Assembly (NCBI GenBank): GCA_905250025.1
Contig: CAJNOJ010000102.1
Coordinates: forward strand, 124,001-188,000
DNA from: Adineta ricciae
Lineage: Eukaryota > Rotifera > Eurotatoria > Adinetida > Adinetidae
Direction of reading: 5' to 3'
Length of the DNA stretch: 64,000 bases
In this document: in pieces, positions 1 through 64,000 of the stretch
How the letters are laid out: every line of letters starts with the position of its first letter
How positions within the stretch are numbered: the first letter of the stretch is position 1
Notes under the pieces: generated by a model
What the model saw: only the letters and a program-made list of their open reading frames with translations
Database searches by the model: none
What the model was told of the DNA's origin: nothing
Position numbers and translations under genes: made by a program

Positions 1-50
1 ATTTTCTTTCTTTCTTTCTTCGCGGTTCGTTTACCATTTTATACATAGCT

Positions 51-1509
51 ATGTCGAATGATAAACTTGCATGCCTAACGTGTCACAAAACGAAAGTGAC
101 GTACAATTGTGATGGATGTTCAAGCAGATTTTGTTATGAACATTTGGGTGAACATCGACAAGAATTAAACGGAGAATTAGAAGGTTTTATCAATGATTAT
201 AATGAATATCAACAAATGATTATTGAACAGAATGAAAATAAACAAAATGCGTTATTATCTGAACAAATTGATCGATGGGAAACGGAAGCGATTGAAAAAA
301 TCCAACAAACAGCGAAAGAGTGTCGACAAAGACTTTCTCAATGTACAAAAGCATTTGTGAATGAAATTAAAGAAGAATTTTGTCAATTGAATGAAAAAAT
401 AAAGCAACACAAAGAAGATGGATTTGACGAAATGGATTTGAATGACTTGAAAACCGAATTACAAGAGATTACCGATGAATATCTCGATTCATCGAACATT
501 TCCCTTCGACATCACTCGCCGACTTTTATTCAGCGTATTTCAGTCATGTCGAATTTAAGTATGTCAACTTCGAAGCACGAAAAGATGATGATTCCTATTT
601 TTAGAATTGAAACACAAGAAATGGAAGCCAAATGCAATTACTATAGTTGGAAAAGACGGATGTGGCGATGCATTAAATCAGATCTTCAAGCCTTCAGCGA
701 TCGCCATTGATCAAAATAAAACGCTGTATATTGCTGATAGAGGGAATCGTCGCATTGTTCGGTGGAAGTGTGATGCAAATGAAGGTCAGATCATTGCAGG
801 TGAAAATGAAGCGGAACAAGAAAGTTATCAATTGTCTAATTCAATAAATATGATCATCGATGAAACTAACTCATCACTTATTATCGCTGATAGAAATAAC
901 AGACGAGTAATTCAGCATTTTCATCGAGATCCATCGTATTTACAAAATCTTATTAATAATATTGATGGCTATAGTGTAAGCAAAGATAAATATGGATGTC
1001 TTTATGTTGCTGATGTGAAGAAACATGAAGTGAGACGATGGAGAATTGGTGATCAGCAAGGCAAGTTAGTAGCTGGTGGAAATGGACAAGGAAACAGACT
1101 TAATCAACTGAACTGTCCCACTTACATATTCGTTGATGATGAACAATCTGTTTATGTTTCTGATCGAGGTAATAATCGTGTGATGAAGTGGGAAAAATAT
1201 GCAGAGCAAGGTGAAATAGTAGCTGGTGGCAACGGTAGAGGAGCTGGTCTTAATCAATTAAGCGCACCTGGAGGATTAGTTGTTGATCAATGGGGAGGTA
1301 TCTTTGTGGTAGATTGTGACAATCATCGAATAATGCGTTGGTATGAAGACGACGAGAAGGGATCGATTATCGCCGGTGGACATGGTAATGGAATTGAAGA
1401 AAACCAACTAGATCGCCCATCAACGTTATCATTCGATTTAGATGAGAATCTCTATGTTGCTGATTATCATAATAGTCGCATTCAAAAGTTCGAGTTGATG
1501 ATCGATTAA
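51..1509 (+). CDS. B-box-like zinc finger / NHL-repeat protein
   Basis: Two exons, 51-558 and 605-1509, joined across a 46-nt GT-AG intron give 470 residues; the splice restores one frame between two otherwise unlinked reading frames. Residues about 8-40 hold a B-box-like Cys/His cluster (CLTC, CDGC, FCYEH, EH). A Glu/Lys-rich coiled-coil stretch follows to about residue 150. From about residue 180 there are roughly six NHL-type blades with repeated D-x-x-G-N-x-R and V-A-G-G-N-G-x-G motifs, which should fold as a beta-propeller. B-box/coiled-coil/NHL proteins elsewhere include TRIM-NHL factors, but no RING domain is visible here. Large families of such proteins are typical of bdelloids; their ligands are unknown. 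A close broken paralogue lies directly downstream on the same strand. Confidence 0.85.
559..604 (+). other. 46-nt intron of the NHL gene
   Basis: It begins GTATGT and ends TTTTTAG. One nucleotide before it plus two after it complete a Lys codon, and the downstream frame then runs without a stop to 1509. The size is typical of the small introns in this window. Confidence 0.85.
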
Positions 1510-2013
1510 GCAAACGATATTTGATGAAAAATTTTTACTTTGAAATAAATTTCAGATCCGAGAAACTGCTCAGAAAGTTCCATCATATATAGCATGAGAT
1601 GAATGAGTCTTTTTTCTAGTAAAACTACCTTGAGGGAAAAATACTTTTTGAAAGTATTACACGACGACTACTCAAATATGTGGACAAACAACAACTTCGG
1701 TGGTAGTTACAAGTGATGTTGTAACTTTTTTCTATTTTTCTTCCATTCTGTCAGTCAGTTGATATCGTCGTGGTAAACACAATTGAAAAGAAAAGGTTCA
1801 TAGTGCGAGGGGTATATTTACCGCTGTTTTCATTTCAAATATTGCATGCACTTTTAGCAATTTACCGCGCTTCGCGCACTGAAATGTTCTTCTTTATCAA
1901 AATATTTATTGGCGGAAAATACTGATTGTTTTTATCGACTTATGAAATTAGAATACAAAACACACGTGTCCGATTGTTTTTCTTTCACATCTTCTGTAAC
2001 ATAGCGGCAATAA
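1510..2013. other. Intergenic, no gene seen
   Basis: AT-rich spacer between the intact NHL gene and its broken copy. No convincing coding exon or RNA was recognised. Confidence 0.5.
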
Positions 2014-3241
2014 ACATTAAAACGCGTTGTGTAACATGTAACAAAGAAAATATTACATATAATTGTGATAGATGTACAAACAGATTCTGTTTTGAACATC
2101 TGGGTGAGCATCGGGAAATGTTAAATGGAAAGTTAGTTGGGATTATCGACAAGTAAAATCAATTCCAACAAACAATTGATGAACGAAAACAAAGTCCGCA
2201 GTATTCATTGGTAATGGAACAGATTGACGAATGGGAAAAGAAGTCAATGGTGAAGATTAAACAAACGGCAGATGATTGTAGGATCGTTGCGAACAAATAC
2301 GCGAAACGTATTGTCGTAGATGCTGAAAACAAACTACGTCCAATAAGTGAACAAATGAGAGTTTCCAGGAAACGAACGAAATTAAATTATCTGAAAGAAC
2401 AGTTCCTTGCCAAGAAGTCAGTTCATCAAAATCCCAACGTACTTTAACTGCCAATTAAATTCGTTTATTTTCAGGATTAAAATGTGGCAAATGGAAACAG
2501 CGTGCAGTTACAGTTGCTGGAAGAAACGAAAAAGAAGAGCGATTAGATCAGTTATCACAACCCGATGGGATTTATACTGATGCTAATAAGAATATTTTCA
2601 TTGCAGATTTTGGCAATCATCGAATTGTTAGATGAGAATGTGGCGCGAAACAGGAGAAAGTTCTACTAGGGAGAAGTCAAAATACTCAACTACGTTCGCC
2701 AGTGGATATTATTTGCGATGAATAAAACTGTGCACTAATTGTTGCCGATTATGCAAATCGACGAGTTATAAGATGATTTGGCCAAGATTATGAAGTCCTT
2801 GTCAATGGGATCGATTGCTGCTGTGTAGCAATATATAAATATGGATGTCTTTATGTTGCTGATGTGAAGAAACATGAAGTGAGACGATGGAGAATTGGTG
2901 ATCAGCAAGGCAAGTTAGTAGCTGGTGGAAATGGACAAGGAAACAGACTTAATCAACTGAACTGTCCCACTTACATATTCGTTGATGATGAACAATCTGT
3001 TTATGTTTCTGATCGAGGTAATAATCGTGTGATGAAGTGGAAGAAAGGTGCAAAAGAAGGACGAGTAGGGGCTGGTGGTAATGACTCTGGAGATGATCTC
3101 AACCGACTAAATGGCCCTCACGGAAAAGATCGGAATCAATTTAGGCGTCCCTTTAGTTTATCGTCTGATTCAGAAGGAAGTCTTTATTTTAGTGATGTTC
3201 TAAACCATCGAGTTCAGAAGTTTGAGAGGCTTGTTGATTAA
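2014..3241 (+). pseudogene. Decayed B-box/NHL-repeat paralogue
   Basis: This is a broken copy of the gene at 51-1509. The B-box-like segment is recognisable around 2020-2150 (CVTCN, CDRC, FCFEHLGEH). The frame is closed by TAA at 2154, by TGA near 2631 and 2773, and by TAA near 2722, and phase shifts separate the pieces. The last NHL blades are partly fused by deletion near 3119. The reading frame 2864-3241 still translates as four blades. The stretch 2835-3040 is base-for-base identical to 986-1191 of the intact gene, whereas flanking sequence is much more diverged. Expression cannot be judged; a shorter NHL product from the final open frame is possible but unlikely. Confidence 0.8.
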
Positions 3242-3470
3242 AAATCCGTTGAAAAAACATCTTTTTATCCTATTGAGATGCTGACAGAGCGAAAATATTC
3301 CTTTGGAAAAATTAAATTTTTGTTTTATTTTTCTATTAAAAGTTTCTTAGAGACATATTCTCAAATGCGCACTATTCATGGGATTTTTATGAAAGTGAGG
3401 TGTGATTATCCAACAACGATTCAGTAAAATGGCATTGTTAAAAATCGTATTCTGTATACACAAAACTTAT

Positions 3471-4052
3471 TTAAAGAGACTGAGCGTCTTCGTCACTCTC
3501 GTCATTGCTGCCCTCATTGTCTTTCCTTGGATCAGTTTTTAAGTAAAATGGTGAGTTTTTATCAAACACTGGAAGCCGTTTTTCTAAAGGCAAAAAGCCA
3601 AGTAAAATGATAAAGTGAAGACCAGTAACAGCCAATGACAAAACCCAAAGTCCACAACCAGCAGCCATGCCAATCGCAGCTGCTGACCACACTGAAGCAG
3701 CCGTAGTTAACCCGCGAATCGCTCTCTGACGTGTAATAATTAGGCCAGCACCAAGGAAACTAATGCCCGAGATAATTTGAGCAGCAATTCGAGACGGATC
3801 AAGAACAACCATTCCTTCATGGATAACATCACTAAAGCCATATTTACTCACTTGTAGGATCAATGCAGACGTTGTTCCCACAATAGAATGCGTACGTAGA
3901 CCAGCATTTTTACCTCGCAGTTGTCTTTCAAGTCCTACCAATGATGTCAATCCAAAGGCAAGGAATAGTTGGCCAACTTGTCGCCAGTGTTGAATATGGG
4001 CAACTTGTTCATCTTTCATTTCTGTCGAACTCGACGAGCTTGTTGCAATCAT
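3471..4052 (-). CDS. MgtC/SapB-family membrane protein, bacterial type
   Basis: A single uninterrupted frame of 193 residues starts at ATG 4052. It carries the full MgtC/SapB signature: a first membrane helix ending in GLERQLRGKNAGLRTH, a second helix (SIVGTTSALILQV), DPSRIAAQIISGISFLGAG, then RGLTTAASVWSAAAIGMAAG and a final helix near residues 135-155. The tail is acidic and hydrophilic. In bacteria MgtC modulates F-type ATP synthase and growth under low Mg2+; related SapB proteins have unknown roles. The family is overwhelmingly bacterial, and the gene has no intron while its neighbours do, so acquisition by horizontal transfer is likely. Function in the animal is unknown. Confidence 0.85.
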   Translation of the reverse strand: MIATSSSSSTEMKDEQVAHIQHWRQVGQLFLAFGLTSLVGLERQLRGKNAGLRTHSIVGTTSALILQVSKYGFSDVIHEGMVVLDPSRIAAQIISGISFLGAGLIITRQRAIRGLTTAASVWSAAAIGMAAGCGLWVLSLAVTGLHFIILLGFLPLEKRLPVFDKNSPFYLKTDPRKDNEGSNDESDEDAQSL

Positions 4053-4227
4053 CGTTTCATCTGCTGTTGTACACGTGAGTGATTGTCTAAAAAATCAATA
4101 ATTTTCTCTTCTTTTTTGGTCATTTATTTGTAGGAATCGAAGTACTTAGTATTCAGAACGGACTCAATATCCTGTCGACATTCCATCTTTGATATCGATG
4201 GATAACACTGCATTGTGAGTGTTATCT

Positions 4228-4779
4228 CTACTTGATCAATTCGAGGCAATATTTGTCGACGACGCTTCCTTCTCGATGTAGAGTTCTACGACAAAAAACT
4301 TCTTCGCTTTGGATCGAATTTATATCCTGATCTACCGTTTTAGTATCATTTGCAGATAGAATATGTGCATTACCGATCGAAAGAATGGTCATTTGTTTGG
4401 TTCGATCATCTTCAGACAATCGTAATTGTAACTACGAAATATAAACACATTATATACTGAAAGAACTTGTTTGCAATACATACACACGCTTTGAAGATGT
4501 TCTTCTGATTGTTATTCAGATAATAATTCGCTATTAGAGAATTATTATTTGAAAATAAATCATTGCTCGTTTGTGAAGTGATGGGGAAAAGATAGGTGAC
4601 AGTTATTGTCTCGATTGTTGAACTGTTATCAGTTGGTCTTGGTAGAAAAACTGACACCAGTCTATCAGAATAGATAAAGAAGGTCTTACGGATATGTATT
4701 TTGTTGAACTTCTGTTTTACCCGATTAGTACAGCACTTGCAATAATGAATACAATAAAAAGAATACAGACAAGCGTCAT
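4228..4779 (-). CDS. Small single-pass membrane protein, unknown
   Basis: I do not recognise the family. Three exons, 4779-4721, 4661-4484 and 4431-4228, joined by introns of 59 and 52 nt with GT-AG ends, give an open 146-residue protein. It starts with MTLV and a strongly hydrophobic helix (residues about 3-27), either a signal peptide or an N-terminal anchor. A Ser/Thr/Asn-rich segment follows with several N-x-S/T sites, then a mixed-charge C-terminal domain with one CRR motif. All three junctions keep frame, which supports a real gene. A separate minus-strand open frame at 4867-5058 could be an unrelated 3' exon of another gene. Confidence 0.45.
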
Positions 4780-4866
4780 CAATTGTTCATTTGACGTTGG
4801 TATTATGAACTTTCCTTGAAGAAAATAGATTTTATTCGTGCATTTGAAACTATAAAATGCATCTTT

Positions 4867-5058
4867 TCATTTACGCTTTTTATGTGTTTGTTTTTCATTG
4901 TCAGATTGAACTGGCACGACGGTATCATCAGCAATAATTTTCGGTAATTCATTCGACGGAAACATAGAGACAATTCGAAATAATAAAAATGAACTCAAGG
5001 GCCGCTTGTCGATAAGACAAATGACTGCACTTAATATATGTTTCAATACATACGCCAC
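4867..5058 (-). CDS. Possible terminal exon, unknown protein
   Basis: An open stretch read on the minus strand continues upstream to about 5095 and ends at TGA near 4867 after a basic tail (HKKRK). It contains one hydrophobic segment (VLKHILSAVICLI) and the motif FLLFRIVSMFPSNELPK. I found neither a start codon nor a good acceptor upstream, and no family is recognisable. Keep only as a candidate. Confidence 0.2.
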   Translation of the reverse strand: MAYVLKHILSAVICLIDKRPLSSFLLFRIVSMFPSNELPKIIADDTVVPVQSDNEKQTHKKRK

Positions 5059-5095
5059 GAATAATCTTCCTCTTTGCGCATCACTAACTTTGCGA

Positions 5096-5773
5096 TTGTT
5101 ATGGGTTATTCAGGGCAAATAGCTGCTGTTTGTTTTGCACACATTGCTCATGTTCTATTTGTATCCTACACTCAATCAACGTGAAAGAGGAAGCAAAACG
5201 ATGGCAGAGGCAATCTTTGTTTACTTCACTTCCGCGTCTTTGAAGTCATCTCACACAGCATCACGTTTGTCGAGTTCTGGAAATCAATCCAGAAGAATTC
5301 ATTCATAACACATCACTCATCACCGTAGGTTATATCGAACAAATTGAGAGTCAACAAAAGAACTGGATTCATAATTATATTTTGATTTATCTTTCTTTTC
5401 TCTGAGTAATAGACAGTTCAATATTAGTTAGACATAATTACCTTCCGTACATTGACGATTCTTTTCTTTCTACATCGACTATCGTACGTCTGACAAGAAG
5501 CAATAAATCATAAACATTGACAAAGAAAGACGAAAAAACAAGAGGTCTATCGATTTTCCCCTCGTTCAATGTGGAGCATAATTAAATGCTTTGAACTATA
5601 ACATTGATGCAATACATTCTTAGTCGTCAATGACCTTGACTTCGACATGAATTTTTTAAAGAAAAAAAAAACAACGTCTGTTGTTTATTTGATCTAGAAT
5701 ATCACATTGCATCTCACACAATTCAAGAGTATATTTCCTCCTTTCCGAAATCCTAGAGTGACATCAAATCCTA
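5096..5773. other. Intergenic, no gene seen
   Basis: About 680 bases without a supported exon. There is an A-run near 5660-5672. Nothing else distinctive was noticed. Confidence 0.4.
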
Positions 5774-7790
5774 TCACGTTTTCAGTTCATTATACAAAAG
5801 TGCATTTCGAATACGACGCTGAGCACGTATTTCATCTAGTGCCGATGCTCCGCCAGTAAGTGCTGTCATCATGTTCGCATTGCCAGTGGAATCTTTATGC
5901 AGTAATCCAAATGTTTGCTTTCCTTTCGTTCTGTCATTCGTTTGAAACCATTGCTTCGGCACCATAGATAAAAGTGTACCGATAAATGAACATACAATAG
6001 CTGAAAGAACCAATGGTGGATAAGTTGTATTCAATGCACGTTGATCAATAACTGAAAAGTATCGTCTGTGAATCAAGGAATCGAACTGTAGAGAACTATT
6101 CGCTTACTAGAAGTTGCTGGAATAGCGACAAGTAAACAGCCCACATTAGCTATTGAACTGTACTTAAATGGAATAACAATGATTAATACATTGAATACTA
6201 AGAGAAAAAAACGCAATCTATACAAGTATTTCGTTGTTTTCTTGCTTACGTAGTGCACAGATTGATGTTAAAATAGTTATTAACCATTGAATATGTTTAA
6301 AATCCAACCGTTCGATTCCGAGCAGATGTAAAACCACCATGAACGGCCATAGGAAAAACGTTCCACAGAAAAATACATTGATCATGACAACTCTTAACTT
6401 TGCACTAGTTAAATCGGGAATAAACCCATTGACAAGAATCTATTCGAAATCAGGAAGCAAAGCAATGTAATCGCAATGAGACTTTTCAACAAAATAATTA
6501 TTTACATCAAAGGTTGTTTTTAATGCAACGCCACTTGTTAACATTGAAAGACCAAGTAAAAATGTGTTTAAACGAAATCCGTTGGCATGTGCAAGTAGAA
6601 GTAATGTCGATGAGCCAAGTATATACGCAATAATCTGTTTTTAAACACAATGATAAACATGGTTTCTGTTCTAAGAAATCTATTTTGCTTACCTTATTTC
6701 CGATGAATTGTTCGTGTAAAAAAATCCATCCGAGAAATTGCCGTGCTGTTATTGTGATTGAATAAATAATGATAATTTCCATAGAAATAAGAATCGACAT
6801 GGAACGAAAGATTAAATACGATGATGAATACCAGAGAAAACATAATAAGCAAGTTTTAATTAAACAATCGATTAGCGTATTATTTGATGATGATTTTCTA
6901 TTGTCAAATATTTGACCAAATTCTCTAAATAAACCAAATGCTTTCTTAACTTAACGTCATTGATGAGATACATAAATGTCAGTTATATTCAAAAGAATCT
7001 CACTTCCAGACAAAGAATATAATTTTCTCCTCTGTGTATTTTCTTTTATATTTCATCTCAGACCTTGAAGAAGACATTGTGAGGTACTCTATTCATCGCA
7101 ATCTACTTAGAGTAGTCTTCTGTTCATTTCTTTTTTTTATCTTCTTATTCACAAACGTAGAAAGGAAAACTGTTTTCATTCTCTCTATTCATGTATTCTT
7201 GCAGTTCATTTGATTAATAACTACTGCTCTACTCGATGGAATGCATTTAGATGATTAGATCGATTTTAATTTAGGGTGTTTTTGATTGTTTACTACCTGA
7301 GAAAGACAGCTGTGGTTCGCCAGCGAATTGAACGACGTTGAACAGCGATTAAATGTACGATAAAACAAGATATGAGTAAGAAACTATTGAAAATCCAAAC
7401 ACATGTAAAAAATGCACGGATAGGAGGAGCTGTTTCGTATTCATTCGTTCTATTCGTTGTAGTTAAATTTGAATATCTCACAAGATTTCCTTTCGCTTGT
7501 GCTTTAACAAGTTTTGTTGTTAATTCAACAGTAATTAAGAGTAAGAAGGCTAGCAGAAGAGTTAAAACAAGAATTACACATCCACGCTTGATTCTTTCAG
7601 TTCGTTTCAGTCGATTCGTAGTCTTTTGTAATTTATTGACTGCGGACACGGGTGCACTGCCCGATGTTTGAGATAATCGATGTGGAGATAGAAGACCGTT
7701 GAGAAGTGCAGTGGTCGTCGCTGATAAAGACGAATATGAACTTGTGCTCAATCGAGGATTATGCAAATTCGGTGCTGGTGTGGATTGCAT
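5774..7790 (-). CDS. SLC35F3/F4-like drug/metabolite transporter
   Basis: A multi-exon minus-strand gene. Clear exons are 6944-6693, 6634-6506, 6439-6250, 6197-6108 and 6051-5774, separated by 52-66-nt introns whose phases all agree. The first coding exon, 7790-about 7297, gives a Ser/Thr-rich N-terminus and two membrane helices; its junction to 6944 is not resolved because the phases at the best donor and acceptor do not match, so a small exon may be missing. The predicted protein has about ten helices. Motifs resemble SLC35F3/F4: GWIFLHEQFIG, AHANGF, FFLWPFMVVLHLLGIE, and a final helix ending MVPKQW. This is the EamA/DMT superfamily. SLC35F3 has been linked to thiamine transport; substrate here is unknown. 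Confidence 0.65.
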
Positions 7791-7799
7791 TGATCTTCG

Positions 7800-9890
7800 T
7801 ATTGATTTACATTGAATTCACTATTGTGTACCGTAATCAATGAATAATGCCAAAATATAATTAGCCGTAATGGAATTATTCTGAAATATAACATCAGTGA
7901 GAAAAGAAAATGAAAAGAACTGACATTTTTCCTTTCTGCTCTCTCCTTCTCGCATTGCCTTTCTTCTTTTATCGTTTCACATCGTTCGCCGTTCATTGCG
8001 TTTTTTTTTCAGTTATATATTGAAAAACTATACCCGCTAGAACAGCGTTTCTTTATAGACAAGAAACGGATGTTGACAATTATTTCCTTTTCTATGTTCT
8101 TACGTTTCTTTCATTTTTAACCTACGAACAAGAAGTATATAGACCTATTCAAGTTCGACCATGTGAGAAAAATAAGGAGAAAACAGATCCGATTTGTTAT
8201 TATCGATGAACAAAAAAAAAGAGAGACCAAGTATATGGATCAATTATGAAAAAGAGAGAGAAAAAAATCTGTCTTCGGTGTCGGTTTTCTTGAGAAAAGC
8301 TTAGATTTGAAACACGACAGAAATGGATTAAATCAGCTTTCTTCAACCGTATGATAGAATAAATAGATTTGCTTTTTTTTCACTACACACCTATTTTCAC
8401 GTTGTTTTGCAAAATGATTATATCATGCAAAAGAATAATCTTCGTCTTCATCAATAAACCTTCACAATTTATTTACACGCCCCGTATTCTTTGCATGATA
8501 AGAATGTTAATTACCTATAAATAGTCTTCATTACCTGGTCAAACATTTCCTCAGAAATTCTAATGATTATAATTGAGATATACTGTTAAAATGATACTGA
8601 ATAGTACACTATATTATTAATTTGTGTTCAGTTGAGAAGAAAAACATGTCATGCATATTGCTTGAGTGAGTCTTTTAGATGTCACTCGGATTTTTGTGAA
8701 GGGTGTGACTGAGGATTAGTATGCTGAAGTGTTCATGAAATTAATGAAGTATTCTCTACTAAAAACAGCTCTACTATATTTAGATTGAAATAAGGCCCTT
8801 CAGAAGACGGTTAATCACACGAGTGATGTGGAAGAAAAACTAATTAATTAATGTACTGATCTCCAAATTTTAGCGAGAGGTCATAAAAAAGAACAAGTTC
8901 ATTTGTAGTGAAGAGAAAATTGACTAGAATATATACACGATGAAAATATGAAAGCAAGCATTGATTGAAGAATTGCAATATATTACAGACGACGACGTTG
9001 ATTGATTGTTATTGTTCTTAAAGATTTTCTTTTTCTACTGAATTCTCCTTTGCTGATTAATTGAATGCTGATGGAAATGTATGTTATTTGAAAGGAACCA
9101 ATTGTTCGGCAGAATGAAAAGCTTGTCACAACCTGGCTTTGTAGCATATGAATCAATTTGAAATGTATGGTTTCAAACTACACATAGTTTCCGATAGAAA
9201 TCAGAACATTCAAGTAGAGAGACAAACAAAAAACGAATTCGTATCAGTCTCCATTTGCCTGTATTGTTCTCGTCGATAAATCAACTGTAAATAGACTGTT
9301 TATTTGTTTGCGTTTGTGATGTTCATCATACTGACTGATAGGTAATTGCCATCAAGGTGTGTAGGAACAAAAAAGTTCACATTAATAATGAATATATTAT
9401 AATCGAGCTGATTTCTAATGATCAACCTGCAGCTGAGACATAAATATACAAAAACTGGTTATCGTCAGTCAGAGTATAGAAAGTATTTTATAATAGACGC
9501 TCAGACGTAAACAACACACGTCTGCTTTGAATAGGCTTCTTTTACATATTAAGAAAAATGACATTCGGAAAGCGGGTGTTCTGAGTTACTGAGTTTGATT
9601 GAAAGAACCAACACAGTTCTCGAAGTGCATACTGGTTCTCTCTCTCTGCATTTCGAATTAGGCGTACTGCTATGATAATCTTTCTTCGAATCATTTACAT
9701 GTCAAGACTTTTCATCAAAATCATAAAATTACACACTTTATCCAACGTCAAAAACCTTTTTTATCTAACAAACGAGGCTGTTCCTGTCTGACTTTCTCGT
9801 CAGTTAACAAGTTTTAAGGAAATCGCCGTTCTCCTTGCTCGCAATTGGTTAACGAGATAAAGATAAAAAGAGAAAGAGAGAAAAAGAACA
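7800..9890. other. Long intergenic region
   Basis: About 2.1 kb of AT-rich DNA with purine-rich tracts (8205-8270) and no convincing coding exon, tRNA or repeat unit. It probably holds 5' regulatory sequence for the transporter (minus) and the Ig-like gene (plus). Confidence 0.5.
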
Positions 9891-9892
9891 AG

Positions 9893-9900
9893 TATATAAA
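9893..9900 (+). promoter_or_regulatory. TATA box of the Ig-like gene
   Basis: TATATAAA lies 98 nt upstream of the predicted ATG at 9998, preceded by a purine-rich run. Distance and sequence fit a canonical TATA promoter with a start site near 9925-9930 and a short 5' UTR. Confidence 0.45.
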
Positions 9901-9997
9901 GACTCAAGAAGCGTAACGACCAAAACCATTTCGACACATTCGTATACATTAATCTATTTCTTCGTAAGCTCGACTTTATTCTTTATCAAACTCACAA

Positions 9998-11033
9998 ATG
10001 AACATGGTCAATATAATTTCATTGGTAAGTCAATTGATTGACTGAGTCTGACTTTAAGTGTACATATTCTTCGGTTTAGTATTTGGTGATGATTATGCTT
10101 ACCAGTTGCTCATCATCGCTGTTATTGGATAAATTGCGGCGGCAAAAGGCAATCGCTTTCGTACCTGAACTAAGCACAGCAAATCAAGTGGCTTTTGACG
10201 AAGGTTCACCATTTCGTTTAACCTGTGCATTCTTATCTAACTTCGACAAACTTAATGTTTTCTGGTTTCACAATGGAACAGTAATGCAATCATTTATTTC
10301 CACTGTATGTCTCAGTACTTTTGAAATTGCTAATCAATTCATTTCGATCGTTTTGCTTCTCTTTAGTCTATCTCAGAAGAAGAAGACGATTCAATCGAAA
10401 GTCCCTATCTTGTATCAACCATCGTCTCAACCATCGAAATTGAACAAGCACATTTCGATATGAACGGAGCCTATCAGTGTATTGCCATTCATGATGATCT
10501 GACTGCTCAGCATAGTTTCGATGTTAGCGTCAAAATGCATGGTAAGTCAATTCCTTCATTGAATTCATTGCTCATCTCCTTTCTACTTGATTAGATGCGA
10601 ATTTTATTCCAACGAAATTTTCTGAAGATGCTATGATTACCGGTAAGAGTTACTTAACGCTATTACTCGTTTTGCTATAGACGACTTCGTTTAGTTCATA
10701 CATATCAAACATTATTCGAACCGCGAAGTCAAACATCACTGATGTGCCGTGTTAATCATCATGAAAAAGATGCATGTACAGTACGATGGTTCGATCCTGA
10801 AGATGAGCCGTTGGACACACTCGGTGAACAAACCGATCTATCACTGAAAAATGCCAATTTCGAAGATCATATGGGATTATATAAATGTCAAGTTTGCTGT
10901 GGGAATCAGTGTCGAACATTGACATCATTTGTTTATCCAGTAAGAGTTCAAAGAGGAAAAGAACACATAATTACATCAATATTAATTGCTCTCTCTCTCT
11001 CTCTCGTTTTTCTAGGCTGGATTAGACAAGTGA
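9998..11033 (+). CDS. Secreted two-domain immunoglobulin-like protein
   Basis: Six exons, 9998-10024, 10080-10280, 10367-10541, 10595-10642, 10695-10939 and 11016-11033, give 237 residues with consistent phases. The first 27-nt exon plus the start of exon 2 encode a signal peptide ending near SCSSSLLLDK. Two Ig-like domains follow. The first has RLTCAF, the Trp strand VFWFHN and GAYQC; the second has LMCRV, VRWFD and GLYKCQVCC. Extra Cys residues in the second domain could form an additional disulfide. The last splice removes 76 nt and ends the protein with AGLDK; if that intron is retained the frame runs to 11065 and adds a hydrophobic C-terminal helix, which would make a membrane form. I cannot assign a specific Ig family. 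Confidence 0.7.
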
Positions 11034-11888
11034 AACGACAGATTGTTTCTTGTTATCTGCCATAATGGATATATAGTTATATACATATATTTATTCCGAC
11101 TTAACAACGAACATCAGAACATTTATTTTCTTTTGTCTTTTTATTTGAAATTAGTTGTAAACATGTACGCTTTTTTTGACCTTTCAAAGATGAATATTCG
11201 AATGTAAATATCATATTAAAACCTTGTTGAAATTAGTACTATCAGTTGTCATATAACACTCACGAAGATTAGATATTGATGAAGTCATTATATGAATGAG
11301 AGAAGAAATTCATGATTTTCTTGGATGATGCTGACAAAACCAGCATCTTTCAAGACATATAATCAATGAATTGTCATGGAAGGTACTATTTGTCTCTTTT
11401 CTCATTAACCTTTTATGAAATTTAATGAAGCGACAAACATGTGATTATTATAATTCAACAACATTTCAGATTCTTACAAGTCATATTTGGTGAATCAACA
11501 TATTGTTTTTAATCAACCTCGTTGAGCAAATACAATTCTTAATTATATTAGAGTGGGGCACGCCGGAAAAAAATATGTTTTAAACAAATCAACAAAAAAA
11601 TATCATAAGCGTCTAGTAAACATGTTTGCAATATGATTTTCCACTGAGAACGCGTCATTACGTAGAACAATCATGAAATGCGATATATTTGAAAAGAAAA
11701 GAAAAATTTAACCTAGTCAAATTAGTCATAACGTTCATGATAAGTATGAAAAAGCCCGGAATTAAGAACATGTTGATGAAAATGAACTCATCTTGAATGA
11801 CGTTCGCTTTTTTTTACGTACTGAGAAAAGAACGTGTAAAATTGTTCGCCATTATCACAGTATCTAATGTAATTTATATTTAGATTGC
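11034..11888. other. Intergenic between convergent genes
   Basis: AT-rich sequence of about 850 bases between the 3' ends of the Ig-like gene and the antiporter gene. No coding exon or RNA was recognised. Confidence 0.5.
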
Positions 11889-13500
11889 TTACAACATCAA
11901 TAGAGCTATGAAAACAAATATCAGCGTTAATATTAGACAAGATGTGATCATAAATCGAATGAATCCAATCGTCTCAAGGTGATAAACTGGAATTTGTTCA
12001 ATTTGACGCAAAGAGTTATTCACTCGATACGTATATCGAGTTGCCATTAATGCAACAATCATATTTGGTGCATTGCCAAGTAAAGTACACGCGCCCATGA
12101 GAACTGAGCCAGCTGATATTGCACGCATTGTGATAATTGCATCACTTTCGTGTTTAGTAAAGAGAGTGCTAAGAAAACCATTGGAATTCGATTGATCAAC
12201 GGTGATATTATAGCGCCCGGCAGCACTCGCAGCGAAGCTAATGTAGACTGGTGCATTGTCCAGAAGTGCAGCAAAGATTCCCGAGAAGAAAAACAGTAAC
12301 TAAATAGGATAAGAGATTATTTTGTTTTGCGTTCGATAAAGGACGTACTTTTGGTCCCAGCTGAAGATTTATGTTTGATAGAATCGTAATCGGTGCTGAC
12401 ATTGTGAAAAACAGTCCAACGAAAATTACGATAACTTCGGCAACGGGTTCGACACGTGTCGGATAATTTCTTTGCCACCATTGTCCCAACGACTGATTCG
12501 TCCAAACCGCGTCAAAACAAATACACACAATTGTAATGATCAGTAAGATCAACTCTTGAACATATTCCGACCATTTCGATGGAATATCAAAACCTTTGAA
12601 CAAAACAGTACCGATAATCAATATTAAAAACACACCATGGTAAAGCCCATGCCATTGAATTGGTAATGCTGATGAAAGATCATATTTCTCTTCGCAAGAT
12701 GTTAACTTATACTGCTGGGCTTTTGGAATACGCTTCGCTTTGCGATATGTCCACGCATTGAATAAATCGATCAATCCGAATACAACTAAAATATATCCAT
12801 TTGCTACGAGGAAAACTTTGTAAAGATGTTGAAATGTGAATCCAAATTTCACGCCATTGGTGTAACCCATGTATAAGGGAGGATCACCGAGCGGACTGAG
12901 AACTCCAGCGCAGTTTCCAATTAGCATGATGAAGAATATGATTAGAAATCGTTGAGTGTTCAAATGATTTAATCGTGACGAATTTTGAGAAAGAAATGAA
13001 GGAAAAAGAAGAACACTGGCTGCCAGAGTGCCGATCAGATTACATAAGATTTTTGCTCACAATCCAAAGTAGACTTGAGAACTTCGTGGAGGACGATATC
13101 TTCGTCGATGGAAGTTTCACCAACGGTAGACCAGTACATGTGATAAAGAGCGAAAAAAGTAATGCAAATAATGATATAAAGCTATGAAAACTAAATGTGA
13201 ACATATTCCATGCTGTAGAAGCAGATAATGAGAACAAATAAATGTAATAAGCGATTGATAGGCTTAAACCAATCAGAAATCTTTTCCAAGTTGAATTCCA
13301 TAAATAATACCGGTGCCATTTTTCAGATGTGTGACGAGTATAAACTTAAAGAAGAACGGTTTCCAAGAAGGAAAAACTTGTAATGAAAAAACATAACATA
13401 CTTGGCTGAAAAAATGGTAAGAATATAATGGCAAGAAGAAGCACAACGAAAAAGACAATTGACCAAATCGCTGGTTGCTCCGGTTTTTCTGTAGTCTTTT
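11889..13500 (-). CDS. Bacterial-type Na+/H+ antiporter (CitMHS-like), frameshifted
   Basis: The clear part comprises exons 13050-12349 and 12299-11889, separated by a 49-nt intron (GTACGT...TTTAG). Signature motifs of the bacterial sodium:proton antiporter / putative citrate transporter family are present: LSPLGDPPLYMGY, a half-membrane loop FAALLDNAPVYISF, and AISAGSVLMGA followed by LGNAPNMIV. Upstream the protein continues in another frame through LLWIVSK to GTLAASVLLFP. The shift falls in an A5 run (plus-strand T5 at 13050-13054): with four A the frame would be continuous, so this is either a true disabling indel or a sequence error. Farther upstream VFFVVLLLAIIFLPFF (13395-13455) fits the N-terminal helix, but the first exons are unresolved. 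The family is bacterial, which suggests horizontal transfer followed by intron gain. Confidence 0.7.
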
Positions 13501-13829
13501 ATGTTATATTTGTTCCTCCGATAGAACGCGAGCAAGCAGTACGATTAGTTGTTAGATGAGTTCAGCCATGTGAGCAAGAACTGGTGTGCGCTTGTGTCGC
13601 TCTCGATGGGAAAGAATAGAAAAGGAGAAAACTGCTAGCAACAATGATAATTCTTTTGTAAACAAGAAACGATCGTTCTGAGAGAATTGTTTTTCTACCG
13701 CAAATAGACCGAGAAAAATTACGCGATCTGTTATGCTGATAATGATATGAGTTATTACTAGAGAAAAATTTTAATAATAGTACGAAGTTAAAGGCACTGC
13801 AAGTAACCTTGCGTATGCTATTGGAATAA
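13501..13829. other. Intergenic, no gene seen
   Basis: Spacer upstream of the antiporter. The antiporter's first exon or promoter may lie here, but none could be fixed. Confidence 0.4.
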
Positions 13830-14300
13830 AAAGACTTCGCTGAAACATTTATCGATATTTAATATGGGAATATACGTTCATCAGTTATCCTTGCCTTTTA
13901 TCTTCGTCTCAATCTACCAAAACACAGATTTAAACCTTCTCTTCAAGTATTGTCAATGTTGTTTTCGATTGAAACGTTTTTGTGTAGACTTCTTTTACGT
14001 TTCACAAATCCTTCAACATTTCAGTCATTTTATCCTTTTCCACATCCTTGCTCAAATTGTACACCAATGATTTTAACGGCGGAACTTCTTCATCATAGTT
14101 TCCTAGTTCAAAAAGTGCGCTAGGTCGTGTTTCAGAGTAGCATTGACTACTTTCAAACAGTATTCATTACTGATTATCCAAAAGATAAACTTGTGCAAAG
14201 ATTTCTTTCCAAGAACACCATCAAGTTCGTTTTGATCAGTGTGTTCCAGCAACAATAGCAGTTAATGTAGTCGATCACTCGCCACTTATGTATTACTGTT
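13830..14300 (-). pseudogene. Decayed duplicate of the FKBP8-like gene
   Basis: The plus-strand text of this stretch matches the antisense of the FKBP8-like gene next door, in the same order: the C-terminal anchor region (13840-13920 vs about 14890-14990), then the TPR-coding part (13955-14210 vs 15120-15415), then an internal deletion, then a piece matching about 16090-16146 (14217-14275). Many small indels and substitutions destroy the frame. The local deletion joins sequence from the last TPR exon to the N-terminal exon. It is a truncated tandem copy, not a functional gene. Confidence 0.75.
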
Positions 14301-14896
14301 CATAGACTTCTCTTGACTGTGTTGAATTGTAATCTGTAATCTTTTAGAAGACGTTTTTGATTTCTTTACAGAAGATTCATCATAAAATAACTTAGCGGAA
14401 TAATAAAATTAAAAACATCAATGTTTGATGTCCCTTTATTTCCACTCGTCGAGTTTTACATGAATGCATTCGTATATACAGAGACATCAATTACAACGAT
14501 GTCATAAACTAATAATCATTGGCGTGTATCCCGATCTATTTTAATGCAATAGTTTGAATTGTCATAAGTGCCGTATGAGCAACATATCAAAGTATGAATT
14601 TCACTTTTTTTACAATGCTAAATATTGTATGCTTGTTATTTAAAACCCGATACTTGAGAAAGAAAAGTAGATAGATTAGTTCACAAGTTATACAGCAACG
14701 ATACGAAATCGAATTTTACTTTCATTAATGTAGAAATAATCCATTTCTACATATGCGCTGTCATTCGGACAACAGTTGAATGTTTATTCCTAGGTGTATT
14801 TTGATATGAAAAATCGAAAACAACATGGATGATTCGAGTTAAGATTGAAAGACACATAACATCGGGAGAAGCAGAAAAAAGACTTCACCAAAGCGT
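14301..14896. other. Spacer between FKBP8 copies
   Basis: About 600 AT-rich bases with no supported exon. Part may be remnant 3' flank of the decayed copy. Confidence 0.4.
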
Positions 14897-16735
14897 TTAT
14901 CGATATTTAATGATCGCACCAAGACCCACCGCAGCTACGACAGCACTACCCATTGCGACATACGTCCACCAATTATTGTTACTTTTTGTCTTCGTCGCAA
15001 CCTATCCAATACGAAATCATTTCTTTGCCTGTGGAAAATCAAATAAATCTATACCTTTTCGACAGGTTTTTTTGGCGATTTCTTTTCTTCAAGTACGGCT
15101 GCTGTTGTTGTTGAGGATGGGGTTTTTGATTGAAACATTTTCGTGTAGATTTCTTTTTCATTCTTTTTGTATTTTGCCAATTTCGTTTCACAAATCTTCA
15201 ACATTTCTGTCACTTTATCCTTCTCCACATCTTTACTCGGGTTCTGTAACAGTGATCTTAACGGCGGAACTGCTTCATCATAGTTTCCTAGTTCAAACAA
15301 AGCTTTTCCGTGTCGAAACAGTGCTTTGACATTTTTCGAGTCGTGTTTCAGAACAGCATTGACCGCTTCCAAACATTGTTCATACTGATTATTCAAAAGA
15401 TAAACTTGTGCAAGATTATTCTGCACTTGAACAAATCGTTCAATTATGGTTGCAGATTGAATTTCTTCTTCTTCTAGTAGTGGATTCTGTTCGATGTCTA
15501 AGAATTTCAATGCATTGCGGTAAGATTGAAGAGCGGACGCGTAATCCTTTCGACGATAACAGAAGTTTCCTCGTTGACGTTTTTTATCACTAAAATGCAG
15601 TTGTAAAGAAAAGTTGGATGAAATAGATGGAACAAACCTCCATTGAAGTCTTTCGTTTATTGGCAATGTCGAGATATCGGGTGCATCTTTCCAATCAATA
15701 AGCTCTAATTCAATTCTCATTCGATAAGGACTTGTTGATGTGACTGGCGGAATTTGTTTTTCTTCACAACCATTTTCACCATAGCAATGACGAACATCAG
15801 AATCAATTAATGCATGTTCACCACGATCCATTAATTGAATGACAATATCAATAGCTGGTAAGATTTCATATTCAGCAATAAAGAAACTTTCGTTAGTGAC
15901 CGTTTCGATCAAACGAGAATCTTTGGTCAGATCATCGACTAAATATAATTTATATGAGACTGTCGCAAGAGTATTGCGAAGTGGGCGAGTATCAATAGTT
16001 CCTGGTGTGATTGTCTAAACAAAGGATGACTCAGTGTTTTTAGTGATTAGCACTTCGTTTTTGTGTTTACTTGTTTTAGTAGAGAGCTGTTTCCGAGAAC
16101 ATCATCAGGTTCGTTTTGATCAAGTGTTTCTGTAGCAATATCAGGTAATGAGGTTGATAATTCATTGGCTGTATGTTCTGATTTAGCAGACAAAGCGTTA
16201 GTTTCAGTTTGTGTTACTGGAATTTCTTCCTCAGTAGACTCATGTTGAGCGCTAAAAGAAAGATTTTTGGTAATAAGACAACGGTTATGAAGATTAATTA
16301 CTTGTTTTCATCGGAATCTTCATGATGGTTCGATATTTCTTCTTCATGAATATTAGTGGATGTTTGAGAAGAGGGCTGCTCAAGCAGGTCTGATGAAGAA
16401 GATGTTTCCAGTGGTTCGATGTGAGATGAAGTTGTTGGGTGTTGACTATTGGGTATCATTTTTTCAATATAATGTGAATGTGATACTTGGTGATCGGTAG
16501 GTTCTATTGGATGAATCGTTGTGGAACACGAATAATTATGATTGTCGTAAAATTCGTTTGTAACAGGTTGAATATGGAAATGATTGTTATAGTTATTCAA
16601 TGAAGACTCTGGTTGTGATGCTCGTTGTATCTGTTGATAGAATGAAGATGGATGAAATGGAGGTGACTCAGGGTTTAATTTGGAAATAAATGATCGTTTT
16701 TGATAAGAGTAACCAATCGAAAGCTCGTCGGTCAT
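14897..16735 (-). CDS. FKBP8: FKBP8 (FKBP38)-like tail-anchored immunophilin
   Basis: Five exons, 16735-16302, 16251-16071, 16014-15638, 15589-15055 and 15001-14897, with introns of 48-56 nt, give 543 residues. The N-terminal 200 residues are disordered (Ser/His/Gln-rich, then acidic). A degenerate FKBP domain follows (DIVIQLMDRGEHALI, RHCYGENG, IPP), as in FKBP8, whose peptidyl-prolyl isomerase activity needs Ca2+/calmodulin in mammals. Then come TPR repeats (GNFCYRRKDYASALQSYRNAL; NNLAQVYLLNNQYEQCLEAVN; VKALFRHGKALFELGNYDEAV) and a C-terminal helix (WWTYVAMGSAVVAAVGLGAII) ending IKYR, a tail anchor for the mitochondrial outer membrane or ER. In animals FKBP8 recruits Bcl-2 and takes part in mitophagy. 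It is longer than the human protein because of the N-terminal extension. Confidence 0.85.
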
Positions 16736-17990
16736 GCTTCAAGCAAAGCAAAATAGAAATGTCGAGTATGTAATTGATTTGTGTGATAAAATACGGATTC
16801 TCTTTCTAGACCAATCATAGGAAAGTGCTATTCAGATATACATAAATGGTAATTCTAATCTGATATCAATGAATTTGATTCTCATATAAATAAATAAACA
16901 TTATAAACTAATATTGGGCTTCATCTGTGTGCATAAAGACAATTCTATTGAATTTGCATGAAGAAACTAACCGATTGCAGTTACCAGGATTTAAATGTCA
17001 TTTCTTATGTGAATCTCGAATGAGAGTTGGAAATATTGTGCTTTTTATATCTCAATAAATATAAGCATCACATCGGAAAACCAATTATTCTGAAAAATCG
17101 ATAGCAAGACGAGAGTATAGGTAAATCATGAATTATTGAAAAGGCACTTTTCTTTGCTCAGTTTTCATATTATAGCACAGGTTCTCATTATCAGCAGAGC
17201 GGAATTAGATGTTCACGAAAGCGGTTTCTCATTGCTCTTCCTTTACCTTAAATAGAAATATTTCAATCAGATCTGAAGGAGCGAACATTCGTTTTTAACA
17301 GAGTTGATAGATAAAAAAACTTGTCGATCACATTGCAAATAAGAACAGAAGTGCTGACGGTAATATTTATACGACGTTAATGAAATTAACTGAAAATTGA
17401 AATACAAAAATCGCAATTACCACATCAAACGAACTCCATCTATTTGGAACAAATGATGTGATTGGTTACATGCGTGGATCAATGACATTGTATTGTAATG
17501 TGTTGTTTTTCCTTTTTCTCGTTTCTAGACTGTTCATTGTAGGCAACGATGGTCTTGGGAATGGCAGCGAAAACAGGGTCCAGATTATTCACTGTAGGAT
17601 TATTTTAATTGAGCTTTCATTCTTCATCGATTCTGTTCATTGTTCTAGCGACATGACTTAACCAATTCAACTGTGAAGAAAGAACGTTTTTCATTTAGTG
17701 CTGCTGTTCTTATGTCCATCATTGGAGTCGGTGTTTCTCTATTTAGTACCAATCAGCTATTACTTGCTTCATCATCAACAACAAGATCGATACTTTCAAA
17801 ATCGAAATGAACTTCATTTCAAATAGTCTTGTTCTATCTGGTTGTCCTTCCTTTCGTTTTTTCTAAACCTCTAGTTGAATTAAATGAGAAAACACATTTG
17901 TTTAGTAAATATACAACCGGACATAAATAAATAAATTGCTTAATATCCATATGATTGTCTTTATGTTCCGGTTTGTTTTTTGTAGACAAT
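16736..17990. other. Intergenic between divergent genes
   Basis: About 1.25 kb between the FKBP8 start and the FYV7-like start. No coding exon was recognised. A pyrimidine tract ending TTTTTTGTAG at 17975-17985 just before the next gene could be a splice acceptor for a 5' UTR intron or a trans-spliced leader. Confidence 0.4.
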
Positions 17991-18323
17991 ATGAAGAAAA
18001 AAGGAGATTCGAAACCATTCGAAAGAAAATCACATAATCAAAAGATTCGCGATGCTCACATTCAGCGAAAACAAGAAAAAGAAGTCGCAAAAAAAGTAAT
18101 CGTTTATTTCGTTGTTCTTTTTTTGTTTCACACGGCTCTCGTTTTGTTAAAGGCGAAAGAAGAACATAAACAAGCGGTGAATGCTGCTATGGCTCGATAC
18201 AAAACCAATAAACAGCAACGTTCGAAGAAGCTAGTGAAGAAAACACGTCGTGGTCAACCCGTCATGGGGGAACAGATTGAATTGTTGTTGAACAAGATAC
18301 AAAAACAAAAACAAAAACAGTGA
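17991..18323 (+). CDS. FYV7/CCDC59-like rRNA-processing protein
   Basis: Exons 17991-18095 and 18153-18323 give 91 residues, very rich in Lys/Arg/Gln. The conserved C-terminal box RRGQPVMGEQIELLLNKIQ matches the Fyv7/TAP26 (CCDC59) family, in which yeast Fyv7 is a 40S/90S pre-ribosome processing factor. The 57-nt intron is a multiple of three and lacks stops, so unspliced reading inserts a false membrane helix; the GTAATC...TTAAAG boundaries and the lack of such a helix in the family support splicing. The start ATG is the first after an acceptor-like TTTTTTGTAG. Confidence 0.65.
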   Translation: MKKKGDSKPFERKSHNQKIRDAHIQRKQEKEVAKKVIVYFVVLFLFHTALVLLKAKEEHKQAVNAAMARYKTNKQQRSKKLVKKTRRGQPVMGEQIELLLNKIQKQKQKQ

Positions 18324-19767
18324 TTCGTTGTTTATTGTTTTGTTATGCATATAATATAATTAACGGAAGAACACAAACAAGTAGCTTTTCGTTTCATATG
18401 AAAAAGTCGCAATCAATGAAGGATTTAAATAGCAACATCTTTTATTGAACCTCTCGGATACGTGAGAGTTGGTTATAAAAGTTATAGATTGAGTGTGGAG
18501 AAAGAAAAACTTATGTCAAACCATTGATAACAATTTAGCTGATAAATTCAATTAGCTAAAATCATATTCACTGGTTGGCTTTCAGTATTTTCTTTCCCAT
18601 ATTATCGCAAAGTGACTAAAATGAATTCACTCATATATGCATACGATATCTCTCGAGATGAAAACGCTATTTGCGTTTACTTATTACACTGCACCAGCAA
18701 TTCACTAGATAACCAATTTTTTCATGCAGTAAGATCACCGAAAGGTAAATCTTCCTGACGTCGATTCTGTACAGCTAGTTTGACATCATTTATTTTGTTG
18801 ACACACTTTGTTACTCGGAATGAATGAAATTGTATTTTCCGTAGGCCGAAGCTTCAGCACACTTGTGTATGACACTATAAATATCAATATAGAATTTGGG
18901 AATTGAGGATAAGGAGGATCTTTTAGAAAGCTGTTACGACCAGAGAGATTTTTCTTTGGAATACTGCATAGTAAAATACGAAAGAAAGAAAATATTTCCC
19001 CATTAATTCTTTCGTTATAAATAGATTAATCGATTGTCTGACTAAAAATGTGCACTTTTTTAATAACCTTTAAGCGTATCAGTTTAAAGACTGATTATTT
19101 TATGATATCACGAAATAGTTGATACCTGAGAAACGAAGATTAGATAAATATCTGAGCGATAGGGACTGTCTGAGTACTTACATCGAGGAAATGTTTACGC
19201 AACAGAAGATCTGACTTCAGTTGGTAATTACAAAAGAATTCAAACAATGAAAATGACAACTGTCATAATTCTTTGATACAAATAAAATGCTCAATGTGTA
19301 AAAAAAACGTGAATCATCAGTTTTTTTACCCTATTTATATCCTATACACATTTTCTCTATGCCATCGACTACATTGACGACGTAATTACGCATGCTGCCT
19401 GAAATGTGATTCGGTTCTCTATACAAATTATCCTACTATGGTACCTGTTGAATGATGTACTTCATTGAGGCTGATCCATCTTCTAGCCACTATCCACATT
19501 ATGCGATACTTGATTCAGTCGGTCCTTTCGAAATTTTTGACTATGCACTATTGCTACGTGCATTTCTTCTGTGTTGGAAAAAACCCTATGGTTGTCATAA
19601 ACAAAAAACGACTATATGATTCAAAGGAACAATCACTCATGGCCGTGAATAATGTTTTGTGCTAATACAGTTTGTCTTTTCTGAGAGAAGATATTTGTAG
19701 TAAGCGATCATAACTGATGAACATCTATGTTTGTTTTTAGATAAATCATCAGCAAGCAATATTAATC
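18324..19767. other. Intergenic, no gene seen
   Basis: About 1.4 kb of AT-rich sequence with no supported exon, RNA or repeat unit. It presumably holds the promoter of the following ubiquitin-like gene. Confidence 0.45.
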
Positions 19768-21905
19768 ATGGCAACTGTTGGCGTCGTTTTACCGACATCA
19801 AGTTCGTTTGTCTACGAAGATTTAGTTTCTCAAGTGCAAACAATTCAAACTCAAATGATTGAAATGGAAAATTTTCTCGATAATCAATGGGAAAAAAACA
19901 AGAAAATGCAAAGTGAACTCAAATCGCGTTCTCTGACCTTCATCGATCCATATGGAAATCGAACGAAGATAAAATGTATGGATCATGAAACTATCAGTAA
20001 AACAATTAAAAAATACAGAAAAGAATATGTTCCCAAATACTTACAACCATGGATCAAAGTTGGTCTTTTAAATGAAAGTACTATTTCGCCCTTGAGCGAA
20101 TCTGCTTTAAAATCGTCTGTATCAAACTTCACAGCTAGCCATGAATTTGTTTCATATGGTGAAGTAACTGTATGGATGAGAATCCATGAGTCATTTCTAA
20201 CAAAAAAGGTTGTTATTAATGTATTATTATCGGACGACTTAGAGAAAATCAAAATGAGAGTTAAAGAACGCCGGCGATTTACAGATCTGGAATTAAAAAT
20301 GTCCACAGTAGAAGAAAATAAAACACCAAGCGAGAAGGATTGGACTGAAGGTACACCTCTAAAATCCAAGGATACAGTTATGTCAAGTCAACTGTATCTA
20401 CAAAACAGTATCATACTGGCAAAAGTCCACAACAAACAAGTATGACCATAACTGATAGAAGATTTCGCTCTATTTCTCTTTTTAAGACTCATTCAAGTGA
20501 CAAAGGGCAATTCTTGATATTTGTGAAAACTCTTACCGGACAAAGTATGACTCTTGAAGTTACTTCAAAGATGAAAGTTCAAGATTTGAAGAAATTAATT
20601 GAAGAAACAGATGGTATCTGCATTGATCAACAACGGATAATATTTATGGGAATACAACTAGAAGATGGTAGAGCACTAAGTGACTACAATGTCCAGAAAG
20701 AAAGTACGTTACATTTGGTATTGCGATTACGTGGTGGCATGTATCATTTTACCAGTGGTCGACAAGATTTCGAAGATTTGCCTGTTACCAGCTCTAATGC
20801 GATTAAAGAGGTGCTCGCATTCAAACTTAGCAGCATACACGACACCAAACAATTGTCGCCATCTGAGCTACAGAATTCACTTTTACAAGGAAAAGCTATT
20901 CTTTCATCTTTGTACCAAGAAATCAATGAAATCTATATTCCAGATAGTATTTCAAATTTGAGAAATATGATCTTGCCAGCACCTATCGATGATGCACAAG
21001 ATGATGAAAGTGAAGATGATGATGACGATGACGACTCTTCCAATCAACAATGACTAGCTTCCACACAAAAACAACTTCGAGTCTACCGATTATTAGAACG
21101 ACAAACTCTCAAACAACTCCTCATCAAAGAAGAACAACTCCGACTTGCACCACAAACACAACAACTACTCGCATCCATTCAAGATCGAACTGACATCGAC
21201 TGGATGGATGTCATTGCTCAACTTCAAACTACACTCGTCAAAGAAACTATCGGCGAAGATGCGACTGAAAACGAAATTCAACATGCTCTCACTATCTTCA
21301 GAAGTGCGCATCAGATCTATGCAGACGATCAAGAATTCCAAAATCTCTCTCTCTATGTTCGACATAATCGTGCACGACTAGGTCATCTCAAACTTGCTGA
21401 TCAAGCACCAGACGTACAACTACTAGACCTAAACAATCACTTTCATTCATTGTTATCTCATTGTCATTCTCCTCATCGACCTCTCTTGATCATTGCTGGC
21501 TCATACACATGACCGCCGTTTCGTGGAGTTGTACCACAACTCCATCAGCTCATGGATGCATACAAACATCGTGTTGATATGGTGACTGTTTATATCGAAG
21601 AAGCACATGCATCCGATGAATGGCCCATCGGTAGTCGAGTCTGTTATACTCAACCGAAGTGTGACGCCGATCGAATCGGTATTGCGCTGGATTTTATCAA
21701 AGCAACAGACTATCGAATACCTCTGTTGATTGATCCAGTATCCCTTGGCAATCCATTCAGCAAAGAATACAATCCATGGCCTATTCGATTCTATGTGGTG
21801 GATGGAAAGAAACGATTGAGCTACATAGCTGCACCGATTGCAGGATCATATCCACTGGAGTTGATTCGAAATGCACTGGATGAAGCAATTCAACAATCTC
21901 AATAG
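19768..21905 (+). CDS. Ubiquitin-like / deiodinase-like selenoprotein (copy 1)
   Basis: Exons 19768-20439 and 20487-21905 (47-nt intron). Translation to the first stop, UGA at 21051, gives 412 residues: a novel N-terminal domain ([27 protein letters not shown]) with a possible beta-grasp segment, then a clear ubiquitin-like domain ([14 protein letters not shown]...[10 protein letters not shown]) followed by [11 protein letters not shown], a helical region and an acidic tail ending SSNQQ. The same frame continues past UGA-CUA-G with no stop until UGA 21510-21512, and then to TAG 21903-21905. The distal half is iodothyronine-deiodinase-like: [15 protein letters not shown] at the catalytic selenocysteine position and [12 protein letters not shown], a deiodinase hallmark. 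Reading both UGAs gives 696 residues. A SECIS hairpin follows. It is likely a thiol/selenol oxidoreductase; substrate unknown. Confidence 0.8.
21051..21057 (+). promoter_or_regulatory. UGA-CUAG readthrough context (copy 1)
   Basis: The stop is CAA-CAA-UGA-CUA-G. UGA followed by CUA(G) is the established high-efficiency readthrough context of animal mRNAs. The frame beyond is open for 152 further codons up to the selenocysteine UGA. All three copies in the window keep it. Confidence 0.6.
21510..21512 (+). other. Selenocysteine UGA codon (copy 1)
   Basis: In-frame TGA inside GSYT-U-PPF, exactly where deiodinases carry the catalytic selenocysteine in GS(A/C)TUPPF. The frame is open on both sides (21204-21509 and 21513-21902) and codes for conserved family sequence beyond the codon. 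Confidence 0.85.
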
Positions 21906-21963
21906 TTCGTGTTTCTTTTTGTTCGATGTGAGAAATGATGATCGCATGTTATTGTGATGTGTA

Positions 21964-22038
21964 AAAGAAGTAGAATGATGTTTTTTGTCGAAAGTATATT
22001 TAGTGTACAGACAAGAGGCTGATATATGATATTCTTTT
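21964..22038 (+). promoter_or_regulatory. SECIS element (copy 1)
   Basis: It lies 58 nt after the TAG. The lower helix pairs AAAAGAA (21963-21969) with TTCTTTT (22032-22038). The core quartet is ATGA 21975-21978 against TGAT 22020-22023. Helix II is ten pairs, 21980-21989 with 22010-22019 (four G-U allowed). The apical loop opens with GAAAG at 21990-21994 (the AA motif), and GTA/TAC can form the extra mini-stem of a type II SECIS. Every diagnostic part is present in the right order and spacing. Confidence 0.8.
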
Positions 22039-22108
22039 GATATCTCAATGATACGAATGATCATTCTCTTATACTTTATGTTTATGTTTGTATTTTTCTT
22101 CTTCAATG

Positions 22109-22114
22109 AATAAA
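22109..22114 (+). terminator. Poly(A) signal of copy 1
   Basis: AATAAA about 70 nt after the SECIS hairpin in otherwise non-coding AT-rich DNA; a reasonable end for the selenoprotein mRNA. Confidence 0.4.
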
Positions 22115-22159
22115 CTCGAATTAGATACAACGTGAGTCTGTTCCCTTGTGATCAATTGA

Positions 22160-22894
22160 TAGATGAAACAAGTAGATGTGTCAATACTAATATCAGTGAA
22201 GAATCGACTGGTTAGAGCATTGGAATTTTCTAATACTATATGATTGACATACGTATACTGAAGTAACAGATCGTAGAATGTATTATTTCAAAACGAACTA
22301 ACACGCTAATATTGTAGTATATTGAGAAAAACCACATGTCGTATTAATATGGATTTGGTGAAGTACGGAGTCATCTGTCTGTTTTTACTACAAAGATCCT
22401 ATCTCAAATGTAAAATGGCGTATTTCCACAATACTCCCAGGGAGTCGCAAATTCGCCGTTCCTCGTTTGAAATAAAGCCTTTTTCCTGCTGAATATGTAA
22501 CAATTGCAGCTATTTTATGTTTGTATTAAAGCGTTCGTTTTGAACACATCCTGATATACTGACATAGTACGCAAGGCTGACGTTCGATAAATTGAAGTTT
22601 CATGATGCGCTAGCTACTGACATCTGTCGTGAGCTTTCGTCCTACTTCGATTTTTAATCGATTTCTAATCACTTTTAAAGATAAAAAATATAAATTATTT
22701 GAGACTTGTATAATAAATCACTCGGAAAAATAGAAGACTGTCATTGTTAATAGGATGATTCATATCTCATGACGGAACAGATGGTTCACCCAGTCGCATC
22801 GTGTTTCCTTGTTCTTTTATTATTTTCTCAACATGGCAGATAATTAATTTTTTTCCCTACTCTTTTTTGTTGTTATAAAATAATTCATTTCAAA
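22160..22894. other. Intergenic, no gene seen
   Basis: About 730 bases of AT-rich spacer. No exon, RNA gene or repeat was recognised. Confidence 0.45.
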
Positions 22895-24787
22895 ATGTCC
22901 AATCAGCCAACTAGCAAGGACGATCAAGAAGAACAAAAAAGCAAAAAACCAGCTGGTAATTTTTCGTATTTTTATCTAGTTCCTATTTATAATTTCTTCA
23001 TTTGTTTAGATACAGCATTTAAACAGCAACGTTTACCTGCTTGGCAACCGATAATAACTGCAGATACAGCCTTGCCGGTATTTTTAATTATTGGTTTACT
23101 TTTCATTCCAATTGGTATCGTCTTAGTGGTGACATCGGAACGCGTATGACAGATTTTGCTCAGATAATTATATGCATTCATTTGTTTTCGTTCAAGGTAC
23201 TCGAATATGATCTCGACTACACAGAAGGAAATTGTATGAGCACAACTGTGAGCAACACAACATGCGCTAAGGTTTTACAAAATGGAGGATCTTCATGTAC
23301 CTGTGATATACCAATCAATTTGGATCAACCTTTCACAGTTTGTTGATTCGCAAAAATCTAGATAGTGATGTACATTTCTTTTTTATAGGGGAAAGTTTAT
23401 TTCTATTATGGTCTGGTAAATTATTATCAAAACCATCGTCGCTATGTTAAATCTCGTGATGACAATCAATTATTGGGTAAAACAGATGCAGTGAGCAAAG
23501 ATTGTCAACCTTTTCAAAAGTCAGTGAACGGTTCTGATTATACACCGTGCGGTGCAATTGCTAATTCGAAATTTAACGGTATCTCATGTTCTTGTTTATC
23601 CATCTTCAAAAAACATTCTTTTCTTGTCAACTAGATTCATTAACACTCGTTTTCAATGGAAGTCAAACTGTTCCACTTCTAAATACTGGCATCGCTTGGA
23701 CAACGGATAAAGATGTTAAATTCAAAAATCCAAATAATGCTTCGACTTGTAAATATTTTGAATTTTTCTCTGTTTGAAATACAATCTCTTACGTAAATAG
23801 ATTTTCAAAATAATCCGCCTCCACCTAATTGGAAGTATACTGCATGGGATCTAGATAAGAACAACAGTGACAACAATGGTTATAAAAATGAAGATTTCAT
23901 CGTTTGGATGCGAACAGCTGCAATGCCAGCATTTCGTAAACTGTACCGACGACTCAATACAAATAGTTCGCAAACATTTCAAGGTGGTTTACCACAAGGA
24001 AACTATACATTGAAAGTTCAATATAGTAAGCACTGTTTATTAGGTGATAACAAAGGCAAAGTTGTGTCTTCTACTGTTTTAAGATTACCCGGTCATAAAT
24101 TTTTCCGGACGAAAACAATTTATTATCAGTACAACATCATGGATGGGAGGAAAAAACCCGTTTCTCGGTTGGGCCTATATTGTCGTTGGAATTGTTTGTA
24201 TGATTGCATTCGTGGTCTTTTTTATCCTTCATAAAACATGGAAATTGTAAGTTTTTTTTCTCCTCAAAAGCCTCTCAATCGTTCTAGTTCATCGTATAAT
24301 TGAATTCTGTCGTCTTTGTATATAACGTTCTCTCTCGGCAAAGATAAGAAGAAAATGACTGTTACTCATTGTCATTTTATCAGTTCTGTCTTTGCACTAT
24401 CGAACTGATATATTTATCTAACGATCATATTCGTACCTAAGTAAAGACAACATTTATCTAATGAAACTCTTGAATTACAGAAGTCATATTTAATGTTCAC
24501 ATAAAAATATTAATCAACAGGATGTACATCGTTGTCACCAGGGAAAGTGTGTCTCCGTCTACGTATAACCAATACTAACTACGAAAGAATTGAACTAACG
24601 TCAGATGAGTTTCATTAACACGAAGTGAAAGCTTACGAGAAGCATATTTGCTCGAAGGCAGCTGATCTTCCATTTTGTGTTACATGATAAGCTTCGCTTT
24701 GCTATGCTTGCCTGTGTTTCATTTTTTTTGTTTCCCTTATCTAATTCTCTTCTTTTCTCGTTTAGACAAAATCGACCACCAACATAA
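22895..24787 (+). CDS. TMEM30A: CDC50/TMEM30 flippase beta subunit
   Basis: Eight exons: 22895-22955, 23010-23143, 23197-23337, 23389-23578, 23635-23748, 23801-24025, 24084-24246 and 24766-24787, total 349 residues with all phases consistent. Six introns are 51-58 nt, but the last is 519 nt, unusually long for this genome. The protein has the LEM3/CDC50 architecture: short cytoplasmic N-terminus, [12 protein letters not shown] before helix 1 (about residues 38-62), a large Cys-containing, N-glycosylatable ectodomain ([42 protein letters not shown]), then [19 protein letters not shown] and helix 2. It chaperones P4-ATPases from the ER and supports phospholipid flipping. The length matches the animal family. 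Confidence 0.92.
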
Positions 24788-25008
24788 ATCTCTTGGTGTC
24801 AAAGGCCAAGAGGAGAATATATTCAGAATATTATTGGTGTACCTATTATAATCATTATTCATTTGTTGTGAAAGTCGCTATGAGTTGTGCTTTTTGTTTT
24901 TGGTTGCATACGTATATCTATGTGAATGAAAGAAAATAACTAATTCAACGCTTTTAATCAAGCCTTTTGGAAATAAATTGCAATATTTGTTCGCTTTCAG
25001 ATTGTATT

Positions 25009-28000
25009 ATGTCGGAGATATCTGATGCGATGTCGATGGAAGAAGCAATCAGCAAGTAAGTAGAACTGAGCACGCTATTATCTCTTATTGACAAGAGATA
25101 GAACCAGTATCGTACGATGTTTAGTTATGAAAAGAAAACGAAAAAGTCCTTTTTCACACATTTTTATTTTTTCATGTCAAACAATAGAGATATACCGTCA
25201 ACTAAGAAAAAACATGTTCACCGTCGAATGGTTTCTTTACCTTCGTTCGAAACCATTCTGGCTAAGAGTAAATTGCTACTCAGGTAGATTCGCTGCTCTC
25301 TAGTGAATTGATTTTATTCAAGCAGAAGAAAAAAAAGAATTCATTATGAAAATACGCACTTGTTTTCTAGCACCTCACCACCAGAAATTTCACCCATACC
25401 AGAAAGTCCAAGTGAAGAATCCAATCATGTTAAATTGATATCTTCAACATCGATTCCTTTCGATACTCAACGATGCAACAGTTCTCCGTCGAATCTTACC
25501 GACACGAACAACAATACCGAAACCTTTCCATCGTCAGATTCTGCTAATTCAACATTGTTCGTTGTTACATCTCCCTCATTCAATTCCGATCTTTCGTCTG
25601 AACAAAATGATGACGTCAATCAATTAGACTCATCGTCAGTTTCATATCTTCAAAGCAAACAACGTCGAATCGATCATAGAAGGAATAGGAGTGAACCAGT
25701 TAAAAGCCAAAGTACTGAAGATCTCTCTTCAAACAGTGTCATCAATAATGATTCTTCCAACAACAACACTCCAACTGAAATTCGAAAGAAATCTACTGCT
25801 GCTACAACTCCATCATCATCGTCGTCATCGCGAAAGAAGAAGGCTTGGTATAATGTAAGTAGAAATTATCATTCTGAATCCATTTGATTGGCTATTGAAA
25901 TCGTACGATAATCTGAGCTTTGTATTTACTGCTGCTTTTATGTAATTCGTGTATGTGTGGTGTTTTTTGTATTTCAACGCTTCAATGAGTCAATCATCGT
26001 ACGATGTAATGAGTCGGCGTTGATAAATTCTCCGTCTTCTTCTATTTTTTCTTCTTCGTCGTGTGAATACTCTTTCAAAAGAAAAAGAACGAGACAAAAA
26101 TGATGAGTAGTAGACTCGTTTAAAAGTAGAAGAGCCTCGAGAGAAAAAGAGCATAGAGAAGGAGAAGGAGAAGAAGAACAAATCGATGTTAAAGAAGTAA
26201 AAAAGCAACATGTCCGAAAAAATGTCAGTATAAACATTGTACTTTTAATTACTATTTTCTGCATCCGTTCTCCTCATTCATTCAAATTCAACTTCTAATG
26301 GACACCGTTCGTTTGTTTCTACGTTCAAATAGTTTACGATTCTCGAAAAGAAAGACAAGTTCGACATCAAAATCTTCTCCGAACGAATTTACTCAAGACG
26401 AACCGAACGATTCACTCGACAACGAAGATAATCATAGTTCATCAAGCGATAAAATCAAACCATTCATTACTCATTCTGCGTCAAGTTCTGTTCTTTCACA
26501 TCTACCAGTTTTTCAGCTGGATTTCGAATCATGTTCAGGATTATCTACACCTTCGTCTGAACTTGGTAGAAGTGCACTTGTTGTTGCTAGTGCTTCCGAA
26601 TCCATTTCCAATGCCCTCTCATTTACCAATGATTATTCCTCAAAACGTCGTCGATCCTCGCACGAGAATGATAAACGGCGACGTTCATGGGTTGGTGAAC
26701 ATAACATTCACCATACATCACCACCTTTCCGACGAACAAAATCTCATCGACACCCGGACAGAATAAGACGACATTCAATCAAACTAAAACATCAGCGCAA
26801 ATCTAGTGAAGTAAATAAACAAGTAGACATACACATACTATCAACTAACATTATCAATCAAACAATACTTTCTTCTGTTGCTTTTTAAATTCATTTATAT
26901 GTATACAGATTAGATTAACACTGAAGGATGCTTTGCGTGAAATATGGCTTGATTTAAAATGCGAGAATGTTCGGAAATACATAAGTTTAATTTTCATTTA
27001 GCCATTTCAGTCAACGTACCGTCAACGATACGAAGAATTTCGTAAACTCTTCAAAGATGTCCCAGACGAGGAACGATTGATCGTTGGTACGTAGAAAGGT
27101 TTCTAGATACTTGATTGGAATCTCAATATTTTGCTTCTTCCAGATTATTCCTGTGCTTGGCAAAAGGATATCTTAGTGCAAGGTCGAGTATATTTATCAC
27201 AGAATTATTTATGTTTTTATGCAAATATACTCAATTGGAAGTCACACTTATGTTTAAAATTCGACGATATTGTTGGTATAACTCGTGAGAAAACTGCCAA
27301 AGTCATTTCCAATGCTATTGAAATTAAAACAAACAAAGGCGAGAAATATTTCTTTGCAAGCTTTGTAACACGGGATAAAACCTATGCAATCATGCATCGA
27401 ATATGGCAAGCAGTCACTGAGAATCAGGTACGTTCTCTACTGAAGAATTTCTCGTTCAATTTAGATTTTTTAGCGAATTTCTTCACAACAACTATGGACA
27501 ATGATTCATGAAAGTTATGGTGATGATCTCGATATGACGACAGATGATGATGACAGTTACCGTAAATCAGCATTAAATTCTCCATCAGATAAGCCATCAT
27601 CCAAATCGCCATCGCAATCTTTGGATAAATACGATGTAAATATCTGTTTTTCTTATCTCAGATTCTTTTTCGAGAAACATGTCTTTAACGATCAAATTTA
27701 GCTGTCGAATATTGTGTTGGTAAGTTTATTCACTTCGATGCGTCATTGTGCAGCCCAATACGTAGAGTTTCAACTCATTGAATAACGGCATCGTTTTTTC
27801 GTTCTTCGATGTTGTTAGTTAAAATGATGACTATCAGTAAAAATAGACTGCCCTGCACATATGTTGTTACTTTTTTTCCAACAACAGCCTGTTCGTTTTT
27901 CGTCTACTATGATCAACGAACATCAGTTCTATTTCTATTTAAAAAATGTATTTATTTAGCGTTTAACTCCGAATTCAATTCTTCCAACTCCACTTCCACA

Positions 28001-29980
28001 ACAAGAAGATGACCAATCAAGTGTCTCGTCGCGTGGTGAGCATGCGTCTGATGATGAGGGAATAATTCCAATTGGAGAAGAAGCACGAACGAATACACTG
28101 ATGCGTCGACCGCAATTGACTTCTACCGAACCAAGCATCAGTCCAACGTCTGGTATGTTGTAAAACTTGATAAAAGTTTCGTCGAAAATCGTTTTCCCTC
28201 ATCTTTGTAGAAGTCCGCTATCTAACAAAATGTCATTGCCAATCACACTTAGCAACTGAACTAATCAATCGAACGTATCCAATGTCAGTTGAACATCTAT
28301 TCGATTGCATATTTGGTAATAATCAATTCCTTGTTGCCTATCGGGCGTCACGTCGTATCAAAGGTTTGTTGGATGAAAATGAACTTTTCCTTTGATGTTT
28401 TCTCACTTATGTAGATTTTCATTCGGTTGAATGGAAAATGAATGATGAAACCGGAAAACGTGAACGAGTATGCACTTATAAAGTAACAGTTTCTGCCGTT
28501 TTTGGATCGACAACAATTTGTTCAAATGAAAGACAAGTACGACAAAGTTCAACAACGAACCGTGATTTTCTGGAAACTTTTTCTATTCTATAGATTATCG
28601 ACTGTGAACAACCGAAATCACATTATATGCTCGATACTGAAGTTCGAAATGAAGGAATTAAATACGCTGATTCATTCTTTGTAGCATCTCGCTATTGTCT
28701 GGTACAAACAGGCCCGAATAAAACTCATCTAAAAGTCACCTGTGAGGTCCGGTATGTCAAGAGTCTAATGGCAATTATCAAAAGTAAGTCGTTTTCACGT
28801 TTATCTATTTTTTTGCGTCGAGAAAACTTCCAATTGGAAGCTATTTTAACCATGATCACGCCATCGTGGAGAGAACGTCATCGGCAACTACTCCTACAGA
28901 AAATTGTTTCGCCGTTCTCTTTTCTCTTTCTTTCTCGTGTTCGTGAGTGGAGGCAACAGACTGTTTTCCTTTTTGCTCGTTCTGTTATTCATACAATCGT
29001 GTGTTGATGGTGTCATATTTGGAGCAGTATAAAAAGTAAAAGCATGAATCAATCAAAATACCATAGTATTTCGACAAATGAAGAAGTTGAAAATCAAAAA
29101 GAAAATTTCCCGTTTTATAAAATGTCATATTTTATGTGCTCGTTCAGCGTTCATCGAAAAAAATGCCTTGGCTGCTCTTCAAGATTCATTTACTGATCTG
29201 AGTATGTAACTTCATGCTAGAAATATCTTGATATTTTCATTCTAATGACTTTCATCTTTAGTGAAACGTATTGATCAAGAATCTTCCAGCAAACCTCGAG
29301 CTCTTAGCATTAGTAATAATAATGAAACACCAAATGTCGCTGAATCACCGTCATTACCGACGAGACGGCTGTCACGGCAACAACAACCAGATGAACTTTT
29401 ATCCTCTGTCAATGATCTTTCCATAAACTCTCAAGACGACGACATGGAGCCCATTCATGATCAAAAACGTTTGTCATTGCTCATATGAAGTTTTCCTTAC
29501 GAAATGAACTTTCTTCTAGGTGCAGATGCTGTTATCTCAGATTTATCTCGGAATAGTGTCTTCATCCCATTCTGTTTTATCACGTAAGCATTTGCTTAGA
29601 AGTAACGATGCTTACGTTCTGTGTTACGTTTTCTTGTTCTAGAATGTTACTTTTACTAATTGTCAATATATTTTTATGTATCAAATTGAATCAAATCGAT
29701 CAAATGACCGAACGCCTTGTACAAAGTTATCCATCATGGTTGAACCAATACTCGTAAGAGTTTCGATTTCAATCAACATCAATGCATTACTTTTCTTTTC
29801 TTCTCGTTCAGATCTGAACAGGATGAAAATCAATGGTCATTTCTGTTAAAAAGACAAGAAGAGTATTATCAAACGCAACTAAACAGTCTACATTCAGTTT
29901 TAACAACAACGCACCGTGCTTTGAGGAATGTAACGGAAACGTTGCATCAATTGTCGAAGTTAAGCAGTGGATCAAGTTGA
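25009..29980 (+). CDS. GRAMD1/Aster-like sterol transfer protein
   Basis: Fourteen exons from ATG 25009 to TGA 29980 give 780 residues: 25009-25055, 25371-25854, 27002-27086, 27144-27427, 27474-27635, 27702-27719, 27960-28152, 28211-28363, 28415-28536, 28594-28783, 29148-29201, 29262-29468, 29520-29583, 29643-29753, 29812-29980 (27702-27719 is an 18-nt microexon and the least certain). Order: Ser-rich N-terminus; KKKAWYN then the GRAM domain (YEEFRKLFKDVP, DYSCAWQKDILVQGRVYLS); acidic linker; VASt/START-like sterol-binding domain (TYPMSVEHLFDCIFG, FHSVEWKM, HYMLDTEVRNEGI); membrane helix near residues 695-715; C-terminal coiled coil. Aster proteins move cholesterol from plasma membrane to ER at contact sites. 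A second possible first exon lies at 26298-26810. Confidence 0.85.
26298..26810 (+). CDS. Alternative first exon of the GRAMD1-like gene
   Basis: An ATG-started open frame of 171 codons within the long intron between KKKAWYN and the GRAM exon. It ends at a GTAAAT donor in phase 0, as does the upstream exon, so it can splice to the acceptor at 27001. The encoded segment is Ser/Arg/His-rich and disordered (SSKRRRSSHENDKRRRSW). The same frame is open back to an acceptor-like AG at 26227, so it could instead be an internal cassette exon. Confidence 0.4.
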
Positions 29981-30227
29981 AATGCACCACTTGTTCGTCA
30001 TAGTTCAAATCTGGTGCTCAGTTTACCGGTGTATCTTTCTCTTTTATTTTTATTTATTCATTAGAACAATCGTAACTGTGTTCTTTTCATTAAATACTGA
30101 ACAAATGGCAAAAAGAGGGAACCGTTTTGTTCTGTTTTGTTTTCCTTTCTGTTAATAATTCTACAAGTGTTTCCAATGAAAATATATAAATAAAAGTCAG
30201 TCTCAATGAAAATTTTCTTTATTGGAG

Positions 30228-30642
30228 ATGGGTCGAAAGTATCATTGTGAATATTGTGATAAAAGAATTCCACCTGGTTTAACTCATCGAAAGAATCACA
30301 ATCGAGCAGTTCAACATATCAATAATAAACGAATGTATTATCTTCAGTTCAAAGGTTTGATCATTTGAATTGTCGATGAAGAAAAAGTGTGCTTCGTCTT
30401 TAGATCCGGCGGAGATCCTCTTAGACGAACGATCGAAGAGGATGTGTAATAAATGGATTCAGACTGGCTCATGTCCGTTCGGCGAGAACTGTAAATATTC
30501 ACATCGGTCCATTTATGAACTCACACAGCTGATTGAACAGGCTAAACAAAATAGTTTTCCTAGCTCATCAAACTTTGATGTGCAAAGATGGATCGCGAAG
30601 AAACTACCAAGTGATATTATTTTGCCTGCATCTCTTACTTAA
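30228..30642 (+). CDS. ZMAT5: ZMAT5 / U11-U12 snRNP 20K-like zinc finger protein
   Basis: Exons 30228-30354 and 30404-30642 (49-nt intron) give 121 residues. An N-terminal U1-like C2H2 finger (KYHCEYCDKRIP...HRKNHNRAVQH) precedes AEILLDERSKR and a CCCH finger (CNKWIQTGSCPFGENCKYSH), the exact order in ZMAT5/SNRNP20, a component of the minor-spliceosome U11/U12 di-snRNP. The C-terminal part (VQRWIAKKLP) is shorter than in vertebrates, which have a proline-rich tail. The 3' end of this gene and its downstream flank are duplicated at 34254-34612. Confidence 0.8.
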
Positions 30643-30966
30643 TAACTAATAAATATATTCAACATGAAAGTCTTGCGGGACCTAACTGTTTTCGAACTCT
30701 ATTCATATGAATATGAAGTTCCGAAGAGGCTGTAGAACTTTTGTTACATTGGTTACATGATATATCAGTAGTACCGATGAAAGTGACCACTGAGTTGACT
30801 TTGTGCGTTTGAAAAAGATGTTTTAGAATCGTTGTTTAATTAGACTATGTGAGGTGACTGAAGATGATAAGCAAATCATTAATAAAAGACACTGATTGGT
30901 ATAAAAAAATGAGTAAGTGTGAAGAATTCAAACAAACAGAATGAGATAAGATTGAATCAGCTTTAC
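30600..30966 (+). repeat. Direct repeat, left copy
   Basis: Covers the last codons of the ZMAT5-like gene and about 320 bases beyond. It is about 96 percent identical to 34254-34612, same orientation. The pair brackets a 3.3-kb accessory block. Confidence 0.8.
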
Positions 30967-31514
30967 TAATGAATCAAAATCAGACGATCTAACACATCAA
31001 TATACTCTTGCTATGGATATTCAATCACGCCTATTTCTAGGTTTTCTTTATCTGTGAAAAACTATTCGGTATAGCAAGACTCCATCTTGGGCAAATCTGC
31101 TTGATTATTGAACAATGCCAGGATTTAGTGGTCAATAACAGTGATGGCAAAGATGTGACTGAAGAGATGAGATTTTCATTCCCACACTCATGATACGATA
31201 TTTTTATTGAACTGACCATTTTTCCTTTGATGGTTCCATTACACTCATCTTAATGAGTTTTCTTGACATCTAATCATCGATCAATTTTGAGAACTATGCT
31301 GATGTAAAGAGTTCGAAACGAATGGAAATATATCAGTGCGTAGATAAATCGATGCTTTCCTTCAACGACAGTCTACCAATTTATCTTAAAGAAAGCGTTG
31401 ATGCTATTTGATTGAAAGAAGATGAAATAAAAGAGGAGTGTTCTTTTTATTTATTGACATTTTAAAAATAAAAAGACTTATTTTTCTCCACTTGTATAAA
31501 TGATAACACCAGTA

Positions 31515-31678
31515 CCCAGGTCGAACAATCCGGCACGGAAACGGCCGGTTCCATGGTATTCCGGAGATTTCATAGAAGCAGCATTCCCGATGAGCGGATC
31601 CCGCTCAGAAATGGCGAGTTTCCTCAGGGATTTTGTCGGAAATTCATGGAATCCTGCTTCAGGAATCATCGTCCTGGG
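31515..31678. mobile_element. CCGGAA-rich TIR element, unit 1 (164 bp)
   Basis: It starts CCCAGGTCGAACAATCCGG and ends with the inverted CCTGGG preceded by GAATCATCGT. TA occurs directly on both sides (31513-31514 and 31679-31680), as in a TA target-site duplication. GC content is far above the surroundings. No transposase is encoded, so it is MITE-like. Confidence 0.55.
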
Positions 31679-32411
31679 TAAGAGCATTACCCCCCATTCG
31701 GCCATCAGTGCGAACACCTGCAAACGGCAAAGACGTTATTTCACATGGTTGAAATTGCAACTCAACATACCTTTATTCAGAAGTTCAAGAACTTCGAATC
31801 CGCAGTAGTGTTAAACTTAAAAATTGAATCCGAGTATTCAACTATCCTACTATTTTTGCACCTTTATTTTGAGATTGAATAGTTGAATTCAAGTTTCAAC
31901 TTATATATGTATGCTTCGATGTATTTGTCAAATGCCGGGTAACTCAGTAGGGTATCTTTGTATCCAAAACCACGTTTGCCGGAGCAAATAGAACGAAAAC
32001 AAGCTGAAAAAACAATATATGACTTCAATAGACAATTTTGTTTTGTTTTTGACAAAAAAACATGTTCTACAACATCAGAACAATATTATATCTCACTATC
32101 TATGGCTACTTACATAAGAATAAACTCCTTCTTATCGAAAACTGTCAATGCCAAAGAAATCAGAATCAGATCAATAATTTACAACACTCACCGCAGGTCA
32201 ATGACGCAGCATCGTCGAATAACTAGAAAACATATTGAGGACATCTTAAAAAGCTTTAAATTGAAATATGTTCACGTACTTTCAGCATCATTTCATCGTA
32301 CATCTTTCCATTGACTTGAATCTCGATAAAACACTTCTTTTTTCTTAAATCTAGGGCATGCAATTTTCAATTATCATATCTGATTGGACAAATTTTGAAA
32401 CTACTCACTAT

Positions 32412-33240
32412 TCAAATAGTTGCTTGATTTGATCCGCTTTTTCCTTCATCATTCTGTCGACATTTGCTTGCTTCATTGCCAATTTTTGTTGTTCAATAAC
32501 CAATTTCTGTGTGTTTTAGCTATTTATTGTAACACTCGGGAGTGCTTACAAATCAGAGTATAATGATTGAAGAGATTGAGAAGAGGCGAAATAAAGTACG
32601 CAATAATCAAGAGCTTGTTGTATAAAAAGGAGAGAGAGAGATACGCTAAGAAGTCCGTGGCCCAAAAAAGTTTATTTTCCGGGGGCTATATGTTCCCAAG
32701 TCAAAGAGTACGGACCGGTTCCCATAGGAAAGCACCGGAAATCACTGGAACATGGAAGCAATATTCCGACCGGAAATTTTTGAATTTTTTTCCGATGATT
32801 TCCGGTTAGTTCCTATCGGAAACCACGTGAAACCGACTGGAATTCACCGGAAAAAAATCCCAAAATTTCCGGTCGGAATACTGCTTCCATGTTCCAGTGA
32901 ATTCCGGTGCTTTCCTGCGGGATCCGGTGTTTTTTCCGCGGCTTTCCTGCGGGATCCCAAGGGATCCGGACGCCGGAACGTACGACATGGGTTCTTTCCC
33001 TTTTTCTTCCTTTTAGTTTCGACTCTTGGGGTTCGTTCTTACGCTATGAATTCTATCCATTTTATCAGCAGCACCTCGTGCCTCTCCAAATAACCAGTTT
33101 CTCTTATGTTCAATAGCCAATTTTTGTTGTTCCATTAACAGTGTTTCAATCAGACTACCCTGCTCATCCAATTGTGGTTCATTTGCGATCACTTGCGCTG
33201 GACTCGGTGCAGGTGGTGGTGAAATAGATGACGGCAAGCT
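32412..33240 (-). CDS. Fragmentary coiled-coil gene, unknown
   Basis: Two minus-strand exon-like pieces fit together. The first, about 33248-33099, follows an acceptor (TTTTCCATAG) and reads SLPSSISPPPAPSP..., then GSLIETLLMEQQKLAIEHK. The second, about 32507-32412, follows CACACAG and reads KLVIEQQKLAMKQANVD, then RMMKEKADQIKQLFE and a stop. The repeated EQQKLA heptads suggest a coiled coil. The intervening 590 bases contain TIR element unit 3, so the intron was enlarged by insertion or the gene is broken. Upstream exons and any family are not recognisable. Confidence 0.35.
32695..32991. mobile_element. CCGGAA-rich palindromic element, unit 3
   Basis: It contains a 55-bp inverted repeat, 32726-32780 against 32862-32916, with two mismatches and an 81-bp loop. 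Outer ends resemble the other units (CCCAAGTC on the left; CCCATGTCGTACGTTCCGG read inward from the right). It is rich in CCGGAA/TTCCGG and GC. Exact borders are uncertain. No protein is encoded. Confidence 0.5.
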
Positions 33241-33677
33241 TTCCTATGGAAAAAAAAACAAAATATGCAGATCTATTTGGCTGTTTCTGTTCGAGGAAAA
33301 CTTGTTTTTATCGAAGTTTTTTTAAGTATGGTGATGTACAAATCTATCCTGGGCTCTTTTAGCGATACAGTCGGAAGACAGTTTCTCGTACAAGGAAATT
33401 CGAACACTACTGCTGTACTGTACATAAATGTTGCAGCATTTGTTTTCTATTGGATGATCTTCATCCTACCTAAATCAGAATATTTTTGTTTTCAATTACT
33501 TGTACACTGAAATAAAGGTACAAATTCAGTATAATCATTCTCCGCCTTACATTCATGTCGGCGGGGCTTACAGTGTCCTGATAAAATATGAATGCTTTTC
33601 CTGCTCGTAGATCGAAGTTTCTTCCAAATAAAAAACTTCGCGTAAATACCACTTACAATACGGGCGTCGTACGACTT

Positions 33678-33873
33678 CCCAGGTTATTATGGCACGGTCG
33701 GTTCCGGCCAGGAACTGATCGGATATTTCCTGTGCAATTCCGGCCGGAATCCGGCGGCAAGGAACCTGCCGGAACTTGCTGGAATCGGCGAAAACTGTGC
33801 CGGAATCGAGAAGAGCTGTACCAGAACCGACTCAGATTTCAACGGATTCAGTCGCCGGAATGATCGACCTGGG
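33678..33873. mobile_element. CCGGAA-rich TIR element, unit 2 (196 bp)
   Basis: It begins CCCAGGTTATTATGG and ends with the inverse of CCCAGGTCGATCATTCCGG, nearly the left end of unit 1, so it lies in the opposite orientation. Internally it is a dense series of CCGGAA/TTCCGG motifs. The flanks are TT and AT, so target duplication is not clear here. Confidence 0.5.
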
Positions 33874-34253
33874 ATATAGTTGTATTTACGTCGTGCATCA
33901 ATCTCTAACATCACATAACTCGTATCGTGTCCAACCTCAGATAAAATAAACGAGAGGTGTGATTTCCTACATAGTAGAATTTAGCATAATCTTTTTACCA
34001 AAAGAGGAAAAATACGAACTGTCTTCAAAAGTGTCAATCGAAAATTTTTTCTTGAAATGCACGAATCCGTTTCTACTTCTTCATTTCAATATTCAACACT
34101 TCAACGCTACTTTCATTCGATATGACCACATGTTCATCACTCACTCACCAGCCTTCAGATTAAAATTTTTTTCAACGCAATCACATTCATTTCCTTTTCC
34201 ACAATTGGAATGCGTAGAGAGGAAAAACTCAGCATGACATATTGAAACTACCA

Positions 34254-34612
34254 AGTGATATTATTTTGCCTGTATCTCTTACTTAATAACTAATAAATAT
34301 ATTCAACATGAAAGTCTTGCGGGACCTAACCGCTTTCGAACTCTATTCATATGAATATGAAGTTCCGAAGAGGCTGTAGAACTTTTGTTACATTGGTCAT
34401 ATGATATATCAGTAGTACGGATGAAAATGACCACTGATTTGACTTCGTGCGTTTGAAAAAGATGTTTTAGAATCGTTGTTTAATTAGACTATGTGAGGTG
34501 ACTGAAGATGATAAGCAAATCATTAATAAAAGACACTAATTGGTATAAAAAAATGAGTAAGTGTGAAGAATTCAAACAAACAGAATAAGATAAGATCGAA
34601 TTAGCTTCATTG
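34254..34612 (+). repeat. Direct repeat, right copy
   Basis: Matches 30600-30966, including the last codons of the ZMAT5-like frame without the rest of the gene, so it is a non-coding gene remnant. Weak similarity may continue near 34860 (compare 31131). Confidence 0.8.
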
Positions 34613-35280
34613 AATCCATGTAGTTGACAGCACAAAATAGTAATTTTTAATTTATAATGGTATATACAATATAGATGGGGCTAAAGATGATTTACACTCT
34701 TTACTTATCGCATATGGTTCGTGTCAGAGAACTTTAAAAGGTGTCATTCTCATTCTTCAACTCGTGTTCTATTTGTAACATCCTACGGAACGAGGTCAGG
34801 TCATCTGTCACAAATATACCTATATTGTTAATATGAACTGAGATATTTTGCTTTTCAAATAGTAACAGTGAAGGCGAAGATATGATTGAAGAGACAATGT
34901 TTTTATTTACACGCTCCCCAAGACGAGCGATCGGGTTAAAACCTTAGAATTCCGACATTTTCCAAAATTCTATCACTTCTGGTCGCATTCCATGGGGTGC
35001 ATTTGATCTGAGTATGTATAAATGTAATCTCGAATAAAAACGAACATTTATAACAGAAAAGTTGAATTTATCAATGGAATCGTATTCTAAGCAATACAGA
35101 TAACTATCGTATACACTATCATTCCACAGCGAAAATGGCGAAGCCTCTTTTTTTGTTAAGGTACTTTTTCAGTGTCAACATCGTCCAGTTTGTACAGTTT
35201 CTATCATTAGTAAGAAAAGAAAACGACATAGTAGAAAATTCGAGTTTATTTATTCATTCAAAAACGAAAAGTACATAAAC
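34613..35280. other. Intergenic, no gene seen
   Basis: About 670 AT-rich bases between the direct repeat and the 3' UTR of the next selenoprotein copy. No exon was recognised. Confidence 0.4.
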
Positions 35281-35321
35281 AGAAAGTATAAGAGAATGAT
35301 CATTCGTATCATTGAGATATC

Positions 35322-35397
35322 AAAAGAATATCATATATCAGCCTCTTGTCTGTACACTAAATATACTTTCGACAAAAAACATCATTCTACTTCTTTT
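35322..35397 (-). promoter_or_regulatory. SECIS element (copy 2)
   Basis: Exact reverse-complement counterpart of the copy-1 hairpin; the ATGA core is at 35385-35382, and the helix, GAAAG loop and TGAT core are unchanged. It lies the same 58 nt beyond the TAG at 35457-35455. Confidence 0.8.
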
Positions 35398-35454
35398 ACA
35401 CATCACAATAACATGCGATCATCATTTCTCACATCGAACAAAAAGAAACACGAA

Positions 35455-37594
35455 CTATTGAGATTGTTGAATTGCTTCGTCCAGTGCATTTCGAATCAAC
35501 TCCAGTGGATATGATCCTGCAATCGGTGCAGCTATGTAGCTCAATCGTTTCTTTCCATCTACCACATAGAATCGAATAGGCCATGGATTGTATTCTTTGC
35601 TGAACGGATTGCCAAGGGATACTGGATCAATCAACAGAGGTATTCGATAGTCTGTTGCTTTGATAAAATCCAGCGCAATACCGATTCGATCGGCGTCACA
35701 CTTCGGTTGAGTATAACAGACTCGACTACCGATGGGCCATTCATCGGATGCATGTGCTTCTTCGATATAAACAGTCACCATATCAACACGATGTTTGTAT
35801 GCATCCATGAGCTGATGGAGTTGTGGTACAACTCCACGAAACGGCGGTCATGTGTATGAGCCAGCAATGATCAAGAGAGGTCGATGAGGAGAATGACAAT
35901 GAGATAACAATGAATGAAAGTGATTGTTTAGGTCTAGTAGTTGTACGTCTGGTGCTTGATCAGCAAGTTTGAGATGACCTAGTCGTGCACGATTATGTCG
36001 AACATAGAGAGAGAGATTTTGGAATTCTTGATCGTCTGCATAGATCTGATGCGCACTTCTGAAGATAGTGAGAGCATGTTGAATTTCGTTTTCAGTCGCA
36101 TCTTCGCCGATAGTTTCTTTGACGAGTGTAGTTTGAAGTTGAGCAATGACATCCATCCAGTCGATGTCAGTTCGATCTTGAATGGATGCGAGTAGTTGTT
36201 GTGTTTGTGGTGCAAGTCGGAGTTGTTCTTCTTTGATGAGGAGTTGTTTGAGAGTTTGTCGTTCTAATAATCGGTAGACTCGAAGTTGTTTTTGTGTGGA
36301 AGCTAGTCATTGTTGATTGGAAGAGTCATCGTCATCTTCACTTTCATCATCTTGTGCATCATCGATAGGTGCTGGCAAGATCATATTTCTCAAATTGGGA
36401 AGATTCGATGGAGCATAAATCGCTTTGATTTTACCATGTAAAGACGTTAAGACTACGTTGGCTTGTAAAATATATTCTTGTAAATCAGCGGATGACAATT
36501 GCTGATAATCGTCGGTATCTTTAGTTTCAAACGAAAGAACATTACGAATAGCATTTTCACAACTACTTGGTAGCTGACTGAAGTCTTGTCGACCGCTAGT
36601 AAAATGATACATTCCACCTCGTAGGGAAAGCACTAGATGGATAACAGCTTCATTGGGAATATGATAATCTGATAATTTTCGACCATCTTCCAATTGTTTA
36701 CCGGCATATATGAAACGTTGGTGGTCAGGAGGAATACCTTCTATATCTTGTACCATTTGTTTCACATCTGTCACATCTGTCATTGCAGTAACAATTAATG
36801 AAAGTTTTCTTCCGGTAAGAGTTTGAACAAACAGGTTGTATGCATTATCAGAGCTCGATGCCTACAATCAACGTGAAAGAAGATAGAGTGTGAAAGAGTT
36901 TGACAAATGTAATATCTCTCACCGTTTGTATAACTTTGGCCATGATAATATAGTTATCTTGATACAATCGACGCGATAAGATGGTATCCTCTGGTTTGAG
37001 TGCAATACCGGAATTCCAATTTTCGGCGGTCAGTGTACGTGCTTCACTTCTCTCACTAAATCGTAGTTCAAAGTTTGTGACACGACACTGGTCTCTAATT
37101 CGAGTCTTGATTTCTTCTAAAGTATCTTTTAGAAGAACCTTGACAACGAACTTTTGCGGTGGAAGAGTGTCGTAACGCCCGAACCAGATGGTAATTTCTC
37201 CATAGGCGATAAACTGAACATCATGAACAAAATTTGACATCGTTGATTTTAAATCACAATCATCTAGTGCAGATAAACCACTGCCGGTTAACGTACCAAT
37301 ATAGATCCAGTTTTTTAAATATTTTGGAACATAGGCTCTTGTGAAGTTTTGAATAACACTGTTCATTGGTTCATGATCCATGTGTTCTTCAATCATTTCA
37401 TTTCCATACGGATCAATAAAAGTAAATGAATGGTATTCGATTTCGTCACGCATATCTTTTTTGTTATTTTGCCACCGTTGAGCGAGAAGTTTTTCAAAAT
37501 CATTCATTTGATTTTGTATAGTTTGAACTTGTGAAACTAGATCTTCATAAACAAATGAATCTGGTATCGTCGACAAAACTTCTGTATTAGCCAT
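35455..37594 (-). CDS. Ubiquitin-like / deiodinase-like selenoprotein (copy 2)
   Basis: Exons 37594-36923 and 36861-35455 (61-nt intron). The first UGA, 36309-36307, has the same CUAG context; the selenocysteine UGA is at 35850-35848 in GSYT-U-PPF; the end is TAG 35457-35455. Up to the first stop the product is 408 residues, with full reading 692. The ubiquitin-like domain ([14 protein letters not shown]...LSLRGG) and the N-terminal domain differ strongly from copy 1 but are about 95 percent identical to copy 3. From 36396 to 35283 the DNA is almost identical to copy 1 (20955-22077), with one 9-nt indel in the Asp run and very few substitutions. The head-to-head neighbour is an esterase gene. 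Confidence 0.8.
35848..35850 (-). other. Selenocysteine UGA codon (copy 2)
   Basis: In-frame TGA flanked by SYT and PPF codons, identical to copy 1, with conserved deiodinase sequence continuing beyond it. Confidence 0.85.
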
Positions 37595-38203
37595 ATTGCC
37601 TCTCTACAATCGAATAGCAATTATCTAGAATGAAATTATTTTCATGTCACGAAAACATTAATTGAAATCACCAAAGCTATCTCTACGAGTTTGGGTAAGT
37701 TTTCTTCTCAATTGAGACAATCGTTAAATATTTTACTAGATATAGGACACTTTCTCTTCTGTATAATGTCTTAGAAGTAATATACATACTTTTCTTTGGA
37801 GTTGAAAGTCAAGAAATTGATATTTAGTCACGAAACAGAAGTGAACCATTGTCGTTACCATACGGAGTATTTATACATTCACGAAGAGTGATATGACTGT
37901 TTTCAGCGTTTGTTTAATTCATAAATTTCTGATTGGTTCTCCTAGTTTTCACAACTTTAACAGGATTTGCGCAATGCATATTTCGTCATGTGTGTAAACG
38001 AGAAAAACACCAATTTTCGCTTGTGCAGAAACGCAAGAGAATATTTTGTGCCACAGATATAATTTCCTTTTCGTGAAGCACTTTTATTACGTATTTTATC
38101 CTTAATTTACTAACAAACAATAATGTAAAAAGAAAGTCTATTCTTGATTATCCAGCTACTTATGAGAAAACAAAACATCATCGTTCTTTCCGATAATTTG
38201 TGA
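37595..38203. other. Spacer between ubiquitin-like gene and esterase
   Basis: About 600 AT-rich bases with no exon; conserved in the second unit at 41352-42176. Confidence 0.4.
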
Positions 38204-39357
38204 TTATATCGACTGCATCCACTTGTTAATATTGTCGAGTGTATCACGCGCTTCAGGAAAATATGAAAAGAACAGTGGATAAACGTGCATCATATGTAAA
38301 CCTGCTTCGAACTTGACTTCAACACCTGCTTCTTGTGCTTTCTTTACGACTGCTCTTCCATCGTCTTCCAGTATGTCAGCTGTACCGACATTCACATACA
38401 GCGGTGGAAATCCTTTGAATGAACCAAACAGAGGGCTCACTATTGGATCGGTTGGTAAAATTTTTGATCCATAAGTATCCATGATCACTTTAGCCTGCCA
38501 TTTGGTATTATCTGTTCTTAGCATCACATCTGTCGGTTGATTACGAGTATAACTTTCACCGGACGCTGAGAAATCAGTCCATGGTGCTATGGCGACAATA
38601 CCACGTGGGACAGGTATTTTGTGGTTAATTAGCGATTGAACTGTTAAGAGAGCTAATCCACCTCCAGCTGAATCCCCCATGATAACGATTCGAGATGGTG
38701 ATACATTCTGAGTGAGAAGAGAGCGATAAATTGTTATTGCATCTTCAACAGCTGATGGCACGGGATGTTCTGGAATGAGACGATATTCCAGATGTAGAAT
38801 AGGTACATTGAATAGGCGAGACAAATGGCATTCAATTCCACTATAAACTACGAAAAGCAAAAGTATTTTATTGGTCTTCAAAAACAGAATGACTTACAAT
38901 TGATGTCACCAAGCATATAACCACCACCATGAAAGTAAAGTATAATTTGCTCGGACTGCTTTCGTAAATCTTTCTCACGATGATCAATCCAATAGCCATC
39001 TACTGTACGACCATCATGTGTAAATGTTTCTTTGATCATTTGACAGCCAGACGGCTCAGGAATTATGTCACTAAAGGAAAAACTTGCACGTACGCTTTGA
39101 ATCGTCGCTAAGGGATTTGTTGAATGGACAAAGGACTGTGGTGGACTCATTTTCATCATCTCTTCGAAAGCACGATAGGCTGGACTGAGTGTTTGTCGGC
39201 CTGGATCGACGACGAAACAATTCTTGAGTGTTAATGTTGAGTGTAACAATCGTACTAAAAGATATTTATGATTTGTTGAACCATATCGTAATGGTACAGC
39301 AACAGCTGCAATCACAACGACAAAAATCAACTTTTTTAAGCCTCCACTTGATGACAT
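38204..39357 (-). CDS. HSL/AADAC-type alpha/beta-hydrolase (unit A)
   Basis: Exons 39357-38898 and 38847-38204 (50-nt intron) give 367 residues. A single membrane helix at residues about 9-24 acts as an N-terminal signal anchor, so the catalytic domain probably faces the ER lumen, as in AADAC/NCEH1. The oxyanion-hole motif HGGGY lies near residue 142. The nucleophile Ser is in GDSAGG near residue 213. The Asp is in NVGTADILEDD and the His in HMMHVYP near the C-terminus. This is the hormone-sensitive-lipase (abhydrolase_3) family, carboxylic-ester hydrolases of lipids or xenobiotics. All catalytic residues are present. Substrate is unknown. Confidence 0.85.
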
Positions 39358-39448
39358 CGTTTGTTTTACGTTTATGAAAATGATTTGATTTTTTCGTTAC
39401 ATAGACTGTTCTACTTTCAATGTTACCTACGATATTCGAAACACGTGT

Positions 39449-39477
39449 CTTTCTTTCTTTCTTTCTTTCTTTCTTTC
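39449..39477 (+). repeat. (CTTT)n microsatellite
   Basis: About seven CTTT units upstream of esterase A; the homologous site in unit B (near 43422) has only two or three, so the length is polymorphic between copies. Confidence 0.7.
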
Positions 39478-39977
39478 CCTTTCGTGCATCGTATGTAAGA
39501 CGTTGTCATCACACTTTTTTCATACATCAAGAACGCAAAAATACGATGATTGGATTTTCAGTTGACAAATTTCATCGTGAAATGACTGCGGAGATGATAT
39601 AGAAGGTGATTATGTGCACAAAAGTTCTTTTTTTAGAGATAATTGAGAGATATCGAGCGAAGTCGCCTATTTATGAAACATAATCAACCAGTAATTTACC
39701 CAAATAGTTAGTCTAATTTTTGATAAATGACCTTCCAAAACTTCCACTTAAGATTGCAAATGTTATATACAATTATTCTATTCAATTACGTATAGCATCA
39801 TTGGCTTCCTCTAACTCAATTTATTGATCTTCTCCTAGTAACAGCATATCTCAATCATACAATAACAGTTACTCGGAATAGAAAATGAATAGTCCAGTAT
39901 TTAACTCTACGACTTAGAAAAATTATAATAACTTCATTAAGGTTTAAATATGACTCGAAATTGAACGATAACTTTAT

Positions 39978-39978
39978 N
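39978..39978. other. Single-N contig join 1
   Basis: The N sits exactly between the end of unit A and the start of unit B, inside what should be the linker of the third ubiquitin-like gene. It is an assembly join of unknown true size. Confidence 0.9.
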
Positions 39979-41351
39979 TGAGTTGTTCTTCTTTGATGAG
40001 GAGTTGTTTGAGAGTTTGTCGTTCTAATAATCGGTAGACTCGAAGTTGTTTTTGTGTGGAAGCTAGTCATTGTTGATTGGAAGAGCCGTCGTCGTCGTCG
40101 TCATCATCTTGTGCATCATCGATAGGTGCTGGTAAAATCATGTTTCTCAAATTGGGAAGATCCGATGGAGCATAAATCGCTTTGATTTTACCATGTAAAG
40201 ACGTTAAGACCATGTTGGCTTGTAAAATATATTCTTGTAAATCAGCGGATGACAATTGCTGATAGTCGTCGACGTCTTTAGTTTCAAACGAAAGAACATT
40301 ACGGATAGCATTTGCACAACTACTTGGTAGTTGACTGAAGTCTTGCCGACCGCTAGTAAAATGATACATTCCACCTCGTAGGGAAAGCACTAGATGGACA
40401 ACAGCTTCATTGGGAATATGATAATCTGATAATTTTCGACCATCTTCCAATTGTTTACCGGCATATATGAAACGTTGGTGATCAGGAGAAATACCTTCTG
40501 TATCTTGTATCATCTGTTTCACATCTGTCACATCTGTCATTGAAGTAACAATTAATGAAAGTTTTCTTCCGGTAAGAGTTTGAACAAACAGGCTACATGT
40601 ATTATCTGAGTTCGATGCCTACAATTAACGTGAAAGAAGATAGAGTGCGAAAGAGTTTGACAAATGTAATATCTCTCACCGTTTGTATGACTTTGGCCAT
40701 GATAATATAGTTATCTTGATACAATCGACGCGATAAGATGGTATCCTCTGGTTTGAGTGCTATACTGGAATTCCAATTTTCGACGGTCGGTGTACGTGCT
40801 TCACTTCTTTCACTAAATCGTAGTTCAAAGTTTGTGGCACGACATTGGTCTCTAATTCGAGTCTTGATTTCTTCCAAAGTATCTTTTAGAAGAACCTTGA
40901 CAACGAACTTTTGCGGTGGAAGTGTGTCGTAACGTCCGAACCAGACAGTAATTTCTCCATAGGCGATAAACTGAACATCATCAACAAAATTTGACATCGT
41001 TGATTTTAAAGCACAATCATCTAGTGCAGATAAACCACTGCCGGTTAACGTACCAATCTGGATCCAATTTTTTAAATATTTTGGAACGTAGGTTCTTGTG
41101 AATTTTTGAATAACACTGTTCACGGGTTCATGATCCATGTGTTCTTCAATCATTTCGTTACCATAGGGATCAATAAAAGTAAATGAATGGTATTGGATTT
41201 CGTCGCGCACATCTTTTTTGTTATTTTGCCACCGTTGAGCGAGAAGTTTTTCAAAGTCATTCATTTGATTTTGTATCGTTTGAACTTGTGAAACTAGATC
41301 TTCATAAACAAACGAATTTGGTATCGTCGATAAAACTTCTGTATTAGCCAT
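39979..41351 (-). CDS. Ubiquitin-like protein (copy 3), cut by the assembly join
   Basis: Exons 41351-40680 and 40618-39979. The frame reaches the first UGA at 40069-40067, again in the UGA-CUAG context, then continues open until the N. The deiodinase half and any SECIS are therefore absent from this copy as assembled. The N-terminal and ubiquitin-like domains are about 95 percent identical to copy 2 ([12 protein letters not shown] vs [12 protein letters not shown]). The acidic tail is a longer plain Asp run, lacking the ESE of the other copies. Confidence 0.75.
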
Positions 41352-42176
41352 ATTGCTTCTCTACAATCGAATAGAAATTATCTAGAATAAAATTATTTTC
41401 GTGTCACGAAAACATTAATTGAAATCACCAAAGCTATCTCTATGAATTTGGATAAGTTTTCTTCCCAATTGAGACAATCGTTAAATAGTTTACTAGATAT
41501 ACGACACTTTCTCTTCTGTATAGTGTCTTGGAAGTAACATACATACTTTTCTAGGGAGTTGAAATTCAACAAACGATAGTTAGTCACAAAGCAGAAGCGA
41601 ATCATTATCATTACCATACGGAGTATTTATACGCTCACGGAGAGTAACATGACCGTTTTTGGCGTTTGTTCTATTCATAAATTTCTGATTGGTTCTCGTC
41701 GTTTTCGCAACTTTTACAGGATTTGCGCAATGGATATTTCGTCATGTGTGTAAACAAGAAAAACACTAGTTTTCGCTGGTGTGGTATGTTCGAAAGGTGA
41801 CGAAATATTTAGAAAAAAAGAGTTTTATAATACCACTACGTTCCAAAGAAGTAGTATTGATTAAATCTATGTTTGTTATTTCGTACGATTTCTTCTGTGT
41901 TTAATCTCCTGAACACACAAGAAAATGTTTTTGTTCTATTCTAATCGAAACGATGGCAAATCACTCTCTCCAGCGAATTTAGTTAATGAACAATGTGACA
42001 GAAACGCAAGAGAATATCTTGTGGCACAGAGATAATTTCCTTTTCGTGAAGGACTTTTATTACGTGTTTTATCCTTAATTTACTAACAAACAATAATATA
42101 AAAAGAAAGTCTATTCTTGATTATCCAGCTACTTATGAAAAAACAAAACATCATCGTTCTTTACGATAATTTGTGA
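41352..42176. other. Spacer in unit B with a 220-230-base extra segment
   Basis: Aligns to 37595-38203 of unit A except for an extra stretch near 41780-42000 with no coding potential. It is either an insertion in B or a deletion in A. Confidence 0.5.
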
Positions 42177-43330
42177 TTATATCGACTGCATCCACTTGTT
42201 AATATTGTCGAGTGTATCACGCGCTTCAGGAAAATATGAAAAGAACAGTGGATAAACGTGCATCATATGTAAACCTGCTTCGAACTTGACTTTAACACCT
42301 GCTTCTTGTGCTTTCTTTACGACTGCTCTTCCATCATCTTCCAGTATGTCAGCTGTACCGACATTCACATACAATGGTGGAAATCCTTTGAATGAACCGA
42401 ACAGAGGACTCACTATTGGACCAGTTGGTAAAAGTTTTGATCCATAAGTATCCATGATCACTTTAGCCTGCCATTTGGTGTTGTCTGTTCTTAGCATCAC
42501 ATCTGTTGGTTGATTACGAGTATAACTCTCACCGGACGCTGAGAAATCAGTCCATGGTGTTATGGCGACGACACCATGTGGAACAGGTATTTTGTGATTA
42601 ATTAGCGATTGAACTGTTAAGAGAGCTAATCCACCTCCAGCTGAATCTCCCATGATAAAGATTCGAGATGGTGATACATTCTGAGTGAGAAGAGAGCGAT
42701 AAATTGTTACTGCATCTTCAACAGCTGATGGCACGGGATGTTCTGGAATGAGACGATATTCCAGATGTAGAATAGGTAGATTGAATAGGCGAGACAAATG
42801 ACATTCAACTCCACTATAAACTATGAAATGTAAAAGTATTTTATTGATCTTCGAAAACAGAATGACTTACAATTGATGTCACCAAGCATATAACCACCGC
42901 CATGAAAGTAAAGTATAATTTTCTCGGACTGCTTTCGTGAATCTTTCTCACGATAATCAATCCAATAGCCATCAACTGTACGACCATCATGTGTAAATGC
43001 TTCTTTGATCATATGACAGCCAGACGGCTCAGGAATTATGTCTCTAAAGGAAAAACTTGCACGTACGCTTTGAATCGTCGCTAAAGGATTTGTTGAATGG
43101 GCAAATGACTGCGGTGGGCTCATTTTCAACATTTCTTCGAAAGCACGATAAGCTGGACTGAGTGATTGTCGGTCTGGATCCACGACGAAACAATTCTTGA
43201 GTGTTAATGTTGAGTGTAACAATCGCATTAAAAGATATTTATGATTTGTTGAACCATATCGTAATGGTACAGCAACAGCTGCAATCACAACGACAAAAAT
43301 CAACTTTTTTAAGCCTCCACTTGATGACAT
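42177..43330 (-). CDS. HSL/AADAC-type alpha/beta-hydrolase (unit B)
   Basis: Exons 43330-42871 and 42820-42177, with a 50-nt intron in the same place as in the unit A esterase and the same 367-residue length. The anchor helix, HGGGY, GDSAGG, TADILEDD and HMMHVYP are all kept. Differences are scattered conservative changes. The gene is divergent from the DNA ligase gene, about 700 bases away; the intergenic sequence between them is repeated before the ligase copy at 53.2 kb. Confidence 0.85.
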
Positions 43331-44025
43331 CGTTTGTTTTACGTTTATGAAAATGATTTGATTTTTTCGTTACATTGACTGTTCTACTTTCAATGTTACC
43401 TACGATATTCGAAACACGTGTCTTTCGTTCTTTCTTTCCCTTTCGTGCATCGTATGTAAGACGTTGTCATCACACTTTTTTCATACATCAAGAACGCAAA
43501 AATACGATGATTGGATTTTCAGTTGACAAATTTCATCGCGAAATGACTGCGGAGATGATATAGAAGGTGATTATGTGTACAAAAGTTCTTTTTTTAGAGA
43601 TAATTGAGAAATACCGAGCGAAGTCGCCTATTTATGAAACATAATCAACCAGTAATTTACCCAAATAGTTAGTCTACTTTTTAATAAATGACCTTCCAAA
43701 ACTTCCACTTAAGATTACAAATGTTATATACAATTATTCTATTCAATTACGTATAGCATCATTGGCTTCCTCTAACTCAATTTATTGATCTTCTCCTAGT
43801 AACAGCATATCTCAATCATACAATAACAGTTACTCGGAATAGAAAATGAATAGTCCAGTATTCAATTCCACCAGTTAGAGAAATTATAATAACTTCATTA
43901 AGGTTTAAATATGACCCGAAATTGAACGATAACTTTATACTTATTCTTACTTATGTGGCGCCTCTCGAAAAATTCTACCAAAACTCGCTATTGGTTGTTC
44001 ATAATACACCAATAACTCATTCATA
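43331..44025. other. Divergent promoter region, esterase B / DNA ligase
   Basis: About 700 AT-rich bases between two divergently transcribed genes. No exon is seen. Confidence 0.5.
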
Positions 44026-46977
44026 ATGTACTTTCCGATGTCTTTGAAACATTGTTTCTCTTTTCGCTTTGTTCAAGTTTTATTTTATAATGAACATCAT
44101 TTGAGATATTTGTCGTCATCTGCAAAGAAGATTAAAATGAGTAATACAAAGAAAACCAGTCAACCATCGATTGCGTACGTGTAAAACTCTTCTACGCTCG
44201 TTAACTTATGATCTTCTGGATTATTTTAGTTCTTTTTTTACAAAAAAAGGCCAGGCACCTGTGATTTCGCCCAAAAAAGAAGCAATTAAATCCCCAATTA
44301 CTGTTAAGAATGAAGCACCAATCAATTCTCCTTCATCAGATTCAGAAGATAAGATTATTCCAACGAAACGTGCGCAAAAGCGTGTGTTAAGTTTCGACGA
44401 AAGTAATTCATCAACGGAAAATGCCAAAGAATCACCTGTGAAAGCTGTGAAACAAATCAAAATCACTGATACAAAAACAGAAGTTAAAGAGGAAGTCCAG
44501 ACAGTAGTTCCTAAAATTGAACAACCAACAACGACAAATGCTGCACTTGAACAGAAAAGGTAATCAAGCTGATTTTTCGAAAAGAATGTTCCGTACGATT
44601 AGTATTTTAGTGTTGCTGATCCACAGTCATATAATCCCGGTAAAACGAATTATGATCCTGTCAACGATGCTTGTTGGAAAATCGGTGAAAAGTAAATCTC
44701 CGCTTTGAAAAAGAATAGTCAAATATTTATAAGTTTGGCATCATTTGTAGTGTTCCGTACAGTGCTTTGTCAGCAACGTTATTATTAATTGAAGAAACTT
44801 CTGCTCGTTTAGAAATTATTCGAATCTTATCAAATTTCTTTCGTTCAGTTCGAAGTTTATCAGCCAATGATTTAGTATACAGCGTTTATTTATGTGTTAA
44901 CAAAGTAGCACCAGAATACGATGGCATTGAATTGGGTATTGGTGAAACTATTATTATCAAAGCAATTGCTGATAGTACTGGTCGCACGATGGATCAAGTA
45001 AAAGCTGATTACAAATCGAAAGGTGATTTGGGACTGGTCGCTGAGGTAAAGTTCAATATTGTCAAGTACTTGTTAACCACTGGATGATTTTCAGACATCT
45101 CGTTCAACGCAACGGACGATGTTTAAACCTAAACCATTAACAGTATCGCATGTCTACAAAAAATTAAAAGAAATTGCTCAACTAACCGGAAACAAGAGTC
45201 AACAACGTAAAAGCGATATTATCAAAAGTCTTCTAGTTTCTTGCCAATCTCATGAAACTCGGTATCTTGCTCGATCATTGATCGGCAAACTTCGTATCGG
45301 TTTAGCTGAACAATCGATGCTTGTTGCGTTGGCACATGCATGTATTCGTCACGATTATTCAGATTTAAAAGAAACAGCATTGAAAGAACGTCTCGATGCT
45401 GGTACACTTGCTGTTAAAGATGCATTCTGTCAGTGTCCATCCTATGATATACTTGTCGACGTGCTTGTTAATAAAGGTGGTATTAATTATTTGAGAGAAT
45501 TATGCAAGGCAACACCAGGTATACCAATGAAACCAATGTTAGCACATCCGTCTAAAGGTATCGAAGAAATATTAAAACGTTGTGGACAAAGTGAATTCGC
45601 ATGTGAATACAAATATGATGGCGAACGTGCACAAGTATGTTGATTCAATTGGAACTTTTCTTTTAAAGATAAGATTTCGTTTAGATCCATTTAACAGAAG
45701 ATAAAAAGATTTATATTTATTCACGAAATTCAGAAAATAATACATCAAAATATCCGGATATTATTGAGCGTATTCATAATGCATTCCAACCACAAGTGAA
45801 ATCATTGATTCTGGATGGAGAATGTGTTGCCTATGATATTGAACAGAAGAAATTATTACCCTTTCAAACATTATCAACTCGGAAACGAAAAGTTTGTTTT
45901 CTTTTGACAAATCAAAACAGATCATTGAAAATCTTCATATTTAGGATGCAGATATTAAAGAAATTAAAGTTCAAGGTTTGTTTTTTTTTCTTATTGAATT
46001 TTGATGAATGATTTCATTTAGTTTGCATATTCGCATTTGACCTACTGTATTTGAACGGCGAATCATTGGTTGAAAAACCATTTCGCGAACGTCGTCGTCT
46101 TTTACATGAATCACTTCGTTGCATTCCCGGTGAACTTGTTTTTGCTGAATCACGTACAACATCGAATATTGATGAAATCAATATGTACTTGGAGCAATCG
46201 GTGAAAGATGGTTGTGAAGGTTTGATGGTGAAAACATTGGATGATGATGCAACTTATGAAATTGCTAAACGATCACATAAATGGCTCAAAGTAAATCCAT
46301 TTAACATCGTCAATGTAATCAGTCTATTATTGGCTGTTTAGTTGAAAAAAGATTATCTCGATGGCGTTGGAGATACGCTCGATCTCGTCGTCATTGGTGG
46401 TTATACAGGTACAGGAAAACGAACCGGTGTCTATGGAGGATATTTATTGGCATGCTATGACAAAGATAACGAAGAATATCAGTGTATTTGCAAAGTAGGT
46501 TTTCGTGGTTGACTTGAAGTACGAACTTGCTGCAATATGAATATTTTCTAGCTGGGTACTGGTTTTACTGATGAATTACTTGTGTCACTTGGTAAATCAT
46601 TGGAGCCACATATTATTCCTAAGTCACTTGCTTATTATCGTTATTCGTCATCCTTGACGCCGGATGTTTGGTTCGATGCTGCAAAAGTCTGGGAAGTCAA
46701 ATGTGCCGATCTGTCTTTGTCGCCTCATCATCATGCAGCAATTGGTCTTGTGAGTAAAAAACATATCGATATCGGAAGACGAAACTTTGTTTATGATTAG
46801 GTTGACGAAGGAAAAGGTATTTCACTTCGTTTTCCTCGATTTCTTCGCGAACGAGACGACAAGTCAGTCGAAGATGCAACAAGTGCTGAACAAGTAGCTG
46901 ATCTCTACCGACGACAAGAAAAAATCAAGAAAATGGATCCAGATAATCAAGATGGCGAAGAAGATGACATGTATTAA
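44026..46977 (+). CDS. LIG1: DNA ligase 1
   Basis: Eleven exons, 44026-44174, 44230-44559, 44611-44691, 44751-45045, 45095-45634, 45685-45891, 45945-45975, 46022-46290, 46342-46494, 46552-46749 and 46801-46977, give 809 residues from the upstream ATG or 772 from the ATG at 44137. The ATP-dependent ligase core is complete: DNA-binding domain ([19 protein letters not shown] onward), motif [10 protein letters not shown] with the adenylated Lys near residue 458, [47 protein letters not shown], and the OB-fold ([12 protein letters not shown]). Just after the second ATG, QPSIASFF is a PCNA-binding PIP box. The extra N-terminus is basic and hydrophobic like a mitochondrial presequence. It joins Okazaki fragments and seals repair nicks. 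Confidence 0.93.
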
Positions 46978-47172
46978 TTGTTAAATAAAAGTGTTTTTTT
47001 CTGTATACATTTTCTGTTCGATGTTGAAATAATATATCTATACCAACATATAGGAAGAAATACGTTAAATGAGTGATGTTCGAACAAATTGGTTTTCATA
47101 GCACCAATGTGTAGTTTGTAGTAGAAAAAGTGGAAATTCTTGGCACTGAATGTTGTGCAACAGCAGTCAGTC

Positions 47173-47245
47173 GCCTTGGTGGCTCAGTCGGTAGAGCGTC
47201 AGTCTCATAATCTGAAGGTCGTGAGTTCGATCCTCACCCGGGGCA
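47173..47245 (+). tRNA. tRNA-Met (CAT), elongator
   Basis: 73 nt. The acceptor stem GCCTTGG pairs with CCGGGGC, discriminator A. The D arm GCTC/GAGC, the anticodon loop CTCATAA with anticodon CAT, and the T arm GTGAG-TTCGATC-CTCAC fold correctly. Internal A box (TGGCTCAGTCGG) and B box (GTTCGATCC) are intact. The sequence resembles eukaryotic elongator rather than initiator tRNA-Met. No intron. Confidence 0.95.
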
Positions 47246-47388
47246 TTAATTTTTGCGAAAATTCTTTTTTAATCTGGTTCTAAATCATACTTCGTTCTCT
47301 CTAGTACAAATCTGTTTATTTCACGATAAATTTCTTTCGAAGAGCTAAAGAAGTTCAACAAAAAATCATGTGGTATTGTTCGATAGAA

Positions 47389-47778
47389 TTAACTACGATG
47401 ATAATACGGCTCCGGTACTGTTAAATACGTTGATGATGGTTGTTGCAATGGTGGTGTTCGATTTAAAATCGTATTTTGTTCGTTACCATCATTATTTTCA
47501 TTCATTTTCCGTTGCCATAATTTCAAAATATATTCTCGTAACGGCTGTTGATAATAAAAACATGATATAGTTAGAAGAAAAAGAATAATCAAAGCTGAAC
47601 TTAAAATAATATCTTTCCATTGAGAATTTAAGAAAGAGTTGCTTCCCCAACCTCTTCTATCAAAGTAATCAACATCTGCTATACTTTGATTTTGTGAAAA
47701 AAATTCATGTGCCGTTGTTAACATGATGAATAAACAAAGAAGTAGCAGATTACCCAAAACCGTGTTCAAAGACAACAA
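47389..47778 (-). CDS. Small single-pass membrane protein, unknown
   Basis: Up to 129 codons are open to the stop at 47389. There is an N-terminal hydrophobic stretch (LLLLCLFIMLTTA, signal-peptide-like), a short ectodomain (QSIADVDYF), a membrane helix (ILSSALIILFLLTISCFY) and a hydrophilic tail with LTVPEPYYHRS. The only ATG in frame is internal to the first hydrophobic stretch, and an acceptor-like TTTTTTTGTTTAG occurs upstream at about 47806, so a first exon is probably missing. No family is recognised. Confidence 0.4.
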   Translation of the reverse strand: MLSLNTVLGNLLLLCLFIMLTTAHEFFSQNQSIADVDYFDRRGWGSNSFLNSQWKDIILSSALIILFLLTISCFYYQQPLREYILKLWQRKMNENNDGNEQNTILNRTPPLQQPSSTYLTVPEPYYHRS

Positions 47779-48046
47779 GAATAAGATTAGTTTTTAAGAG
47801 CTCTAAACAAAAAAAGACTTCCATTAGGACAAGTGATATAATGAGTCTCATTAAGATTTCGTTCATGACAAAATAGTTACATTTACATTGAGAAGAGGAC
47901 GCAACTCAATCACGTTCTTATTTTCTATCTCTATACATATATGAATCCGAATGGAGTTGCATTGTTTATTCTACGTAAATCTAAGCAAATAAAAACTAAG
48001 AAAACCGATTTTTTTTTCTTTTGCTGAATATTAAAACGAACGAATT

Positions 48047-51038
48047 TTAATTCTGTTTTGCTGTAGAAATATATTGAGGTAAATGAATATCATCATTTGC
48101 TTGATTTTCATCAATTGATGGCCAATGTCTTTGTCCCATACCATCGCCATATTTAATGAATTCTTGTGATGAGAGATCATATTGAAAATCATGGCCGATA
48201 GTGAACGCATGCACAGGATTCTTTCGCGATACTGCTACAATGATTTGTCGATAGTTCGGCGGAATAACATCGACCAATTCTTTGTAGCCATCTTTTCGTG
48301 ATATCGAAGCATTTTGTGATACCAGGCAGTTGAAATAAAAATGAACATATTTTGATGGGTGACGATTTTCCACAAGTAAAACAAGACCATCCCAATACTT
48401 TTTTAATTCATAGACACAAACACCGTCGGATTGACTGGTGTCCCGATCGGAGTGATTCGTGAGCCGAACTTGATCGCCGTAGAATATACAGAATTTGATT
48501 AAAAACTCACGTTCAATCCGGGATGGAATCCGAATGCGTTCTAGATCGACGACATGAGAACTATGAATAGCTAAAGCAAAAAAGAACATCCTATTTTCCT
48601 CTCGATTAACTCTTCTTTCCTCACCAATAGTGTAATCCGTATTATCGGGAGTTTTATTTGTTGGATTAAATAACAATGGTAAAATAACATAGGCGCCGGC
48701 CGATAAATAACCATCTGTTGAAATAAGTTTATGTTGTGCACGTTGACTAATCATTGGTATGGAGTAGATGCGATAACTTCCACGAGACTGTTCTTCCATA
48801 TTGATAACAGCGACGCAAAGACTGAGATTGCTTCGGTGAATACGAAGATTCTTACTAATCTTTCGATGAAGTGTGATGTCAAGTTCTGTTGCTGTTGATA
48901 GGTGTAAGTAGTAGGCTGAAGAAATAGGAATAGAAAAGACTTATTGATCTGCTTCATATTCATTAACAAAGATACACACCTTGTACCATGTTCGGAGCTG
49001 GATAGAAATTCGCCGAATCTCGTACTTCATACCAATTGTGTCTTAGTTTACAAATATCGACACACTCAAAATACTTCACAAACGATACAAATGGCATCCA
49101 AAATACACCATCTCGTTTGTTGCGCTTTTCGTTTAATAACTCTCGACGTAGATCAGGATTCTCCAACCATAAGCGAGACTGATCTGACCAATCACCTACA
49201 GCACACTTCTTGCTCTATCTCAACATGAAACAAGAGCAAAGCTTTACCTGTCCATCGATGTGTTCCACCCCATGGGTTCCTCAATTTCACTAATCGATGC
49301 CGTCCATCTTTAGATTGCTGAATATCTTGTAATGAATAAGCATGGACATTCAATAATCCGTATTTTTCAAATTCTTCTTTACTGACAAGATTATTACTAC
49401 ACATTGCACACATTAAGAATCCTTGTGACCGTGCAATGAATAATTTTGACCATAAACGATCATAATCAACATTTTTATCATCAGGATTGTTTGAACGACC
49501 AAGAATCAATGTCTCACATGGACTTCCGGTGACGGTAGCCAAACCTATGAGATCAAGAAGGTGCCTAATCAGCTGAGTTCTTCAGTCGACGTGAATGAAA
49601 CGAACCTTCACAGCAGCGACCAGCTATGATTGCTTCATAGCTACCGTTTAATTTCGCCATGGCTTTTTCAATCAATGGGACCTATTGGTGTTGGGCGAGG
49701 GCGAGGATGAATATTCAAGAAAAAAGAAGGAATAATTTTACCCAAAGTTGCTTTCGATGTGCTTGAGAGTAAGCCAATCGTCTGTTCAACGTACATGGAA
49801 GACGATCATCCACTAGAACTTGTGTCCATTCACCATCTACGATTCAAAGTTCATCGATTCATTCTTAGATAAAGTCGATTCTATGTTTACCTTTACATAA
49901 GCGAACACAGTATATTCCTTCATAGTTATACTGTTTAGTAATCAAGACCTAATTTATCGAAAAGAAGAAAACTTTTCAAGGAATAATTATGTGCTTTTCA
50001 GACAAAGTACCCTCGCTAAATATTCAGGCTCTTCAGCGAGAACACTCAGCGCTGTGATAAACCAACAATCACCCAATGCTCCCTGCAAGACATCATTCGG
50101 CTTTGGATCGCGAAAAACAGCCCACTGCGTTCGAACGTTATCGCTCCATTCTTGCGGAGTAATCTGATCGGGTCTTAACCATTGGATCTGATTACTGGAT
50201 AACGAGGAATAAAAGTCGGATTGTTGATCATTTGATACAATTGCCAAAGTAGATTTTGACAGAGAATTTCCGTTAATATAGAGTGAATGAGGCGATGCAG
50301 GAAAAGTATCATCCTTGAATTTACTGTGTGATTGAATGCAAGCGCGAAGAATTTTCTCGACATGTTGTAGAACGATATGTTCGTCGACTTCACGTTTATG
50401 TGCGCCGAGAACACTTCGGCGATGAACATCTTCTTCTTCGATAAGTAACACGTTTTCGTGCTTATGAGTTGATGATCGATTTGAATGACGCCGACTTGAA
50501 GAATGTCGCCTACAAGACTGGGAAAGAATATGAACGTAACTAAAAACTATGGTGTTTACCTAGGTAAACTGTCTGGTGGAGATAGAAGAGATTTGTGTCG
50601 CTGCTCAGTTTTCTTGGAAGTAGCATCCATATGACCCATGATGGGAATATAAACGTTGATTTTATTTGAACCACAGTCACCACATATCTGAGCATCGGTT
50701 TCGTTTTTTTTATAACAAAACTGGCATTGCCATTGACGTCGAATTACAGATAGTTTTGTTTGTGAGATACGATTATGTGGATCACTGAGCTCAGGTTGAT
50801 CTAATGATCGCGATCTATGGCTACGGTGTGAGCGTTCATGATGACGAGGATGTCTCGTTGTTTCTTGAGGGTGTGAAGTTGATGGTAGTGCTTCAGACTC
50901 AGATTGATCGCTTTGACGTTTGGATTGAAACGCTAGTTCGTGATTGAATGCATGCAGTATTTGATTAACTGATGCTTCGACTTCTTCAGATATGAAAGGT
51001 GCTAAGGAAAAATTTCCTTGAGAGAATGTAGTACCCAT
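48047..51038 (-). CDS. SOL/CAPN15-type calpain
   Basis: Nine exons, 51038-50560, 50509-50011, 49948-49891, 49836-49742, 49681-49606, 49544-49248, 49195-48980, 48915-48625 and 48570-48047, introns 50-64 nt, give 844 residues. An N-terminal RanBP2-type zinc finger ([20 protein letters not shown], residues about 113-135) precedes the Ca2+-dependent Cys-protease domain: Cys in GALGDCWF near residue 308, His in NVHAYSL, Asn in LRNPWG. The C-terminal region ([48 protein letters not shown]) is the SOL-homology part. Human CAPN15 and Drosophila Sol have several zinc fingers; only one is seen here. The catalytic triad is intact. It is a cytosolic regulatory protease. Confidence 0.88.
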
Positions 51039-51649
51039 TAATCCTTTTTCTATCTTGCTCTTTCACTGTTGCTGATTTCTTCCTCGTTCCCGACTAGGTG
51101 TAAATAGAAAATAAAAATCAACGGTGATTTAGTCATTTATCGACATCAGATACCTTCGCGTCTTGATACAGAACGACAACATAATAACTGGGAGATAATG
51201 GTGAATAAGACAGAAGGAAGAAAATAACGATCGAAGAAACCGAAAGAAGAAATCGATCAAGCAAAAAAATATACTAGTAGACAGATAAATGTTTTGTCAG
51301 AATCAAGGATATTTTCAAAGCCCACGTGCTTGTACTTACATAAAATATGTTCATTGTCGAGAGTGACCTCTACGATTGCTTCGTTGTATCGATAAATCAC
51401 TAGTAACACTAGTGTCATGCTCATCTTTGCGTTTGTTTTCGTTAACGAAACGTTAGTTAATCAATCAGAATGGATGCTACTCACAGTGAAAACCTATGTG
51501 CCATCAAACTATCCTAATAAAGCCCTGGATATTTGAAAGTTCTCTAAAACTTCTGTCAAATCTAGATTGTCTATATTCAAAACAAAACAAAAAAGATCTA
51601 CGTCGAAGAAATAAGTCAAAACATCGATTTTCTCAGCTTTAATCGAAAG
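51039..51649. other. Intergenic, no gene seen
   Basis: About 610 AT-rich bases upstream of the calpain start. No exon was recognised. Confidence 0.4.
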
Positions 51650-52490
51650 TAGAAGAAAAACGCATTCGTTTGCAGGTTCTCAATATTCTATCTGAAAGGA
51701 ATCTCTCTCGTGAATCAATCCGATTAATCTATCCCGTGAAATTGCATGCATGCATGCATGCTCAACGAAAAACGTGATCTCAACTTCTGGGTTGATCAAA
51801 TGGATAAAAAGCGACCGCAATTAGAAAGAGAGGTTGTTGAAGGTAATAAACCAAAATTAGTTTTGATATCATCTTTCGAATCTGACCCGGAGAGCGTAGT
51901 CATAAAGGAATCGCCTAGCGCTTCGAGGTACGAAGAATAGGAAAACATATTTGCTGATTCTCAGAGGAATGTAATGAACATTTTAATGCTATTTTTAACA
52001 CATACAAAAGAAAGTATATCGCTCGACATCCGACAGTGCTATAGCTACATCAAAGTTAGCAAGGGATGAAAAAGAAAAGAAAGATAGGTACATCGATTCC
52101 TCAAAGCAGACGACATCATCGAATGAAAATGCCAAATCGAAGTTCATGGATTGTTCTATCTCAAGACATTTCGGTGAGAAAGTAGAAAAACATTCATCAG
52201 ATGATGATCATTTATTTGGTGTTTGAATACAATTGAGAGTCAAAGTAAGCAGTAAAGAATGATCACTTCAAGTGTATGGTCTTCCTTGCGTTTATTCAGT
52301 TAATGGATTCAATTGTTTTGCCAATAAAAAGTAATAAAAAAAACCGTGCCAATTATGTTAATGTATGAAACAGATACCAATGAAGCACAATAATCAGTAC
52401 AGTTAATTGATTGGCTATAGGAGCAGCGGAACAATCCTCGTCATCTTCTTCCTCCTCAGATAATGTTGAGCACCAAAGGCAGCCAATACT
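51650..52490 (+). pseudogene. Decayed copy of the mS26-ERICH2 gene pair
   Basis: Plus-strand remnants in the order mS26 C-terminus then ERICH2, the same relative order as the intact minus-strand pair at 62.2-63.8 kb. 51650-51940 reads MLNEKRDLNFWVDQ..., then SSFESDPESV... and SRYEE, matching the end of the mS26-like protein, but upstream sequence is scrambled and partly replaced by (CATG)n. 52015-52150 matches the first ERICH2 exon, and 52425-52475 matches its Ser/Asp run. Frames are broken by indels. Confidence 0.65.
51748..51763 (+). repeat. (TGCA)n/(CATG)n tract
   Basis: Four tandem GCAT units inside the decayed mS26 copy, a simple repeat that arose within the pseudogene. Confidence 0.6.
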
Positions 52491-52569
52491 TCTTAACCGC
52501 ACAAATATTTACACCATTTTGGCATGAGTTTTTTTCAACTGAAGATAAAATAAATCTCAATCATATGAA

Positions 52570-53162
52570 TAATATTCTCTTTTTCGTAGAGAAGAGTCTT
52601 AGAAACATAAATTGTTTGCTTGCTTGCTTGTTTGCTTGTATGTCCGCAGGGTAAAAAAAACATTGAAAATCGATTTTTCCGAAAAGACATTTCCAGATGT
52701 ATTTCGATGCGGAGACTTCGAATCTAATGATATTTTTTGGAAATTTTTCATAAAAAGATTTTTTTTTACTTAGGGCATACGAGAAGTAGTGGCGCCGACT
52801 CTGTCATTTTTTATAGAAGAGTTTCAGGATTTTTCTTCATATATACTATAATAGCCCAAGTCGCGCTCTATCATTTTATGATATTTCAGAAGTCTTCGAA
52901 TGGTACTATAGAATGGAAAACTTAGCAAAACAGTGGTTAGTTCACAAAAAAAATAGTTTTTAACCTAGTTTTTGATCGATTTTCCCCTTAATACTCAAGT
53001 TTCTTATGATAAAAATACGATATTTGTAGTCAGCGCAAAAAACTGAATCGATATATATATACTTCAAAATGCTTCGCCGACTTTCATTTTGCCAGAAAAT
53101 CTCGTTGCACCCTACCCGGAAGACCACAGCTAATTTTTCGATGAAAATGAAAGTCGGCGAAG
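52570..53162. other. Non-coding stretch ending at a contig join
   Basis: No exon is seen. A (GCTT)n-like tract lies near 52616-52640, and a 19-bp inverted repeat closes the segment. Confidence 0.4.
53072..53162. repeat. 19-bp inverted repeat abutting an N
   Basis: CTTCGCCGACTTTCATTTT at 53072-53090 is the exact reverse complement of 53144-53162, with a 53-bp spacer. The right arm ends at the N at 53163. Confidence 0.8.
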
Positions 53163-53163
53163 N
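53163..53163. other. Single-N contig join 2
   Basis: The sequence after it (53164-53287) repeats 39855-39977, the end of unit A, almost exactly. This marks a contig overlap placed in the wrong position. Confidence 0.9.
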
Positions 53164-53387
53164 ATCATACAATAACAGTTACTCGGAATAGAAAATGAAT
53201 AGTCCAGTATTTAACTCTACGACTTAGAAAAAATTATAATAACTTCATTAAGGTTTAAATATGACTCGAAATTGAACGATAACTTTATGCATCTTCTTAC
53301 TTATGTGGCGCCTCTCGAAAAATTCTACCAAAACTCGCCATTGGTCGTTCATAATACACCAATAACTCATTCATATTCGTCTATGTA

Positions 53388-54506
53388 CTTTCCGATGTCT
53401 TTGAAACATTGTTTCTCTTTTCGCTTTGTTCAAGTTTTATTTTATAATGAACATCATTTGAGATATTTGTCGTCATCTGCAAAGAAGATTAAAATGAGTA
53501 ACACAAAGAAAACCAGTCAACCATCGATTGCGTACGTTTAAAACTCTCCTACGCTCGTTAATTTATGATCTTCTGAATTATTTTAGTTCTTTTTTTACAA
53601 AAAAAGGCCAGGCACCTGTGATTTCGCCTAAAAAAGAAGCAATTAAATCCCCAATTACTGTTAAGAATGAAGCACCAATCAATTCTCCTTCATCAGATTC
53701 AGAAGATAAGATTATTCCAGCGAAACGTGCGAAAAAGCGTGTGTTAAGTTTCGATGAAAGTAATTCATCAACAGAAAATGCCAAAGAATCACCTGTGAAA
53801 GCTGTGAAACAAATCAAAATCACTGATACAAAAGCAGAAGTTAAAGAGGAAATCCAAACAATAGTTCCTAAAGTTGAACAGCCAACAACGACAAACGTTC
53901 CACTTGAACAGAAAAGGTAATCAAGCTGTTCTTTCGAAAAGAATGTTCTGTACAACTAGTGTTTTAGTGTGGCTGATCCACAGTCATATAATCCCGGTAA
54001 AACGAATTATGATCCTGTCAACGATGCATGTTGGAAAATCGGTGAAAGGTAAATGTCCACTTTGAAAAAGAATGGTCAAATATTTATAAGTTTGGCATCA
54101 TTTGTAGTGTTCCGTACAGTGCTTTGTCAGCAACGTTATTATTAATTGAAGACACTTCTGCTCGTTTAGAAATTATTCGAATCTTATCGAATTTCTTTCG
54201 TTCAGTTCGAAGTTTATCAGCCAATGATTTAGTATACAGCGTTTATTTATGTGTTAACAAAGTAGCACCAGAATACGATGGCATCGAATTGGGTATTGGT
54301 GAAACTATTATTATCAAAGCAATTGCTGATAGTACTGGTCGCACGATGGATCAAGTAAAAGCTGATTACAAATCGAAAGGTGATTTGGGACTGGTCGCTG
54401 AGGTAAAGTTCAACATTGCAAAGTACTTGATAGTCACTGGATTATTTTCAGACATCTCGTTCAACGCAACGAACGATGTTTAAACCCAAACCGTTAACAG
54501 TATCGC
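53388..54506 (+). CDS. LIG1: DNA ligase 1, second copy, 5' part only
   Basis: Collinear with the intact gene: upstream ATG near 53383-53390 with the same presequence, exon 1 ending QPSIA, the PIP box completed as SFFTKK, the Lys/Ser/Glu-rich N-terminal region, and the start of the DNA-binding domain to exon 5 ([17 protein letters not shown]). It is cut by the N at 54507. Splice sites are kept and the frame is open, with only scattered substitutions, so this is an allelic or paralogous gene truncated by assembly rather than a decayed one. Confidence 0.8.
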
Positions 54507-54507
54507 N
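54507..54507. other. Single-N contig join 3
   Basis: Truncates the second DNA ligase copy. Sequence beyond begins with an unrelated purine-rich stretch and a calpain fragment. Confidence 0.9.
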
Positions 54508-54559
54508 ATGTCCCTACTTCACAATAAGTCACACGCTTATACAGAGAAGAGAGACAGAG

Positions 54560-54860
54560 AGAGGGGGTGTGGGTGAGGGTGAGGATGAATATTCAAGAAA
54601 AAAGAAGAAATAATTTTACCCAAAGTTGCTTTCGATGTGTTTGAGAATAAGCCAATCGTCTGTGTCCATTCACCATCTACGATTCAAAGTTCATCGATTC
54701 ATTCTTAGATAAAGTCGATTCTGTGTTTACCTCTACATAAGCGAACACAGTATATTCCTTCATAGTTATACTGTTTAGTAATCAAGACCTAATTTATCGA
54801 AAAGAAGAAAACTTTTCAAAGAACATGTGCTTTTCAGACAAAGTACGCTCGTTGAGAAGG
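54560..54860 (-). pseudogene. Decayed calpain fragment (SOL type)
   Basis: Aligns with 49700-50015, covering exons 3-4 of the calpain gene and their introns. About 38 bases of exon 4 are deleted (just before the TGTGTCCATTC at 54660), and the exon ends are substituted. No flanking calpain exons follow, so it is a remnant. Confidence 0.75.
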
Positions 54861-55711
54861 AAGAAGCCATCAACGAAGGTGCATTTTTATATATATTCAC
54901 CCTGGAAATCAAGTGCTTTAGAAAAATACCTTAATTTCAGGTTTGATAATTTCATTTGTGATACAAAGTTTTGAAAAAATAACTTAAGAATGCATTGTTA
55001 ATGGATACAGTATGATCGAAAAAATTGGTCATATTGCTGTGCAGCACAAAGCACATCTAATGGCTGTTATAATCTTTTTGGAAGGAAAAACTTAGTCAGA
55101 CTTTAATTTATGTAGTACATCAAAAAATTTTTAAGCCATGCGATAATGTCTGATGATCCTTCGTTGAAAAATTTTGCTGTAGAAACCACAAAATTACTAG
55201 ATCCGAGACTGTATTGTGTGGCTCACGGAGCTACTATCTTCCGGTAATGTATCGTTCGGGTAAATTCGTCATGATAAGTTCTCATCATAGCAGCTTTGTA
55301 GCAATAATCGAACGAAATATCCTAAGACGCAAAATAGACATAAGATTTTCGTATAAATATTGACGCTTTTACGACGAAGATACAGATAGACACACTTTTA
55401 CGAAGACGCACAGAAATATAAACGTAGATTCATAAACAGATACCAAGGGATATTCACAAAATAATGTACCGATACATACCGGTTCAATGTACTAATAAAA
55501 ATAAGCTCGAAAATAGAAAGGTAGACGGGAAATCCTCTTTCTCTCCTTCAGTCAGAAGTACATTGACTTATTTGTTGTTTTTTCGCTTTCCAATGTTTAT
55601 TAAATGTACTTTAATGTCGTCCTTCGGGAAGAAAAAACTTGTTTTTCTCTATGTATAAAAGTAACGTTAGATTGAAGATAATTGACAGAAGAAATATCTT
55701 AACATGCAGTG
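54861..55711. other. Intergenic, no gene seen
   Basis: About 850 bases without an exon. Note the repeated phrases ACGAAGA-CACA near 55374-55410. The acceptor-like AACATGCAG just before the next gene may serve a 5' UTR intron or trans-splicing. Confidence 0.4.
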
Positions 55712-56455
55712 ATGGGAAAAGTTAACAATATTACAAAAGTATTCCTTGTATTGGTGGTTATTGTTGGTGCTATTGCATTGACTCTTTTGATTGTCGGTGT
55801 TGCGTCAAGAAAATGGCTTACTGTCTCCAGTGGTTTATCAACAATAGAGACAGCACTAGGTAGTGCTCTGACTGATACGACTTTCATTACTTCACTTATC
55901 GCTGCAACACAAGCAAATCAAACTCAAGTCGTACAAATAATATTGGCGGTTGCAGGCAAAGTGGAAGAAGTGGTAAGTGGTGCAGTTGCTACTCGTTCAG
56001 CTTATCATTTATATGGGAAAACTCCAAATGTACCTAAAACATCACCAACCTTCAAGCCATCTCAAGGACTCGTGTTTGCTGGAATCGCAACGTTCTTTGT
56101 TGGTCTTTTATTAGCAATCATTATCACCTTATTGCCCTTATCACGTGTTATTCGCCTTGTACCACTAATACTTCTAATTGTCGGACCACTTTTAATTATA
56201 CTCGGATGTGTTATTTATCCAAAAAAAGTTGTCGAAGATTTTGGTACTGCATTAGAACTTCAAGTTGATATTGGTTTCAGTGTTGTTCTAGTTGTCGTTG
56301 GCGCTATTATTGGCTTTATTACAGCTGCTGTCTTCGCTTTTATCATTCTTCAACAACGCCAAAATTTACCAAACAAAACTTACACTGTAGGTTTGCCGCC
56401 ACCCAGGTCAATGTTTCGGCCTTCGTATCGACCTAGAGCAAACAGGAAACCGTGA
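55712..56455 (+). CDS. Four-helix membrane protein, claudin/PMP22-like topology
   Basis: A single exon of 247 residues from ATG 55712. Four hydrophobic helices lie at about residues 9-32, 123-146, 151-170 and 190-216, with a long first extracellular loop (residues about 33-120) and a basic, proline-rich cytoplasmic tail (PPPRSMFRPSYRPR). This is the topology of tetraspan families such as PMP22/claudin, but the W-GLW-C-C signature of claudins is absent, so the family is uncertain. It has no intron, unlike its neighbours. Confidence 0.6.
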   Translation: MGKVNNITKVFLVLVVIVGAIALTLLIVGVASRKWLTVSSGLSTIETALGSALTDTTFITSLIAATQANQTQVVQIILAVAGKVEEVVSGAVATRSAYHLYGKTPNVPKTSPTFKPSQGLVFAGIATFFVGLLLAIIITLLPLSRVIRLVPLILLIVGPLLIILGCVIYPKKVVEDFGTALELQVDIGFSVVLVVVGAIIGFITAAVFAFIILQQRQNLPNKTYTVGLPPPRSMFRPSYRPRANRKP

Positions 56456-58728
56456 TTTTGCCATCGAAGTGCAGGAACTAGACAAATAGAAATATTTTTA
56501 TTGAAAAGAACTCATCGTACTAAAACCGATTGCTCCGCTTTCTCAAAATACATCTCCATTTTTCTATCACGACACTCTACTGTATTCTTCAATTCAAGCT
56601 TTGAAATCACCACTAAGCTCGAAAGAAACAACATAAGCCAGAAATCACGAATATTGCCACGGTGAATTATAGATATTAGCTAAGTTGTTGTCAGTTATAA
56701 TTTGAAATAAACGTGAAAAAGAGCAACTTTTACTATAAATCTAGTTGCATTTATCTTCAACTAAATACAGATCCAGAATTGAAATTGTCAATAAAGAAAA
56801 GGAGAGACTTCATCTCCAGACCCGGATAGATTTATAAGGATCCGCTGTTAAGTCTCTCTACTGTATTTTACACCATGATGGTGTCGTATTTGTGTGAATT
56901 CATCGTCTATTTTCTTAGCTGTTTATCGAAAGTACATGCATGCCGTTACATGACTGCAAAATGAAAATATCCAAGAGAAATATTTATGAGCAAACAAGAA
57001 AAAAAAAGAGTTTTTGTTTTTATTTTTCTCGATTTCCTTGTAAGACTGTTTTATTAAAAGTTGAAGAAGTGCACGTGTAGACAAACGTTACCGTTCATAA
57101 AAATGAATGAAGAAAATATCTTACGGTCAATTTGTGAGAGGAGAATAAATTCGAGAAAACAAAACACAATACTTCATCTCTTTGTCCGTCTTGTATATAA
57201 TTGTGTTGCTTATTTATTAGCAAGTTCTGTTACAAGACAAAATCCTCGTAATTTGTATAGAAGTATTCTGCATATTTTCAGAGGGAAAATTACTTCTTAT
57301 GTCCTTTGTTTTGCTAACAGTAACCGATTTCTGTATTGAAAAGAATAGCTTATCTTTGTCCTAAAGATCTTTTGAATACAGTTAAGTCAGTTCATACTCT
57401 AAGGATATGAACTTTTGAACATGTCCTAGTTCATATTAAATATTTACCATCACTATTTTTTATTGTGCTCATATCTGAGAGGCTCCTCAAGACTGTTTTT
57501 TATGTTTGAAACACGTCCGAGATTGTGCTTAATCTTTACGAAGGGTTTAGTAGGCGAATATGCTATGAAAACAGTCGCTTTGCCTGAAGAAAAATTCACA
57601 GACTAACGTTTTACATATGTGGATTGTTAAAAACATCGAAGAATTTAACGATGTACGAACACCATTTCCTTAGAGAACACTCTTTTCTTTAATCAATTTT
57701 ATCATGATTGAACTTATTAAATGCACTGACAGCGTATTGGCTGACTTCTAATCACGATCAGCTGTTGGATAAACTTTTGCAATAAAAGATCGTGTTTGTG
57801 ATCAAGAAACGATCTTTGCAGAGGAAAAAGTCGATGTTTAGTCTGTCAATGTGACTCGATTTCTTCGAGCAAACGGATATAAAATAAATCGAGAAAAGAA
57901 CAAAAACAACAAGAGCAGCAGCGTGCATTCCTTCGTTCATCAATGTAACTATGTACTCAGTTGATTCTTCTCGCCTATTTATTCCTTGCAGACGTCAGAT
58001 AAGAGATAGAAAAACAACTCGATTTTACTATTCGTAATCCTATCTTCCTTCTCGTTCTTTCCGCATCTTTTATTCTCCTACAGAAATTTCGTGATATTCT
58101 GATCAGAAGTCTATGTATTTGTTTGAATGAATAGAAGTATAATTGAATTGTGAGATGTCTAAGCTTGTATTAGCACGTTGAACAAAACATTGAATGATGA
58201 TAATCACATGTGTATGCAAGATAGAAGCTTTGATTTACCGCACACGACGGAAGAGAAAGGAGAGAGAGAGAAAAAAGAAAGAATGAACTCTGAATAAAGA
58301 AATAGAAAGAGTTTCTTTTCACCGACAAACGAGTCAGAAAAAAAAGAGAAAAACTGCTAACGAGACGCAAAGACGAGAAATGTCATCATCATCATCCTCT
58401 TTCACAACACACTTGTTTCCCCTTCTCTCTCTCTTTCCTCTCAACAAATAGGGCCATGGTGATGGGTGACATTTCGCCTGGATCGAGAGTATAACACACA
58501 CACACACATCTCGTCAACTGTTCGGATGAAGCATGTAGACTACCTATCGATCAGTTATAGTTTCTTTTGACGAACGTTCTTCAAATCAATCGAAGGTTTG
58601 TTGTTAAGAAGAGAAAATCTCTTCATTTCAACGTCTCGACACGTTTCAGACCGATGACAGATAGATTGATTTAGTTAATTAACCGTCTACTCGGTGCTCT
58701 TATTTCAATTTTCAGATTGTACTAAGTC
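56456..58728. other. Long intergenic region
   Basis: About 2.3 kb without a convincing exon or RNA. It contains purine- and pyrimidine-rich tracts (58255-58375 and 58400-58440) and a short (CA)n at 58495-58507. An acceptor-like TTTCAATTTTCAG sits just upstream of the next gene's ATG. Confidence 0.5.
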
Positions 58729-59268
58729 ATGACGACGATGGATTGTTCAACAATAAACAACGAAACACTTGCGCATCTTGTGACGATCAATCAAATGGTC
58801 ACAAAAACCGGCTGTACACATGAACAAGCAACTCAATTGTTAATCTCAACCGACTGGAGACTTGAGGTTCGATAGAGTTGATTATGTTCTACTGAGAGGA
58901 GAACACATCGTATTTTCTATTCCAGACAGCGATAAATCTGTTCTTTGATGAACGAACGGTGCCCATCCCATGTTGCAAATTTTCCGAAGTAATTCTCTGA
59001 TTTCGAAATTTGAAAATCCTTCTAATTGTCTCATTCAAAGCAGCTAATGACACCAGCAAATACTCCAGCAACACCACCGAGTTTTCCTGAAACTCTTCTT
59101 TCACTAAATAAACTGTCGACATCAAATGGACCATCCTCATCATCAACAACAACGACCACTGTCAACGATAACCAAGTACCTATGACAGCAACTACAACGA
59201 ATCATTCGTTATCATCATCGCCAATGACGATGAATATGATGATGATGATGATGGATGGCACTGCATAG
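58729..59268 (+). CDS. UBALD (FAM100)-like UBA-domain protein
   Basis: Exons 58729-58866, 58926-58988 and 59041-59268 give 142 residues. An N-terminal UBA-like fold (LAHLVTINQMVTKTGCTHEQ, then ATQLLISTDWRLETAINLFF) is followed by QLMTPANTPATPPSFPETLL, the diagnostic box of UBALD1/UBALD2, then a low-complexity Ser/Thr and Met tail. The function of UBALD proteins is poorly known. The length is close to that of the animal family. The third exon could begin at 59041 or, using the next AG, at 59044. Confidence 0.8.
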
Positions 59269-59463
59269 AACAATATTGATCCTACTGACGAGTTCTTTTG
59301 CAAAACATTTATTTTAATAAGAAGAAATATTTCAATCTAGAAAATAAATCTTGGGATAGAACGGGCGTTTTATTTCTCAATCTTATTGTCTTATCTTCTC
59401 ACATCGCGATGTAAGTACTACAAACTAGAAGAAATGAAAAAAGAACGAAAAAACCATGAAAGT

Positions 59464-61511
59464 TTATGCTCGTAAATCATCAATATATGGCATTGACTTA
59501 AGATTTCCAATCGAAACTAACGTTGGTTGTTTTCCACTTAACATCTTCTTTGCTAATTGATTGACCGATTCATGGGAATAGTCAGCTTGTTCTAATTGTC
59601 CAACCAGTGATTGAACATCGGTTATGCGATCACTAATATCGGGTTGTGTTAACATCTTTGAGAAGACATCAGATGATTGTTCAGCTGTCATCTGAAGGTT
59701 AACTTGGAGCTTTTTTCTAAGAAGCAAATGACTTTGTCAGTGAAGGAGACTTATTCGAAATGAAATCGACTTACTTAGCAGTTGTTAAATCATCTTTACT
59801 AATACCGTTCTTCAAAACCTTGCTAAACTCATTCCAGACAGCTTTAACAACCTTATTTGCATCGTTCTTGTCGCACATCATGTGAACGCCGAAGAGACCG
59901 GCTTCGGTATAATGAAGATTGAATGATGAAACCTAGAAAGATTTGCTCGCTCTTACAGAACACTTCTTAGTTTCGACGAGACTTACCAAACACGGTGCAT
60001 CAGCAACTGCTTGTGCAGCACGTTGAAGTCGATTCGAACCACTTGACCATTTGATATTTGGACCTTTGCCCATGATTTCATTCAAGAGCGAACTTGTTAA
60101 AACACCTTTTTCGTCTTTCGAACTGAAAATGGTTTAAACTAATGTCAAAATTAAAAGTCTCGGTCTAATATAATTACCTAACACCTTCGCATGCCAAGGC
60201 GACATGAACTAAACTTGATTGGGTGTCACGTCGGAGTTCTCCTGTAGGAAGAGTCTTGATGACAAACAGAAATGAAATCAACCAAGAACAAACAAACCTC
60301 CTTTGTATTTCGATGGTTCAGGCTCTGAATCGATTAATTTCAGATTTCCAAAACCTGGTGTATAGACGCAATCCAATGGTGAAAAACGAAATTTATCGGC
60401 TAATTGAACGAGTGTTTGATGATTACAGCCGGTTCCGACCAAAGATATGCGTTCTGGTGTGTAATAATGGGAATGAAACGTATACATCTATGCAAATCAT
60501 ACTGTTAGGTAAGAAATGACTCATAAAAAACAATCTACTTGTCTGTGAGAGAGCTTTTTCATCATATCCGGACAAACAGATAACGCTCGGCTCAAACCGC
60601 CCTTGAACGCAGCTTCATGAAGAAGATCGTTTAGTTCTAAACACCGAAGAAAATGTCGCACTTGACACAGTAGTAAGTTACATACGTAATTCCGGTGATT
60701 GTAAATAAAGCTTATGATCAACTTCTAATCGTTCATGTTCATCATGAATCTCATATGGCTTAAACATCGGATAGCAAACAATTGGAACTAAAAATTGTGC
60801 TCCATGTGTTCTAAAATAGGGATAGTGACAATCAAATACATGTTTAAATGCATATCGTCTCGTACAATTCATTTCGGAGGCCTTCAATTGAATAAATCAT
60901 TTGTTCGCGAGTTTGGACACACCTAGTTAACAATAACAAACCAATGGTACCTAGAATATTCTAGTGGAGAAGCTTTGATTTACTTGAAGTTGGCACCGAG
61001 ACGTTCCAAATTTTTTGTTATACCATGACGACTGACGTACTTCGTGCTCTAAATAAACACGATGCTTCGTGTGAATGTTATTTTGAAATTCCTCTATTAC
61101 CATGTTGGAGAACACTCGAAGAAGTGTTGTAACACCTCGACTTTCATATGGTTCATATTTTGCTCCAGCGTCCACAACAGCTGCTACGCGAAAGATTGGT
61201 GAGTTATTTTCCATCGAAGCTACGACCATTCCATTTTGCAATTTAGTTACCTATACGAATTCTCTTGTCAGAGCGTCACGACAAGTAAAAAATTCGCTTA
61301 CATTTATACTTTCCTTTGGTAGTTTAATCCGTTGTGGAATACCATATTGGCCAGCTTTCGTTTGAGGAGCAGTTCTTTGACTGGCCGTTGAGGCAACAGC
61401 GGCTGATGATGACGCGCGACGCTATCAGAATAAAATGAAATGAAATTAGAGCTTAGTTTAAGTTGCAAAGTAACTAACCAGAGCGTTAAGACTATATCTG
61501 CAAGTTGCCAT
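59464..61511 (-). CDS. UQCRC2: Mitochondrial cytochrome bc1 core protein 2 (UQCRC2-like)
   Basis: A multi-exon gene from ATG 61511 to TAA 59464, introns about 50-60 nt. The N-terminus MATCRYSLNAL-RRASSSAA is a mitochondrial presequence. It then reads KLQNGMVVASMENNSPIFRVAAVVDAG, GVTTLLRVFSNM, HGITKNLERLGANF, FLVPIVCYPMFKPYE, and at the end ISDRITDVQSLVGQLEQADY, KKMLSGKQPTLVSIGNL. This is the M16 peptidase-like fold of complex III core 2. The zinc-binding HxxEH of active processing peptidases is not seen, as expected for a core protein. It acts in the inner membrane respiratory chain. Confidence 0.82.
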
Positions 61512-62235
61512 CGACGTAAATAAAATGGATAAATAAACTAGAAGAAGAAATAATATATTCAAACCATAAAAAGCATATTTCGTCCTCGATCAACTAGCAG
61601 ACAATTTTCTATTGGTTAACTAAATCTAACCAATAAATATCATTTACCGTGTTGGGGAAAGAAAGGAAAGAGTTCGATGAGACTTTCTTGTTCTTAATAT
61701 AGTAGTAACAGGTGATTCTTCTTTTATTAATCTTGGCAAAAATAAATGCTTGAAATATACGCCGAGGAATGTTCAAGTCAAAATAAGCATCTACACAGAG
61801 AAACTGTGAGCGAACAAAGATAATCAGAAAAATGTATTAGATTTGCCCAGTAACTTTGCACAGTTTCGAGATAACATATACCTAAATATCTTATTTCAGT
61901 TAAAATTTTATGTTATTCGTCGATTCATATTCAACAGATTGTTTATCAGGCTAAGAGAAAGTATCTGATCGAATCATATATGTGAGCCGATGTTTATGAA
62001 ATCCTGAGAGACGATTAAGACAAATTCCACACAAGCCGGGTCGATCGAATTCATTTGAGACGTTCAGTTCTGTTCTTATCTACGAAATTTTGATAGATTC
62101 TCGCTTTTGCGATTGAATACATTTCGTAAGTACATCATTCATTATATTGAGATTTATTTCATTATGAATTGAAAAAAAATATATTCAAAAAAACTTGATA
62201 AATGGACGGAAATGTCATTCATTTTTACTTTATCA
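61512..62235. other. Intergenic, no gene seen
   Basis: About 720 AT-rich bases between UQCRC2 and the ERICH2 3' end; no exon recognised. Confidence 0.45.
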
Positions 62236-62922
62236 TTAATGATGCGGACATTTGCGCGATAAAGAAGCATTGACTGGTTTTGGCGCTTGAACTTCATCGG
62301 TATCAGTTCCTTGTTGTTGTTCCTCTTCTTCTTCTGCATCATTATCTGATGAAGTGGAGCTACTACTATCACTAGTCGCAGACGAATCGTCACCATCACC
62401 GTCGTCATCTAAATAAGACCATAACGAAACAATAGCTTAAACCTTTCTGCGAAACATACCGTTCGTGTCATCATCATCCGATGAGGAAGATGATGAAGAT
62501 TGTTCATGAGCCAACATATAATCGATCAATGGTGCAAACTGTTGAGCCTCAGCATTGCCCGGTTCATACATTAGCATAAATTGACATAGTTTCTTTGCCA
62601 GCTCCCACTGTCGAAACATAATTGAATTAATAAACTACCCAGAAACAAACATGCATTTACAAAACCAAAGAATTCGTTGCTGAATTCTTACTTCAATTTT
62701 CAATTGCATTGGGGCTCGAATTGGTTCATCATCGTCGTCGCTTGACGAAGATTCTTCTATTTCCTCATCTAAACGCATCAATGTTGAGCAAAATAAATAC
62801 ATTTTGATATACATACTTTTCTGGTGGTTTCCATTCGTTGTTTTCATCGCTGGTGTATCTTTCTTTTTCTTACCATTACTCGTTTTAATTCGGTTAGCAC
62901 TACCGGATGCTGAACGAGACAT
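62236..62922 (-). CDS. ERICH2-like glutamate-rich protein
   Basis: Exons 62922-62817, 62768-62692, 62607-62460 and 62408-62236 give 167 residues with consistent phases. A basic Ser-rich N-terminus and EEIEESSSSDDDDEP precede IRAPMQLKIE-WELAKKLCQF, MLMYEPGNAEAQQF and LIDYML, which match the conserved core of ERICH2. A long Ser/Asp/Glu-rich tail follows. Human ERICH2 has a testis/ciliary association but no defined biochemical role. It is adjacent to mS26, same strand, with 114 bases between them; the pair has a decayed copy at 51.6-52.5 kb. Confidence 0.7.
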
Positions 62923-63035
62923 TCTTCTTTCTCTTTATCTAAAAACAAACACAAACATCTTCGCTAACATTCTCCTATCAATGCTAACAATCAACAATTG
63001 CTTGTTCTTTTATTTCAAAAAAAGAAAAAAATACT

Positions 63036-63755
63036 CTATTCTTCGTATTTCGAAGCGCCAGGTGGTTTTCTTGCGACGTTCTTCGGTTCAGATTCAAATG
63101 ATGATATCGAAACTAATTTTGATTTGTTATCTTCAACAATCTCTTTTCCAGATTGTGTTCGCTTTTTACCCGCTAAATCAATCGAAAAGTTGTAATCATG
63201 TTTTTCATTGAGCATTCGTTCAATTTCACGGGACAGATCATTTGGGTTGATCCACGAACGAGATTCGTTCTTCATTTGTTTCACTTCTTCTTCGACATTC
63301 AGATGTTCACGAAATTCTTTTTCAGATAGAACATTAAGTACTTGTGAACGAATACGTTCTTCCTCTTCCAGTGCCACTCGTTCATCTTCACGACGTACAG
63401 CAAGTAAACGTTCATTCTCTTGACTAGAAGAACAATTCCGAATAAACTTGATAGTTCTTAGAATGAAAACGACTTACTTCACCATACTGATCAATTGCCG
63501 AAACTCTTGTTCTTCTGCTTTGAGTTGAAGTTGAGCAAATCGAGATTTTGTCGACAGCGATTGTGTCTCTTTTGTAAATATTGCTTTGAGTATATTCACT
63601 CGTTCATCGAATTTAACCTTTGCATTATCGTAGATTTGTTGCTCTAATGGTGTATACGGTGCTGGTGGATCTTTTTGTTTTTTCGATCGTTGACGATATA
63701 ATGGTTTCCATGGGCGATATAAATTCGATGGAAGTTTCAAACGAATAGTAGTCAT
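63036..63755 (-). CDS. MRPS26: Mitochondrial small-subunit ribosomal protein mS26-like
   Basis: Exons 63755-63478 and 63423-63036 (54-nt intron) give 221 residues. The N-terminus is basic (RLKLPSNLYRPWKPLYRQRSKK). The body is a long, highly charged helix (EEEERIRSQVLNVLSEKEF) and the C-terminal part carries INPNDLSREIERMLNEKHDYNFSI, corresponding to the conserved end of mS26 ([21 protein letters not shown] in vertebrates). It is a metazoan-specific component of the mitoribosome body. Identification rests on architecture and the C-terminal motif. Confidence 0.65.
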
Positions 63756-63780
63756 CTAAAATAAATAGAGAAAGAATACT

Positions 63781-64000
63781 TTATTTGGCTAAATAGCGAG
63801 CGTATTGCGGAGCGTTAGTTAAAAATTTAGCAACATAGGAGCATGATGGTGTGATCTTTTGAATAGATTTTTCTTTTTCCACATAATCTAATGCACTCTA
63901 GATGAAAAGGATAAGACGATCAAATGTACATTAGAGGAAAAAAGAAGACTTTACTAGAACAAGTTTTTCAGCAAGACCTTTACCACGATAGTTTGATGGA
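63781..64000 (-). CDS. NATD1-like GNAT N-acetyltransferase, 3' end
   Basis: Partial gene running off the window. The last exon 63897-63781 and part of the previous one, 64000-63955 (57-nt intron), read SNYRGKGLAEKLVL-SALDYVEKEK, then CSYVAKFLTNAPQYARYLAK and a stop. YRGKGLAEKL is the acetyl-CoA-binding loop (R/Q-x-x-G-x-G/A) of the short GNAT family that includes NATD1, and C-x-Y-V-x-x-F matches its C-terminal box. Substrate unknown. Confidence 0.7.

Follow-up and report, generated by a model that had tools for sequence, protein, structure and literature searches.

A likely deiodinase-like selenoprotein, probably fused to a ubiquitin-like domain, in the bdelloid rotifer Adineta ricciae

The stretch of DNA analysed here (the window; 64 kb, G000:C102:124001-188000) holds a gene for a deiodinase-like domain whose frame is interrupted by a single UGA, which is very probably read as selenocysteine (Sec). 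The domain is likely to be the C-terminal part of a longer protein of about 670 residues, in which a ubiquitin-like part is fused to the deiodinase part (19768-21905; Table 1). An earlier reading, made from the sequence only, had proposed a selenocysteine deiodinase-like gene with a SECIS-like element in this rotifer; that proposal is supported by our analysis, whereas the ubiquitin-like domain upstream and the probable fusion had been missed.

We propose that the predicted protein would carry, in this order, a ubiquitin-like domain, a TSGR module, a helical linker and a deiodinase-like thioredoxin-fold domain with Sec at UGA 21510. A SECIS element in the 3' UTR would lead the ribosome to insert Sec at this codon, a step that is supported by the sequence. 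A short intron (21010-21057, or to 21096) would remove a further TGA at 21051 and join the two halves, and a deubiquitinase would probably cut after LRLRGG and release a soluble enzyme starting with MYHFTSGR. The released enzyme would perform Sec-dependent redox chemistry on a substrate other than thyroid hormone, with the classical deiodinases encoded separately. Taken as one statement on Sec, fusion, cleavage and a non-thyroid substrate (the last two as probable, not certain), we consider this account reasonably probable.

The gene would add a type of selenoprotein with a ubiquitin-like leader, and many public models split, truncate or skip it at the Sec codon. Neither a ubiquitin-deiodinase fusion nor a bdelloid deiodinase-like selenoprotein was found in the titles and abstract starts of the open-licence literature that was searched.

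Table 1. Features of the fusion gene, its copies in the window and the deiodinase-like loci of the genome
Feature	Position	Strand	Remarks
Exon 1, N-terminal region	19768..20439	+	best Pfam match DUF6967, 18.1 bits (cut-off 27)
Intron 1	20440..20486	+	47 nt, GTATGA...TTTAAG; spliced product contained in P0032
Exon 2, ubiquitin-like domain and MYHFTSGR module	20487..21009	+	PF00240, 78.8 bits; the domain ends in a 12-residue segment, followed by the module
Putative intron 2	21010..21057	+	48 nt (alternative acceptor 21096, 87 nt); inferred from models of relatives
Exon 3, helical linker and deiodinase-like domain (PF00837)	21058..21905	+	stop TAG 21903-21905
TGA, probable Sec codon	21510..21512	+	GSYT-U-PPF; TGA also at this site in 6/6 genome loci
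SECIS-like element, form 2, copy A	21962..22050	+	core to core 21975-22023
SECIS-like element, copy B	35337..35385	-	same sequence as copy A
Copy B, whole gene	35455..37594	-	ATG 37594; ubiquitin-like part 36840-36364; deiodinase-like frame 36306-35455; Sec codon 35850-35848
Copy C	39980..40591	-	ubiquitin-like part and first 29 codons after the TGA; deiodinase part missing, cut at N (39978)
Copies A and B, active site			GSYT-U-PPF
L001 and L002, classical deiodinase copies			GSCT-U-PPF
L005			GSYS-U-PPL
L006			GSST-U-PPF; Sec exon located 5' of the exon matched first

The Sec codon and the SECIS-like element

The T4_deiodinase (PF00837) frame at 21054-21905 is broken solely by the TGA at 21510, beyond which it continues for 130 codons (21513-21902) that include the 11-residue segment named in the sequence-only reading; all of these features had been correctly described. 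The Pfam search that had been proposed at the same time yielded 69.9 bits for the translated frame (cut-off 27), with a match to residues 111-276 that spans both sides of the TGA. The start given previously, 21204, is indeed the first in-frame ATG, but the frame is already open from 21054.

A PF00837 search of the 130 Mb genome assembly resulted in six matches, and TGA occupies the active-site position in all of them. The genome of this one small animal holds at least three deiodinase-fold Sec types: classical, ubiquitin-fused, and a TSGR type without ubiquitin. Components of the Sec machinery were found as well, namely tRNA-Sec (two loci, 69.8 bits), SepSecS (285.8 bits), SelD (148.6 and 131.6 bits with neighbouring exons added, cut-off 125) and an eEFSec domain (56.3 bits).

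Relatives of the protein are conserved beyond the UGA position, and their public models tend to break there, as had been expected of ordinary annotation. A profile search passed 224 proteins. Among the 120 that were listed, 45 end exactly before the Sec position and 11 have a residue at it (W in nine, R in two); the other 64 start behind this position, bypass it or are incomplete in some other way. Among the models are P0025-P0031, all seven of which end in ...GSYT. The two sides of the codon can also be found as listed proteins of their own, as for A. vaga P0093, which covers the region after the Sec position in a ubiquitin-type copy, and A. vaga P0111, which covers the region before it in a TSGR-type copy.

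Downstream of the frame, the hairpin with AUGA/UGAU core, ten-pair helix and GAAAG loop that had been noticed earlier was recovered at 21975-22023. It consists of a lower helix (AAAAGAA/UUCUUUU), AUGAU, ten pairs (three of them G-U), GAAAG, a short upper stem and UGAU, and the minimum-energy fold is this structure. Its folding energy is unexceptional (z -1.23; 26 of 200 shuffles fold as well). The Rfam model SECIS_1 aligned end to end with the hairpin of copy A at 23.8 bits, below the gathering score of 35, and gave no match behind the other four deiodinase-like loci. Rfam at gathering level over the 64 kb window returned one tRNA only and no SECIS. With this model, a SECIS score above threshold is absent, which the sequence-only reading had held to speak against its claim. 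Because the Rfam model stays below threshold, the case for Sec rests on the recurrence of the TGA, on conservation of the frame beyond it and on the presence of the canonical parts of a SECIS.

We also used a SECIS descriptor, which combined the core, a helix of 8-15 pairs, AA on the 5' side of the loop, and energy. Since it was composed after the hairpins had been viewed, it does not amount to a blind test. It matched three times in the 64 kb window, both strands included, and two of these matches lie exactly behind copies A and B. Across the genome, the descriptor matched 3' of five of the six deiodinase-like loci, with the matches of L001, L002 and L006 starting less than 110 nt from the stops, while L005 had no descriptor match and only a weaker, bulged candidate. 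The background was six matches in 188,828 strand-bases of 29 other genome loci (three of the six being one site in overlapping loci); when the 250-base 3' region was shuffled 1000 times, 10 of the shuffled sequences contained a match. All parts of a form-2 SECIS are present, a combination that is rare by chance, and we refer to the element as a putative SECIS. Further, the upper stem of the SECIS-like element is kept between L001 and L002, with a C-G pair in one and a U-A pair in the other. We conclude that the reading of UGA 21510 as Sec is well supported.

As a separate observation, the ordinary stop of L001 (G000:C142:1-2530) is a UGA located 30 nt before its SECIS-like element; the stop of its sister L002 is UAA.

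The ubiquitin-like half and its junction

A frame with the ubiquitin-like domain lies directly upstream of the deiodinase-like part, in the same frame, and closes at the TGA at 21051-21053, as does the public A. ricciae protein P0032. This protein contains the 412-residue intron-1-spliced product letter for letter, together with 71 residues further upstream. No Pfam family was found over threshold for the N-terminal region encoded by exon 1.

For the ubiquitin-like domain and its partner to form a single frame, the TGA at 21051, which falls inside putative intron 2, has to be spliced out or read, and the models of relatives favour splicing. P0025-P0031 (four from A. steineri and three from Rotaria) span the N-terminal region, ubiquitin and the linker up to the truncation described above. 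Rotaria models P0012, P0013 and P0006 are similar in part, with the ubiquitin-like and deiodinase-like parts joined, and the Didymodactylos model P0002 leaves out the Sec segment. Both candidate acceptors find counterparts: the 12-residue junction produced by acceptor 21096 resembles GDKRDVLKDLL of P0013 and P0022, and acceptor 21057 retains LRVYRLLER, which is part of an open protein in Didymodactylos P0046 and environmental P0142. With acceptor 21096, the predicted fusion has 667 residues with Sec at 537. Donor 21010 is weak and is absent in copy C and P0034. We dropped preservation of the frame as proof of intron 2, as six of six GT-AG pairs across TGA 21051 keep the frame.

Alternatively, the locus could be an operon-like pair. 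TGA 21051 would then be the stop of the ubiquitin-like gene, and the Sec protein would be translated from an mRNA of its own or from a trans-spliced one, with ATG 21204, the first ATG downstream of possible acceptor 21057, as its start codon. Spliced-leader trans-splicing occurs in bdelloids, the end of P0032 coincides with this TGA, Rotaria models P0004 and P0005 start at the equivalent Met, and the genome has ubiquitin-like genes without a deiodinase part. We nevertheless regard such a pair as rather unlikely, given that both parts are joined in the models of relatives, that fungi carry the fusion in single proteins, and that coding similarity extends 35 residues upstream of Met 21204, where fungal and other rotifer proteins align.

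The second alternative dispenses with intron 2 and takes TGA 21051 as a second Sec codon that relies on the same SECIS; a single mRNA would then yield either a short ubiquitin-like protein or a long protein with two Sec residues. The frame is continuous from 20487 through both TGAs, the TGA is kept in all three copies A, B and C, and LRVYRLLER, located between 21051 and 21099, also occurs in P0046, in environmental P0142 and partly in P0107, as if coding. Against this, none of the relatives was read with a UGA-like break at this position and P0046 has ordinary residues there, acceptor 21057 likewise retains LRVYRLLER while removing the TGA, and SNQQ-U-LAST is no redox motif. We consider this alternative improbable and favour the fusion, with a predicted splice that would remove TGA 21051.

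The ubiquitin-like part ends in LRLRGG, and the next residue is Met; a ubiquitin-type fold ending in LRGG stands directly before its partner. In 61 proteins with the M..TSGR motif, the Met is preceded by GG in 50 and by AG in 3, whereas 7 have a ubiquitin-free MGM.H.TSGR start and 1 starts at the Met. We propose cleavage because the ubiquitin-free type begins almost where the cleavage would fall, and judging from these sequences a cut by a deubiquitinase after LRGG is plausible, with the balance about even. The ubiquitin-like paralogues L019 (G000:C153), L020 and L021 (G000:C290) carry the TSGR module and no deiodinase part and also keep GG-M, so the enzyme is not the sole reason why this join is conserved. 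The arrangement resembles the ubiquitin-ribosomal protein fusions eL40 and eS31, in which a ubiquitin-type domain with LRLRGG likewise directly precedes the partner and which are cleaved after LRGG. The rotifer protein differs in that its partner is a Sec enzyme, its domain has diverged from ubiquitin and bears an N-terminal extension, and its cleavage is only predicted. Should this cut take place, a selenoenzyme would have ubiquitin as its leader.

Relatives and likely function

A search with the fusion as query returned 63 proteins, 23 of which list both PF00240 and PF00837, all with names of arbuscular mycorrhizal fungi. One of them, from Ambispora, was checked as Glomeromycotina; we take the sources of the other fungal fusion proteins to be Glomeromycotina, i.e., arbuscular mycorrhizal fungi, as well. 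These fusions (e.g., P0037 of Diversispora, P0039 of Ambispora and P0048 of Rhizophagus) share with the rotifer protein the ubiquitin-like domain, LRGG-M..TSGR, the helical linker and GSYT before the catalytic residue. They differ in having P-L for P-P after the catalytic residue and, in many cases, a ZZ finger, and in having Cys for Sec: all 26 fungal deiodinase-domain proteins, 23 of them with a ubiquitin domain, read GSYT-C-P-L. An earlier paper reportedly deals with selenocysteine in early-branching fungi. Because one architecture occurs with Sec in rotifers and with Cys in fungi, the contribution of Sec could be tested directly.

In trees of 38 and 34 rows, the latter leaving out the long-branched L006, P0087, P0089 and P0121, rotifer ubiquitin-type and fungal proteins grouped together at 85/80 and 82/77, respectively. 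A rotifer-only grouping was not rejected (p-AU 0.358), and long branches are involved. On account of these values we did not adopt the rotifer and fungal fusions as a proven clade, and consequently one old origin, transfer between kingdoms and two separate fusions are all compatible with the data. The scan of viral contigs contained no relatives. Environmental protein P0087 (483 aa) is deiodinase-like with a long N-terminal region and a weak ubiquitin match (E 0.17, below cut-off), and is perhaps another fused lineage.

Fifteen bacterial loci were identified by profile. Twelve have an in-frame stop at the Sec position (TGA by codon in nine; L058, L060 and L061 seen as stop only), two have Cys, and L064 is unreadable there. 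The loci with a stop read GSYT in nine cases, GSFT in two and GSNT in one. The Tyr two residues before Sec, regarded as unusual in the sequence-only reading, is common outside classical deiodinases, because nine of these 12 bacterial loci read GSYT, to which GSYT-C in 26 of 26 fungal proteins can be added. The bacterial Sec deiodinase-like proteins are alike in their GSYT-U-PPF and EAHASD motifs and differ in that neither a ubiquitin-like part nor a helical linker was seen. Sec decoding in bacteria would need a bacterial SECIS. Sec deiodinase-like proteins have been described in bacteria, according to the accessible part of PMC1088965. Deiodinase-like selenoproteins outside vertebrates, comparable to the rotifer protein in this respect, also appear in the accessible parts of reports on Dictyostelium (PMC2375036) and algae (PMC7539508), which, unlike our description of the rotifer protein, make no mention there of a ubiquitin-like fusion.

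Among solved structures, mouse DIO3 (4tr3, E 7.6e-11) and DIO2 (9h48, E 1.9e-10) are the closest by sequence, which makes a true thyroid-hormone (iodothyronine) deiodinase of the rotifer worth considering, as does the Pfam family T4_deiodinase itself. The protein shares the fold family and the catalytic Sec with DIO1-3. Numbered from Sec170 of mouse Dio3 in the alignment (Arg275 lies beyond the aligned part), the equivalents of Ser167, Thr169, Tyr197, Glu200, His202 and Trp207 are kept, which together make up the catalytic environment in true deiodinases, the last three being catalytic, whereas Cys168 is replaced by Tyr, Asp211 by Gly and His219 by Pro. Changing Glu200, or the Dio1 counterpart of His202, is described to abolish activity, and His219 to have a substrate-binding or structural role (both from the accessible part of PMC7506546). 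Unlike DIO1-3, the window protein has the ubiquitin-like fusion and no transmembrane segment predicted by hydropathy (highest 19-residue mean 1.10), i.e., no N-terminal membrane anchor. It also does not group with vertebrate deiodinases: a mouse DIO3 fragment groups with the classical L001/L002 at 100/98 and the window protein falls elsewhere, so that closeness to vertebrate deiodinases is not supported for it. Thyroid-hormone deiodination by the predicted protein is unlikely because it lacks a transmembrane segment and a His219 equivalent and because separate classical deiodinases exist in the genome; its relatives in fungi and bacteria likewise leave a true deiodinase only a slim chance.

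We infer that the protein is most likely a soluble redox enzyme that depends on Sec and whose pocket is of the deiodinase type, but which acts on another substrate. Since deiodinases share a peroxiredoxin-like motif (accessible part of PMC11592359), the substrate might be a peroxide, which is a plain guess. Such an enzyme would set the deiodinase fold with Sec apart from thyroid hormone.

More tentatively, and with some doubt, we put forward a wider account of a ubiquitin-leader selenoenzyme. Here, a ubiquitin-like precursor cut after LRLRGG would represent an architecture shared with arbuscular mycorrhizal fungi, with Cys there, that is very old or has moved between kingdoms, and splicing or recoding at the second UGA would determine whether a short ubiquitin-like protein or the full-length selenoprotein is made.

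Copies and variation at the Sec site

Between copies A and B, only three of 809 bases of exon 3 differ, and the deiodinase-like proteins are identical. This near-identity of the inverted copies covers roughly 20960-22110 (36390-35240 in copy B), including the deiodinase-like exon and the 3' UTR, while the ubiquitin-like parts are far more diverged, with about half of the residues identical. The pattern resembles that expected after a recent gene conversion or partial duplication.

That the gene has decayed and the TGA is an ordinary nonsense mutation is scarcely credible: W or R occupies the Sec site in some Rotaria copies and copy C is without the deiodinase domain, but TGA recurs at the same site in all six loci of the genome, five of them with a SECIS-like element 3', many relatives read intact on both sides of the site, and no amino-acid change separates copies A and B.

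The Rotaria models with Trp or Arg at the Sec site are P0003, P0004, P0006 and P0007; if the DNA has TGG or an Arg codon there, Sec would have been lost without replacement by Cys. Environmental proteins such as P0001, P0082 and P0083 show W at this site, which may be TGA read by another code, and we draw no conclusion from it.

Additionally, a unit of about 4 kb occurs in tandem at 36220-39977 and 39980-43938 (94-96% identity). The two units meet at one N (39978), and part of the unit recurs at 53164-54512, beside N at 53163 and 54507. Either the sequence was truly duplicated in tandem, or two alleles were joined in the assembly. A 215-base stretch at 32714-32928 matches its own reverse complement at 83%. 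Copy A is followed by a CDC50-like gene (22844-23634). In A. steineri, model P0065 combines CDC50 with the end of a deiodinase-like protein, which suggests the same neighbourhood in that species.
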